Shown: piece by piece, positions 1-49,582 of the stretch | How positions within the stretch are numbered: the stretch's first letter is position 1 | How the letters are laid out: each line of letters begins with the position of its first letter | Source of the DNA: an uncultured Clostridia bacterium | GTDB taxonomy: Bacteria > Bacillota > Clostridia > Christensenellales > CAG-314 | Direction of reading: 5' to 3' | NCBI GenBank assembly: GCA_947601445.1 | Contig: CANQGD010000009.1 | Coordinates: 1-49,582, forward strand | Length of the DNA stretch: 49,582 nucleotides | Translations under genes and position numbers: made by a program | The notes under the pieces: model-generated | What the model was told of the DNA's origin: nothing | What the model saw: only the letters and a program-made list of their open reading frames with translations | Database searches by the model: none

Positions 1-30
1 CAAAGGCGAAAACTCCGTAAAATTGAATAT

Positions 31-107
31 GCGCCATTAGCTCAATTGGATAGAGCGTTGGTCTACGGAACCAAAGGTTAGGGATTCGAGCTCCTTATGG
101 CGCGCCA
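31..107 (+). tRNA. tRNA-Arg (anticodon ACG), CCA encoded
   Basis: The 77-nt sequence folds as a complete cloverleaf. The acceptor stem GCGCCAT pairs with ATGGCGC, the discriminator base is G104, and CCA is encoded at 105-107. The anticodon loop is CTACGGA, giving anticodon ACG (reads CGN arginine codons, A34 normally edited to inosine). The T loop is TTCGAGC. Its own terminator follows at once. It is the only intact member of a local array of tRNA-Arg-derived sequence that continues to about 540. Confidence 0.95.
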
Positions 108-108
108 C

Positions 109-140
109 AAAAGGCACCTTGCTTGTCAAGATGCCTTTTT
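109..140 (+). terminator. Terminator of tRNA-Arg
   Basis: AAAAGGCA pairs with TGCCTTTT, with an inner CTTG/CAAG stem, ending in a T run directly after the tRNA. A decayed copy of the same hairpin lies near 453-485. Confidence 0.8.
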
Positions 141-149
141 GCGTAATAT

Positions 150-307
150 GCGCTCTTAGCCGAGCAACGAAGTTGCGAACGCCACGGAGCGTAGCGGAGT
201 ATTAGCTCAATTGGATAGAGCGTTGGTCTACGGAACCAAAGGTTAGGGAGAGCAGTCGCTTACGCTTCCTTTGGTGGCAAGCCACCGCGCGCTCTTATGG
301 TGCGCCA
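150..307 (+). pseudogene. tRNA-Arg pseudogene split by two short insertions
   Basis: Bases 201-249 are identical to 36-84 of the intact tRNA-Arg, covering the D arm, anticodon arm and variable region. The acceptor stem is broken after GCGC (150-153) by about 48 nt of GC-rich repeat (155-202), with TTAGC on both sides of the insert. The T arm is broken again near 250-290 by about 40 nt that contain the hairpin GGTGGC-AA-GCCACC. The tail ending in TGCGCCA (301-307) is still recognisable. It cannot fold as a tRNA unless the inserts are removed, so I call it a relic. Confidence 0.75.
155..202 (+). repeat. Short dispersed GC-rich repeat, copy 1
   Basis: This unit begins CTTAGCCGAGCAACGAAG and ends GCGTAGCGGAGTAT. 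Related copies lie at 1648-1693 (+), around 488-537 (+, degenerate) and 30997-31048 (minus). Two copies sit beside tRNA genes. It has no coding capacity of its own, and inner palindromes such as CAACGAAGTTG suggest a folded RNA or DNA element. Confidence 0.7.
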
Positions 308-313
308 CTGTTG

Positions 314-344
314 CGAGACCGAAAATTTTTCGGTCTCGTTTTTG
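314..344 (+). terminator. Terminator behind the second tRNA-Arg copy
   Basis: CGAGACCGAAAA pairs with TTTTCGGTCTCG and is followed by TTTTTG. It sits just behind the CCA of the tRNA-Arg pseudogene, in the same relation as 109-140 to the intact tRNA, which suggests the second copy was once an expressed gene. Confidence 0.8.
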
Positions 345-433
345 TTTCGCGCCACAAGAAGGGACTGAAATACATGACGGGATTGACGCTTCGTGTAACA
401 ATCCCCGGTGATGCCGCGCTTCGCTTGCGTCAA

Positions 434-540
434 CGATCTCCATAGCGCGCCACAAAAGGCAACTTGCTTGGTCAAGGTGCTTGCGTAATATGCGCCCTTA
501 GCCGAACACGCAGTGCGTCGGCTCTCAGCCGAGCAACTAT
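434..540 (+). repeat. Third, more degenerate tRNA-Arg tail plus repeat copy
   Basis: The stretch ending in AGCGCGCCACAAAAGGCA (about 439-458) matches the 3' end and terminator of the intact tRNA-Arg (around 99-116). It is followed by the same TGCGTAATATGCGC spacer and a scrambled dispersed repeat (AGCCGAAC..., AGCCGAGCAAC). No complete tRNA body remains. Between 345 and 434 I see only GC-rich repeat debris and no gene. Confidence 0.55.
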
Positions 541-593
541 AGAATTTAGTTGTGACATACAAAAAAGATCAAGAGAAAAAGTCTTTTTACAAA

Positions 594-635
594 TTGACAA
601 ATAAATTTATTAGATTGACAAATATATTTGATTGA
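594..635. repeat. Two tandem 21-nt direct repeats, possible operator
   Basis: TTGACAAATAAATTTATTAGA at 594-614 is followed without a gap by a second copy differing at a few positions (615-635). A 21-nt period is two helical turns, as expected for a regulator binding one face of the DNA. Both copies start with TTGACA, but no good -10 box lies 17 nt after either, so I do not call a promoter. Confidence 0.35.
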
Positions 636-689
636 ATTTAGCCGTCGGACTTGATAAAATTATACTGTCACATATAGGGGAGCTTTATT

Positions 690-773
690 ATGGTTAAAAC
701 GGGCTGTCGGAATAATGAAAGAATGGCTACTATAATGGAAACACCTTTGTTTCGAATAATCCTTTTGGAGTAA
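690..773 (+). CDS. Possible 27-residue peptide
   Basis: ATG at 690 is preceded by AGGGGAG about 8 nt upstream and opens 27 codons ending in TAA at 771-773. The peptide starts MVKTGCRNNERMATIME and ends in a short hydrophobic stretch. I recognise no family. It could be a real small peptide or the debris of a larger gene in this eroded stretch; only the ribosome binding site supports it. Confidence 0.25.
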   Translation: MVKTGCRNNERMATIMETPLFRIILLE

Positions 774-849
774 AAAGTTTGACAAATCGGGCAACGAGCC
801 TTATATATGACGAATGTATTACATTGTGTGAAATGGGAGTGCAATAAAC

Positions 850-1068
850 ATGAAAAATAAAAAATGGGTGCTATTATTGATAGCTATTTTGGTTGAGGTA
901 GCAGGTATTGTACACACGATAATCAGATACGTGACGATCTTCAATGATCAATTTACAAGTTTCCCTGCAACAGTAGCTTTATTTATCTTAATTCCATATT
1001 CGATTTGCAGTGTCCTGTGTTTGATTGTGTGGGTAATTATGAAACGAAAAGTAAGGGGTAACAAGTAG
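850..1068 (+). CDS. Small two-helix membrane protein, unknown function
   Basis: This gene encodes 72 residues with two strongly hydrophobic segments (about 6-24 and 40-62), a short linker, and a basic tail ending in KRKVRGNK. The ATG is preceded by GGGAGTGCAATAAAC, a weak but plausible ribosome binding site. No catalytic motif or known family is visible. It lies about 50 nt upstream of an XRE regulator that itself has two membrane helices, so the two may act together at the membrane; that is inference from position only. The DNA is AT-rich like the rest of this accessory stretch. Confidence 0.55.
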   Translation: MKNKKWVLLLIAILVEVAGIVHTIIRYVTIFNDQFTSFPATVALFILIPYSICSVLCLIVWVIMKRKVRGNK

Positions 1069-1084
1069 TAATCAATAGCAATAC

Positions 1085-1113
1085 TTGTTTTTGCTCGGTA
1101 ATTATGCTATAAT
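1085..1113 (+). promoter_or_regulatory. Sigma-A promoter of the XRE membrane regulator, leaderless layout
   Basis: TTGTTT (1085-1090), 17 nt, TATAAT (1108-1113), with a TG just before the -10. The ATG at 1120 lies six bases after the -10 box, where transcription should start, and no ribosome binding site fits between. Confidence 0.7.
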
Positions 1114-1119
1114 TTAATC

Positions 1120-1581
1120 ATGAACAAAAAACTTGAAGAAGCAAACACTTTAGGCGAACGGCTGTATATTTTACGGGAAAACCACAAGTTGTCTCAGGAT
1201 GAGCTGGCAGAGAAACTAAATGTTTCTCGTCAAACAATTTCAAACTGGGAAAACGATAAAGTAAAATTAGATGTAGTAAAAGCCTCAGAGATATGTCGCA
1301 TTTACGATATTAGTATGGACGAATTGCTCTTGGGCAGAGAAAGCGGTATAAAGAAATCTCAGTCGAAAAAAAGAAGTAGCACAAGATTAGCTATAATGAT
1401 AGTGTCTTTGGTTATTTCGTTTCTCTTAATAATTGTGGGCATTATTTGTTTGGCAACGGCAAAAGGCGATGAAACGTCATCTACAATTATTATGGGGAAA
1501 TCGGTCATATGGTATATGGCGATTTTGGGCGGAGCAATAGCTTGTAGTATTATATTGTTTTATTTTTTCAAAAAAAAGTAA
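1120..1581 (+). CDS. XRE-family regulator with C-terminal membrane helices
   Basis: The 153-residue protein has an N-terminal helix-turn-helix of the HTH_3/Cro-CI type at about 12-70 (LSQDELAEKLNVSRQTISNW is the diagnostic part). A lysine- and serine-rich linker follows, then two hydrophobic segments at about 88-112 and 128-148. A DNA-binding domain tied to the membrane suggests signal-dependent gene control, as in other clostridial one-component membrane regulators; the signal is unknown. The start codon sits at the predicted transcription start of a good promoter (1085-1113), so the message appears leaderless. No other start with a ribosome binding site is available that keeps the helix-turn-helix. 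A terminator follows at 1609. Confidence 0.85.
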   Translation: MNKKLEEANTLGERLYILRENHKLSQDELAEKLNVSRQTISNWENDKVKLDVVKASEICRIYDISMDELLLGRESGIKKSQSKKRSSTRLAIMIVSLVISFLLIIVGIICLATAKGDETSSTIIMGKSVIWYMAILGGAIACSIILFYFFKKK

Positions 1582-1608
1582 GATTATCAATGGTGTTGAC
1601 CCGAAAGG

Positions 1609-1637
1609 CGACCTCACGGGAATGAGGTCGTTTTTTT
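1609..1637 (+). terminator. Terminator after the XRE membrane regulator
   Basis: CGACCTCA pairs with TGAGGTCG around a 6-nt loop and is followed by seven T. Confidence 0.9.
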
Positions 1638-1647
1638 ACGTCCCAAA

Positions 1648-1693
1648 ATATGCGCCCTCAGCCGAGCAACGAAGTTGCGAACGTCACGGAGTC
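1648..1693 (+). repeat. Short dispersed GC-rich repeat, copy away from tRNA
   Basis: ATATGCGCCCTCAGCCGAGC continues into ACGAAGTTGCGAACG and CACGGAG, as in the tRNA-Arg-linked copy at 143-190, including its left flank ATATGCGC. The right end (GCGGAGTAT) is missing. No tRNA sequence is nearby. Confidence 0.65.
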
Positions 1694-1871
1694 TTGTGAA
1701 ATATCCATTATCACTTCGTTGTTAATTATAAATTTCGTCACACAATTAAAAGTTTCTCAGTATAATCGCTTATAGATTAAATTTAGAATTTGTTTAGCTC
1801 TGAATTGTTTCATTCTGTTATTGATTATTTTATCTTTATAAATCAAATCGAGCAAATAACTATTCTGCCCG

Positions 1872-2198
1872 TTAACCATTTAACGGCCGTAAATATATCT
1901 CTCTTAAAAATTGCAAAAGAGCGTATTTTTGTGATTCGGAAAGCAAATGTATAATATTAAATACTTCCTTTTCCACAGCAGATATATTACTGTTTATAGG
2001 TGACGAGGGTACACGACCAAATAACTCATCAATTGAAACATCGAAAATCTCTGCCAATAAAAGTATACTTTTGCAATCAGGCTCGCTTGTTCCATTCTCC
2101 CAATTACTGATGTTGCGTTGTGCATTACCCAATTTTTCAGCCAAATCCTTTTGAGTAAGCTGCATTTCTTCGCGAAATTCTTTTATCAATAATTTCAT
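1872..2198 (-). CDS. XRE-family transcriptional regulator
   Basis: The product is about 108 residues, with a Cro/CI-type helix-turn-helix in the first 65 (LTQKDLAEKLGNAQRNISNW, then SIDELFGR). A C-terminal helical part of about 40 residues is probably for dimerisation. I place the start at the second in-frame ATG (2196-2198) because GGAGAGG lies six nucleotides before it; the ATG at 2211-2213 has no such site. It is divergent from the membrane-protein gene at 2327, whose promoter (2249-2277) lies in the shared 130-nt gap, so it may repress itself and that gene. The target is inference. It contains no membrane segment, unlike the regulator at 1120. Confidence 0.85.
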   Translation of the reverse strand: MKLLIKEFREEMQLTQKDLAEKLGNAQRNISNWENGTSEPDCKSILLLAEIFDVSIDELFGRVPSSPINSNISAVEKEVFNIIHLLSESQKYALLQFLREIYLRPLNG

Positions 2199-2248
2199 CG
2201 TCGTCCTCTCCATTTACTTTAATTATCCCAAAAAATTTCTAAATTATC

Positions 2249-2277
2249 TTGACACAGTAAAATTATTTCTATATAAT
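2249..2277 (+). promoter_or_regulatory. Consensus sigma-A promoter
   Basis: TTGACA (2249-2254), 17 nt, TATAAT (2272-2277), a perfect match to the consensus. It drives the small membrane protein at 2327 and overlaps the region a divergent XRE protein would control. Confidence 0.9.
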
Positions 2278-2326
2278 GTGTTTTAATAGCAAAAAAAATG
2301 CTAAATTTTATTCTGAGGAGAATTTT

Positions 2327-2716
2327 ATGAAAGAACAAACAAAAAATTTTATCAAGCTTAGTAAACGAAAGTCTAAATGTTATATTAACGTATTGCATTG
2401 TTTTCCGTGGATTTTGGCGGGTGTGCTATTTTTCTGTTTCTTTGTGTGGGCAATAATCGATCCTTGTGTATTTTCATATGAAGGGCGATATTATTCCGAT
2501 TATGGAGTAATGGCACTACCAAGTGGATTTTTGTGCTGGTTCATATGGATTATTATCGGCACGGTTGTCGCCATAATAACATTTTTTGTAACCCGTTGGA
2601 TTACAGCCCGGCAGTTACTTCTATTTTATTACTTACAAAAGATAGCTTACGACAATGACACGGTTTTCGGAGATGAAAATCACACCGAAACCGAAATACA
2701 GCAATCAGCAAATTAA
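2327..2716 (+). CDS. Small membrane protein, unknown function
   Basis: The gene codes for about 129 residues. The start is the ATG at 2327, preceded by GAGGAG at 2315-2320; an earlier in-frame ATG at 2276 lies inside the -10 box and cannot be used. Two hydrophobic segments are clear, at about 26-44 and 70-92, separated by a tyrosine-rich loop, and the tail is acidic and polar. I recognise no family. It has a consensus promoter and sits opposite an XRE regulator, an arrangement often seen for regulator/target pairs in mobile or accessory DNA. Confidence 0.7.
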   Translation: MKEQTKNFIKLSKRKSKCYINVLHCFPWILAGVLFFCFFVWAIIDPCVFSYEGRYYSDYGVMALPSGFLCWFIWIIIGTVVAIITFFVTRWITARQLLLFYYLQKIAYDNDTVFGDENHTETEIQQSAN

Positions 2717-2875
2717 CCAGACGCGGCGCACACAGCAAAGATAAAACACGTAAATTAAATAAATTTTGACAACCGATCTTAAAAATTTCTAATAAAAAAA
2801 TGCCAACATGCCGAAATACGGTGTCATATTCGCCAATAGCGAGGAAAGCAGAAAATGATTAAAAGGAGAATTTTT

Positions 2876-3394
2876 ATGAAACCAAAGATACGAATTTTTA
2901 TCACATTAGCAATCATTGTTACATTACTTTGCTGTTTGTTATTTAGTGGCTGTGGCTGTGACCATGAATGGGAAACGGCAACATGCACAACACCGGCAAC
3001 TTGTAAAAAGTGTGGTAAAACCGAGGGTGGTCTTGGTGAACATAGTATAAAAAATGGCGTTTGTCTAAATTGCGGGAAAAATTTTATAGATTTTTTCGCA
3101 ATCTATGAGAACTGTGGTTGTAGCGATATTTGGGCAGAGGTTGGCGAAGATTATTTGAGTGTTGATACCAACCCTCATGACTTTTCGGACTCGACCCTGT
3201 CATTGTTGTGGGCAGAAGATGCGCTTGCAGCAATAAAAGAAATAAATTCAAAATTAGGACTTCCGTCGTATCTTTATCAAGAAATGGTAAGCACCCGCGC
3301 TATTGACGGCAGACAAACTTATGCAGGAAGTGGAGTAAATGTTAGTTGGCGTTTCCATCCGGACTCGGGGCTAGAAGTTCGATATACAAAATAG
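2876..3394 (+). CDS. Lipoprotein with Cys-rich N-terminal motif, copy A
   Basis: The 172-residue protein starts at ATG 2876, chosen because AAAGGAGAA lies just before it. It has a lipoprotein signal peptide with lipobox FSGC. Behind it are short zinc-ribbon-like pairs (CTTPATCKKCGK, then CLNCGK) of the kind repeated in clostridial surface proteins, and then about 110 residues without a recognised domain. It is anchored on the outer face of the membrane. The start region and leader closely resemble those of the next gene (same ribosome binding site context and signal peptide), so the two look like a tandem duplication whose C-terminal parts have diverged. Confidence 0.75.
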   Translation: MKPKIRIFITLAIIVTLLCCLLFSGCGCDHEWETATCTTPATCKKCGKTEGGLGEHSIKNGVCLNCGKNFIDFFAIYENCGCSDIWAEVGEDYLSVDTNPHDFSDSTLSLLWAEDALAAIKEINSKLGLPSYLYQEMVSTRAIDGRQTYAGSGVNVSWRFHPDSGLEVRYTK

Positions 3395-3656
3395 AAACAA
3401 GTTTTTTGATGGTATTAACAGAATGATTGACATTATTATTCAGCAAAGAAATACAGCTTAGAAGAGAACATGCAATAGTAATCTAAATCAACATACACGC
3501 CCTATTCATACCACAAAGATAAAAAAGATAAATTACAGAAATCTTAGCAATCGGGATTAAACTTTACTTCCAAATAGAAAAATACCGACACTCCAAAAAG
3601 CGATTTGTCTGCTAATGGTGTGTAGGACAAAAAATAATTGTACAAGGAGAATTTTT

Positions 3657-4484
3657 ATGAAACAAAAGATGCGAATTTTTCTTACTTTAGCAATCACGGC
3701 GACGTTGATTTGCAGCGTGTTTTTAAGCGGCTGCCACCAACACAATTATTCTAAAAAGGTGGTTCAACCTACATGCACCGAAAAGGGTTATACACAATTC
3801 ATCTGTGCCACCTGCGGAGATTCATATCAAGAAAATTATATTGATGCATTGGGTCACAACTACGCCGAAACGAAAGTTTCCGCAACGTGCATAAATAAAG
3901 GATATACATTGCACAGGTGCACCCGATGCCAAAATAATTACCGTGATAACGAAACAAGCAGTTACGGCAATCATGTTGGTGTGAGAAAATGTGCAACGTG
4001 CGGAGAAGATTTTTACGAATTGATAAAAGAGCGTTGCATACAAAATAATAAATACGGTGTGGGAATGTATTGGATTTATCTTGATGACGTACAGGAGGAC
4101 GGTTTCACCATATCTCCCTGCATTTGCTATGACACTGGCAAAATTGCTGGTCAAGAATGTATAAAGTGGCAAATTAGTATGGAAGAAGAAGGAAAAAGCG
4201 GCAGTGTTACTTTGATAATAAAAATAGATAAAATTGACGGCTATTACGATTATACAGCCATGTCGATGAACAGTATCGTAACATCCATTGATGGAGCGAT
4301 AGATGTGTCTTCATTAAGCAAACTTTCGAGTTTCACATATACGCCAAATTCAAACAGCTACAGTGTAAATAATGCTTTGGCGCATCTAGCTTGTACGCTA
4401 GCACAAGCTATGGTCATTTGCGCCGATCAATATTTTGCAGAAAACGGATTGCAAATAACTTCTGCCAATCTGGGATTTAATTAA
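3657..4484 (+). CDS. Lipoprotein with repeated Cys-x2-Cys motifs, copy B
   Basis: The 275-residue protein starts at ATG 3657 behind AAGGAGAA. The lipobox is LSGC, followed by three short repeats of the pattern PTCTEKGYT...CATCG...LGHN (about residues 25-110), which probably bind zinc or are disulphide-linked. The remaining 160 residues form an unknown globular part. The signal peptide, start context and some upstream DNA (around 3505-3540 against 2735-2760) resemble the gene at 2876, so the pair arose by duplication. The 262 nt between them hold no other gene. A terminator follows at 4508. Confidence 0.78.
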   Translation: MKQKMRIFLTLAITATLICSVFLSGCHQHNYSKKVVQPTCTEKGYTQFICATCGDSYQENYIDALGHNYAETKVSATCINKGYTLHRCTRCQNNYRDNETSSYGNHVGVRKCATCGEDFYELIKERCIQNNKYGVGMYWIYLDDVQEDGFTISPCICYDTGKIAGQECIKWQISMEEEGKSGSVTLIIKIDKIDGYYDYTAMSMNSIVTSIDGAIDVSSLSKLSSFTYTPNSNSYSVNNALAHLACTLAQAMVICADQYFAENGLQITSANLGFN

Positions 4485-4507
4485 AAATAGAACAAATTGG
4501 TTGCAAC

Positions 4508-4537
4508 AAATGCATTGATTGCTTTCGATGCATTTTT
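4508..4537 (+). terminator. Terminator after the second lipoprotein gene
   Basis: AAATGCAT pairs with ATGCATTT across a 12-nt loop and is followed by a T run. Confidence 0.75.
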
Positions 4538-4627
4538 ATAGAAGCAATATATATTGTGCAATATCATTATTGTTTAGTTGTCATGAGTGAATGAATTGGA
4601 TTTGCGTTTTACTTCAAGGATCGTTGA

Positions 4628-4670
4628 GAAAACAGGCTGTGGGGCTTAAAACCCGAAACAGTCTGTTTTC
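4628..4670 (-). terminator. Hairpin ending the SirTM operon
   Basis: GAAAACAGGCTGT pairs over 13 positions with ACAGTCTGTTTTC (one G-T). It starts one base beyond the sirtuin stop codon and may also work for the plus strand. Confidence 0.75.
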
Positions 4671-4671
4671 T

Positions 4672-5544
4672 TTATCGAGCATTTCCGATAGCCGATAAAA
4701 CAATCCCGATGTCGTCGTTTATACAGATTGCCTGCTTTTGTATTTGTTCGGGGCAGAAGGCTTCGCCGTAGTTGATGCAAGCGTAGATTGCGCGTTTGTT
4801 TTGTGCGGTTAGCCGCCAGAACGGATATTTGATGATTGCGGGCGTGTTGTATCCCACGCCGAGTTCGAGATACAGCACTTTGCTTTGCTTGTGCGCGTTT
4901 ATGAACCGTTCGTAACGCTCGCAAGCGATGTTCCAACCCTCGTCCTGCACAAACTTGTCGTCGGCGCGCAAATTCATCGTCATCGGCTTGCCGCACACGG
5001 GGCAGCGCGGAATAAGTTCGGTCGGAATCCGCATGCGCCGTTGCTCCGCTACCATGCGACGGACAACTTCCTCGTTGTCATATGTTTTGTTGTGGCAAGG
5101 CACTGAGCATTGAAACAGCCCGTAATCGCCCTGCGTGTAGAACAGCCGCTTCTTATCGAACCCCGCCTTCTGAAAACAGTGGTCGACGTTGGTGGTGATG
5201 ACGAAGTAGTCCTTGTCCTTCACGAGGTCGAAAAGTTCTCGGTAGACGGGCTTGGGCGGGTCCATATAGCGATTGACGAGGATATACCGCGACCAATACG
5301 CCCAATGCTCCTCGGGCGTATCATAAGGATAAAATCCACCCGAATACATATCGCGAAAACCGTATTTCTCCCCGAAGTCGGAGAAATATCGCTCAAAGCG
5401 TTCGCCCGAATAGGCAAATCCCGCCGCGGTGGAAAGTCCCGCGCCTGCGCCTATAATTACCGCGTCGGCACTTGCAAGCGCAGATCTCAGGCGCGCAATG
5501 TCCGACCCAATATCGTTGTTTTTTGTTATTTTACTTGCAAGCAT
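4672..5544 (-). CDS. Macrodomain-linked sirtuin (SirTM), protein ADP-ribosyltransferase
   Basis: The 290-residue protein has the Sir2 fold signature: an NAD-binding loop GAGAGLSTAAG at about 32-42 and TTNVD at 117-121. The usual catalytic histidine of deacetylating sirtuins (HG before the zinc module) is replaced by Q138 in YTQGDYGLFQC. Zinc ligands are probably C146, C150, C181 and C184. This glutamine and the asparagine in TTNVD match the class M sirtuins described in staphylococci and streptococci, which transfer ADP-ribose to protein rather than deacetylate. It is the last gene of a minus-strand run, six nucleotides behind the DUF5131 gene and close to a macrodomain hydrolase, the standard partner. 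The usual target genes gcvH-L and lplA2 are absent nearby. The ribosome binding site is weak, suggesting coupling to the gene before it. Confidence 0.9.
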   Translation of the reverse strand: MLASKITKNNDIGSDIARLRSALASADAVIIGAGAGLSTAAGFAYSGERFERYFSDFGEKYGFRDMYSGGFYPYDTPEEHWAYWSRYILVNRYMDPPKPVYRELFDLVKDKDYFVITTNVDHCFQKAGFDKKRLFYTQGDYGLFQCSVPCHNKTYDNEEVVRRMVAEQRRMRIPTELIPRCPVCGKPMTMNLRADDKFVQDEGWNIACERYERFINAHKQSKVLYLELGVGYNTPAIIKYPFWRLTAQNKRAIYACINYGEAFCPEQIQKQAICINDDIGIVLSAIGNAR

Positions 5545-5550
5545 ATTATC

Positions 5551-6447
5551 TCAATCCGTTATGTCTATAATTTCGTCTTGACATCTGCCGCAATCGGAAC
5601 AACCGTTGCATATCAGGCGATTGCCGCAATTTACGCAATTTTTGCGGTAATGGGGCTTATATAATTCGCTTTCGAGAATGGGTAGCCCCATTCGGTCGCA
5701 AAGTTTGAACTCGATTGGCTTGCCTTTATAGGCAAGCCCTTCCGAATAGGCGAGATAAGTTTGGCGCACCTTGCTCTTGATAAACCGCGTAACGCCGTTT
5801 TTCACATAATAATTTCCCGTTTCGATAAATGCAAACGTGACATTGTGTGCGACGCACTCGTCGTGCAATTTTTTTACCCATTCGCATCGGCAGGGACGGG
5901 CGCCGTCGTAATTTTCTCCGCCGCAAATAACCTGCTCGATCTGTCCTTCGTCGAGGTATTTGTCTATCGTGATTTCTCCGATGAGCGGTGCGGTCATGAT
6001 TCCCTTGTGCTTGAAGGGCAGCTCGTGAAGAATGGGGATACGTTCGTCGGCGCGACGTTGGTTTTCGCAAGTCACGTTAAAAAACACGTTTTCCCACCCG
6101 TTACCCCAATCGCGCGGCAAACATTTTTCCACCCTTTGCGGACGTTTGGTCAACAAAAAGAATTTCACGTCGGAGCGTTTGCGTATGATGTTCCACGCAT
6201 CGTTTCTCCATTTGTCTGCGCCCTCCACGAAAAAGTCCGAGGACATACAGACGCGGATCATCTCGCCGCTTTGTATTTTGTACCTGCCGTTCCGCTCTTT
6301 CGAAAGGGGATAGGAAAATCCCGATGTTTTTGCGACGACAGAGCTGTCCGTCCGACCGTGACTTTGGTCGAAAAAGTACATATAACAATGAGCGCAGCCC
6401 TCGCTGCATTTTTGGCAGCCGTGCCATGGATTCCAAATATCGTGCAT
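5551..6447 (-). CDS. DUF5131 (Gp37/Gp68-like) radical-SAM-type protein
   Basis: The 298-residue protein starts with WNPWHGCQKCSEGCAHCY, the signature of the DUF5131 family. Within it C14, C18 and C21 form a CX3CX2C motif typical of a radical-SAM [4Fe-4S] site. Further family features are the FFLLTKRPQR block and ICGGEN. A C-terminal cysteine cluster at about 272-290 (CVNCGNRLICNGCSDCGRC) looks like a zinc ribbon or a second cluster site. The reaction is not known for the family; radical chemistry is inference from the motif. It sits between the macrodomain and SirTM genes with gaps of 3 and 6 nt, so the three are surely co-translated. Its start has GGAAAGGAAGG upstream, inside the end of the macrodomain gene. 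Confidence 0.85.
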   Translation of the reverse strand: MHDIWNPWHGCQKCSEGCAHCYMYFFDQSHGRTDSSVVAKTSGFSYPLSKERNGRYKIQSGEMIRVCMSSDFFVEGADKWRNDAWNIIRKRSDVKFFLLTKRPQRVEKCLPRDWGNGWENVFFNVTCENQRRADERIPILHELPFKHKGIMTAPLIGEITIDKYLDEGQIEQVICGGENYDGARPCRCEWVKKLHDECVAHNVTFAFIETGNYYVKNGVTRFIKSKVRQTYLAYSEGLAYKGKPIEFKLCDRMGLPILESELYKPHYRKNCVNCGNRLICNGCSDCGRCQDEIIDITD

Positions 6448-6450
6448 AAT

Positions 6451-7227
6451 TCAACCTTCCTTTCCGAGAAGTTTGGCGTAAATTTTTTGGTCTTGTTCTT
6501 TAAACACGTTGAAAATTACCTTGATTTTGCTTTGTGTTTCTTGTTTGTATTCCCGCACAGTCCGAACGGCAATCTCTGCGGCGCGCTCGTTCGGAAAATG
6601 GAATTCGCCCGTAGAGATACAACAAAAGGCAAGGCTTTCAAGTCTGTTTTTATCGGCAAGAGCGAGGCAGGAACGATAACAACTTTCAAGCAGTCGCTCG
6701 TGTTCGGCATTGAGCGCGCCGTACACAATGGGACCGACTGTGTGGATAACGTGTTTACACGGCAAATTGTAAGCGCCCGTAATTTTGGCGCCGCCCGTCG
6801 GTTCGTCGTGTCCTTGCGCTTTCATAATCTCGGCGCACTCCCGCCGGAGTTGAACGCCCGCAAAGGTGTGAATGGTGTTGTCGATACAGGCGTGGTTGGG
6901 ACAAAAACAGCCGAGCATTTGCGAATTGGCGGCGTTTACTATCCCGTCGCATTTGAGCGTTGTTATGTCTCCCTGCCAAAGATATATGTCGGGCAAAACA
7001 GGCGTAAGGTCAGCAATATCCGTTATATCTTTTTGCCGCAACTCTTCGCGCAAATATTCGTCTTGTATGCGCAAAAATTCTTCACTCGCCTCTTTCGGTT
7101 CACGCACGTTGAAAAGCGCACGCAAGAGCCTTTTTTGAGAAAATTTATCATCGGGAATTTTCGCTCGTACATTCTGTTCGGCTGACATGTATTCAATTAA
7201 GTATTTTCGGCGTTGTTCTTGATTCAT
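6451..7227 (-). CDS. Zinc-containing macrodomain protein-ADP-ribose hydrolase
   Basis: The product has 258 residues. About 75 N-terminal helical residues precede a macrodomain with IVNAANSQMLGC, GGAKITGAY and HVIHTVGP. The segment GCFCPNHACIDNTIH carries the Cys/His set of zinc-macrodomains that are encoded with SirTM sirtuins. These enzymes remove ADP-ribose placed by SirTM, so the pair gives a reversible modification; that is known for the family and inferred here. It lies three nucleotides before the DUF5131 gene. No strong ribosome binding site precedes its ATG (7225-7227), and the 56-nt gap to the upstream cupin gene shows no terminator. Confidence 0.92.
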   Translation of the reverse strand: MNQEQRRKYLIEYMSAEQNVRAKIPDDKFSQKRLLRALFNVREPKEASEEFLRIQDEYLREELRQKDITDIADLTPVLPDIYLWQGDITTLKCDGIVNAANSQMLGCFCPNHACIDNTIHTFAGVQLRRECAEIMKAQGHDEPTGGAKITGAYNLPCKHVIHTVGPIVYGALNAEHERLLESCYRSCLALADKNRLESLAFCCISTGEFHFPNERAAEIAVRTVREYKQETQSKIKVIFNVFKEQDQKIYAKLLGKEG

Positions 7228-7283
7228 AACATTAACAATATGGTGCGAAATGCCGCGATTTTTTCAATTGCGTTTTTTTTGTC

Positions 7284-7640
7284 TTACTCTACAATTGCGT
7301 CGGTTGCAGTATAACCTTCCAGCGAGTTTGATTTGACCTGTATGCAGATGTATTTGATTCCGCTATTTTCCGAGGCGAAGAATCTGCGGCGTGCGGTGGG
7401 GGAGATGCGAAGCCAATCGCCCGCTACAAGAGAAACTGTTTCGCCGTCGATTACGGCGCTGCCTTCTCCTTCCAAAATTCCGTAGATTTCCTCATTTTGC
7501 TTGTGCGCATGCACAAAGGGTACGCTCGCTCCCGCAGGGAGTGCATTGATGCTGATTTCAGCGCCCGTGAGACCAAGTGCGTCGTGCAATTCCACGCGTG
7601 CGTCTTCTTGTACGTTTACTTTTTTGTAAGTGTTTGACAT
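7284..7640 (-). CDS. Small cupin-domain protein
   Basis: The 118-residue single-domain cupin has metal-binding motif 1, FVHAHKQNEEIYGILEGEG (H-x-H...E), at about 40-58. In the second motif the usual histidine is replaced (SPTARRRFF), so metal binding may rest on fewer ligands. I start it at ATG 7638-7640, nine nucleotides after GGAGG, rather than at an upstream ATG with no such site. The substrate is unknown. It leads the minus-strand run with macrodomain, DUF5131 and SirTM genes and is opposed by an HxlR regulator, so it is probably the first induced gene of the unit. The -10 box and a palindromic operator lie at 7693-7734. Confidence 0.85.
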   Translation of the reverse strand: MSNTYKKVNVQEDARVELHDALGLTGAEISINALPAGASVPFVHAHKQNEEIYGILEGEGSAVIDGETVSLVAGDWLRISPTARRRFFASENSGIKYICIQVKSNSLEGYTATDAIVE

Positions 7641-7692
7641 AATGGATACCTCCGAAAAATTTATTTTGTAATTCTCATTGATTACGCCCATA

Positions 7693-7734
7693 GTATAGCA
7701 AAAAAATAAAATGATTGCCGAATTGTTACAATTC
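7693..7734 (-). promoter_or_regulatory. Cupin-operon -10 box and candidate HxlR operator
   Basis: Read on the minus strand, TATACT (7693-7698) is a good -10 box without a clear -35. Just upstream, 7720-7734 is a perfect palindrome, GAATTGT-T-ACAATTC, in the gap between the cupin operon and hxlR-like gene. HxlR proteins are dimers that bind such sites; the assignment is inference. Confidence 0.55.
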
Positions 7735-7779
7735 TATTATCCGATAATAAATATATTACATTGTTTCTTTTTTGAACTA

Positions 7780-7808
7780 TTGACGTGCATTTCACACTAT
7801 GCTATAAT
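7780..7808 (+). promoter_or_regulatory. Sigma-A promoter of the HxlR regulator
   Basis: TTGACG (7780-7785), 17 nt, TATAAT (7803-7808), giving a leader of about 105 nt before the ATG at 7921. Confidence 0.85.
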
Positions 7809-7920
7809 ATAAATACAAAATTTATCTTCAAGAGATTGTGATTATCCGCGTAAATGGCCAAATATATGCGGCTATATCATTATGATGTAATAAGAAAGGT
7901 TTTTAAGGAGGTGTGTGAAA

Positions 7921-8253
7921 ATGCTGACGAAAGACGAACTGCCGGAATGTCCCGTTGCGACGACTGTACAACTCATCGGCAACAAATGGAAACTATTGTT
8001 GATTCGCAATTTGATATACAACGGAAAACAGCGTTTCACGGATTTTATCAAAACGATACCCGCTATCAGCAAAAAAGTACTTACGGACAATTTGCGCGCG
8101 CTGGAAGAGGACGGACTTATCGAGCGTCAGGTATTTGCCGAAGTGCCACCGCGCGTGGAGTATTCGTTATCTCCGCTTGGAAATTCGCTTCGTCCCATCA
8201 TCGACGCAATGGCTGATTGGGGAACAGAGTATAAAAACAGTGGTTGCGAATAG
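7921..8253 (+). CDS. HxlR-family transcriptional regulator
   Basis: The 110-residue winged-helix protein has the HxlR pattern: CPVATTVQLIGNKWKLLLIR, then ISKKVLTDNLRALEEDGLIE and YSLSPLGNSL. An N-terminal cysteine (residue 10, in ECPV) is where redox-sensing relatives such as HypR and YodB carry theirs, so thiol or electrophile sensing is possible but unproven. I choose ATG 7921 because GGAGG ends nine nucleotides before it; the GTG at 7915 would be too close. The gene is divergent from the cupin-macrodomain-DUF5131-SirTM operon and is its likely regulator. Confidence 0.92.
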   Translation: MLTKDELPECPVATTVQLIGNKWKLLLIRNLIYNGKQRFTDFIKTIPAISKKVLTDNLRALEEDGLIERQVFAEVPPRVEYSLSPLGNSLRPIIDAMADWGTEYKNSGCE

Positions 8254-8280
8254 AATAAAGGAGAAAAAATGAGAACAACA

Positions 8281-8315
8281 AAAACAGCGAGGAACACGTT
8301 TCCCGCTGTTTTTCT
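8281..8315 (+). terminator. Terminator after the HxlR gene
   Basis: AAAACAGCG pairs with CGCTGTTTT, with an inner GGAA/TTCC, ending in T. Between here and 8607 I see only short fragments, such as an 11-codon frame after a promoter-like TATATT near 8475, and no supported gene. Confidence 0.8.
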
Positions 8316-8607
8316 ATCATAAGTAATCGGATATTGTAAAAAGGGCTGTTAGTAGTGTTTTGCTGTGACTACTTGTTTTTCTTGACGATCCTTAAAAGTG
8401 TAAACGCTCTGTTGGATTTTTCTCCGAAAAGGGCTTATCCCCATTGATCAACTTGAAGCTTTCTTCTTTTTATGCTATATTCAGAGAGGAAAAAATGATA
8501 TACAGGGGCATAAAATATGTATTGATGTAGATTTGGTGGCTGAATTTTTTGCTCGCTTCTACAACATAATGCGGATTATGTCGCTGTCGGATTTTCGGCG
8601 GCTTTTT

Positions 8608-9139
8608 TTATAGGATCAGCCTCATTGATTCCATTCTGCGGCGGTGCTCCATGCCGGTGCTGACAATATAGATCATAGTGGTGTTGACGCTGCTGTGACC
8701 GAGAATATCTGCCAGCATTGCAATGTCCTTTTCGATACCGTAAAACACGCGTGCAAACAGGTGGCGCAAATTGTGGGGGAACACCTTTTGCGGGTTGACC
8801 ATTGCCTGCTCGCACAGTGATTTCATCTCTCTCCATATGTTGGTGCGATTCATCGGTTTGCCCGTACGGGTGACGAAAACGGTTCCGGACTCGATTTTGT
8901 GGGTTTCTATATAGCCGAGCAAATTTTTTTGCAGGGATTTTACAAGAAATATCGTCCGCGCCTTGTCTTTGAGGGTCACGACAGCCTTGTCGCTTTTCAC
9001 CGCCTCCGTCGTAATGAACGGCAGTTCGCTCACCCGAATGCCCGTCCCGCAGATATTTCTCCACGGTATTTTTGCTCTTTTCCTCGCGTTTGAGGTGTGC
9101 CCGAAAATCTTCAATGATTTTTTCGTTAATAATAGTCAT
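8608..9139 (-). pseudogene. Tyrosine recombinase/integrase, internally deleted and frameshifted
   Basis: The N-terminus, starting at 9139, gives about 32 residues of a SAM-like core-binding domain (ending KNTVEKYLRD). At about 9044 the reading frame jumps into a catalytic domain that begins GTGIRVSEL. The catalytic part keeps all family residues: Arg in GIRVSEL, Lys in TLKDKART, HNLRH, LGHSSVNTT and the Tyr in YIVSTG. Roughly the middle half of a normal integrase of about 290-300 residues is missing and the join is out of frame, so no working enzyme can be made. It is the only mobile-element gene in the window and marks past integration activity in the region to its left. Confidence 0.85.
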
Positions 9140-9403
9140 TATTTATACCTCCGTATTATGTATTTACATTTTACCCGAAAAGCATAACGTTGATATGAGT
9201 AGACAACGTCAAACATCCATTACAAATCAAAAAATTCGAATAACGCGGTTTGGTTGCGGTTTTGTGCGTCATACTATTCCAAAGAAGAACAAACGCGACG
9301 TAATACAGGATCGTGCAAGGCGCACGTACGGTATACGTGTTGAGATTTTGCAAATTTCACAAAATTCAATGTAAAATTCAATGAATTATATTTGAAGTTT
9401 CTA

Positions 9404-9431
9404 TTGACAAACGAAATTCACATGTTAAAAT
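9404..9431 (+). promoter_or_regulatory. Promoter of the esterase operon
   Basis: TTGACA (9404-9409), 16 nt, TAAAAT (9426-9431), about 80 nt before the ATG at 9510. The stretch 9140-9403 shows no gene. Confidence 0.75.
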
Positions 9432-9509
9432 GAAAAAAAAAGAGGAAAACCGAGCAGTGATATTTGAGAGGTTTTTGAAAACCAAAAACGGAAGATGTAG
9501 GAGGAAAAC

Positions 9510-11207
9510 ATGCGAAAAAAAATATTTCCGGCATTGTTATTGGCGTTGATATTGATTTTATCGGCATTATCGGTGGTTGCATGTAAGCCGCCCCAAGAGC
9601 CGATCGTTACGCCGCAACCGGGCAAACAGGAGGATAAAGTGGCAAGCAAGGATAGTTTTAAGCTGTTGGCAATAGGCAACAGTTTTTCGGATAATGCCGA
9701 AAAATTTATGTATCCCATTCTCGACGCTTTCGGCGTCAAAGAAATTGTAATTGCAAATCTTTATATAGGCGGATGCAGTATCGAAACTCACGTAAACAAC
9801 GCCGTTTCCAACGCCAATGCCTACACATACAAGAAAAACACAACGGGTGTTTTTCAAAGTACTAACGGAGTGTCTATGGTTACGGGACTTGCGGATGAAG
9901 ATTGGCAATATATAACATTGCAGCAGGCAAGCGATTTCAGCGGAGACGAAAGCACCTACGACGGTAAAATAAAAGCCCTTTTGTCCTATGCGGTCGATGC
10001 GGTTGCTCATCCCGAGAGCGTCGTGACGGCATGGCACATGACGTGGGCATATCAACAAAACAGTACGCATAGCGCTTTTGTCAAGTACAATAACAATCAA
10101 ATTACAATGTACAACAGCATTGTTGCTTGCGTAAACAACAACATTGCAAAGGACAACAGCTTTGACTGCATAATACCGAGCGGCACAGCGGTTCAAAATG
10201 CCCGCACAAGCTATATCGGCGACACACTGACGGTAGACGGCTATCATTTGGACGATCTCGGTGAATTTATGGCGGGATTATGCTATGTTTTGAAACTTAC
10301 GGGTTGGAATGTCGAGGATATAGACAAAGACAAACTTCCGCAACAGATTATGCCGTACTATGACATGGCGATTGAATCGGTGCTCAATGCTATCGAAACC
10401 CCCTTCGCCGTTACGCCATCAACTTATAAAACCGATCCGAGCACGGCGATTAAACGCAATGAGTATCGTACAATATCCAACATTGAGTACAGCAATGTAT
10501 CCAATACCTGCAAGTTGGATATATACGCGCCGCAAAATGCAACAAATGCAGACGTGGTGATAGAATTTCACGGCGGCGGATTGACGGGCGGCAACAAAAC
10601 GGATGCGGGATATGTCGCCATCGGTAAAGAATTGGCATCGCGCGGGATAGGCTTTGTTTCCGTCAATTATCGATATTTTCCCGAGGCAAAGTCGGACGAA
10701 TTTTTTAAGGACGCGGCAGACGCCGTAAAATATGTAAAGGAACATGCGTCGGAGTACGGTTTCAAAAGGATATTTGTTTCGGGACAGTCGGCGGGAGCTT
10801 ATATTGCAATGATGCTCGCTTTCAATACCTCATATCTGCAAAACGTGGGTATAGACGTCGCCGACATAGACGGTTGGCTCATCGAAAGCGGTCAGCCCAC
10901 AACTCATTTCGAAATACTTTCACGCAGAGGCATCAGTTCGAGCGCGGAGGTTATAGACGAATTTGCACCTATGTACTATGTAAAAAGTTCGATGAGTTTT
11001 CGCAATATGCTTCTTATGTCCTATACGGACGATATTGCGGGGCGGTTAAAGCAAAATACCGCTCTTTACAACAAGCTCGTTGAACTTGGTATGGGCAACG
11101 AGGTTACTTTTAAAGTTCTGTACGGACAGCATGTTGTAGGTTCCAATGTGGCTTATCGCGGCAGATACTTTTATTCGGATATAATTTTGGATTTTTTACA
11201 AAAATAA
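9510..11207 (+). CDS. Secreted lipoprotein with DUF4886/SGNH-like and alpha/beta-hydrolase esterase domains
   Basis: The 565-residue protein has a lipoprotein signal peptide (lipobox VVAC at about 22-25). The first half (about 50-270) matches DUF4886, an SGNH-hydrolase relative: KLLAIGNSFSDNA holds the nucleophile serine and DGYHLDDLG the Asp-x-x-His pair. The second half (about 320-565) is an alpha/beta hydrolase of the esterase type with oxyanion motif HGGG, nucleophile elbow GQSAGA and a possible catalytic His in YGQHVVG. Two esterases in one exported chain suggest removal of acyl groups from a polysaccharide or glycan; the substrate is not shown. The ribosome binding site is GTAGGAGG. It is followed 15 nt later by an InlB-repeat lipoprotein with carbohydrate-binding-like modules, probably its partner. 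Confidence 0.85.
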   Translation: MRKKIFPALLLALILILSALSVVACKPPQEPIVTPQPGKQEDKVASKDSFKLLAIGNSFSDNAEKFMYPILDAFGVKEIVIANLYIGGCSIETHVNNAVSNANAYTYKKNTTGVFQSTNGVSMVTGLADEDWQYITLQQASDFSGDESTYDGKIKALLSYAVDAVAHPESVVTAWHMTWAYQQNSTHSAFVKYNNNQITMYNSIVACVNNNIAKDNSFDCIIPSGTAVQNARTSYIGDTLTVDGYHLDDLGEFMAGLCYVLKLTGWNVEDIDKDKLPQQIMPYYDMAIESVLNAIETPFAVTPSTYKTDPSTAIKRNEYRTISNIEYSNVSNTCKLDIYAPQNATNADVVIEFHGGGLTGGNKTDAGYVAIGKELASRGIGFVSVNYRYFPEAKSDEFFKDAADAVKYVKEHASEYGFKRIFVSGQSAGAYIAMMLAFNTSYLQNVGIDVADIDGWLIESGQPTTHFEILSRRGISSSAEVIDEFAPMYYVKSSMSFRNMLLMSYTDDIAGRLKQNTALYNKLVELGMGNEVTFKVLYGQHVVGSNVAYRGRYFYSDIILDFLQK

Positions 11208-11222
11208 CAAAAGGAGGAAGAT

Positions 11223-11540
11223 ATGAGAAAATTTATCACGATTGCGGTTTTGCTGCTTGTAGCTGTCCTGTCGTTATCGGTTGCGGCATGCAACAAAACA
11301 GAATACGCGCACAAGATAAGCTTTAACAGCAACGGCGGCAGCGCCGTGGAAGATATTCCATTCAACGCAGGCGACCGTGTTTCCGCACCGACTACCGCTC
11401 ACGTCAAAAACGGCGCCGTGTTCGAAGGTTGGTATCAGGACGCCGACTTCACAAAGCCGTTCCCGTTTGATTCCGAGTTGGAAGACAAAGATTATGTGGC
11501 ATATGCACGCTACAACGTGACTATTCATTTCGAAGCGTGA
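11223..11540 (+). CDS. InlB-repeat lipoprotein, 5' part before an in-frame TGA
   Basis: The frame gives 105 residues with a lipoprotein signal peptide (lipobox VAAC), one full InlB_B-type repeat (ISFNSNGGSAVEDIPF...FEGWYQD...YVAYARY) and the first strand of a second repeat. TGA at 11538-11540 stops it in the middle of that second repeat. The same frame then stays open to 13850 and completes the repeat, so this and the next entry are one ancestral gene of about 875 codons. TGA is the normal stop of several neighbouring genes, so a recoded genome is unlikely. A nonsense mutation, a sequencing or assembly error, or readthrough remain possible. The ribosome binding site is AAAGGAGGAAG. Confidence 0.8.
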   Translation: MRKFITIAVLLLVAVLSLSVAACNKTEYAHKISFNSNGGSAVEDIPFNAGDRVSAPTTAHVKNGAVFEGWYQDADFTKPFPFDSELEDKDYVAYARYNVTIHFEA

Positions 11541-11579
11541 AACAGCACGTTACAAGACAGAACAAAGCTCGCAGGCGAA

Positions 11580-13850
11580 ATGATGATTTTGCCAACGCCC
11601 GTATCTTCTTCGGGAGAAGTCTTTGTCGGTTGGTACAGCGACGAAAATTACGAAAATGCAATTGACGGAGTTTACATCGTACCCAACGAGCCCGTAACGA
11701 TTTACGCCAAATGGTCGCATATCGAAAAGGGTTCCGTAATCGACTTCCTTGCCGGTCTTTCCGTCAATGATGCGGGACATTATACAACCGAATCTGCGGA
11801 CGGCGGCGTCAAGCTTACTCCTACCGATACGAAAACGGCTTGGAGTTACGTATATTCTCCGATAAATGTACCCGTCAACGGTTACAGTCTTTTACACGTG
11901 CGGTATCGGGGTACAAAAGATCAATCCATGACGGTAAAACTCGAGGGCGGTAATGTCCCTGCAATAGAGCAGACGTTGGTATTTGACGGCGAAGTTCAGG
12001 AATTGCTTTGGAGTGTACCCGCAGCCAATATAGCAACCGAGGCGGGTCAGCGTATTCTGATCTTCGTGGATGGCAATGAGTCCGGTAATGAGGCGGGCAC
12101 GTCCGTTACCATAACCGCTTTGGAATTTTGCCGACTCGTCGAAGACGGCGAAGAGGAAATGCAGGTTATTTTGTTCGACAGTATGGGCGGCAGTCAGGTG
12201 CTTCCGTTGCTTGCACCCAAAGATAGTGAAATCAATCTGCCTACCGATGTCACCAATCCGGGATTTTCTTTTGTCGGTTGGTATACCGATAGAGAGTGCA
12301 TAAACCGATTCGCCTCCTCGAAAATGCCGGCAGGTCCCACCGTGCTTTATGCCAAGTGGGCGAGTAATGCGACTCATACGGTAAACTTTGTTACCAATTG
12401 CGATCAAACCGTCGATTCCGTACAAGTTAAGGAAGGCGATAGCATTCCCGCACCAGAGTTGAGCGTTGCCGGATGGAAATTCCTCGGTTGGTTCGAGAGC
12501 AACGAGGCAGACCAACCTCACAACCTGGTTATGCCCGACGCCGACATTACTTTGTACGCTCATTGGTTGACGCTCGAACAACTTTCCGACAAGCAAACCA
12601 AACAGGATTTGCTCGGCTTGGATTGGATTGCAAACGGTGAAAATATTTCCGTTACCAAAGTAAGCGACAATCTCAAACTCAAACTCAACACAACAGAAGC
12701 AGCCGATCTGTATGCGTCTGCGACCGTTACCCTCACCGACAGCTTTGCCAATGCTCTGCACATCAAAGTAAACGGCGCTTTCGGCGATAGCTTGGTATTT
12801 ATCTACAACGGCAAGATTGAAAAGACCGTGTTGCTTACCGGCGCAGAACAGGATTTGTGGATATTCCTCGACAAACAGATAACTTCCGGCGAAATCAGAC
12901 TCAAACCGCTGCGTGGCGAAGGACAGCTTGTTACGCAAGAAATGGTAATTTCAGCATTGGAACTGTATGCTCCGCTGGAAAAATCCATAAGAGTGGATAC
13001 GCTCGGCAAATGGAAGGCAAATGATTCCAATCAGCCTTACACCGTGGCGATGGACGAAGAAAGCGGTGTGATGACTATTACGGCAAACAATCTTAAAACG
13101 GGTTGGCAATTTGTCAAATATCTTGTTTCCGAGTTGCCCGAAGAGGCATTGTTGAAGAACGCTTACCGTATCAATATGACGTTCAAGGGCCCCGTTGGAC
13201 ACAACATGCTGATCAAACTCAACAACACCAAGGAATTCAAGCAAGAGTTTACGGGCAACGAACAAGAGTTCTCCATTGATTTTGACGGGTTTGTCAGCAC
13301 CACCGACAACGTGCTTATCATATTCTTCGACAGCGGCGCCGCCGTTACGGAAGACCTGTCCGTACAATTCTTCAAGTGCGAGATTTTGTTCAAGCAAGCC
13401 GAACCGGACAGCGGCGAATATGAAACGACATATGTCGATTTGCTCGGCGGCAATTGGGAAAACAACAAAGAAGGGGCATATTCTTTCGACAAAACGGGAA
13501 ACGAACTGAAAGTAACGGCTCAATCTCCGAAATCGCAATGGGATGTAATGCGCATAGACCTGAGAGCCATGGAAATTACGGGTGCGTTTGAAATTAAAGT
13601 TTCCGTGACGGGAGTCGCCGATAAAAAAATAAAATTCAAATATTCTATCGGCGGAGGGAAGTTCATCGAAAGGGATTATACTTTTGACGGCACAAAACAA
13701 GAATTTACGGTATCGCTCGAAGGTATCAATTTGCAAGGCAATCAATATTTGCAGATATTCTTGGACCCGGGAACATCATACGCGGATACGGACAATACCA
13801 TGGAAGTAACCTTCCATTCGATGCAACTCGGATGTAAAGTAGCGAAATGA
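11580..13850 (+). CDS. InlB-repeat surface protein, 3' part after the in-frame TGA
   Basis: The frame is open from 11541; ATG 11580 is the first possible start, with only a weak AGGCGAA before it and no signal peptide, so by itself it would stay in the cytosol. It holds the rest of an InlB-type repeat, a beta-sandwich module of about 130 residues, two further InlB repeats (VGWYTDREC, LGWFESNEA), then three more modules of the same beta-sandwich type. The modules start with D-x-LxG/K-W-like strands and end in FLD or FVDG-type strands, resembling carbohydrate-binding modules; no catalytic motif is seen. It is co-transcribed with the secreted esterase at 9510, so binding of the same glycan is a reasonable guess. 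Confidence 0.75.
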   Translation: MMILPTPVSSSGEVFVGWYSDENYENAIDGVYIVPNEPVTIYAKWSHIEKGSVIDFLAGLSVNDAGHYTTESADGGVKLTPTDTKTAWSYVYSPINVPVNGYSLLHVRYRGTKDQSMTVKLEGGNVPAIEQTLVFDGEVQELLWSVPAANIATEAGQRILIFVDGNESGNEAGTSVTITALEFCRLVEDGEEEMQVILFDSMGGSQVLPLLAPKDSEINLPTDVTNPGFSFVGWYTDRECINRFASSKMPAGPTVLYAKWASNATHTVNFVTNCDQTVDSVQVKEGDSIPAPELSVAGWKFLGWFESNEADQPHNLVMPDADITLYAHWLTLEQLSDKQTKQDLLGLDWIANGENISVTKVSDNLKLKLNTTEAADLYASATVTLTDSFANALHIKVNGAFGDSLVFIYNGKIEKTVLLTGAEQDLWIFLDKQITSGEIRLKPLRGEGQLVTQEMVISALELYAPLEKSIRVDTLGKWKANDSNQPYTVAMDEESGVMTITANNLKTGWQFVKYLVSELPEEALLKNAYRINMTFKGPVGHNMLIKLNNTKEFKQEFTGNEQEFSIDFDGFVSTTDNVLIIFFDSGAAVTEDLSVQFFKCEILFKQAEPDSGEYETTYVDLLGGNWENNKEGAYSFDKTGNELKVTAQSPKSQWDVMRIDLRAMEITGAFEIKVSVTGVADKKIKFKYSIGGGKFIERDYTFDGTKQEFTVSLEGINLQGNQYLQIFLDPGTSYADTDNTMEVTFHSMQLGCKVAK

Positions 13851-13859
13851 GTTTTTTTT

Positions 13860-13887
13860 GAAGGCTCCGACTTCGGTCGGGGCCTTC
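13860..13887. terminator. Strong hairpin after the InlB-repeat gene
   Basis: GAAGGCTCCGAC pairs over 12 positions with GTCGGGGCCTTC around a TTCG loop. The T run lies before it on the plus strand, so its direction is unclear. Confidence 0.6.
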
Positions 13888-13943
13888 GTTATGAGGATGG
13901 GGTTGAAATTGCAGACAAATTGTAAAAAAGAAAAATAACGGTA

Positions 13944-13972
13944 TTGCTATTTATTTAAAGTTTTGCTACAAT
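13944..13972 (+). promoter_or_regulatory. Promoter of the dehydrogenase/AGPS operon
   Basis: TTGCTA (13944-13949), 17 nt, TACAAT (13967-13972), about 57 nt before the first start codon. No further terminator is seen until 20632, so the five genes can form one transcript. Confidence 0.75.
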
Positions 13973-14035
13973 TATTTTATAGAACAATTTTTTCGACAAA
14001 ACAATGTCGAATAACGTTATCGGACGAGGGAAGAA

Positions 14036-15754
14036 ATGAATTTTGATAAAATCGTCAAACGGGTAAAAAAACAATTCGGCGTGGACGTTCGAGTGCGCGA
14101 GGACGAGCGCAGCGTTTTTCTTTCGGGCGAATGTGACAATTGGGAACATTTAGTTGCTATCGGAAAAATGTTTGTTACCGAAGGCAAGCATGTTGTAAAC
14201 GATATTCGTCTTGAAGGCTATGCGGAACCGCCCGAGCGTCTTCCGCAGATAAGAGACAATGCGTTGGACGGTACGCAATGGGACGTGGTTGTAATAGGCG
14301 GCGGAATCAGCGGCTGTTCGGTGTTGCGAGAACTGTCTCGATACCGTCTTAAAACGCTTTTGGTGGAAAAGCACAGCGACGTCGCGCGAGGCGCAAGCGG
14401 CGCCAACGACGGAATGGTTCATGCGGGTATCGATCTCAAACACGACTGTCTGAAACTTAAATACGGGGTTGCGGGCAACGCAATTTACGGAGACGTGTGC
14501 AAAGAATTGGGCGTGGATTTCCGCCGTACGGGACAATACGTGATTTTCGACAGCCGCATTATTAGATTTTTCGCCAAGGGTACCGTTAAACGCGCGACAA
14601 AACACGGCATTGCGGGCGTAAAAATAATCGGCAAAGAAATTCGTCAAATAGAACCGCGCGTAAAGGACTTTGCCGTGGGCGCGTTGTATGCTCCGTCGTC
14701 CGGCTACGTATCGCCGTATCAGTTGACAATCGCTTATGCGGAAAACGCCGTACAAAACGGCGCAACCGTGTCCCTTGACACTGCCGTGTCGGGTATGGTC
14801 GTGGAAAACGGCAAAGTGGTGAAAATTCAAACAAACAGAGGAACCGTTTCCGCGCGTTGTGTGGTAAATTGCGCAGGAGTATTTGCCGATAGGGTGGCGG
14901 AAATGGCGGGGGACAGATATTTTTCGATACATCCCCGTCGCGGCACCGACTTGTTGTTGGACCCCAATGCCGAAGGCGCGCCGTCCGAGACAATAAGTAT
15001 GGGTCCGACGCTCAAATCTTTACACTCCAATGGCGGCTCGACCAAGGGCGGCGGCGTTATTCGTACGATAGACGGAAATTATCTGTTGGGACCGGACGCG
15101 GTGGAAACGCCCGATCGTGAGGACACATCTACGACAAAGGAAAGTTGCGACAACGTCTTTGCCAAGCAAAGCACCGTTTGCCCGTCTCTCAAACGCAGTG
15201 ACGTTATAGCTTATTTTACGGGAGTGCGCGCGCCTACTTACGAAGAGGACTTTCTTATAGAACGCAGCTCCAAAGTGATTAATTTGATACATGTCGCCGG
15301 TATTCAATCTCCCGGTCTTACGGCGGCGCCCGCATTTTGCAAAGATGTGGCGGCAACGGTTACGGATTATTTGAAATCCGAAGGATACGATGTTCAAGCA
15401 AACGAGCATTTCAATCCCACGAGACAACGCCCCGTTCGCGCAAAAACGTTGAGTGACGAGCAACGCGACGCGCTTATCAAACAAGACCCCGATTTCGGTA
15501 AAATTATTTGCCGTTGCGAGGAAATAAGTTTGGGAGAAATAAAACAAGCGTTGCACAATCCGTTGGGAGTAATGACCGTGGACGGAGTTAAGCGTCGTGT
15601 ACGCGCCGGTATGGGACGTTGTCAAGGCGGATTTTGTATGCCGCTTGTAACGAAAATAATCGCCGACGAGTTGCATGCGGAACCGACCGCCGTCAACAAG
15701 GACGATGTCGGGAGCAATATTGCCGTCGGAAAAATAAAAGAGGTGCAGTCATGA
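14036..15754 (+). CDS. GlpA-like FAD-dependent glycerol-3-phosphate dehydrogenase with BON-like N-terminus
   Basis: The 572-residue protein has three parts. Residues 1-70 resemble a BON domain (pattern VRVREDERSVFLSGECDNWE...HVVNDI). Residues 80-430 form a DAO-type flavoprotein with dinucleotide motif VVIGGGISGCS and GASGANDGMVHAG. The C-terminal part (about 480-560) is a BFD-like [2Fe-2S] domain with CRCEEIS and CQGGFC as ligands. This is the build of anaerobic-type GlpA/GlpD-like dehydrogenases, which oxidise glycerol 3-phosphate to DHAP, with electrons passed to the partner flavoproteins encoded next. The substrate is inferred from family and context. Its stop overlaps the next start (ATGA). 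The BON-like extension is not usual for GlpA. Confidence 0.82.
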   Translation: MNFDKIVKRVKKQFGVDVRVREDERSVFLSGECDNWEHLVAIGKMFVTEGKHVVNDIRLEGYAEPPERLPQIRDNALDGTQWDVVVIGGGISGCSVLRELSRYRLKTLLVEKHSDVARGASGANDGMVHAGIDLKHDCLKLKYGVAGNAIYGDVCKELGVDFRRTGQYVIFDSRIIRFFAKGTVKRATKHGIAGVKIIGKEIRQIEPRVKDFAVGALYAPSSGYVSPYQLTIAYAENAVQNGATVSLDTAVSGMVVENGKVVKIQTNRGTVSARCVVNCAGVFADRVAEMAGDRYFSIHPRRGTDLLLDPNAEGAPSETISMGPTLKSLHSNGGSTKGGGVIRTIDGNYLLGPDAVETPDREDTSTTKESCDNVFAKQSTVCPSLKRSDVIAYFTGVRAPTYEEDFLIERSSKVINLIHVAGIQSPGLTAAPAFCKDVAATVTDYLKSEGYDVQANEHFNPTRQRPVRAKTLSDEQRDALIKQDPDFGKIICRCEEISLGEIKQALHNPLGVMTVDGVKRRVRAGMGRCQGGFCMPLVTKIIADELHAEPTAVNKDDVGSNIAVGKIKEVQS

Positions 15755-16989
15755 AGTATGATGTGGCGGTGATCGGCGGAGGTCCGGCAGGGCTTGCCGC
15801 GGCAATCAAAGCGTCCGAAGGCGGAGCAAGCGTCTTGCTGATAGAACGTGAAGCTCGGCTCGGAGGCATACTTAAACAATGTATTCACGACGGGTTCGGC
15901 GTGGTGCGTTTCGGAGAAAAACTCTCGGGACCTGAATATGCATACAGATTTATCGAGCGGCTCAAAGCCGCAAATGTACAAGTAAGCCTGTTTAGCTTTG
16001 TTACAAGTGCGGTCAAATTGTCTGATACATACAAAATCACTTATGTCTGCAAAGACGGCGTCAAATATGCCGAGTGTTCCAAAATTATACTTGCAACGGG
16101 TTGTCGGGAACGTACTCGCAACGGAATATCCATTCACGGCGACAGGTGCGCGGGCGTTTATACCGCGGGCGCCGCGCAGAATCTTGTCAATATTCTCGGA
16201 GTAATGCCCGGCAAAAGAATAGTAATTCTCGGCAGCGGCGACATAGGTCTTATTATGGCGCGCAGATTGACGCTTGAAGGCGCCAAGGTCGTGGGCGTTT
16301 ATGAAGCGAAATCCACTCCGAGCGGACTTACGCGCAACATACATCAATGTTTGCACGATTTCGATATTCCGCTATACTTGTCCAAAACGGTTACGCGAGT
16401 GTTCGGACAATCGCGTTTGGAAAAAGTGGAAATAAGCGACGTGGACGAGCGTATGCGTTCCATTGCCGGTACCGAACAGCTTGTGGATTGCGATTGCCTT
16501 GTTCTTGCCGTAGGGCTTATTCCCGAAAACGAGCTTGCGCGTACATTGAACGTTCCTCTCAACAAAGCAACAAAGGGAGCAACGGTGGATCAAAACTGTC
16601 AAACGCTTGTAGACGGTATTTATGCGTGCGGCAACGCGTTGCACGTCAACGATTTGGTGGATTATGTATCCGAAAGCGGCGAGATCGCGGGTGCTCACGT
16701 CACTTTGCAAAAAACGGAGCGCAACTTGCTACCCATTACCACTGAGGGTAAATTGTTGTATGTGGTACCGCAAATGTTGGATACAAACTCCGACTTCGGC
16801 AATGTCGTAATGTATTTCCGCGCAAGCGAAGAATTGACCAATCAAAGACTTACCGTTACCGCTTGCGGTGAAACAATATTTTCAAAAACTTATGCCAAGC
16901 TGTTGCCTCCCGAAATGGAACGAATAACGGTCGACTTCGGTAAGGCGCGTGCATTGGGCGAACTGACCGTTCGATTGGAGGACAAATAA
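15751..16989 (+). CDS. FAD/NAD(P)-binding oxidoreductase, partner of the GlpA-like enzyme
   Basis: The 412-residue protein starts at ATG 15751, overlapping the stop of the dehydrogenase gene by four bases. It has two Rossmann motifs of pyridine-nucleotide-disulphide oxidoreductases: VAVIGGGPAGLAAA near the start for FAD and VILGSGDIGLIMARR at about 155-170 for NAD(P). Other family blocks are LATGCRERTRNG and GIYACGNALHVNDLVDYV near residue 300. The order GlpA-like, this protein, DUF1667 is a known bacterial trio for glycerol phosphate oxidation, in which this subunit probably moves electrons between FAD and NAD. The last 60 residues form an extra beta-rich tail. Confidence 0.85.
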   Translation: MKYDVAVIGGGPAGLAAAIKASEGGASVLLIEREARLGGILKQCIHDGFGVVRFGEKLSGPEYAYRFIERLKAANVQVSLFSFVTSAVKLSDTYKITYVCKDGVKYAECSKIILATGCRERTRNGISIHGDRCAGVYTAGAAQNLVNILGVMPGKRIVILGSGDIGLIMARRLTLEGAKVVGVYEAKSTPSGLTRNIHQCLHDFDIPLYLSKTVTRVFGQSRLEKVEISDVDERMRSIAGTEQLVDCDCLVLAVGLIPENELARTLNVPLNKATKGATVDQNCQTLVDGIYACGNALHVNDLVDYVSESGEIAGAHVTLQKTERNLLPITTEGKLLYVVPQMLDTNSDFGNVVMYFRASEELTNQRLTVTACGETIFSKTYAKLLPPEMERITVDFGKARALGELTVRLEDK

Positions 16990-16990
16990 T

Positions 16991-17350
16991 ATGGAATTGG
17001 TGTGTATCGTGTGTCCCAACGGATGCCGTCTCGACGTCGAACAAAGGGACGGTCGGGTTTTCGTTGTCGGAAACAAATGTAAACGGGGTGCGGATTTTGC
17101 TACGGCAGAATTGACAAATCCGATGCGAAGCGTAACAAGTCTTGTCAAGACAACGGTTCGCGGGTACCCTGTGATTTCCGTCAAAACGGACGGAGAAATA
17201 CCCAAGAGCAAAATTTTTCAGTTGATGAAGCTGTGCGACGAAATTACGGTGAGCCAACCGCTGCCGATAGGTTCCGTTGTCGCTTCCGGCGTACTCGGAA
17301 CCGATGTAAATTTAGTAACTACAACAAATATGGAGATTGCAAATGAGTAA
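16991..17350 (+). CDS. DUF1667 iron-sulphur-type small protein
   Basis: The 119-residue protein opens with CIVCPNGCRLDV and has a further cysteine in GNKCKRG, the four-cysteine signature of DUF1667, probably binding an iron-sulphur cluster or zinc. It has no enzyme motif. Genes of this family regularly follow a GlpA-like dehydrogenase and its FAD/NAD oxidoreductase, as here, and it may be the small electron-transfer subunit of that complex. It starts one base after the previous stop and its end overlaps the kinase start (ATGAGTAA), so expression is coupled on both sides. Confidence 0.88.
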   Translation: MELVCIVCPNGCRLDVEQRDGRVFVVGNKCKRGADFATAELTNPMRSVTSLVKTTVRGYPVISVKTDGEIPKSKIFQLMKLCDEITVSQPLPIGSVVASGVLGTDVNLVTTTNMEIANE

Positions 17351-18872
17351 AGTATTGATTATCGATGTAGGAACACAAAGCGCCCGCGGCATTATATTTG
17401 ACGAAAAGGGAAATCTGCTTGTAAAAGAGCAGATCAAATACAAGCCGTATATCAGCAAAGAAAACGGTTTTATGGAACAAACAGCGCAAATGTTTTGGGA
17501 CGTAATATGTCAAATTACACAAAAACTGAGCGCTGAACACGACTCTCTGATGCAGGATGTGATAGCTATGAGCGTCGATACTTTCCGTGATACGGCAGTG
17601 TTGTTGGATGAAAACAAAAACGTGCTTCGCGATTTGATTCTTTGGAGCGATCAGCGTACTGCGGATACATCCGAGCCGCTGCCGAAAAAGAATGCAATGC
17701 TGTTCAAACTCGTGAAAATGACGCGCACGGTCAATGCGATAAGAGGCAAAGTAAAAACGCGTTGGATAATGCAGCATGAGCCGGAACTGTGGTCTAAGGT
17801 CAACAAGGTCGTTCATATATCCGCCTATATCAATTATTTGCTGACGGGCAATCTCATTGACAGCTACGCCTCAACGATCGGACACTTCCCCTTCGATCAC
17901 AAAAACAAACGGTATCTTTCCGAAAAAGATCTGATATTCCCCGTTTACGAGTTGGATTTGAAATATATGATACCCGTGTGTGCGCCCGGCGACGTTATCG
18001 GCACCGTTACCGAAGAGTGTGCAAAGCAGACGGGACTTCCCGTGGGTCTCAAAGTAATTGCGTCCGGTTCGGACAAAGGGTGCGAAACGGTAGGCGTCGG
18101 TTGCGTAAACTCCAATGTGGCGTCCGTCAGTTTCGGAACGACTTCCACTGTACAATTTTCCACGAAAAAATACTTTGAACCCGAGCCTTTCATGCCCGCC
18201 TATCCTGCCGTGCTAAAAGATTACTACAACCCGGAAGTACAAATTTTCCGCGGATATTGGATGATAAGTTGGTTCAAGCAAAATTTTGCGCGGCATCTCG
18301 AAAAACGTGCGGAGGAAATGGGCACTTCCGTTGAAGAAATAATGAATTCCGAAATAGAATCCATTCCGCCGGGAAGCGACGGACTCATTTTACAGCCGTT
18401 CTGGCAGGCGGGACTTACTTCTCCCGAGGCACGCGGAGCAATTATCGGTTTTTCGGATTACCACACGCGCGCGCACGTATATCGCGCCATTATCGAAGGC
18501 ATCGACTTTGCTCTTCGCGAGGGTCTGGAACGCATGGAAAAGCGCGGCAAACAAAAAATCGATTTTATCGCCGTCAGCGGCGGCGGTTCGCAAAGCGATC
18601 TGATTTGCCAGATAGCGGCAAATATTTTCAATAAGCCGATAAAACGCGTTCAAACCTACGAAACAAGCGCTTTGGGCGCCGCAATAGTAACATTTACCGC
18701 TTGCGGAGTTTACGGCGACGAACAGGATGCCATTAAAAATATGGTGCGCTATGTGGATACGTTTATCCCCGAGCCGACCGCGGTCGTCACTTACGATCAC
18801 ATTTATCACAACATTTACCTCAAATTGTATGACAAACTGGAAAGTTTTTATAAATATCTTGAAAAGGAGTAA
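17343..18872 (+). CDS. FGGY-family carbohydrate kinase
   Basis: The 509-residue protein has the FGGY kinase layout: N-terminal phosphate motif IIDVGTQSARGIIFDEKG, second-domain ATP motifs SFGTTSTV and AVSGGGSQSDLICQIAANI, and catalytic Asp probably in LWSDQRT. The length fits the family. The substrate cannot be read from sequence; position between glycerol-phosphate oxidation genes and an alkyl-DHAP-synthase-like enzyme points to glycerol, dihydroxyacetone or a related triose. I start it at ATG 17343, behind TGGAG, rather than at an upstream TTG. It overlaps the end of DUF1667 by eight bases and is six bases from the next gene. Confidence 0.9.
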   Translation: MSKVLIIDVGTQSARGIIFDEKGNLLVKEQIKYKPYISKENGFMEQTAQMFWDVICQITQKLSAEHDSLMQDVIAMSVDTFRDTAVLLDENKNVLRDLILWSDQRTADTSEPLPKKNAMLFKLVKMTRTVNAIRGKVKTRWIMQHEPELWSKVNKVVHISAYINYLLTGNLIDSYASTIGHFPFDHKNKRYLSEKDLIFPVYELDLKYMIPVCAPGDVIGTVTEECAKQTGLPVGLKVIASGSDKGCETVGVGCVNSNVASVSFGTTSTVQFSTKKYFEPEPFMPAYPAVLKDYYNPEVQIFRGYWMISWFKQNFARHLEKRAEEMGTSVEEIMNSEIESIPPGSDGLILQPFWQAGLTSPEARGAIIGFSDYHTRAHVYRAIIEGIDFALREGLERMEKRGKQKIDFIAVSGGGSQSDLICQIAANIFNKPIKRVQTYETSALGAAIVTFTACGVYGDEQDAIKNMVRYVDTFIPEPTAVVTYDHIYHNIYLKLYDKLESFYKYLEKE

Positions 18873-18877
18873 AAAAC

Positions 18878-20614
18878 ATGAGTAAACCATACAAAGGTTT
18901 CGAGCCGAAGTGGTACAAGGAGATTGCTCCCAAGGGTAGTTATCGCTCTATTTACAAGTGGGGCGATCCCGCCTTTAACAAGGTGCCCAAAGAAGCGCTA
19001 TACAAAATGATGAAGGAAACGTTTCATCTGACGGACGACGATTTCAAGCAATACGCCGAGCCGTTGGGATTGGAAATAGTCAAGTTGGACAAGCCTTGCG
19101 GTCTGACGGAGCAGCAGTTGGACGAGTTGCGCCTGATAGTCGGAGACGACAACGTTTCAGTAGACGATTACGACCGTTTATCCGTTGCTTACGGCAAAAC
19201 CATGTTCGATTTGCTGCGTTTGAGAGAACACATTGCGGACAATGTTCCCGACGCGGTCGTATATCCGGAAAACAAGGTGCATGTTGAAAAACTTGTCGAA
19301 TTTTCCGTCAAGTACAAATTGCCGTTATATGTTTACGGCGGCGGTTCGTCGGTAACGCGCGGTGTGGAGCCGATTTGCGGGGGTATTTCGCTGGATATGC
19401 GCCGTCACTTCAACAAAGTCGTGGATTTCAACGAAACCGATCAGACGATAACTGTGGAAGCCGGAATGAGCGGTCCCAAGTTGGAGCAAACCCTTCGTAA
19501 CGCGGTAAAACTTTTCAACGCCAAACGAGCTTACACTTGCGGACATTTTCCGCAATCGTTTGAGTACAGTTCCGTGGGCGGTTGGACGGTTACGCGCGGC
19601 GCCGGACAAAACAGCACTTACTACGGCAAGATAGAAGATATAGTAATTGCACAGGAGTACGTCACTCCTACGGGAATCGTACGCACCGAGGCATACCCCG
19701 CGCGCGCAACGGGACCGGACGTAAATCAAATAATGATGGGCAGCGAAGGTACTTTCGGAGTGCTGACGCATGTAACTTTGAAAATTTTCCGTTGGATGCC
19801 CAAAAATCATTACAAATTCAGTTATATGTTCAAGGATTGGCATTCCGCAATGGAAGCCGCTCGCGAAATAATGCAGTGCGAATGCGGCAAACCGAGCGTT
19901 TTTCGTTTGTCCGATCCCGAAGAAACGGATATAACAATGCGTATGTACGGCGTGGATGAGTCTCCTCTCAACGGAATGCTTAAATCTTTCGGATACAAAC
20001 CTCACGAAAGATGTCTGTTCCTCGGTTTTACGGACGGGGAAAAAGGCTTTTGCAAAAACGTGGCGAAAAACGTCAAAAAGATTTGCAAAAAGTACAAAGC
20101 TATGAGTTTGACGGGCGCGGTGACGTCCGCTTGGGAAAAAGGGCGTTTCAACGATCCTTATTTGCGTGACAGCATGCAGGACTTCGGCATTATGACGGAC
20201 ACGTTGGAGTGTAGCGTCCGATGGAGTCAGATGGAAGAAGTGCACAAAATGGTGCGCGACTACTGTCACAGCCGTCCGAATACCATTTGCATGACGCATA
20301 TGTCCCATTGCTATCCGCAAGGCGCCAATTTGTATTTTATTTTTATCGCACGCATGACGGAATTGGACGAATTTGTGGATTATTGGAGCGGTATTCTCGA
20401 TCATATTCAAAAAAGCGGCGCGGCAATTTCACATCATCACGGAATAGGAAAATTCTTCGCTCCCTGGTTGGAAGGACAGATAGGTTCGCGTCAGATGGAA
20501 ATTTACAAAGCGCTGAAAAAACACTTCGATCCGGACAATCTTATGAATCCCGGCGGAACGTTGGGTTTGGACCTCCCCGAAGAAAAAAAGCGGTTTTTGC
20601 GTCCCAAATGGTAA
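18878..20614 (+). CDS. FAD-binding oxidase of the alkyl-DHAP synthase (AGPS) type
   Basis: The 578-residue protein has a PCMH/VAO-type FAD domain (YGGGSSVTRG at about 151-160, VEAGMSGPKLE, MMGSEGTFGVLT) and an FAD-oxidase C-terminal domain. It includes the histidine-rich motif SHHHGIGKF at about 518-526 that is diagnostic for alkylglycerone-phosphate synthases. Those enzymes exchange the acyl group of acyl-DHAP for a fatty alcohol, the step that creates the ether bond of ether lipids and plasmalogens. The length fits. As last gene of an operon that can make DHAP (kinase, dehydrogenase), it suggests a bacterial route to ether lipids; related D-lactate or glycolate oxidases lack the three-histidine motif. 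A terminator follows at 20632. Confidence 0.85.
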   Translation: MSKPYKGFEPKWYKEIAPKGSYRSIYKWGDPAFNKVPKEALYKMMKETFHLTDDDFKQYAEPLGLEIVKLDKPCGLTEQQLDELRLIVGDDNVSVDDYDRLSVAYGKTMFDLLRLREHIADNVPDAVVYPENKVHVEKLVEFSVKYKLPLYVYGGGSSVTRGVEPICGGISLDMRRHFNKVVDFNETDQTITVEAGMSGPKLEQTLRNAVKLFNAKRAYTCGHFPQSFEYSSVGGWTVTRGAGQNSTYYGKIEDIVIAQEYVTPTGIVRTEAYPARATGPDVNQIMMGSEGTFGVLTHVTLKIFRWMPKNHYKFSYMFKDWHSAMEAAREIMQCECGKPSVFRLSDPEETDITMRMYGVDESPLNGMLKSFGYKPHERCLFLGFTDGEKGFCKNVAKNVKKICKKYKAMSLTGAVTSAWEKGRFNDPYLRDSMQDFGIMTDTLECSVRWSQMEEVHKMVRDYCHSRPNTICMTHMSHCYPQGANLYFIFIARMTELDEFVDYWSGILDHIQKSGAAISHHHGIGKFFAPWLEGQIGSRQMEIYKALKKHFDPDNLMNPGGTLGLDLPEEKKRFLRPKW

Positions 20615-20631
20615 TACGCCAATAAAATTTC

Positions 20632-20665
20632 GCACCTCGGCATTATTTGTCGGGGTGCTTTTTTT
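20632..20665 (+). terminator. Terminator of the dehydrogenase/AGPS operon
   Basis: GCACCTCGGC pairs with GTCGGGGTGC over ten positions around a 7-nt loop, followed by seven T. Confidence 0.93.
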
Positions 20666-20678
20666 GTCGGGATAAAAC

Positions 20679-20707
20679 TTGAAATAAAACTTTTTATGTG
20701 GTATAAT
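20679..20707 (+). promoter_or_regulatory. Promoter of the HAD phosphatase gene, leaderless layout
   Basis: TTGAAA (20679-20684), 17 nt, TATAAT (20702-20707). The ATG at 20714 is six bases behind the -10 box, the same spacing as at 1108-1120. Confidence 0.85.
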
Positions 20708-20713
20708 AAAAAA

Positions 20714-21292
20714 ATGAACGGCTACGATTTCGACGATACGATATTCCGCGGCAACAGCATGCGCCGCTTTTCTGTTTTTTGCACTTTGCGATTGCCCTAT
20801 CTGTTGCTGTATTTGCCTGTACTTTTGTTGGCTTTTTTGCTGCGAGGTCTGCGTATTATCAACAAAAACATATATTTGTTGTTGCTCGAAGGTTTTGTTG
20901 TGTTTGTCCCGCATACGGAAAAATTCGTCGTCAAATTTTGGGATAAAAATATATCTCGTATCAAAGAGTGGTATCTCAAACAAAAACGCGACAACGACAT
21001 TGTGGTATCGGCGACGCCGCTATTCGTGGTGGGAGAAGCGTGCCGCAGGCTGGGCGTAAGGTGTATCGCAAGCGATTTCAGTGCGCGAGGCAAGTTGACG
21101 GGTAAGCACTGTCACGGCAAATACAAAGTAAAATATTTTTGCGCTCAGACGGAGAATGCTCCTCTCGACAGTTATTATTCCGATTCTTTCAGCGACGCGC
21201 CCATGTGGCGTTATGCGAGCAAAGGATATTTGGTAAAGGGAGAAAAAATAATCCCGATGTACGAAAACGGCGAAAAAATTTCACCCAATTAA
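20714..21292 (+). CDS. HAD-IB phosphatase, membrane-associated
   Basis: The 192-residue protein begins MNGYDFDDTIF, where D5-x-D7 is the nucleophile pair of HAD phosphatases. Two hydrophobic segments at about 25-50 could hold it to the membrane, then come VVSATP (motif II serine) and ASDFSA. HAD-IB proteins with this build include the lipid phosphatase PgpC, so a phospholipid head-group or lipid-intermediate phosphatase is the best guess. The start is the ATG directly behind the promoter; there is no ribosome binding site, so the mRNA looks leaderless. It lies between the AGPS operon and an acyl-CoA ligase, which fits a lipid role. Confidence 0.78.
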   Translation: MNGYDFDDTIFRGNSMRRFSVFCTLRLPYLLLYLPVLLLAFLLRGLRIINKNIYLLLLEGFVVFVPHTEKFVVKFWDKNISRIKEWYLKQKRDNDIVVSATPLFVVGEACRRLGVRCIASDFSARGKLTGKHCHGKYKVKYFCAQTENAPLDSYYSDSFSDAPMWRYASKGYLVKGEKIIPMYENGEKISPN

Positions 21293-21314
21293 AAGTCAGG
21301 CAGGCATATCACTG

Positions 21315-21343
21315 TTGACAAGGCACGAACAGTGAGGTACAAT
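21315..21343 (+). promoter_or_regulatory. Promoter of the phosphoribosyltransferase gene
   Basis: TTGACA (21315-21320), 17 nt, TACAAT (21338-21343), about 35 nt before the GTG start at 21378. Confidence 0.88.
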
Positions 21344-21377
21344 AAAAGAGTAAATTATTATTGAACGGAGGCACAAA

Positions 21378-21914
21378 GTGAAAACATTCAAAGTGGATTT
21401 GCACGGTATGACTGCCGAACTTCCGATAATTCCGCTTCCGAGCGGTGTAAATATTGCATTTTTCAATCTGCACGGCAACGTGGCGCTGACAGAATATTGC
21501 GGCAAACAACTGAGCAAGTTTGTGTCGGATTGCGACGTGTTGCTCACTGCCGAAAGCAAGGGGTTGCAGCTCACGCATGTGATCGCGCGCGAGTTGGGTC
21601 ATCCCTTTTATGCCGTGGCGCGCAAATCAAAAAAACTGTATATGCAAGACGGCATGGAGATAGAAATCAACAGCAGTATAACCACCGGCAGAGAGCAAAA
21701 ACTTTATATTTCCAGACACGACGCGGAACTTATGCGCGGCAAAAAAGTGGGCATCATCGACGATGTCGTAAGTACGGGCAACAGTCTTGTGGGATTGGAA
21801 AAATTGGTGGAAATGAGCGGCGGAACAGTACACAAAAAGGCGTTTGTGCTTGCCGAGGGCGAAGCGGCGCAAAGAAAAGATATTTGTTTTCTCGGCGTGA
21901 TCCCGTTGCTGTAA
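21378..21914 (+). CDS. Type I phosphoribosyltransferase (adenine PRT-like)
   Basis: The 178-residue protein has the PRPP-binding motif GIIDDVVSTGNSL at about 125-137 and the ESKGLQLTHVIARELG loop, as in adenine and xanthine phosphoribosyltransferases. These salvage a free base with PRPP to a nucleotide in the cytosol. The base cannot be decided from sequence alone. The start is GTG with GGAGG seven nucleotides before it. It has its own promoter and terminator and is a single-gene unit. Confidence 0.85.
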   Translation: MKTFKVDLHGMTAELPIIPLPSGVNIAFFNLHGNVALTEYCGKQLSKFVSDCDVLLTAESKGLQLTHVIARELGHPFYAVARKSKKLYMQDGMEIEINSSITTGREQKLYISRHDAELMRGKKVGIIDDVVSTGNSLVGLEKLVEMSGGTVHKKAFVLAEGEAAQRKDICFLGVIPLL

Positions 21915-21931
21915 TATTTGTTCGCATACTT

Positions 21932-21960
21932 CGTCTCGGCGTTTGTCGGGACGATTTTTT
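21932..21960 (+). terminator. Terminator after the phosphoribosyltransferase
   Basis: CGTCTCG pairs with CGGGACG around an 8-nt loop, followed by ATTTTTT. Confidence 0.85.
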
Positions 21961-22010
21961 GCTTTGAAAGTATACTATCGTGCTTAAAATGCAATAAATG
22001 TACATATAAG

Positions 22011-22039
22011 TTGCAAAATTTTTTGTATTTTGATATACT
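22011..22039 (+). promoter_or_regulatory. Promoter of the acyl-CoA ligase gene
   Basis: TTGCAA (22011-22016), 17 nt, TATACT (22034-22039), 24 nt before the ATG. Confidence 0.7.
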
Positions 22040-22063
22040 TGTTGCAATATTTCGGAAAAATTT

Positions 22064-23641
22064 ATGATTAACACTTCTGTCACATGTTACGAATTTTTGC
22101 AGCGCGGCGCCGATAGAAACGGATTCATAGTTTACTACGGTCACAAACTTAAAATTAGCGATTTCTTGGTAGATGTCGAACGCTGTGCCGCGGGTTTGGC
22201 GCTTCTCGGGTTGAGCAAAGGCGATGTCGTTACGTTGCAACTGCCCACTTGTCCGCAGGCGTTGGCAATATTTTACGCGTGCAGTAAACTGGGACTTGTA
22301 GCAAATATCGTACATCCGTTGGTGCCCGTCAATTTGCTTGCGGAAAACGTAAAAAAAACCAAATCGAAAGCGCTGTTTTTTTACGACGCCACAGTTTCGG
22401 ACGAATATCCACTCAAACGTCTCGGACAAATTCTCGTCAGGTGCAGTATTTCCGATTACGTTTGCATACGCAAGCCCGCTTACAAACTATATTCGGTTAT
22501 GAGCGGCAGACGTATACGCGGTTTGGATACCTATATCAAGCTGCTCAAACGCGGTTGTGACGTTACCACGGAGAATGTGGGCAAAACGGACGACATACTT
22601 TGCTATATGCACAGCGGCGGCACAAGCGGAAGTCCCAAAATAGTCAAACTGACAAATGCGGCTTTTCAATGGGTGGTGGACGGCATGTTCAAGATGTATC
22701 ACCCCGAGGTTCATCACGGTGATTGCAATTTAGCCACACTCCCCGTTTTTCACGCTTACGGATTGTGTTCGGCGATGCACGGACCGCTGTGCGTCGGTTA
22801 CAGCCTGGTATTGGTTCCCAAGTTCGACGCGAAAGCCGTGCGCGCATTGCTTGACAAGTTCAACGTCAAGGTGTGGTCTGTGGTGCCCGCCATGCTCAAA
22901 AAGATGTTGGCGCAAAGCGTATTCGATTGCAAGGGGCTCAAAAATCTTGACGTTATCTGGTGCGGAGGGGATATCTGCGAAGAAAGTCTTGTGGAACGGG
23001 TAGACGGTATATTGTCGCGACACGGAACGCGTGCGCGGCTTATGCGCGGATACGGTTTGACGGAAATGTGCGGGGTCAGCATAGTAAATAACTTCGACTA
23101 CTACAAAAAGGGAAGTTGCGGACGTCCGATGCCCGGTTTTTTTGTGGAGATATGGGATGAAGAAGGCAACGCTCTTCCGCAGGGATCATACGGCGAAATC
23201 GCAGTGAGCGGCGGCGGTGTAATGAGCGGATACCTCGAAGGAGAGGACTGTCTTGTACAACGTAACGGTACGTTGTGGGTAAAAACAGGGGATATAGGTT
23301 ATCTCGAAGACGGATATTTGTTTGTAATAGACAGAAAAAAGCGTTCGTTGAAAATTGCCGCGGTAAACGTATTTCCGTCGCAAATAGAAAGCTGCGTCGC
23401 CAAACTGGAATTTATATCCGAAGCGTGCGCAGTCGGCGTAAAAGTGGAAGGAAAACAATTTGTAAAGTTGTTTGTCACACTGAAACGTCCGATGGATTCG
23501 GATGTCGTTATTCGCCGCATAACGGAGCATTGCAAGAGCAACTTGATAGGATATGCCGTTCCGCGTTTTGTGGAAATAATCGAATCAATGCCGCGTACGC
23601 CATTGGGCAAGATAGACTATCGGCAATTGGAAAATAAATAA
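22064..23641 (+). CDS. Class I AMP-forming acyl-CoA synthetase
   Basis: The 525-residue enzyme activates a carboxylic acid with ATP and joins it to CoA or a carrier. Its motifs are complete: the phosphate loop MHSGGTSGSPKIVKLT at about 185-200, YGLTEM near residue 328, TGDIGYLEDGYLFVIDRKKRS near 405-425, and the catalytic lysine in PRTPLGKIDY at the end. The acid is unknown; a medium- or long-chain fatty acid would fit the lipid-related neighbours. The ribosome binding site is weak (CGGAAAA). It is a single-gene unit with promoter and terminator. Confidence 0.9.
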   Translation: MINTSVTCYEFLQRGADRNGFIVYYGHKLKISDFLVDVERCAAGLALLGLSKGDVVTLQLPTCPQALAIFYACSKLGLVANIVHPLVPVNLLAENVKKTKSKALFFYDATVSDEYPLKRLGQILVRCSISDYVCIRKPAYKLYSVMSGRRIRGLDTYIKLLKRGCDVTTENVGKTDDILCYMHSGGTSGSPKIVKLTNAAFQWVVDGMFKMYHPEVHHGDCNLATLPVFHAYGLCSAMHGPLCVGYSLVLVPKFDAKAVRALLDKFNVKVWSVVPAMLKKMLAQSVFDCKGLKNLDVIWCGGDICEESLVERVDGILSRHGTRARLMRGYGLTEMCGVSIVNNFDYYKKGSCGRPMPGFFVEIWDEEGNALPQGSYGEIAVSGGGVMSGYLEGEDCLVQRNGTLWVKTGDIGYLEDGYLFVIDRKKRSLKIAAVNVFPSQIESCVAKLEFISEACAVGVKVEGKQFVKLFVTLKRPMDSDVVIRRITEHCKSNLIGYAVPRFVEIIESMPRTPLGKIDYRQLENK

Positions 23642-23657
23642 AAGTTTTGAACAAATC

Positions 23658-23681
23658 AACAGCCTCAAAAGGCTGTTTTTG
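23658..23681 (+). terminator. Terminator after the acyl-CoA ligase
   Basis: AACAGCCT pairs with AGGCTGTT around a CAAA loop and is followed by T. Confidence 0.92.
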
Positions 23682-23683
23682 TA

Positions 23684-23712
23684 TTGCAATGACAACGCGA
23701 TTGTGCTACAAT
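23684..23712 (+). promoter_or_regulatory. Promoter of trkA-trkH
   Basis: TTGCAA (23684-23689), 17 nt, TACAAT (23707-23712), about 60 nt before the trkA start. Confidence 0.8.
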
Positions 23713-23772
23713 ATAATGTAAACCGATATGTACTTAATTGCGGTGCATATATTTAACGGGAAAGAGGATTTT

Positions 23773-25134
23773 ATGAGAATTATCATTGCGGGCTGCGGAA
23801 AAGTGGGCAAAGCCATTATCGACAGTATGACGGATGACAGACACGACATTACGGCGATAGATACAGACCCCGAGGTTATCGAACAGGTCTCCAATACCTA
23901 CGACGTAATGGCGGTATGCGGCAGCGCAACGTCGCGGGAAATGCTGTTGAGCGCGCGGGTAAACAAGGCGGATTTGTTTATTGCTGTCACCCAATCCGAC
24001 GAAGTCAATATGCTCGCATGTTTTTTGGCGCGCAGAATGGGCGCCAAGCATACGGTTGCTCGCATCAGGGAAGCCGACTACAACGAGGACGGATTGAACT
24101 TTATTGTCAAAGAGTTGGATTTGTCTATGGTGCTTAACCCCGAGCGTACCGCCGCCGAAACGCTTTTCGACTGGCTTAAACTGCCGTCAGCCGTGCGCGC
24201 GGATAATTTTGCCGGCAAAAAATTGCAGTTGTTGGAATTTATCGTACGCAAAGGCTCGACGCTATGCAATGTCAGCATCATGGATTTACGAAAAAAATGC
24301 CCCGTGGAATTTGTCGTATGCGCCGTTCAGCGCGGAGACGAATTGTATATTCCCACAGGTACTTTTGTACTGAATGAGGGTGATAGAGTGGCTGTTATGA
24401 CGAAACGTGCCGAAACGCACAAGTTTCTCAAAGTCATCGGTGCGGTACAAAAACAGGGGCGCGACGTGATAATTTTGGGCGGCAGCACTACGGCGTATTA
24501 TTTGGCAAAGCTGCTTGTCGCAAACGGATTTTATGTTAAAATCATAGAACGAGACAGTGACAGGTGCGCCGAGCTTGCGGAAAAATTGCCTTCCGGCGCG
24601 ACGCTCATTCACGGCGACGGCATGAATCACGATTTATTGATGGAAGAAGGCGTCGACAGCGCGTCCGCTTTTGTTGCGCTGACGGGTACCGACGAAGAAA
24701 ATATACTTATCGGATTTTATGCAAGCAGTCGGGAAGTTCCCAAAGTAATTGCAAAGGTCAATCAATCGGCGCTTGCGGATTTGGCGGAAAAGTTGGGATT
24801 GGACAGCACCTTGTCGCCTCGCAAGCTGGTTGCCGACGTCCTTACTCGGTATGCGCGTGCGCTCAACAACACTCCCGGCAGCAAGGTGGAGACGATGTAC
24901 AGCCTTATGGACGAACGCGCCGAGGCGTTGGAATTTCACGTTCTTGCAGATTGTAAACTTATCGGCAAGGCATTGAAAGACATAAGACTTAAACCCAACT
25001 ACATCATTGCGGGCGTCATTCGCGGCAAAGAAACGATAATTCCCAGCGGCGACGACGTGATTTTGCAAGACGACAGCGTGATAGTCGTTGCAACCGACGC
25101 CAAACTATACGATTTGAACGACGTTTTGAGATAG
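23773..25134 (+). CDS. trkA: Trk potassium uptake protein TrkA
   Basis: The 453-residue cytosolic gating subunit has two RCK units. Each starts with a Rossmann motif: MRIIIAGCGKVGKAI at the N-terminus (ending in the acid-binding AIDTD) and VIILGGSTTAYYLAKLL at about 233-250, followed by IIERD. Each is followed by a TrkA_C domain (for example GDRVAVMTK and DDSVIVVATD). NAD(H) and nucleotide binding here controls K+ flow through the TrkH pore. I start it at ATG 23773 behind AAAGAGGA; an upstream ATG at 23728 has no ribosome binding site. It is followed after one base by trkH. Confidence 0.95.
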   Translation: MRIIIAGCGKVGKAIIDSMTDDRHDITAIDTDPEVIEQVSNTYDVMAVCGSATSREMLLSARVNKADLFIAVTQSDEVNMLACFLARRMGAKHTVARIREADYNEDGLNFIVKELDLSMVLNPERTAAETLFDWLKLPSAVRADNFAGKKLQLLEFIVRKGSTLCNVSIMDLRKKCPVEFVVCAVQRGDELYIPTGTFVLNEGDRVAVMTKRAETHKFLKVIGAVQKQGRDVIILGGSTTAYYLAKLLVANGFYVKIIERDSDRCAELAEKLPSGATLIHGDGMNHDLLMEEGVDSASAFVALTGTDEENILIGFYASSREVPKVIAKVNQSALADLAEKLGLDSTLSPRKLVADVLTRYARALNNTPGSKVETMYSLMDERAEALEFHVLADCKLIGKALKDIRLKPNYIIAGVIRGKETIIPSGDDVILQDDSVIVVATDAKLYDLNDVLR

Positions 25135-25135
25135 T

Positions 25136-26623
25136 ATGAATTACAAAGTTATTTTCAACACAATAGGCAAAATCGCAATTGTACTTGCGATGTTGCTGAT
25201 TATTCCCACGGTACTTGCGTTGGCTCTCGGTGAAACAAGTTGGTGGGCATTGCTTGCCACCGTAGGTATTTCTTTATTTATCGGTTTGGTGTTTACATTT
25301 GCCATTCGTCCCAAAACGCGCGCGATTTTTTCCAAAGAGGGGTTGATTATCGTCGCTCTTTCCTGGATTTACGTTTCGGCGATAGGCGCGCTTCCGTTTG
25401 TGATAAGCGGAGCTATTCCCAACTACATAGACGCATTTTTCGAAACATGCAGCGGCTTTTCCACTACGGGCGCGACTATACTCGAAGGCGCTCGGATAGA
25501 CGCGATGTATCAAACGGATAAGGCGTTGTTGTTTTGGAGGAGCTTCACCCATTGGATAGGCGGTATGGGCGTTATTGTGTTTTTGATGGCGTTTGAAAGC
25601 GGTTCTTCAAACAGAGGAATGCATGTTTTGCGCGCCGAAATGCCCGGTCCGACGGTAGATAAAATCGTTCCGCGCGCTCGCAGTACCGCACAAATATTGT
25701 ATTTGTTGTACATCGGATTTACAGCGGTGGAAATAGTGGCGTTGCTCATTGCGGGTATGCCCGTATTTGACAGTTTTGTACATTCGTTCGGGACGGCAGG
25801 CACGGGCGGATTCGGTGTGAGAAGCGACAGTATAGCAAGCTATAACGCCGCATGTCAATGGATAATCACCGTATTTATGGTGTTGTTCGGAATTAACTTC
25901 AACCTGTACTATTTGTGGATTTTGGGTAAATTCAAATCCGCATTCAAATCCACCGAATTGTGGATATTTGTGGGTGTTATCATTGCGGCAACGGCGGCTG
26001 TATCCGTCGATTTGGCGTTGTCCGAACTGCCATTTGCCCAAAACGCGCACGACGCGGTGCGACATTCTGCGTTTCAGGTGGCGTCTTTCATCAGCACAAC
26101 GGGTTACAGTTCCATTCCCGCAACTGCGGGAGACATCAACGTGTTTCCTTTGTTTAGCAAGGGAGTATTGTTTTTGTTGATGTTCATAGGCGGTTGTGCG
26201 GGCAGCACGGGAGGCGGACTTAAAGTGAGCAGAGTCGCGCTTTTGTGTTTGGCTGTAAAAAAGGAATTGAGGCGCGTGTTGCATCCGAGAAACGCCAACG
26301 CGGTCAAATTCGAAGGTAAAACGGTATCGGAAGAAAGATTAAACGGCGTTGCACGCTATTTCGGATTGTATATGTTGATACTTGCCGCGGCTACGGTATT
26401 GTTGTGTTTGGACGGCGGTAAAGGCTTGACGATCGAATCCAACATTACCGCTGCGGTTTCCTGTTTGAACAACATAGGTCCCGCCTACGGAGTAGTTGCA
26501 GGGGGTTACTATATGTACAATTGGTTCAGCAAATTGCTGCTTTCCTTTGCAATGCTGATCGGCAGATTGGAAATATACCCGATATTGCTCACATTTGCGC
26601 CTTCGACCTGGATACGCAGATAA
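25136..26623 (+). CDS. trkH: Trk potassium uptake protein TrkH, channel subunit
   Basis: The 495-residue integral membrane protein has four pore repeats of the Trk/Ktr family, each with its selectivity-filter glycine: STTGATI, GTAGTGGFG, STTGYSS and NNIGPAYG. About ten hydrophobic segments are visible. It transports K+ into the cell together with TrkA. The start lies one base after the trkA stop with no separate ribosome binding site, so translation is coupled. A weak hairpin around 26660 and the promoterless-looking gap to 26726 leave open whether the next gene is also read from here. Confidence 0.96.
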   Translation: MNYKVIFNTIGKIAIVLAMLLIIPTVLALALGETSWWALLATVGISLFIGLVFTFAIRPKTRAIFSKEGLIIVALSWIYVSAIGALPFVISGAIPNYIDAFFETCSGFSTTGATILEGARIDAMYQTDKALLFWRSFTHWIGGMGVIVFLMAFESGSSNRGMHVLRAEMPGPTVDKIVPRARSTAQILYLLYIGFTAVEIVALLIAGMPVFDSFVHSFGTAGTGGFGVRSDSIASYNAACQWIITVFMVLFGINFNLYYLWILGKFKSAFKSTELWIFVGVIIAATAAVSVDLALSELPFAQNAHDAVRHSAFQVASFISTTGYSSIPATAGDINVFPLFSKGVLFLLMFIGGCAGSTGGGLKVSRVALLCLAVKKELRRVLHPRNANAVKFEGKTVSEERLNGVARYFGLYMLILAAATVLLCLDGGKGLTIESNITAAVSCLNNIGPAYGVVAGGYYMYNWFSKLLLSFAMLIGRLEIYPILLTFAPSTWIRR

Positions 26624-26725
26624 TAAATTCGCGCAAGCGTCCCGAACGGACTCTTGGAAAAAACAAAGTCGGCAACGGTATAACAGACCGAGACAAGTAT
26701 ATATATTTTTACAAGGAGTAAAGCT

Positions 26726-29700
26726 ATGAAAAGATTTGTGGCAACCATGTTGGCGATATTGCTTGTTTGCACATGTTTTTTGGCTGCGGCATGCGACGCA
26801 ACCATCAAGGTCACTTTGCACAACATCGACGATGGCACAATGACCATTAACTATGACAGTACCAAACAACTGCCTACGCCCGAAAGGGAAGGATACACGT
26901 TTGACGGTTGGTATCTTGACGAGCAGTTGAGCGAGCGTTTTGCCGAAGGCACGGAGATGAAAGAGGATTTCAATCTCTATGCAAAGTGGAACAAAAAACC
27001 CGCTTCGCCCGACGAACCCGTTACTCACACGGTTACACTCGTTTACAACGACGGAGTTACGCAAAACAAACAGCTTGTCGTTGTTGACGGCATGCCCGCT
27101 CCCCTTCCATCAAATGTCCAACGCCAAGGCTATCGTTTCGACGGTTGGTGGACGGCAGAAACGGACGGACAGCAATGGACAGATCAACCCGTAACGGAAA
27201 ATATCACCCTATATGCGCGTTGGACGGATATTTCTCAATCCAACCCAACGATCCATTCCGTAACTCTTTGCTATCACGACGGCTCAACGCCCGACGGAAA
27301 GCTCACCGTAGAGGATGGTAAGAAAGCGACTCTTCCCATGCCGTCTCGCAACGGATACAATTTTATTGGTTGGTTTACGCAGGAGCAAGGCGGTACGCAA
27401 TGGACGGATCAATCGGTAACTTCCGACATCACGCTTCACGCACGGTGGGAAGAACAAATCACAACGGTGTTGCCGACTTCCATCCGAGTTACACCTTCGA
27501 GCCTGTCTCTCACGGTCGGATCGACTCACACTCTCGTTGTTTCGGTACTTCCCTCGGAGGCTAACAACAAACAAGTTACGTTCGGTTCTTCCAACTCGAT
27601 AGTAACGGTTGATGACGGCGGCACTGTAACCGCACGTAGCGTCGGTTCAGCTACGATCACGGTAACCAGCGTTGCAAATCCGCAGGTCCACGCGACTGTG
27701 AACGTGACGGTAACTTCCGGCAGCCAGGGCGGCGACACTCCCACCCCGCCGGTAGAAAACAAGGGAACGCTTGAAAATCCCTATACTCCGTCCGAAGCTC
27801 TTGCGCTCAGTCAAAGCATGAGCAACGGCGAATTTACCGCGACCGCGGTATATGTGCAAGGGTATGCCGTAACAGGCAAGTACTATGAAAATTCTACGCC
27901 GCTTAAAGGCAGTAGCGGAGATTGGAAGTTGCACCTTTCCGATACGGCAGGCGGTAGCGAAAACTTTTATGTGGAATATGCAACTCCGAGAGACAGCTCT
28001 GTCACGATAGTTGCGGGTGACCTGGTGTTGGTATACGGTTACATAGAGATGTGGAATGATTCCACACAAATGTACGGCGGGCACGATTCCGGCAAACCAC
28101 AACCGGAAGTTATTTCCGTAAACGGTAGCAGTCAGGGTGGCGGAGGAAGCCAAGGCGGTGGTACCGGCGGCGATACTCCCACCCCGCCGGTAGAAAACAA
28201 GGGAACGCTCGCAAATCCCTATACTCCGTCCGAAGCTCTTGCGCTCAGTCAAAGCATGAGCAACGGCGAATTTACCGCGACCGCGGTATATGTGCAAGGG
28301 TATGCCGTAACAGGCAAGTACTATGAAAATTCTACGCCGCTTAAAGGCAGTAGCGGAGATTGGAAGTTGCACCTTTCCGATACGGCAGGCGGTAGCGAAA
28401 ACTTTTATGTGGAATATGCAACTCCGAGAGACAGCTCTGTCACGATAGTTGCGGGTGACCTGGTGTTGGTATATGGTTACATAGAGATGTGGAATGATTC
28501 CACACAAATGTACGGCGGGCACGATTCCGGTAAACCAAAACCGGAAGTTATTTCCGTAAACGGTAGCAGTCAAGGCGGCGGAGGAAGTCAAGGCGGCGGA
28601 GGCACCGTACAGGGAAACGCAATAGTAATTTCTGCTGCCGACTTTGGCGTTTCAGAAACAAAAGAAATGCCTGCGACAAAAACAATCAACGGGATTAATT
28701 TCACTTTTTCAACAGGAAGCGGTCAAAATCCGCCGGCGTACTATGCACCCGCAATCAGATTGTATTACGGCAATACAATGACAATAAGCGGAACGACCAT
28801 CACGAAAATCGTATTTACTTTTGCTACGGGTGACAAAACTAATACAATAACGGCGGACAAGGGCAATTATGCTTCGGGCACTTGGACGGGCTCTGCGAGT
28901 TCGGTAACCTTTACCGTTGGCGGTACAAGCGGTCATCGCAAGATAGCTTCGATAACAATTTATACCGACGGTTCTTCATCCGGTTCCGGAGGTGGCACGT
29001 CGCAGCACACGCAACACGATTTCGGCGATAGTTATTTTGTATATGTAAAGTGTTCCGGTTGCGAAGTTTACGGCAGAAACTCGGGCAGCCGCAATTTCGA
29101 AAACAAATACGACTACAACTCTTCCAAGCAAACGGAAATAAACAATCACTACAATGCCGCCAACACTGCGTTGAACGGTACCGCACAAAATTTTGCGGAA
29201 GCTTTGAAAACGTACGAAAACGATTTGGAATATCTGGACGGACAATGGAGTTGGGAAAGCCTTTACGGCGACACCAAGACGAGTTTCAATGCCCAAGGTG
29301 CAAGCAGCGCTTACAATACCGCGCTCATCAATTTTTGCAATTTGATTTTGAAAGCAGACGAAAAGTTTTCGGACTCATTTTGGACATTGTATCCCGATGA
29401 CAAGACTGAAACTTTGGCTATGGCAAAGTTGTACGCCAATACGCCCACAAGCAGTGACGTCGACACCATTTTGGATAAGTATTACACCGAAATAAACAAA
29501 ACCACGCCCAATGTTTCCACAATTGAAAATTTGTATTCACAATTGGTTACTGCCTACAACAAAGAAGCAACCGGTTACAAATACGAAAACTATATGGAAT
29601 ACGCATACGAAAACGTTTACAACCGCGAATACAGTGAAACCGATATAATAAAAATGCGCGGCTTCATCAAAGAATATATTGTGCCTGTATTTCAGGAAGT

Positions 29701-30712
29701 AGTCAAGAAATATGATGCGTTATATACGGGCTATGATTACGAATCAGATGAAAATTATATAGAATTTGACAATGAAAACGACGAAAACTTATATTACGGT
29801 CTCAGAGCAGAGTCGGTTTTCGAAGACGAAAGTTACGAATATTTTGACAGCAGAGTGCGCAACGCAGTCAATTATATAGGCAGTTATTTCGAATGGTTGG
29901 ATAAAACCAATGCCAATGATATAGGCAGCAACAAGAATATTGCATTTACCTCTGCCGTCAACAATATGTTCAAAACAGGCACATATTTCCGCGGCGACGG
30001 CGAGGGCGCATATACGATGTGGGTGCCTCATGACAATGTCGCGGTTTGCTATTTTCAGCAAGGTGACGAAGAGTATTACGGTTATGACGACGCGTTTACA
30101 TTTGTACACGAATTCGGTCACTATTATGAAAATATTCACAACGGCGGAGTATCGTTGAGCTACGATCACGACGAAACGCAAAGCCAGGGCGATGAAATGT
30201 TGTTTTTGGCATGGTTGGTTAAAAACGTGGATTCCTCTTTGGCAGAGGGACTGAATGCGGTAAAATTGGAATCGCTTTACTACATGTTGGATACTATCAT
30301 CACTGCGGCTGCCGTGGACGAATTGGAGTGGGCGGCTTACAAGGGTGAAGTCAGCAACGGCAATTACAACACCAAGTTTGAGGAAATTTTGAAAAACATG
30401 GTGGGAGCGGACCTCTTAGACTATATGGATACAAGTTATTGGTACTATGTTGCATTTGACAACGCTGCTTATTATGTATCCTATGCCATAAGCGCATTGC
30501 CCGCAGTGGAAATCTACGCCATCGCGCAAAACAGCGGTTTGGAAGCTGCTCGAACAGCCTATCTGAAACTTTTCAGTTACTGCGAGGATGAGGCTCGTAT
30601 GAACGACTATTCTTACACGGGCGCAAACGGAGTGTTGTCTTTCTGCGGACTCGGAAGCCCGTTTGAAACAAAAATTTACACCGATATAAAAAGTTTTGCA
30701 AGCACACTGTAA
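26726..30712 (+). CDS. Giant lipoprotein zinc peptidase (M3-like, HEFGH) with InlB, BIG2 and OB-like repeats
   Basis: The 1328-residue protein has a lipobox (LAAAC, C23), three InlB_B-type repeats (about 26-90, 100-167, 178-245), a BIG2 Ig-like domain (about 250-330), and two nearly identical OB-fold-like modules (about 336-475 and 482-620). One beta-rich module follows (about 630-755), then a long helical part and a metallopeptidase core with HEFGH at 1128-1132. The acidic stretch ETQSQGDEM about 20 residues later resembles the third zinc ligand region of M3 oligopeptidases. It is thus an exported, membrane-anchored peptidase on a repeat stalk; the substrate is unknown. The ribosome binding site AAGGAG precedes the ATG. 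Gly/Ser-rich linkers join the modules. Confidence 0.85.
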   Translation: MKRFVATMLAILLVCTCFLAAACDATIKVTLHNIDDGTMTINYDSTKQLPTPEREGYTFDGWYLDEQLSERFAEGTEMKEDFNLYAKWNKKPASPDEPVTHTVTLVYNDGVTQNKQLVVVDGMPAPLPSNVQRQGYRFDGWWTAETDGQQWTDQPVTENITLYARWTDISQSNPTIHSVTLCYHDGSTPDGKLTVEDGKKATLPMPSRNGYNFIGWFTQEQGGTQWTDQSVTSDITLHARWEEQITTVLPTSIRVTPSSLSLTVGSTHTLVVSVLPSEANNKQVTFGSSNSIVTVDDGGTVTARSVGSATITVTSVANPQVHATVNVTVTSGSQGGDTPTPPVENKGTLENPYTPSEALALSQSMSNGEFTATAVYVQGYAVTGKYYENSTPLKGSSGDWKLHLSDTAGGSENFYVEYATPRDSSVTIVAGDLVLVYGYIEMWNDSTQMYGGHDSGKPQPEVISVNGSSQGGGGSQGGGTGGDTPTPPVENKGTLANPYTPSEALALSQSMSNGEFTATAVYVQGYAVTGKYYENSTPLKGSSGDWKLHLSDTAGGSENFYVEYATPRDSSVTIVAGDLVLVYGYIEMWNDSTQMYGGHDSGKPKPEVISVNGSSQGGGGSQGGGGTVQGNAIVISAADFGVSETKEMPATKTINGINFTFSTGSGQNPPAYYAPAIRLYYGNTMTISGTTITKIVFTFATGDKTNTITADKGNYASGTWTGSASSVTFTVGGTSGHRKIASITIYTDGSSSGSGGGTSQHTQHDFGDSYFVYVKCSGCEVYGRNSGSRNFENKYDYNSSKQTEINNHYNAANTALNGTAQNFAEALKTYENDLEYLDGQWSWESLYGDTKTSFNAQGASSAYNTALINFCNLILKADEKFSDSFWTLYPDDKTETLAMAKLYANTPTSSDVDTILDKYYTEINKTTPNVSTIENLYSQLVTAYNKEATGYKYENYMEYAYENVYNREYSETDIIKMRGFIKEYIVPVFQEVVKKYDALYTGYDYESDENYIEFDNENDENLYYGLRAESVFEDESYEYFDSRVRNAVNYIGSYFEWLDKTNANDIGSNKNIAFTSAVNNMFKTGTYFRGDGEGAYTMWVPHDNVAVCYFQQGDEEYYGYDDAFTFVHEFGHYYENIHNGGVSLSYDHDETQSQGDEMLFLAWLVKNVDSSLAEGLNAVKLESLYYMLDTIITAAAVDELEWAAYKGEVSNGNYNTKFEEILKNMVGADLLDYMDTSYWYYVAFDNAAYYVSYAISALPAVEIYAIAQNSGLEAARTAYLKLFSYCEDEARMNDYSYTGANGVLSFCGLGSPFETKIYTDIKSFASTL
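27731..28600 (+). repeat. 438-bp tandem duplication inside the peptidase gene
   Basis: Bases from 27731 recur from 28169 with only a few substitutions, for example GAAAAT against GCAAAT near 27774/28212 and CCACAACC against CCAAAACC. Each copy codes for one OB-like module plus its Gly/Ser linker. The near identity points to a recent duplication or ongoing homogenisation, and copy number may vary by recombination. Confidence 0.93.
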
Positions 30713-30727
30713 TTTGATTATTTTTTA

Positions 30728-30761
30728 CAAGACGGCTACAAGTTGGCCGTCTTGTTTTTTT
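30728..30761 (+). terminator. Terminator of the giant peptidase gene
   Basis: CAAGACGGC pairs with GCCGTCTTG around a 9-nt loop, followed by seven T. Confidence 0.95.
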
Positions 30762-30816
30762 ATGCAAAGGCATTGGAATTGTTTTGACTATAAAAAAAGT
30801 ACTTTGCGTAAATTTA

Positions 30817-30845
30817 TTGACAACTTTTGCAAACTAATATATAAT
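30817..30845 (+). promoter_or_regulatory. Promoter of tRNA-Thr
   Basis: TTGACA (30817-30822), 17 nt, TATAAT (30840-30845), 12 nt before the tRNA. Confidence 0.93.
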
Positions 30846-30857
30846 AAACAAGGTGTT

Positions 30858-30933
30858 GCTACTATGGCTCAGCAGGTAGAGCACGTCCTTGGTAAGGACG
30901 GGGTCACCGGTTCAAATCCGGTTAGTAGCTCCA
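30858..30933 (+). tRNA. tRNA-Thr (anticodon GGT), CCA encoded
   Basis: The 76-nt cloverleaf has acceptor stem GCTACTA/TAGTAGC, anticodon stem CGTCC/GGACG with loop TTGGTAA (anticodon GGT, reads ACC and ACT), T loop TTCAAAT and an encoded CCA. It has its own promoter and terminator. Confidence 0.96.
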
Positions 30934-30937
30934 TATT

Positions 30938-30972
30938 AACGAGAACCCCTGTTTGGGATTCTCGTTTTTTTT
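30938..30972 (+). terminator. Terminator of tRNA-Thr
   Basis: AACGAGAA-CCC pairs with GGG-TTCTCGTT, followed by eight T. Confidence 0.93.
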
Positions 30973-30996
30973 AGCCACAACCAATCGGAAGAAGAA

Positions 30997-31048
30997 ATAC
31001 TCCGCACTGCGTGCTCCGTGGCGTTCGACACTTCGTTCCTCGGCTGAG
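30997..31048 (-). repeat. Short dispersed GC-rich repeat, inverted copy beside tRNA-Thr
   Basis: The minus strand reads CTCAGCCGAGGAACGAAG, then CGAACGCCACGGAGC and GTGCGGAGTAT, the same element as at 155-202, with a few extra bases in the right half. It lies between the tRNA-Thr terminator and a broken tRNA-Thr copy. Confidence 0.75.
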
Positions 31049-31098
31049 AACGTGACGCGCGCCGTGCGAACAATCGCTATTCCGTCGCGCTGCTCCTT

Positions 31099-31152
31099 GC
31101 AAATCCGGTTAGCAGCTCCTTGTTGACGAGAACCCCATCCGCTCGTTCGGAT
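31099..31152 (+). pseudogene. tRNA-Thr 3' remnant with copied flank
   Basis: CAAATCCGGTTAGCAGCTCC matches the T arm and acceptor 3' strand of the intact tRNA-Thr with one change. The flank GACGAGAACCCC copies the terminator start, followed by a small hairpin (ATCCG/CGGAT). The 5' two thirds of the tRNA are missing and replaced by repeat sequence. Confidence 0.7.
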
Positions 31153-31162
31153 TTTTCGCAAC

Positions 31163-31186
31163 AAAAAGCCGCTCGTTGTGAGCGGC
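31163..31186 (-). terminator. Terminator of the mgtC-like gene
   Basis: On the minus strand GCCGCTC pairs with GAGCGGC around a 5-nt loop, followed by TTTTTG. It lies 18 nt behind the stop codon. Confidence 0.88.
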
Positions 31187-31203
31187 GGAATTGTACTGTG
31201 GTA

Positions 31204-31932
31204 TTACAAGTCTTCGAGGCGTTCTATTGAAAGCACGTCTGAATGTGCCGACATAAGTTCGCACAATTCGTTGGCAAAGAAGTTTTGTTTGGTATATATC
31301 ACCGCCTCGGCGATCATTGTCTCGTTGTCTTTACTGATTTTGAAACGGTGAAAACTGTCGCAGCCGAAATGCGTCATTAGCAGATTTTTGGTTTCATCGC
31401 TGTAAACAAACTTTACAAAAAGCATATGTTTGCGGTTTTTGCGCAGGACAATTTTGCTGTGCAAAAACATCTGTATGCCGAGTATCAATATGGTAGAAGC
31501 GGCTGCCACGATAGGCATACCTGCTCCGACAGCCATTCCGATTGCAGCGGTTGCCCAAATACCGGCGGCAGTGGTGAGACCTCTCAGGTTTTCTCTGCGG
31601 AAGAAAATAACTCCCGCGCACAAAAAAGATATACCGCTTACTATTTGCGCGGCGATACGTTCTCCGTCGCCGATGTCGCTCATGGACATTGAAACCATTG
31701 TAAACAAAGCCGCCGCGCAACCCACGATAAAGTGAGTTGCCATGCCCGCTTCCTTTTGACGGCGGTTGCGCTCTATGCCGATGATTATTCCCAATCCGCC
31801 GGCGATCAGCACGCGCAGTAAAAAAATCAGTTGCACTTCCCAACCCGTATATGCGGGCGAGCCCAAATCGTGTCCGGATAATATGCCGATAGGCAACTCG
31901 GACAAAGGTTTTGCAAATGCCGACAAGTTCAT
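31204..31932 (-). CDS. MgtC/SapB-family membrane protein
   Basis: The 242-residue protein has the MgtC/SapB domain at about 35-155: four or five hydrophobic segments with the family blocks LRVLIAGGLGIIIGIERNRR, FLCAGVIF and GLTTAAGIWATAAIGMAVG. A C-terminal cytosolic ACT-like part of about 75 residues follows. Family members are linked to growth at low magnesium and to control of ATP synthase or phosphate uptake; the exact role here is open. GAGG lies seven bases before the ATG and a promoter is at 31972-32000. I see no magnesium riboswitch in the short leader. Confidence 0.9.
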   Translation of the reverse strand: MNLSAFAKPLSELPIGILSGHDLGSPAYTGWEVQLIFLLRVLIAGGLGIIIGIERNRRQKEAGMATHFIVGCAAALFTMVSMSMSDIGDGERIAAQIVSGISFLCAGVIFFRRENLRGLTTAAGIWATAAIGMAVGAGMPIVAAASTILILGIQMFLHSKIVLRKNRKHMLFVKFVYSDETKNLLMTHFGCDSFHRFKISKDNETMIAEAVIYTKQNFFANELCELMSAHSDVLSIERLEDL

Positions 31933-31971
31933 TGTTTGCCTCTTTTTTTGTTATCTTTATTCGGTCATAGT

Positions 31972-32000
31972 ATTCTATCACAAATATCACACAATTTCAA
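31972..32000 (-). promoter_or_regulatory. Promoter of the mgtC-like gene
   Basis: On the minus strand TTGAAA (31995-32000), 17 nt, TAGAAT (31972-31977), giving a leader of only about 35 nt. Confidence 0.8.
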
Positions 32001-32046
32001 TACTAAATCGCAAATAATTTCGTAATTTTCAAAAAAAATGTCCCAA

Positions 32047-32098
32047 ACGCCGATAATTCCGAAAATTCTACATTTTTGCAACATTTTCGGAATGGCGT
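32047..32098 (-). terminator. Long hairpin between dnaI and the mgtC-like gene
   Basis: ATTCCGAAAAT (32056-32066) pairs perfectly with ATTTTCGGAAT (32083-32093), and ACGCC/GGCGT extend the stem beyond a bulge. On the minus strand a run of eight T follows only after about 9 nt, so it is an imperfect terminator of the dnaD-dnaI unit; it lies upstream of the mgtC promoter. Confidence 0.55.
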
Positions 32099-32148
32099 CA
32101 AGGACCGTTAAATCGAGTATAAATTAAATTTGTAGATTGCGTTTGAAG

Positions 32149-33051
32149 TTATCGACTTTTTTCAAGACGTTTGTCGTTGCCGACGAGTTGAGCCACAAAC
32201 GTTATATTCTGGTCTATCAAGCGGGAGAAGATGCGTTCGTCATATCTTTCGCGTATGTCGTTAAGAGAAAGGTTGGTTGTGACGAAAGTCTGCTTTTTGT
32301 TTACTATGCGCTCGTTTATCAGAGAAAACAGCAATTGCGCCGTAACGCCGTTAAATACCGGTTCCGTACCCAAATCGTCTATCAACAGCACGTCCGTTTC
32401 GGTGAGCGTGGCAAATATGTCTCTCGCGTCCGCGGCGTTGGTGTACACGTTCAGAAAAGTGTTCCCCAGCGAAAACGCGGTAACGAAAAATATGCTTTTG
32501 CTCAGTTCGGCGCACAAATTGGCGCAAGCGGTGAGCAGATATGTTTTACCTGCGCCCACATTGCCTGTAATAAGCATATTCGAATTTCCGTTGAGACAAA
32601 TTTCACGCGCTTTTTTGTAAACTGCAAGGTTGTGTTTGTCTGTTTCGCGGTTGTTTTCGAAGGTAAACTGCGCGTTGTACACATTTCCGTCCGCAACGAT
32701 CAACTTGCGCAGTTCGTTTTCGAGACATTTGCAGCGTCTTCCGTTGACGTAGCCCGTATCGTTGCAAACGGGGCAGCTGTAATGCGGAACGAGTTCGCTT
32801 TCTTTTATGTTCAATTCGGCAAGCAGTCGTTTTTGTTTTTCTTCGCAGAGGGCAATTTTGTTTTTCAATTCGTTGGCGTTCCCTTTGCCCATTGCAAAAT
32901 CCACCTGAGCGCCGCGTAACTCCCGTTCCAAAGTCGTCCATTCCGTATTTGCGCGCAATTCTTCCAACCGTGCGGCTGCCGTTTCTTCCGCATTAAAACG
33001 GCGTTGGTCGATGACGCGTTTGGCAGTTGTAAGCAATTGTTGTTTGTTCAT
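32149..33051 (-). CDS. dnaI: DnaI/DnaC-type helicase loader ATPase
   Basis: The 300-residue AAA+ ATPase has an N-terminal helical part (1-85) and a zinc site CPVCNDTGYVNGRRCKC (C93, C96, C107, C109), the DnaI-type helicase-binding region. Then come Walker A GNVGAGKT (163-170) and Walker B LLIDDLG (about 222-228), with an arginine sensor in RIFSRLI. It loads the replicative helicase during initiation and restart. IstB-like transposon proteins are similar but lack the zinc site and would stand beside a transposase. Its ATG overlaps the stop of the dnaD gene by one base (TAATG), so both are made together. Confidence 0.9.
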   Translation of the reverse strand: MNKQQLLTTAKRVIDQRRFNAEETAAARLEELRANTEWTTLERELRGAQVDFAMGKGNANELKNKIALCEEKQKRLLAELNIKESELVPHYSCPVCNDTGYVNGRRCKCLENELRKLIVADGNVYNAQFTFENNRETDKHNLAVYKKAREICLNGNSNMLITGNVGAGKTYLLTACANLCAELSKSIFFVTAFSLGNTFLNVYTNAADARDIFATLTETDVLLIDDLGTEPVFNGVTAQLLFSLINERIVNKKQTFVTTNLSLNDIRERYDERIFSRLIDQNITFVAQLVGNDKRLEKSR

Positions 33052-34493
33052 TATTCCTCCTCATCCAAAGCGGAAAACAGCGCGTTTATTTGATCGTCCG
33101 TATAGTGTCTGCGCTCCATATCTTTACCTATTATCACTTTCTTTTCGGCAATTGCAGCGGTGCTTGCTTTGCTGTTTCGCGCTTGTTCAACGGTGCGAAC
33201 GCCGCTGTTTTTCCATTGAAGCAACAGTCTGTTTACGTATGCCATGGGTGCGTTTGTGCCTGCGCCTTGTTCCGCGGCGTACTCGATCAACTCCAAGGAC
33301 AAATTCCAATCTTCCGTCCACGTGCGGAACAACAAACGATCGTTGGCTATTATTCGTCTGTCCAGCCCGCATTTTGCAAGTACAGTCCCTATTTTTTCGT
33401 CGGTTGCGGCAAGCCGTGCAAGATAGTCGTCCAAAGACTTCAAGTCTATCACGCCGTTTTTGTACAGTTTGTCTATTATCGACCCCAATCCCTGCATTGT
33501 GCGTATGCCGCTCTTAAAGCAGTACTTTGCTACTGCAAGCAGCGTTTCGTCGTCGTAACCGCGCTGCAACCAAACGGATACGTACTCTTCCACAACGGCG
33601 TCGAGGCTTTGATAGTAAACGCCTATGGCGCTTGTCAATGCCTTTGCCAACTCGTACAAACGGCATTTTTGCGTTTCATAGTTTTCTATTTCCTTTACGG
33701 AAAGCGCACCCTTTTTGTAGTATTCCGTCAGTTTGGCGTTAAGTTTGCCCATTCCGCCTGTTTTGCAATTTTTGGCAACGGATTTTACCGTATCCAAAGT
33801 AAAGCCGAAGTCTTTTGTCCATTTTTCGTAAAAAACTCTGTCGGCATATTCTATCCGGCGGTTAGACCCTATCGCCTTGAAAATGATTTTCAAATCGTCG
33901 TCGTATTTTTGTTGTGCGGACAGATTTTCCGTCACGGCGGCAAGAGTAGTGGCGCCTTTTATCAATTGATTGCGCGCAACCGTCAATATGTATTGATAAG
34001 AAATATCGTTGCCTTTGAGTTCCGAGCAGTATTTTGCCACGTAGACCAATGCTTCCGGTTGAAAAGTTGTTTCTTCCAGAAAGGAATAGTACTCCTTGTA
34101 TTCCGCAACGGTGATCATTCTGCCTTCGATAACCGACTGCATTGCGTCTGAAAACTTTGTGTACTTGTTGGCGCGTATTTTTTTGAGAGTACCCGAACCG
34201 TTGCGCAACGCGTGGTAAAGTATTTGCGGCGCGTTGTCGTTCAATATGGTGACCAATCCCAATTCTTCCCAATATCTGTATGCGTCCAATACTTCTTCCG
34301 CGGATATATTGAGTTTGTCTGCAATCGTCCTGCACGCATTATCGTCTCCGTTGCTGTCGGATAGCGCCAAACCGAGCAAATATACGGCGGTGCGAATATC
34401 CGGCGCCGCGGGCATGTAGTTTATAAAAAATTTGTTTTCAACCGCCGTGTATCCGGTATCCACAAACTGTTTTTCTTTGATACAAAAAGCCAT
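33051..34493 (-). CDS. DnaD-domain primosomal protein with repeated DnaD modules
   Basis: The 480-residue protein has an N-terminal winged-helix-like part (about 1-85, with AADKLNISAEEVLDAYRYWEE-like helices) and then several DnaB_2/DnaD C-terminal modules. Typical blocks are YEKWTKDFGFTLDTVKSVAKN, VSVWLQRGYDDETLLAVAKYC and FRTWTEDWNLSLELIEYAAEQ, each followed by a YxxxLLxxWKxxG-like helix. I count three clear copies and one weaker one near 140-190, against one or two in Bacillus DnaD or DnaB. Such proteins remodel DNA and recruit the helicase loader, here encoded next. GAGG precedes the ATG. Confidence 0.88.
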   Translation of the reverse strand: MAFCIKEKQFVDTGYTAVENKFFINYMPAAPDIRTAVYLLGLALSDSNGDDNACRTIADKLNISAEEVLDAYRYWEELGLVTILNDNAPQILYHALRNGSGTLKKIRANKYTKFSDAMQSVIEGRMITVAEYKEYYSFLEETTFQPEALVYVAKYCSELKGNDISYQYILTVARNQLIKGATTLAAVTENLSAQQKYDDDLKIIFKAIGSNRRIEYADRVFYEKWTKDFGFTLDTVKSVAKNCKTGGMGKLNAKLTEYYKKGALSVKEIENYETQKCRLYELAKALTSAIGVYYQSLDAVVEEYVSVWLQRGYDDETLLAVAKYCFKSGIRTMQGLGSIIDKLYKNGVIDLKSLDDYLARLAATDEKIGTVLAKCGLDRRIIANDRLLFRTWTEDWNLSLELIEYAAEQGAGTNAPMAYVNRLLLQWKNSGVRTVEQARNSKASTAAIAEKKVIIGKDMERRHYTDDQINALFSALDEEE

Positions 34494-34535
34494 ATTTACC
34501 TCTTTTGCCGAGAAAGTATTGATTATTTTTACCGA

Positions 34536-34564
34536 TTGCTATATAATAATGAGTAAGTTATAAT
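34536..34564 (+). promoter_or_regulatory. Promoter of the SMC-like gene
   Basis: TTGCTA (34536-34541), 17 nt, TATAAT (34559-34564), giving a leader of about 115 nt. It lies inside the divergent gap shared with dnaD. Confidence 0.7.
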
Positions 34565-34604
34565 GTCCGACTTTTGCTTGCTGTCGCATGCGGGACTAAT
34601 TTGT

Positions 34605-34633
34605 ATTTTAACACAAAAAAGCGTCACAATCAA
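34605..34633 (-). promoter_or_regulatory. Promoter of dnaD-dnaI
   Basis: On the minus strand TTGATT (34628-34633), 17 nt, TAAAAT (34605-34610). It overlaps the leader of the divergent SMC-like gene, so the two transcripts share about 40 nt of antisense sequence. Confidence 0.7.
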
Positions 34634-34687
34634 CAGATTTCCCGATAAAACTCGGTTTGGACGATTTTTGTCGGCAAGAGGTGCCAA

Positions 34688-37600
34688 ATGAAAATAGTAA
34701 AGGTTGTTGCAACCGACCTACAAACCAATGAAAAACAGGTGTTTACCTTCGGTACGTCGGCAGACGGCAAAAACGCCGTCACCACTCGCGGAGGCAAGTT
34801 GGGCAACTATTTTGACTTTTGTTTCGAACGTGCGGATTGCGTGCGAGACGTGGAAACGGAATTTTTCATCGACAACGACCGATTTTCTTTGAGCCGACTT
34901 CACAACGAGGACGGCACGGTGCGTACCGTATTGAAAAAGATGACGGACGGGTCCTATCAGGTGGTTGCGCGAGCGCACGCAATCGAATATATAGAAGAAT
35001 TGATCGGGACATCCGTATCGAGTTTGCTTGATTTGAGTTACGTCAACAACAAAACGGTGGAAAATTTCCACGGAGAATTGAAACAATTTGACGAAGTACG
35101 TTTGCTCTACGAGGTAAAGGAAAGCATCGAACGCTCCAATGCCGAGGCAAAAGCAATGAAAACCGACGCAATGAATCGCCTCAAACAGTACGTCGCCGAT
35201 GTCGCGCCTGCACCCGCCGCCGATCCTGACGCCCTGCGTCTCGAACAGGACGCGCTTGTCAGAGATTTGACAGTTGCAACCGCGCAGCTGGGCGAACTGA
35301 AAGCAAAACAAAATGCGGATTCCATCCGCACCGATATTGCCAATCAACTGAATGACGCTCAAACCAAATACAACAAGCTGATTCAGCGCCAGGAGGATGT
35401 GGAAGAGGCGCGTGCCAAAGTAAACCTGAGAGACAGCGTCGAGTTGCTTATTCCCAAGATAAAAACGCTCAATTCTATTGTGGAACAGCGCGACGGCTAC
35501 GAAAAAAAGCGTTACGAACTCACCGGCGATTTGGAATGGCAGGAAAAAGAGTTGGCAAACGTTAGAGAGCAGTTGGAAGAAAAAAACAAACAGTATGCTC
35601 TCACTCAGGACAAACGCAACCGCATAGAGGCAATCAACAACGAGCTCAGCTACATAGCCTCGCTGTACGAAAAAAACAAAGCGTTGAACGAGCAGCTGCT
35701 TGACTTGAACGAGCAACAGGAACGGCTTACGGCGGAAAAAGCTCTCTATGCCGAAAAACTTCATCAAGTGGAAACAAATCTTGCCGAAGTGCGAGAAAGT
35801 CTGGACGCTTTCGATATTCCCGCGCGTTCCGTGGCGGAATTGTTGGAGGCGGTGCGTATCGACGTAAAAATCGACGAAGTAAACGCGCAAATGGAAAAAC
35901 TTTCCAGCGAACTCGCCGTAAAGGAAAGTCAGATTGCCGAAAAGGAGAGCAATCTTGTCGTACAGATGAAACGTTTTCGCGCCGTTGCCGATCTGGACAA
36001 TACCGTAACGCCCTTCAAGGCGCGCGAAACAATTTTGCAAGTGTTGGACAGCAAGTACTCCAAGTTGGATACGATAAACATGTCCCTCAAAGAAAAACAG
36101 CGCAATCTGGAACGCGCTCTCGAAGATTACAAATATCGTCTTGTCCAATTAGAGCAATCTCGCAGTCGTTTGGAATCGGAAAAAGAAAAAACTCTGCTGC
36201 GCAAGCAGGAAGAATTTAAGCGTGAAGTATACCTCAACAGTCAAAAGGTTTTCGGCGACGACGCAACAAGCGTGTTTGCCGCAACGGTAAATTTCAACGA
36301 TCGCGAAATAGAAACGCTCAATCAGGAAATTACCGCGCGCAACCTTGACAGAGATCTGATGTTGGAACGTTCCTATCAGTTGGAAGGTTCTCTCAAAGAG
36401 ATAAAGCGGCATATAGAAATCAACGCCGCCGAAATGGAAACTTTGCAGAGAGAAAAGGACAATATCAACCGTCGGTACAACGAGATCGTCTCGCAAAATA
36501 CCAACGAAACCGTGTTCAATTATCTCAAAGCGTTGCGTTCGGACAGCGGCACAAAGTATCTTTTGGACGTTCAGCAAGACGCGGTGCGCAGCGAGGCGGA
36601 GTTGAGCGAAATCAAGCGCGGGACCGAATCTTTGCGTGCAAAAATCGCCGCTCTCAAAAGCCGTCTCGGCTATCTGAAAGACACTCAAACGCAGTTCGGC
36701 GATACCAACGTAACGATAGAAAGTTTGATCGCGGGCAACGACAAGTTGAAAGAAGAACTTTCGGATATTGGAGAACGGCTTTCCAACGGTTACGAACAGT
36801 ACAAATCATTGACGCGTCAGGCGGAAAACATTGAATCCCGTCTGGACGACGTACGCGGTACGATTATCGAAAATACCAAAACCATCAAAGTAAACGAACA
36901 GCAAATTGCCGAATCCACCGCCAAAGCGCAAGGATATGCCGGCAGCGAGGACCTCGAAAAAGCCGTTACCAATTTCAAATACGAATTGGGCGACGTCGAA
37001 AGCGAGCGGCAGATGCTTAACGAATCGTTGCAAACGATAGAAAAAGAAGTTTTCAAAAAACGTCTCGACCTTGAAAAAACGCAATGGCTGTACGATACCA
37101 AGGTGAGCGAATACAACGAACTGTATCAAGAATTGCAAACAGAATGTAATATAAAGGGCTTGGACATAGAAGTTGTCGCCGCAATGGATCCCTATGCAAG
37201 TCTGGATGAATTGCGCAAGATAATAGCGGAATTTGACGCCAAAAAACAAAGTCTTGCGGAGAAAATAGAAAATTTGTATTCCATTCTCAAAAACCGTGCC
37301 GCTCCCGCCGTGTCGGAGGAAGAAATCGCCGCCAAGGAGGAAGAAATTGCCGCGCTTACCAAGCGTCAGGCGGAGTTGGAAGAACAGCGTGCCCGTCAAT
37401 TCAGCATGTATGTGGCGGCAAGCAAGGCGCGTGCAAAAGCGGGAGCCGCCGCCGCGGAAGCCAAAACGCTCAGCAATCTCAAAGAAACTATCGGTCACAA
37501 CGACATAGTTTCGGTGCTCATTTCGGATAAAGTTCGGTCGATATTGCTTTCCGCCACGCAAAATTACAACAACTTCACGGGCGGCAATTCTCGGCTTGTC

Positions 37601-37867
37601 GAGCAGGACGGAATATTGTGCGTAAAGGACGGCGACGACGTAAAAGCCTATGACGATTTGCCCGTCGAACTGAAAACGGCAGCCTATATTTCCGTATTGC
37701 TTGCTATGCCGGGCATGGACGGGTCCGTAGGCAAATGGGTCGTATTCGAAGAACGTATCAACGTCAACAAAAAAGCGCTTTCGCACGTACTCAAAAGCGT
37801 TGCCGACGTTTGCTATGTAATGCGGTACGAAAGGATAACGGCGCCGCAAGCCGCACCCGCAAACTGA
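34688..37867 (+). CDS. SMC/Rad50-like coiled-coil protein lacking Walker A
   Basis: The 1059-residue protein has a small N-terminal beta-rich head (1-125), a very long Glu/Lys/Gln-rich coiled coil (about 130-940) with a break in the middle near 470-560, and a C-terminal head (about 960-1055). The architecture is that of SMC, Rad50 or SbcC proteins. However, no GxxGxGKS/T Walker A motif is present in the first 100 residues. The C-terminal part has only faint counterparts of a signature helix (LPVELKTAAYISVLLA) and a Walker B strand (KWVVFEERIN). It may be a pseudo-ATPase or a divergent member. It lies divergent from dnaD-dnaI with a separate promoter, suggesting a DNA-related role, but function is unknown. 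The ribosome binding site is AGAGGTG. Confidence 0.8.
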   Translation: MKIVKVVATDLQTNEKQVFTFGTSADGKNAVTTRGGKLGNYFDFCFERADCVRDVETEFFIDNDRFSLSRLHNEDGTVRTVLKKMTDGSYQVVARAHAIEYIEELIGTSVSSLLDLSYVNNKTVENFHGELKQFDEVRLLYEVKESIERSNAEAKAMKTDAMNRLKQYVADVAPAPAADPDALRLEQDALVRDLTVATAQLGELKAKQNADSIRTDIANQLNDAQTKYNKLIQRQEDVEEARAKVNLRDSVELLIPKIKTLNSIVEQRDGYEKKRYELTGDLEWQEKELANVREQLEEKNKQYALTQDKRNRIEAINNELSYIASLYEKNKALNEQLLDLNEQQERLTAEKALYAEKLHQVETNLAEVRESLDAFDIPARSVAELLEAVRIDVKIDEVNAQMEKLSSELAVKESQIAEKESNLVVQMKRFRAVADLDNTVTPFKARETILQVLDSKYSKLDTINMSLKEKQRNLERALEDYKYRLVQLEQSRSRLESEKEKTLLRKQEEFKREVYLNSQKVFGDDATSVFAATVNFNDREIETLNQEITARNLDRDLMLERSYQLEGSLKEIKRHIEINAAEMETLQREKDNINRRYNEIVSQNTNETVFNYLKALRSDSGTKYLLDVQQDAVRSEAELSEIKRGTESLRAKIAALKSRLGYLKDTQTQFGDTNVTIESLIAGNDKLKEELSDIGERLSNGYEQYKSLTRQAENIESRLDDVRGTIIENTKTIKVNEQQIAESTAKAQGYAGSEDLEKAVTNFKYELGDVESERQMLNESLQTIEKEVFKKRLDLEKTQWLYDTKVSEYNELYQELQTECNIKGLDIEVVAAMDPYASLDELRKIIAEFDAKKQSLAEKIENLYSILKNRAAPAVSEEEIAAKEEEIAALTKRQAELEEQRARQFSMYVAASKARAKAGAAAAEAKTLSNLKETIGHNDIVSVLISDKVRSILLSATQNYNNFTGGNSRLVEQDGILCVKDGDDVKAYDDLPVELKTAAYISVLLAMPGMDGSVGKWVVFEERINVNKKALSHVLKSVADVCYVMRYERITAPQAAPAN

Positions 37868-37901
37868 AATATTGTTAAAAAATAATGTTTTTTGCTATAC
37901 A

Positions 37902-37935
37902 CCCCGAAAGTTGCTGTACTTTCGGGGCGTATTTA
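37902..37935 (+). terminator. Terminator after the SMC-like gene
   Basis: CCCCGAAAGT pairs perfectly with ACTTTCGGGG around a 6-nt loop; the T run behind it is weak. Confidence 0.75.
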
Positions 37936-38000
37936 ATTAGGACTATTTTTAATATTATAATATTTATTTCGATAACGGTTTTTGTCAAAAAAAATCTAAA

Positions 38001-38140
38001 AAAAGTAGACTTTTTCTAACATTGTCGAAAAGGACAATACGGGTGTCGAAAATCGCCTTTTTGCCGCAAATTTTGCTCGACTCTATTATAAATATGTCCA
38101 TTTTGTTTGTCAATAATTTTGTTAGAAAAAGTCTACTTTT
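38001..38140. repeat. Perfect 21-bp inverted repeat enclosing about 98 nt
   Basis: The 21 bases at 38001-38021 (AAAAGTAGACTTTTTCTAAC and one more) are the exact reverse complement of 38120-38140. Inside is a small hairpin ATTGTC/GACAAT (38021-38038). The unit contains no gene. It could be a miniature inverted-repeat element or a paired operator before the giant surface-protein gene at 38299. I see no clear target-site duplication. Confidence 0.7.
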
Positions 38141-38298
38141 ACTAACAGCCGAAAACTGCAATATATCCCGCAAATTTTGCGTGAAACAACGGCGCAAAAA
38201 GTTAACTGTGCCGTTTCGTACTTGCGCACCGCCTGTGACCGTGTTTTTGCGGTCGAGCCTTGTGCAAGACGCAAAAAAATATATTGGAGGAAAAAACC

Positions 38299-41200
38299 AT
38301 GCTAAACAGAAAAAGCAAAACCGCATCCGTTATTGTCTGGCTTGCAATCGTGCTGACGTTTTTGTTGGTGTCGGCAGTCGGTTTGCCGACCGCAACAACT
38401 GCATACGCCGCACGAAGCAAAACGGCTTGGGTAACGGTGGGGGAAATTTACAACGACGAAGGCGAATCGTTCAATTCGGCTCAACTTAAAACGTTGTACG
38501 GTTATCTTACGGGGACTCAGAGCTTTGAAGCGGTGAAAACTGCGGCGGGCGAAAAGAAAACTTCCAATGATTTCCGTAGTTTGAACGGCGGCAAAAACAT
38601 TCAGATCACGTTCGGCGGCGTCAAATGGGACGTTGTGTATCTCACAACGGCGACGACAAACGGCGACGTCATTCTCGATTTGTGGCGTTCTTCCGATACC
38701 TTGACAGATACGGATAAGGCGCAATTTGCCACTTGGTCCAATAGTCCGTCATCCGACCCTGATGTGTATCCTTCTTCTATGTACTCTACAAGTATGCTCC
38801 GTGTGAAGTCACTCAATGCGGGCGGGAAGTACTCGACGGTTGGCGACACTCTGTCGGACTTGCAATCGCAGGATGAAAGCAACCAATATGCCCGTTTTAC
38901 GATGGAGAGCGTTGAAGGCAGCTTGACAAAGTATATTGCCAAACCCTCGGAAGTCGGTTATCAGGCAAAAGAGTATAGCGATAATATAAGTCGCGATAAT
39001 AGTAATAAAGCTAACAATGGCTTTTATCACCCAAATTCTTCCTATGAGTATGTGAAAAATAAGGAGCTACCGGGCACAAATCCCCAATGGAATGGTTCTA
39101 ACCAGAATAGTGATGGATTCGACTTTAGGATGTGCTTTGGCTCAGAAGCCAAGGATGCGCTACGTGAGGATGGTGCGAAGTACGGCTCCTGGAAGGATGA
39201 CTATCTTTGGCTGCCTTCTGCAGAAGAAACAGGCAGGGAAAGTCAGACTAAGAATGAGATTGTAGTGAGAACCGGTATTGGTATTTGGTATACCGATGAA
39301 TCTCTCAGGAGTAGTACAACAAATGCTTGGACGCGTAGCGGTCGCACGAATGATGCGTCTATGGCAGTTTCGCTTAATGATACTGGTGCCTATGACCAAA
39401 ATAGGAAAGTAACCAGTAAATATTATGTTCGTCCGGCGCTTCACCTCAATCTGACAGAAGCCTCGAAAAACGTGGCACTGGATAAAGGCGATTGGACAGG
39501 CGACACAAAAACCTATGATCCCAACAACATGACGTGGCAGCTTGAAGGCACCGACATGGTGACCATTGAACCTATGACCAACAAGAGCGGAACGACTTGG
39601 TGGGACGACGCATCCAAAACCATCACCGCAACCCAGGTTGACGATTACCAAATCAAAGTAACGCCAAAAGGCGTCAAATGGAGCGACGGATCGGAAGAAG
39701 GGATCATTGTCACATACAAGGTCATTCCCGCCGAAATCGCGGTAGAGTGGGCAGAGCAAGACGATTACACCTACAAGGGCGAGGCGTTTGAGCTTCCCAC
39801 GGCAACGGCGACGGGCAAGGGAGACGACGGTCAATTTGCGCTTGATGTAAAGATGACCGCCCCCGAAGCCGGCGAGTTTAAGGACGTCGGTACATACACG
39901 TTTACAGCCGAGTTCAAGGGCGGCGCACTCCATGCGGAAAACTACACGCTGACTTCCGCCACCAAGGAAATTACCGTAACAAAAGCGCAGGTAGAGGTCA
40001 AGTGGGAAGAAACGACTTATAGCTACACGGCTTTGGAACTTGCAACTCCCAAAGCGACAGCGGAAGGCAAAGGCAGCGACGGCACTTTGACGCTGGAAGT
40101 AAAGTTGACCGATCCCGAGGCGGGCGTGTTCAAAAATGCAGGAAACTACACGTTTACCGCAAGTTTGAAGGAAGCAAACGAAAAGAACTACGAATTGAGC
40201 GGCGATGTTACGCATCAATACAACGTCGCAAAAGCGGAAATAGAAGTGACGTGGGAAGACGCGACCTACACTTACACTGGTTCTACGCTTACAACTCCCA
40301 AAGCGACGGCAACGGGTAAAGAGGACGACGGTGAGTTTACGCTTGAAGTGAAACAGACCCTTCCGGTAGAAGGTGAGTTCAGAAACGCGGGAAATTACAC
40401 ATTTACGGCAAGTCTGAACGAAACGGACGGCGCAAACTATGAATTGAGCGTAGATAGCTCCACGCACCAATACAACGTTGCGAAAGCGGAAATAGAGGTG
40501 ACGTGGGAAGACGCGACCTACACTTACACCGGTTCGACGCTTACCGCTCCCAAAGCGACGGCAACGGGCAAAGGCGACGACGGCGAGTTTACGCTTGAAG
40601 TCAAGCTGACAACTCCCGAAACAGGCGAGTTTAAGGATGCAGGGGAGTACACGTTTACCGCTTCGTTCCGTACGGAGGAAACAAAGCAAGACAACTACAC
40701 TCTTACTTCCGACACCAAGGAAATAACCGTAGCCAAAGCGCAAGTAGAGGTAAAGTGGGAAGAAGCAACTTACACTTACACGGGTTCGACGCAGACAACT
40801 CCCAAAGCAACGGCGGACAAAGTGGGCGACGAGGGCACTTTGGAGCTTGAAGTTACCATAAAGGAACCTGCCGAAGGCGAGTTCAAAAACGCGGGAAATT
40901 ACACGTTTGAAGCGAAATTGAGCGAAACGGATCAAAAGAACTATGAATTGAATAGCGACGGCACCACACAGCAGTACACCATAGCCAAAGCACAGGTGGA
41001 TGTGACGTGGACGGCGGAAGATAGTTATACGTACAACGGCAATGAGCAAGTTACGCCTACCGCAACGGCAACGGGAGTGGGCAGCGACGAAACGTTGACG
41101 CTGGAAGTTACCATGCAAACTCCCTCCGCAGGTACATTCAAGGACGCGGGACGTTATACATTCCAAGCGGCTCTTAGCGACGAGTACAGCGCCAACTACG

Positions 41201-43212
41201 CATTGCGTAATGACGCAACCAAGACCGTGGAGATAGGTACGGCGAGCATTGCGGTAACGTGGACGAACGACGGAAGTTACACCTACAAAGGTGCGGCGTT
41301 TGAGCTTCCCGCGGCAAGGGCAACGGGCGTCGGTTCGGACGGTGAGTTCACTCTTGAAGTGAGAATAACCAAGTCGCCTGAAAACGTCGGCACATTCAAG
41401 AACGCGGGCGCATACACATTTACAGCCGCGTTCAAGACAAATGAAAACAAACAAGGCAATTACACGTTGACTTCCGCCACCAAGGACTTGACCGTAGCCA
41501 AAGCAAGCGCTGCGTTGAAGTGGGAAGAAACCTCTTACACCTACACGGGTTCGACACTTACTGCTCCCAAAGCAACTGCGGAAGGCAAAGGCAGCGACGG
41601 TACTTTGACGTTACAAGTGACGCTGACGGCACAGGGTGCAGGCGAATTTAAGAATGCGGGAAGCTACACGTTTACTGCGAGTCTGAATGCAACCGACGCA
41701 AAGAACTATGAGTTGAGCGGCAACGCCACAAGGCAATACACCGTAGCAAGAGCAATCGCAGAGGCTGAGTGGGAAGACGCGACTTACACTTACACGGGTT
41801 CGACGCTTACTGCTCCCAAAGCGACAGCGGAAGGCAAAGGCGGCGACGGCGCTTTGACGCTGCAAGTGACGCTGACGACTCCCGAAACAGGCGAATTTAA
41901 GAACGCGGGAGAGTACACGTTTACGGCGAGTTTGAGCGAAACCGACGCAATCAACTATGAATTGAGCGGTAACGCCACGAGACAATACACCGTGACAAAA
42001 GCAGAGATAGAGGCGGAATGGGAAGACGTGACTTACACCTACACCGGTTCTGTATTGACGGCTCCGAAAGTGACGGCAACGGGTATAGGAGACGACGGCG
42101 TATTTACCTTGACGGTTTTGCCGGACTTCACGGGCGATTTCGAAAATGCGGGAAGCTACACATTTAAAGCGGAATTCGATCCGTCCGACGAAACAACAGC
42201 AAACTACACGTTGAAGTCAGATACTGTTTCGTCTACATACAATGTTGCAAAGCAAACGGTGAACGCACCCGAAATTGCGTCCAAAGTGTACAACGGAACG
42301 GCACAGAAAGCCGATGTCGCAATTTCGACTCTCTACACCGTGACGGAGAACAACGGCGGAACAAATGTCGGCGATTACGACGTTAAACTCACTCTTACAG
42401 ACAGTGCAAATTATGTATGGCAGGGCAGTGAAAACGAGACAATCTCTTTGACGTTCTCAATCACCAAGGCGACCTATGATATGAGCAGAGTAATTTTTGA
42501 GGGCGCCACATTCAAAGAGGACGGAACGGGCAAGAGCATTGCCGTTTCCGGTCAATTGCCCGAAGGCGTTACCGTTACATACGAAAACAACAATCAAACC
42601 AAATTCGGCGTATACGAAGTTGTTGCAAAGTTCAGTGGTGACTACGCCAACTACAATGCAATACCGGATATGACGGCGACATTGACGTTGCTGCGCGCCG
42701 AACTCAGCGTAGAAGCGAGCGACACTCCCGGTACCGACGACGAACAAAGCGGACCTGTCGTGAGCGTGGAAAGCGAAGAGGGACTCGATCCTACGGTGGA
42801 ATTGGTTGTGGAGCGCAAAGACACGCCTTCCGAAGAATCCTCCAACGTGCTTGAAACCAACGATTCGCTTCAACCGCTTGAACGCGTGGGCGCAGTGTAC
42901 GAAATATCCCTTCATTCCGACGGCGTTGAAGTACAGCCCAACGGAGAGATAAAGATCAAGATTCGCATACCTTCCGACATGGTTGGCGAACAGTTCCGTT
43001 TGTTGCATATTCACGGCGATCAAGCGATAGAAATCGAGTATCAAATAGAGGGCGATTTCGTGGTGTTTACTACCGACAGTCTGAGTGAGTTTGTATTTAC
43101 GTACAAAGTGTCTTTGTGGTGGCTGTGGCTGCTGTTGGCAGTGGTGGTAGTCGCTGCTGTCGTGACGACGGCGGTTGTAGTGAGCAAGCGCAAACAAAAA
43201 CGCACCAAGTAA
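38299..43212 (+). CDS. Giant MBG-repeat surface protein with C-terminal membrane anchor
   Basis: The 1637-residue protein starts at ATG 38299 behind TTGGAGG. It has a signal peptide ending in AYAA and a head domain of about 370 residues that resembles DUF6273/formylglycine-type folds (WLPSAEE, ending YVRPALHLNL). Ten tandem MBG-like beta modules of about 80 residues follow (about 477-1317; pattern VTWEDATYTYTGSTLTAPK). Then come a different MBG module, a further Ig-like part, an acidic linker, and a membrane helix at about 1605-1628 followed by KRKQKRTK. It is anchored in the membrane by this tail; no LPxTG motif is seen. Codon use in the head (about 38960-39450) differs from the rest. It probably mediates adhesion or forms a stalk; function is inferred. 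Confidence 0.85.
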   Translation: MLNRKSKTASVIVWLAIVLTFLLVSAVGLPTATTAYAARSKTAWVTVGEIYNDEGESFNSAQLKTLYGYLTGTQSFEAVKTAAGEKKTSNDFRSLNGGKNIQITFGGVKWDVVYLTTATTNGDVILDLWRSSDTLTDTDKAQFATWSNSPSSDPDVYPSSMYSTSMLRVKSLNAGGKYSTVGDTLSDLQSQDESNQYARFTMESVEGSLTKYIAKPSEVGYQAKEYSDNISRDNSNKANNGFYHPNSSYEYVKNKELPGTNPQWNGSNQNSDGFDFRMCFGSEAKDALREDGAKYGSWKDDYLWLPSAEETGRESQTKNEIVVRTGIGIWYTDESLRSSTTNAWTRSGRTNDASMAVSLNDTGAYDQNRKVTSKYYVRPALHLNLTEASKNVALDKGDWTGDTKTYDPNNMTWQLEGTDMVTIEPMTNKSGTTWWDDASKTITATQVDDYQIKVTPKGVKWSDGSEEGIIVTYKVIPAEIAVEWAEQDDYTYKGEAFELPTATATGKGDDGQFALDVKMTAPEAGEFKDVGTYTFTAEFKGGALHAENYTLTSATKEITVTKAQVEVKWEETTYSYTALELATPKATAEGKGSDGTLTLEVKLTDPEAGVFKNAGNYTFTASLKEANEKNYELSGDVTHQYNVAKAEIEVTWEDATYTYTGSTLTTPKATATGKEDDGEFTLEVKQTLPVEGEFRNAGNYTFTASLNETDGANYELSVDSSTHQYNVAKAEIEVTWEDATYTYTGSTLTAPKATATGKGDDGEFTLEVKLTTPETGEFKDAGEYTFTASFRTEETKQDNYTLTSDTKEITVAKAQVEVKWEEATYTYTGSTQTTPKATADKVGDEGTLELEVTIKEPAEGEFKNAGNYTFEAKLSETDQKNYELNSDGTTQQYTIAKAQVDVTWTAEDSYTYNGNEQVTPTATATGVGSDETLTLEVTMQTPSAGTFKDAGRYTFQAALSDEYSANYALRNDATKTVEIGTASIAVTWTNDGSYTYKGAAFELPAARATGVGSDGEFTLEVRITKSPENVGTFKNAGAYTFTAAFKTNENKQGNYTLTSATKDLTVAKASAALKWEETSYTYTGSTLTAPKATAEGKGSDGTLTLQVTLTAQGAGEFKNAGSYTFTASLNATDAKNYELSGNATRQYTVARAIAEAEWEDATYTYTGSTLTAPKATAEGKGGDGALTLQVTLTTPETGEFKNAGEYTFTASLSETDAINYELSGNATRQYTVTKAEIEAEWEDVTYTYTGSVLTAPKVTATGIGDDGVFTLTVLPDFTGDFENAGSYTFKAEFDPSDETTANYTLKSDTVSSTYNVAKQTVNAPEIASKVYNGTAQKADVAISTLYTVTENNGGTNVGDYDVKLTLTDSANYVWQGSENETISLTFSITKATYDMSRVIFEGATFKEDGTGKSIAVSGQLPEGVTVTYENNNQTKFGVYEVVAKFSGDYANYNAIPDMTATLTLLRAELSVEASDTPGTDDEQSGPVVSVESEEGLDPTVELVVERKDTPSEESSNVLETNDSLQPLERVGAVYEISLHSDGVEVQPNGEIKIKIRIPSDMVGEQFRLLHIHGDQAIEIEYQIEGDFVVFTTDSLSEFVFTYKVSLWWLWLLLAVVVVAAVVTTAVVVSKRKQKRTK
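39730..42250 (+). repeat. Ten in-frame tandem repeats of about 240-260 bp
   Basis: Ten units code for MBG-like modules that start with a variant of A-x-I/V-x-V-x-W-E-D/E. Neighbouring units share long identical stretches (for example GCGACCTACACTTACAC in three of them), a sign of expansion by unequal crossing-over. The antisense strand is open for long stretches only because of this repeated composition. Confidence 0.88.
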
Positions 43213-43291
43213 TATTTCTGCATTGCCTGTCTGTTGCAACTCGGCATGATTATCGGATGGTTTGCAAAACAGGGTAAAAAATAATAAATGT

Positions 43292-43365
43292 AAAGCGGAC
43301 GCTTTTGAAAATGCGTTCCAAAGTCAAAAACTTTCGGAATTGCATTTCGCGGCGATCCGCTTTTT
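43292..43365 (+). terminator. Putative terminator of the giant surface-protein gene
   Basis: AAAGCGGA (43292-43299) pairs with TCCGCTTT (43356-43363), closing a branched stem and followed by T. The long loop makes it less certain. The rest of 43366-43556 shows no gene. Confidence 0.5.
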
Positions 43366-43556
43366 CAATTGTTTGAAATATATTTTTGGGGGTGGAACTT
43401 GCGTAAAAATAAGATAGCAGACGCGATTTTATTCACGACTTAAACGCAAATATATCGTGAAAATATCGTCGCTCGAAAAAAATCCGTATTATTTACGATC
43501 ATTTGCAACAAAAGCGTTCTTCGATGGTAAAAAATCATTGGTTTCGACAATATAAA

Positions 43557-43613
43557 AAGGCTTTATGTCAAAATGTTTGTCTGTAGGTAATTTTGACATA
43601 GAGCCTTGTTTTT
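43557..43613. terminator. Long hairpin, likely bidirectional terminator of thpR
   Basis: AAGGCTTTATGTCAAAAT pairs at 17 of 18 positions with the right arm at 43590-43607, around a 15-nt loop. T runs follow on both strands. It ends thpR on the minus strand. An 18-bp stem is longer than usual for a terminator. Confidence 0.7.
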
Positions 43614-43670
43614 GCCCGTCTTTCGGGGACGCATATGTGGATATTGCAATGTGGCGATTTTTTTTGTTTA

Positions 43671-44216
43671 TCAACGCCGAACGGGCTTCAATTCCACCGT
43701 ATAGATGGGACGGTAACTTACTTTGCCCTGTTCGAAAACGCTTTCAAACAGCGTGAGTTTGTTTGTTTCGAAAGGTACGTTGAAAACCTGTACGTTTTTT
43801 GTGACTTCGCTGAACGGCAACGAAAAACTCTTTTTTCTTATCAGCGTTACATGCGGGCGATACGCCCTATGTTCCACCTCGAAGTTGTCTTTTTCCAATT
43901 TTTCGCCCAAGCGGTCGTGCACTTCCGTCAATTCGGTGCTTTGGCGTATTTTCGCCCAAACTATGTCGCCCGTGCGCTGCATGGCAAATTGAGTCACGGC
44001 AAGGGTAGGCGCCGATAAATCTTTTACGGAATCCATGGCGCTTTGCACGTAAATCAAATCGCTCGACTGCACGTTTCCGAGAAAATGCAACGTCAGATGA
44101 AGGTTTTCTTTCGGTACGAAATTGCCGCCCGTGGCAAAGTCGGCAAATTGCCGCATAGAACGCTCCAAATTGTCTTTTACTTTTTGCGGCAGTTCCAAAG
44201 CAATAAAAACTCGCAT
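43671..44216 (-). CDS. thpR: RNA 2',3'-cyclic phosphodiesterase (ThpR/LigT)
   Basis: The 181-residue protein is a two-histidine phosphoesterase with both catalytic motifs, H-L-T-L (H40, T42) and H-V-T-L (H122, T124), and the start MRVFIALELP typical of ThpR. It opens 2',3'-cyclic phosphates on RNA, and was first described as a 2'-5' RNA ligase. The length fits the family. GAAGGAGAAAG precedes the ATG. It is transcribed alone between an upstream hairpin and the peptidase gene behind it. Confidence 0.93.
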   Translation of the reverse strand: MRVFIALELPQKVKDNLERSMRQFADFATGGNFVPKENLHLTLHFLGNVQSSDLIYVQSAMDSVKDLSAPTLAVTQFAMQRTGDIVWAKIRQSTELTEVHDRLGEKLEKDNFEVEHRAYRPHVTLIRKKSFSLPFSEVTKNVQVFNVPFETNKLTLFESVFEQGKVSYRPIYTVELKPVRR

Positions 44217-44285
44217 ATTCTTTCTCCTTCGTAAACAATTATAATATATTTTCCCTCGTTTTGCAACAGCAAACTGCGGTTTTTC

Positions 44286-44319
44286 AAAATCCCGCCCCGC
44301 ATTTGCGGAACGGGATTTT
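44286..44319 (-). terminator. Terminator of the M1-type peptidase gene
   Basis: AAAATCCCG pairs with CGGGATTTT, with an inner CCGC/GCGG stem. It lies about 35 nt behind the stop codon on the minus strand. Confidence 0.8.
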
Positions 44320-44354
44320 CGGTGTCGACGGCAGTGTTGAAAATGCCATTGTTT

Positions 44355-45836
44355 TTAATCCGTCACTTTGCCTATTATTTCTTTGCCTTCTATAAATTTG
44401 GTAAATATGTTGCCCGCCTCTTCGCCGCAGACATTGACAAAACAACTTACGAGTTGCGAACTCGGCGCAACGGTAAACTGCGCTTCGTCAAAGTAGTTTT
44501 GCAGAGATTTCCAGAATTTGCTGGCGCCTACGGTTTCGTATACGGTGTTGAACAAGAGGCTGCCTTTGACATAGGTAAATACCACGTATTCGCTGTCGCT
44601 TTTGTAGGCGTCCACGCTGCGCATGCTCCGATCCACGTTTTGATAGTATTTATCCAACACGTCTACGTAGGTGACGTAGGTTTGCGTACAGCTCAGCATG
44701 TTGCGCGCAAGGGGCGTGACTCCCGCACTGTCCAAATAAAGGTATGTAAGATATTCGCTCAAACCCTCATCCATCCAGGCATTTGCAATTTGATCGTTGC
44801 CCACCAAACCGTAAAACCATTGGTGCGCCGTTTCGTGAGCTATCGCCTCCTGATAGGATGAACTGCCGCAAGTGATCATGGAAAGATTCGGATATTCCAT
44901 GCCCCCGTAGCAAAACTCCGTTTCTACGACATTGTATTGCGTATAAGGATACGTTCCTACGTTTTTGTTGAGATATTCCAACATTCCGCACGCCGTGGAA
45001 AGACTGTTTTGTGCGTCGGCGTCATTATAGTAAAAATAGTTTACTTGCGTGTCGCCTACCGTTTGAGAAATTTTGGTAAATTTGGCGGAAGTTACCATCG
45101 CGAAATCTCTCACGGCTTCCGCACGATACTTGTATGTTACGTATCCGTTGTCTTTTATCGCTTCCACAAGTTCTCCCGTAGAGGCGACAATGTAGTTTTC
45201 CGGAAGAGTGAAGTTTACATTGTAGTTGGCAACTTCGGATACAAACGGGTCTCCCACGTTGTAGTAAGGGCTTTGGGTGTAGTTGCCGTTGTCTATGTGA
45301 CACAAAACGGGATACCAATTGCCGAGATTTACGGTGTTGTCGTTGTAACCCAAGCGGTGGTGTATGTTTGCAAGCTGTACTTGATAGGTCAATTCGATTT
45401 CCACGGTTTTATCGGGGAAAAATCCGCCGGCTATGGGTACAGACAAAATATCGCAATCCGTTCCTTCAACGGTGAATGCGACGCTGTTTCCGTCTACCTT
45501 TACGCTGTCAAAGGAAATATCTCCCCAACTGTCGCCGTTGGGATAGGCTTTGGCGCGGTAGACATTGGGTACTACAAGATTAGTCGCGTCCTCTCTGTAT
45601 TGATTGGGATATATGTGAAATTTTACCGAGTCAAAACTGTTTTCGCTGCGGTTGACGGCTTTTACGGTCTGTACTGCGCTTACTATGTGCGATTGCTCGT
45701 CATAGCTTGCGACAATAGTGTATTCGTCTCCGTTTTTGACGGCGGTTTTCATTTTGTCGGCAGAGCATGCGGCAAGCGCGATCGCGCACATCGCAATCAA
45801 AAATACGGCAACAAGGACGCACAAAAATTTTTTCAT
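44355..45836 (-). CDS. M1-family (gluzincin) lipoprotein metallopeptidase
   Basis: The 493-residue protein has a lipoprotein signal (lipobox ALAAC, C24), an N-terminal beta-sandwich (about 35-250) and a thermolysin-like catalytic domain. The exopeptidase-type motif CYGGMEYPN is at 309-317, the zinc motif HETAHQW at 334-340, and the third ligand Glu in MDEGLSEY at 357. These are the hallmarks of M1 aminopeptidases, which cut N-terminal residues from peptides. Anchored outside the membrane, it would digest peptides for uptake. It lacks the large C-terminal helical domain of cytosolic PepN enzymes, so it is a short form. GAGAGGAT precedes the ATG. Confidence 0.93.
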   Translation of the reverse strand: MKKFLCVLVAVFLIAMCAIALAACSADKMKTAVKNGDEYTIVASYDEQSHIVSAVQTVKAVNRSENSFDSVKFHIYPNQYREDATNLVVPNVYRAKAYPNGDSWGDISFDSVKVDGNSVAFTVEGTDCDILSVPIAGGFFPDKTVEIELTYQVQLANIHHRLGYNDNTVNLGNWYPVLCHIDNGNYTQSPYYNVGDPFVSEVANYNVNFTLPENYIVASTGELVEAIKDNGYVTYKYRAEAVRDFAMVTSAKFTKISQTVGDTQVNYFYYNDADAQNSLSTACGMLEYLNKNVGTYPYTQYNVVETEFCYGGMEYPNLSMITCGSSSYQEAIAHETAHQWFYGLVGNDQIANAWMDEGLSEYLTYLYLDSAGVTPLARNMLSCTQTYVTYVDVLDKYYQNVDRSMRSVDAYKSDSEYVVFTYVKGSLLFNTVYETVGASKFWKSLQNYFDEAQFTVAPSSQLVSCFVNVCGEEAGNIFTKFIEGKEIIGKVTD

Positions 45837-46055
45837 AAATTATCCTCTCGAAAAATTGTTTTCAGCAATATATTATGAAAGCAAATATTCGGATATGATA
45901 TTTTATGTTATCGACCGTCGTTGTTGAAAAAATCAAATAGACGATTGATATGGATTGTAAGGTGTCGTGGCGGAAAAATAGGCAAAACAGATGCAAATTC
46001 AAAGCGGTTTTGTCTGAAAATATAAAATTTTTACGAAAAAAATAAATTTTCCCTA

Positions 46056-46084
46056 TTGACGCGGGCAAAATCTTATGATAAAAT
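46056..46084 (+). promoter_or_regulatory. Strong promoter reading into a gene-free stretch
   Basis: TTGACG (46056-46061), 17 nt, TAAAAT (46079-46084). No start codon with a ribosome binding site follows for more than 300 nt, while several hairpins and a terminator do. Confidence 0.7.
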
Positions 46085-46090
46085 TTTACT

Positions 46091-46397
46091 ATCAACCGAG
46101 AATAATCATTTAGTCTTTAATGTAATTTAATGACTTTGAGAGTTCTCCATTGTTGTTTGATTAGCCTGGAACTGAATAGTAATCGTTGCGCTCGAAACAT
46201 ACAATGGCGGAATTTTCGAATTTTTCGGTTGACATTCGAAAAATAGAAAACGCGAGATGCTTCGGGTATTTTTATTTTTCGAGGAGGGTTTTCGAAAGGG
46301 GTTTGTTTCTCCGACGGCAGAGAATCGTCGGAGAAACCGACGCCCAGACAGCGAATGTCGGGAAATTTGCCATCAATTCGCCTGCGGGCGGTTTTTG
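46091..46397 (+). ncRNA. Candidate structured RNA of about 300 nt
   Basis: From the start point predicted by the promoter at 46056-46084 to a terminator (CGCC-TGCG-GGCG then GTTTTTG, about 46380-46397) there is no convincing gene. Three local hairpins are seen: ATTTTTCG/CGAAAAAT near 46218-46243; a perfect 11-bp stem TTTCTCCGACG/CGTCGGAGAAA at 46306-46336; and CCGAC/GTCGG just behind it. I could not match it to RNase P, tmRNA or SRP RNA, and comparison by covariance was not possible. A 76-codon frame inside (46186-46416) has no usable start. Confidence 0.4.
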
Positions 46398-46437
46398 TTT
46401 ACAAGCGCCTCCGTAAAAAACGGCGGAGGAAAGGACA

Positions 46438-46509
46438 ATGACGCGCAGATACAAAGGGCGTTGGCATTTTGAAAAAACAAACGTACTCACAATGAGAAAT
46501 TTTTGTTGA
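46438..46509 (+). CDS. Possible 23-residue basic peptide
   Basis: GGAGGA lies about 8 nt before an ATG at 46438 that opens 23 codons (MTRRYKGRWHFEKTNV...), ending in TGA. The ribosome binding site is part of a hairpin (CTCCGT/ACGGCGGAG), so translation could be controlled. No family is recognised; it may be chance. Confidence 0.25.
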   Translation: MTRRYKGRWHFEKTNVLTMRNFC

Positions 46510-46732
46510 AAATACGAATATCGCGCTTACCGTTGCGATTTTTATCCGAGTTTGAAAAAACTCTGCGAACAAAAACGTCGAATTATGTAAAAGTTGTGTT
46601 TTCCTTGTTATTTAAGGATAGATATATTTGAAATAAATCCTATTATATTTATATCATTATCGAAATAAAATTACGCACTTCGAAAAAACATAAAAAAACT
46701 CAAAAAAAATACGAAAACACCTTATTTTTTAT

Positions 46733-46762
46733 TTGACAGGCTATTTACTTTTGTGATAAAAT
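46733..46762 (+). promoter_or_regulatory. Promoter of the S10 ribosomal operon
   Basis: TTGACA (46733-46738), 18 nt, TAAAAT (46757-46762), about 265 nt before rpsJ. The 120 nt before it are strongly AT-rich, like an UP element. Confidence 0.75.
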
Positions 46763-46768
46763 TAACAG

Positions 46769-47025
46769 GCTGCGAAATAGGGGCTTGACGCGCAAGGTTA
46801 CTGAGAAAACAGAAAACTTGCAGCCTACCCAGCGTCGCCGAGAGCGGCGCGACCGAACAAAATTTAATGCAGTATCAGGCGAAAGGTGATCTCGACAATC
46901 AAACCGTCGCAGATGCGGTCACGGCAAACTATGTTTGCTTTATTAAAAGTAGCAGCAGGAAACACACGGAGGTGTTGTAGCCTGAAAGTTCGGATGATAA
47001 AACAAAATGTAAGGAGACAAAGATT
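46769..47025 (+). promoter_or_regulatory. Long leader of the S10 operon, possible autoregulatory RNA
   Basis: The roughly 257-nt untranslated leader contains several hairpins: CGCCG/CGGCG near 46837-46850, GCAAAC-TAT-GTTTGC near 46924-46938, and AACAC/GTGTT near 46960-46976. Leaders of S10 operons are often sites of feedback by a ribosomal protein (L4 in E. coli); whether that holds here is not shown. Confidence 0.5.
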
Positions 47026-47334
47026 ATGGCAACCCAAAGAATCAGAATCAAACTCAAATCTTACGATCACAACCTGGTTGATCTTGCTTGCAACAAGATA
47101 GTTGAAGCGGCTCAGAAGATGGGAAGTAAGGTTTCCGGTCCGATCCCTCTCCCCACCGAGAAAGAAATCGTGACCGTTTTGCGTGCAACTCACAAATATA
47201 AGGACGCGCGCGAACAATTCGAACTAAGAACATACAAGCGCTTGATCGACATTTACAGCCCCAATGCAAAAACGGTGGATTCTCTGACGAGACTCGATTT
47301 GCCTGCGGGAATCGATGTCAAAATCAAGCTGTAA
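47026..47334 (+). CDS. rpsJ: Small ribosomal subunit protein uS10
   Basis: The 102-residue protein has the full S10 sequence pattern: [16 protein letters not shown], then [21 protein letters not shown] and the end [12 protein letters not shown]10 is part of the 30S head and, as NusE, also of transcription antitermination complexes. It is the first gene of the operon rpsJ-rplC-rplD-rplW-rplB, with TAAGGAGA before the ATG. Confidence 0.99.
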
Positions 47335-47362
47335 TAAAATTAAGGAGGAATGAACTTTATCT

Positions 47363-47989
47363 ATGAATAAAGCAATCATCGGTAAAAAGTTGGGAATGAC
47401 TCAGGTGTTTCTCAACGACGGAACAATGGTTCCGGTAACGGTAATCCAAGCGGGTCCCTGCACGGTTACTCAGGTCAAAACGCAGGCGCGCGACGGTTAC
47501 GATGCAATTCAGCTGGGTTTTGAAGAAATTCCCGAAAGAAAAATCAACAAGCCGCAAGCAGGACACTTGAAAGCAAGCGGAGCCAAGGTGAAATATCTGC
47601 ACGAGTTCAAGTTGGAAGGTTCTTCGCTTGACGTGGGCGCGCAAGTTACGTGCGACGTGTTTGCCGCAGGCGACTTTGTGGATGTGACCGGTATCACAAA
47701 GGGTCACGGATTTACAGGCGTAATCAAGCGTTGGAATCAACACAGACTCAAAGAAACCCACGGCGTCGGTCCCGTTCACAGGGAAGTCGGTTCCATGGGC
47801 CCGATCAGCAGTCCCTCACGTGTAATGCCAGGTAAAAATCTTCCCGGACACTACGGTGTGGAACAGGTGACGGTGCTGAATCTCTCGGTAGTAAAAGTCG
47901 ACAAGGAGAGAGGAGTGCTGCTCGTAAAGGGCGCAGTCCCCGGTGCAAAGAACAGTATTGTTTACGTTCGCAACGCCGTTAAGAAATAA
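47363..47989 (+). CDS. rplC: Large ribosomal subunit protein uL3
   Basis: The 208-residue protein begins KAIIGKKLGMTQVF and contains the family signature around GVIKRWN and SMGPISSPSRVMPGK. L3 is an early 50S assembly protein near the peptidyl transferase centre. The only GGAGG (47344-47348) lies 14 nt before the ATG, unusually far, and a six-codon frame (ATG 47350 to TAA overlapping the rplC start) lies between. Confidence 0.99.
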   Translation: MNKAIIGKKLGMTQVFLNDGTMVPVTVIQAGPCTVTQVKTQARDGYDAIQLGFEEIPERKINKPQAGHLKASGAKVKYLHEFKLEGSSLDVGAQVTCDVFAAGDFVDVTGITKGHGFTGVIKRWNQHRLKETHGVGPVHREVGSMGPISSPSRVMPGKNLPGHYGVEQVTVLNLSVVKVDKERGVLLVKGAVPGAKNSIVYVRNAVKK

Positions 47990-48006
47990 GGTGAGGAGAA
48001 AGAAAA

Positions 48007-48630
48007 ATGCAAGTTAAAGTATTTAATACAAAAGCCGCGGAAATCGGAACGCTCGAATTGAGCGAAAACGTGTTCGGCTGCGACTACAACGAGCCTCTCA
48101 TTCACCAGGCGGTTGTAACATATCTCGCAAATCAACGTCAGGGCACAAAATCCGCTTTGACGCGTACCGAGGTAAGAGGCGGCGGCATCAAACCTTGGAG
48201 ACAAAAAGGCACGGGCCGCGCAAGACAAGGCAGCATTCGCGCTCCGCAATGGACAAAGGGCGGCGTAGTGTTTGCCCCCAAGCCGCGCGACTTTTCCAAA
48301 AAGCTCAACAAAAAGATGAGAGCGCAAGCATTCCGCAGCGCGATCAGCTACAAGGTTCGTAACAACGAGCTTGTTGTTGTGGATGAAATCAAGTTGGAAG
48401 CACCCAAAACCAAACTTGTTGCGGAAATTCTCAAAAACTTCAAGTTTGAGCAAAGAACGCTTCTGCTTGTTGCGGGCGACAGCGCAGACGTTGTCAGAGC
48501 GGGTTCCAATATCGAACTGCTCACGATTACCGAAGCAAGCCTCGCTAACGTTTATGAGTTGGTAGCAAACACCAACATCATAGCAACCAAGGAAGCAATC
48601 AAAAAGATTGAGGAGGCATATTCGTTATGA
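48007..48630 (+). CDS. rplD: Large ribosomal subunit protein uL4
   Basis: The 207-residue protein has the L4 core TYLANQRQGTKSALTRTEVR, GGGIKPWRQKGTGRARQGS and FAPKPRDFSKKLNKKM. It binds 23S rRNA, lines the exit tunnel, and in some bacteria represses its own operon through the leader. Its stop overlaps the rplW start by four bases (ATGA). GGTGAGGAG precedes the ATG. Confidence 0.99.
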   Translation: MQVKVFNTKAAEIGTLELSENVFGCDYNEPLIHQAVVTYLANQRQGTKSALTRTEVRGGGIKPWRQKGTGRARQGSIRAPQWTKGGVVFAPKPRDFSKKLNKKMRAQAFRSAISYKVRNNELVVVDEIKLEAPKTKLVAEILKNFKFEQRTLLLVAGDSADVVRAGSNIELLTITEASLANVYELVANTNIIATKEAIKKIEEAYSL

Positions 48631-48917
48631 ATTCCTACGACATACTGATTCGTCCCGTTTTGACGGAAAAAAGTTACGCCGATATTCCGCAAAAAACCTA
48701 CACGTTCGAAGTTCACAAGGACGCCAACAAGGTGCAGATAAAAAATGCGGTAGAAGAAATATTCGACGTAAAAGTAGAACATGTAACCACATCGACCGTA
48801 AAAGGTAAGCTCAGAAGACAGGGAAGAACACAAGGCTACACGCCGACTTGGAAAAAGGCTACAATCCGCCTTACCACCGACAGCAAAGCTATCGAGTTCT
48901 TCAACAGTCTGTCCTGA
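48627..48917 (+). CDS. rplW: Large ribosomal subunit protein uL23
   Basis: The 96-residue protein has the L23 pattern YDILIRPVLTEKS, YTFEVHKDANKVQIKNAVE and the basic loop around RRQGRTQGYTP. It lies at the tunnel exit and docks trigger factor and SRP. It overlaps the end of rplD by four bases, and a ribosome binding site (GAGG) lies inside that gene. Confidence 0.99.
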   Translation: MNSYDILIRPVLTEKSYADIPQKTYTFEVHKDANKVQIKNAVEEIFDVKVEHVTTSTVKGKLRRQGRTQGYTPTWKKATIRLTTDSKAIEFFNSLS

Positions 48918-48933
48918 TGAGGAGGTAACAGAT

Positions 48934-49582
48934 TATGGCTATCAAAAAATATAAACCTACTTCCCCCGCACGCCGTTTCATGTCCGTTTCGACGTTCGAG
49001 GAGATCACAAAGACAACTCCGGAAAAAAGCCTTCTTGCGGTAAACAAAAAGACCGGCGGACGCAATGCTACCGGTAAAATAACGGTTCGTCACATCGGCG
49101 GAGGAAACCGCACCAAGTATCGTATAATCGATTTCAAGCGCGATAAGAGCGTTCCCGCAAAGGTAGCGGCAATCGAATACGATCCGAATCGCACGGCGAA
49201 TATCGCTTTGCTGCATTATGCGGACGGCGAAAAGAGATACATTCTCGCTCCCGTGGGACTCAATGTGGGCGACACCGTGGAAGCAAGCGCAACTGCGGAC
49301 ATCAAAGTGGGCAACAACCTTCCTTTGGAAAACATCCCCGTAGGTACAATCGTGCACAACATCGAGATGAATCCCGGCAAGGGCGGACAAATTGCAAGAG
49401 CGGCGGGAATCTTCGCGCAACTCATGGCAAAAGAGGGCAAGTATGCGACACTGCGTATGCCCAGCGGCGAAATGAGACTGATTTTGCTCAAATGCCACGC
49501 AACAATCGGACAAGTCGGAAATCTCGATCATGAAATAGTGAGTATAGGCAAAGCCGGCAAGAAGCGTCACATGGGAGTCAAG
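48934..49582 (+). CDS. rplB: Large ribosomal subunit protein uL2, cut by the window edge
   Basis: Translation from ATG 48934, behind GGAGG, gives 216 residues of L2: [28 protein letters not shown], the RNA-binding middle and the start of the C-terminal region ([12 protein letters not shown]). A whole L2 has about 275 residues, so about 60 lie beyond the window. L2 is a core protein of the 50S subunit needed for subunit joining and peptide bond formation. Confidence 0.99.

Follow-up and report, generated by a model that had tools for sequence, protein, structure and literature searches.

A gut bacterium of the class Clostridia carries its SirTM/zinc macrodomain (Zn-Macro) pair together with a radical-SAM-like protein and a redox-type regulator, and the recurrence of this grouping in other bacteria points to new candidate targets of the pair. 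The genes lie within the window, by which we mean the whole analyzed stretch of 49,582 nucleotides. We favor, with modest confidence, an HxlR-controlled operon that responds to redox or electrophile stress and is built around the SirTM/Zn-Macro pair, with the long form of DUF5131 as the most likely target.

The minus strand holds cupin, macrodomain, DUF5131 and sirtuin genes in this order with gaps of 56, 3 and 6 nt, and an HxlR-family gene is divergently oriented on the plus strand; the positions of the open reading frames agree with this arrangement, which the initial annotation had already described. The Pfam profile matches exceed their cut-offs for DUF5131 (PF07505, 141.5 bits, cut-off 28.9), the macrodomain (132.2 bits), the cupin (Cupin_2, 34.9 bits) and HxlR (PF01638, 112.1 bits). 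The small cupin (7284..7640, motif HAHKQNEEIYGILEG) more likely starts at the ATG at 7640 behind a GGAGG, giving a protein of 118 aa, although the frame is open up to 7691. A cupin occupies the same position in three other loci (L083, L123, L125). The HxlR gene (7915..8253) encodes an N-terminal cysteine (PECPVATTVQLIG) and has its likely start at the ATG at 7921.

The sirtuin gene (4672..5544, minus strand) encodes a class M sirtuin of 290 aa, a predicted protein ADP-ribosyltransferase. Its score against the Pfam SIR2 profile is 18.5, below the cut-off of 24, and its best match among solved structures is 5a3a (E 4.5e-76), which is listed as a SIR2 family protein and which we take to be the SirTM of S. 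pyogenes. Glutamine replaces the catalytic histidine of deacetylases, as had been noticed from the sequence: Q138 (TQGDYG, with QG for HG) is invariant in 10 aligned SirTM proteins, the one of the window included. N119, R193 and GVGYNTP (229-235) are the counterparts of Asn118, Arg192 and GVGx[NT]TP in SpySirTM. The macrodomain gene lies on the same strand with DUF5131 in between (6451..7227, 258 aa). Its product is a predicted protein-ADP-ribose hydrolase that matches NF003163 with 372.2 bits (cut-off 272) and has 8rsi as best solved-structure match. The zinc-type Cys/His loop ascribed to it earlier is present as C107-x4-H112-x-C114, which places the three zinc ligands within eight residues; the Dx3H motif follows as D116-NTI-H120. 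From these conserved catalytic residues we predict transferase activity for SirTM and hydrolase activity for Zn-Macro.

The DUF5131 gene between them (5551..6447, minus strand) encodes a predicted radical-SAM enzyme that would hold a 4Fe-4S cluster and cleave SAM. The suggestion that it is radical-SAM-like gained support from the predicted model, which has a radical-SAM-type barrel fold (VIA-align). The protein has a CX6CX2C motif (C11/C18/C21) and a Cys-rich tail (C271, C274, C280, C283, C286 and C289). The spacing is not the canonical CX3CX2C, and we count this against our explanation; radical-SAM members with other cluster-motif spacings do exist. Identity to spore photoproduct lyase (SPL) and other radical-SAM enzymes is 10-12%, and the likeness does not imply a role in DNA lesions. 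With DUF5131 as query, neither the profile search against solved structures nor the single-sequence search gave a credible match; the profile search reached E 0.19 at best, for a cytochrome peroxidase. In the open-access literature we found no paper on DUF5131, none that combines SirTM with radical SAM and none that combines HxlR with a macrodomain.

Of the 46 loci fetched from the class that have SirTM or Zn-Macro, 26 also have a divergent HxlR gene. The HxlR of the window scores 120.9 bits against the RrpB-type redox model, below the cut-off of 175. Relatives share operator-like sites in the intergenic regions between HxlR and cassette: 24 of the 39 distinct regions carry TAGTTWC-N4-7-GWAACTA with at most 2 mismatches, compared to 1 of 600 control windows that were chosen without overlap with true intergenic regions. 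The window is not among the 24, because its site, TAGTTCAAAAAAGAAACAA (7761..7779, minus strand), has 3 mismatches. That motif A is present here only in this weaker form and motif B is absent from the window also counts against our explanation. A perfect palindrome, GAATTGTaACAATTC (7720..7734), overlaps the cupin-side promoter and is not general among relatives (1 mismatch in L124, 4 in L123). The promoter-like TTGACG-17-TATAAT upstream of HxlR (7780..7808, plus strand) agrees with the consensus at 11 of 12 positions, but no more than this is known of it, and sites of this kind occur 10 times in the region with 6.9 expected; TCGGCA-18-TATACT upstream of the cupin operon (7692..7721, minus strand) agrees with 9 of 12, likewise as a consensus match only.

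The signal, activities and target that we infer for the unit would act together as follows. Stress would hit a thiol of HxlR, which would occupy the divergent promoter, and release of the cupin-macro-DUF5131-SirTM transcript would follow. SirTM might move ADP-ribose from NAD+ onto an acidic residue of a protein encoded by the unit, and Zn-Macro could remove it again. The long DUF5131, which is SPL-like, of predicted radical-SAM type and Cys-rich in its tail, would be the most likely target, and the next likely would be the substrate of DUF5131. By analogy with the proposal for GcvH-L in staphylococci, DUF5131 might be kept off and then freed.

The adjacency of DUF5131 and SirTM recurs, and the data support that this is not chance. 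We sampled 291 genomes of the class and 398 of the phylum, and examined 80 of at least 577 DUF5131 loci. Co-occurrence above chance, as the initial annotation had anticipated, was found in the class sample and was weak in the phylum sample, where SirTM is present in 3 of 9 long-DUF5131 genomes (the window's own included) and in 19 of 398 overall. Of the 3 phylum genomes with both genes, that of the window is the only one in which the two are neighbors, which speaks against our explanation. The idea that DUF5131 replaces GcvH-L/LplA2 one for one has to be given up: a DUF5131 match lies within about 2.5 kb of SirTM in only 5 of 53 class SirTM genomes (G000, G255, G048, G127, G273), and a linked SirTM is absent at 47 of the 80 long DUF5131 loci, with a further 7 undecidable. 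These unlinked loci also favor the possibility that the pair has its target elsewhere in the genome and that DUF5131 is a frequent stress neighbor in the same regulon rather than the target. SirTM/Zn-Macro pairs without GcvH-L have been described in PMC4518038 and PMC11490716, the latter naming lone pairs in E. faecalis and Treponema pedis. Two ACGX cassettes that lack a SirTM match (L160, L163) contain DUF5131, which is also found in a SCIFF locus and next to a metallo-hydrolase-like gene. Loci with no more than a SirTM fragment (L129, L144, L199, L063) retain an intact DUF5131, which hence has a role without SirTM, a further point against our explanation. We nevertheless regard a remote target as rather unlikely, since the tight same-strand linkage is repeated in at least two phyla and the class co-occurrence holds for the long form specifically. 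Among class genomes with other DUF5131 proteins, the share with SirTM (11/46) is not significantly above that among genomes without DUF5131 (28/230, p 0.06).

A role in phage defense, with DUF5131 as a defense candidate, seems very improbable. Sirtuins and macrodomains do occur in NAD-based immunity, DUF5131 matches the PADLOC candidates PDC-M30B (1e-28) and PDC-M41B (9e-28) and is found on viral contigs (74 loci), and a weak integrase-like match (8576-9139, 18.4 bits, below cut-off) adjoins the operon. Against this, the PADLOC match of SirTM is marginal (Dsr1, E 0.009), macrodomain and cupin have none, and a SirTM match occurs in 3 of 76 viral-contig loci, 2 of which were fetched with the SirTM query itself. 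The neighbors in other genomes are redox enzymes and HxlR, unlike those of the PADLOC candidates, and the form in the window is long and Cys-tailed. We give hardly any credence to a classical system whose lipoylated GcvH-like target lies in a missing part of the assembly, which is 92% complete in 59 contigs. The absence of GcvH-L is not absolute for this reason, but a profile search of the assembly at E 0.001 found neither GCV_H nor Biotin_lipoyl (0 matches each), so that the pair stands, as first proposed, without GcvH-L or any lipoyl domain elsewhere in the assembled contigs. Known GcvH-L and LplA2 are encoded in the operon; here both are absent from it, and for LplA2 the search covered the operon genes.

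The slot that the cupin occupies here is filled differently among relatives, and the ADP-ribosylation core therefore seems to combine with redox partners that can replace one another. Relatives have in this slot an ACGX Cys-repeat peptide accompanied by its radical-SAM maturase, a nitroreductase, a PNPOx/4Fe-4S protein or a quinone-oxidoreductase-like gene. In relatives, the ACGX system (radical SAM/SPASM protein TIGR04340, ACGX-repeat peptide TIGR04341) is encoded in one HxlR-headed array together with SirTM, Zn-Macro and DUF5131; in the window's genome neither the rSAM_ACGX maturase nor the peptide was found, and the cupin occupies the slot. Substitution of the maturase by DUF5131 was rejected, as both occur in L126, L127, L134 (one record with L064), L148, L151 and L161. 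Two genomes without SirTM have an rSAM_ACGX match below cut-off (G112, G180) and a third has the ACGX peptide and no SirTM (G215), and these count against our explanation. Open-access searches returned nothing on ACGX-repeat, and among the papers listed for ACGX none concerned such peptides, judged by title. Quite speculatively, several HxlR-controlled redox cassettes might form a family with SirTM/Zn-Macro as its reversible switch, and the ADP-ribosylated partners in them would be thiol-rich and distinct from lipoyl-GcvH-L, namely the long Cys-tailed DUF5131 or the ACGX peptide. To our knowledge, this would be the first case in which reversible ADP-ribosylation controls a radical-SAM enzyme or a RiPP-like peptide, and the lipoylated carrier of staphylococci would become one variant among several. 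The recurrent cassette names DUF5131, the ACGX peptide and neighboring redox enzymes as candidate targets. The uncharacterized DUF5131 family gains a probable radical-SAM chemistry, and its SirTM-linked members gain HxlR as probable regulator.

GcvH-L is the sole known SirTM target and those of other SirTM/Zn-Macro systems are still elusive, according to the 2024 Zn-Macro paper (PMC11490716). In the extended operon of staphylococci and streptococci (GcvH-L, LplA2, SirTM, Zn-Macro, OYE, LLM; PMC4518038, PMC11490716), SirTM and Zn-Macro have the same catalytic residues as here. The oxidoreductase neighbors in relatives of the window resemble it as well, and a redox-stress theme is common to both. 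In place of GcvH-L, LplA2, OYE and LLM, none of which it contains, the operon of the window has DUF5131 and a cupin, with HxlR divergent to them. It is like the lone pairs in the absence of GcvH-L, and differs from them in that DUF5131 lies between the two genes, a cupin precedes them and HxlR is encoded divergently.

All five genes lie where the initial annotation had placed them: on the minus strand a cupin (7284-7640, its open reading frame extending to 7691), a zinc macrodomain (Zn-Macro, 6451-7227), the long DUF5131 protein (5551-6447) and a class M sirtuin (SirTM, 4672-5544), and on the plus strand an HxlR gene (7915-8253). In profile searches the sirtuin falls under Pfam's SIR2 cut-off; it matches the solved SIR2-family protein 5a3a with an E value of 4.5e-76. 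The glutamine noted in place of the catalytic histidine is indeed present (Q138), together with N119, R193 and GVGYNTP, the class M residues of SpySirTM (PMC4518038). The macrodomain scores above the threshold for protein-ADP-ribose hydrolases, has 8rsi, 5kiv and 8rsl as its top solved matches and carries the noted zinc-type loop, eight residues long, and Dx3H. Gene order, these residues, the fold of the DUF5131 model and the recurrence of the grouping are matters of observation. Beside the HxlR gene lies a possible phage-type integrase remnant in two overlapping frames (8576-9139; weak, sub-cut-off Pfam match), and two very large repeat-bearing genes (26726-30712, 1328 aa; 38260-43212, 1650 aa) look by eye like surface or secreted proteins.

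The initial annotation saw no GcvH-L here and named, as one of two findings that would count against its reading, a lipoylated copy elsewhere in the genome that this sirtuin modifies. Across the whole assembly (1.6 Mb, 92% complete) neither GCV_H nor Biotin_lipoyl gave a match at E 0.001, and the absence is thus borne out within that assembly. The same searches detected GCV_H in 13 of 14 control genomes (10 over cut-off) and Biotin_lipoyl in all 14 (all over cut-off). The assembly holds a single macrodomain match and a single DUF5131 match, and rSAM_ACGX, the ACGX peptide and the SCIFF maturase are all unmatched in it.

The proposed co-occurrence of SirTM and DUF5131 held in the class sample and was weak in the phylum sample. 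Among 291 class genomes, SirTM (E 1e-20) occurs in 53 and DUF5131 (E 1e-5) in 61. Of the latter, 15 have the long form, which scores more than 400 bits and ends in a conserved Cys tail, and 46 make up the rest; SirTM is present in 14/15 of the former vs 11/46 of the latter (Fisher 2e-6). Since one genus contributes six of the 15, the genus-level figure is fairer (7/8 long-form genera, 6e-5). Among the 398 phylum genomes long DUF5131 occurs in nine, three of which have SirTM, adjacent only in the window's own. Within the class sample, DUF5131 directly adjoins SirTM in the window's genome, G255 and G048 (partial SirTM); in G127 the two lie 1.2 kb apart on opposite strands, and in G151 the distance is 13 kb. 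At the G048 locus (L063:8244-9423) only pieces of SirTM and Zn-Macro remain, upstream of a long DUF5131 that seems intact. In G010 a Zn-Macro without SirTM adjoins DUF5131, together with an EFR1-type ferredoxin flavoprotein (L065:6843-9156), and the SirTM pair is on another contig. Tandem SirTM genes (two) adjoin a single Zn-Macro in G085 (L116:6248-7980). Five genomes from a single family (G016, G106, G051, G275, G239; L067, L070-L073) share a gene, of one protein family throughout, directly 5' of long DUF5131; a metallo-beta-lactamase-fold domain is present in its L073 copy.

Scanning the genomes of named species with the long form yielded at least 577 relatives. Of the best 80, 24 have a SirTM match and two only a nearby Zn-Macro, giving 26 linked loci, with 47 unlinked and seven unjudgeable at contig ends; as loci were picked by likeness to the window's DUF5131, 26/80 is a biased rate. 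Opposite-strand macrodomain matches (L157, L159) were left out of the linked count, and two loci repeat DNA of the class set (L134 is L064, L195 is L066). At 23 of the 24 SirTM-linked loci SirTM shares the strand of DUF5131 and either abuts it or is no more than 100 nt away, the exception being L167; SirTM is a fragment at L129, L144, L187 and L199 and cut by the contig end at L139. On the DUF5131 tree, from which the program dropped L201, the linkage label changes at least 14 times, seven of these forced by starred branches, and none of 500 shuffles was as low. The link has therefore been gained or lost repeatedly and is clustered on the tree. Bacteroidota also hold it (L151, L169). At L196:6500-8870 a gene that looks hydrolase-like by eye occupies the usual SirTM slot between Zn-Macro and DUF5131.

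The grouping extends to a wider cassette. A divergent HxlR gene lies within 7 kb at 26 of 46 fetched class loci bearing SirTM or Zn-Macro. In a subset of relatives four further genes stand upstream of Zn-Macro/SirTM: those for an ACGX-repeat peptide and a radical SAM/SPASM protein, which together form what NCBIfam calls the ACGX system, and those for a nitroreductase and a PNPOx/4Fe-4S protein. The maturase, rSAM_ACGX, is over cut-off in 11/291 class genomes (six genera), and in every one of these a copy lies no more than 4 kb from SirTM, G265 having a second copy on a different contig; G112 and G180 have sub-cut-off matches and no SirTM. The peptide occurs in 13 class genomes, 12 with SirTM (exception G215). 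Cys-repeat peptides of ACGSACG or SSCGA type were located at L085:4604-4843, L088:11038-11223 (minus strand) and L091:3648-3884, each confirmed by TIGR04341, and at L105:2193-2468, L126:3903-4115 and L151:3960-4259, with HxlR on one side and a radical SAM/SPASM gene on the other in SirTM and Zn-Macro arrays. Six loci (L126, L127, L134, L148, L161, L151) join a Cys-repeat peptide, a maturase relative, Zn-Macro, SirTM and DUF5131 in a single array, the maturase in L126, L127 and L151 being recognised by 52-58% identity rather than by model; at L160 and L163 DUF5131 accompanies the ACGX array with no SirTM match. The cupin occupies the ACGX-module slot in the window, L123 and L125, whose DUF5131 is nearly identical to the L126/L127 copies, and L083 has the cupin without DUF5131. 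In the clade that is sister to the window's DUF5131, made up of L128, L130, L132, L133 and L156, the gene stands between yajC and a SCIFF-type maturase, assigned by models in L128 (peptide 65.7 bits, maturase 581.7 bits) and by gene clustering only in the other four. The L128 order (7336-11066) is yajC, long DUF5131, TIGR04086 membrane protein, SCIFF peptide and SCIFF maturase, and is similar in the others.

TAGTTWC-N4-7-GWAACTA with at most two mismatches occurs in 24 of 39 distinct HxlR/cassette intergenic regions (1/600 windows elsewhere in the same loci, 16/780 shuffles), and AAGTRCGYACTT with at most one mismatch in 23 of 39 (0/600, 1/780); these counts overstate independence, because both motifs were derived from the regions counted and many of the species are related. 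The two are often spaced by about 30 bp. The window's HxlR/cupin region has the former with three mismatches and lacks the latter at one mismatch or fewer. Either motif might be bound by HxlR, which would sense redox or electrophiles; ADP-ribose would be added by SirTM and removed by Zn-Macro. In our judgement DUF5131 is the leading candidate for their target, tentatively and well short of an even chance, followed, as further putative targets, by the cupin, by the ACGX peptide in loci that have one, or by a protein from outside the unit. As DUF5131 is intact at loci where SirTM is a remnant, it might be that SirTM controls DUF5131 and can be dispensed with, and not that DUF5131 assists SirTM. 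This argument is weak, since G273 shows the reverse, an intact SirTM followed by a DUF5131 fragment.

Neither the DUF5131 partner nor the ACGX cassette link of SirTM was found in the open-access papers searched; the main texts of PMC11490716 and PMC4518038 contain no word beginning with DUF, nor 'radical' in the former or 'radical SAM' in the latter. SirTM/Zn-Macro pairs without GcvH-L are already known, and the window's pair is one of this kind.
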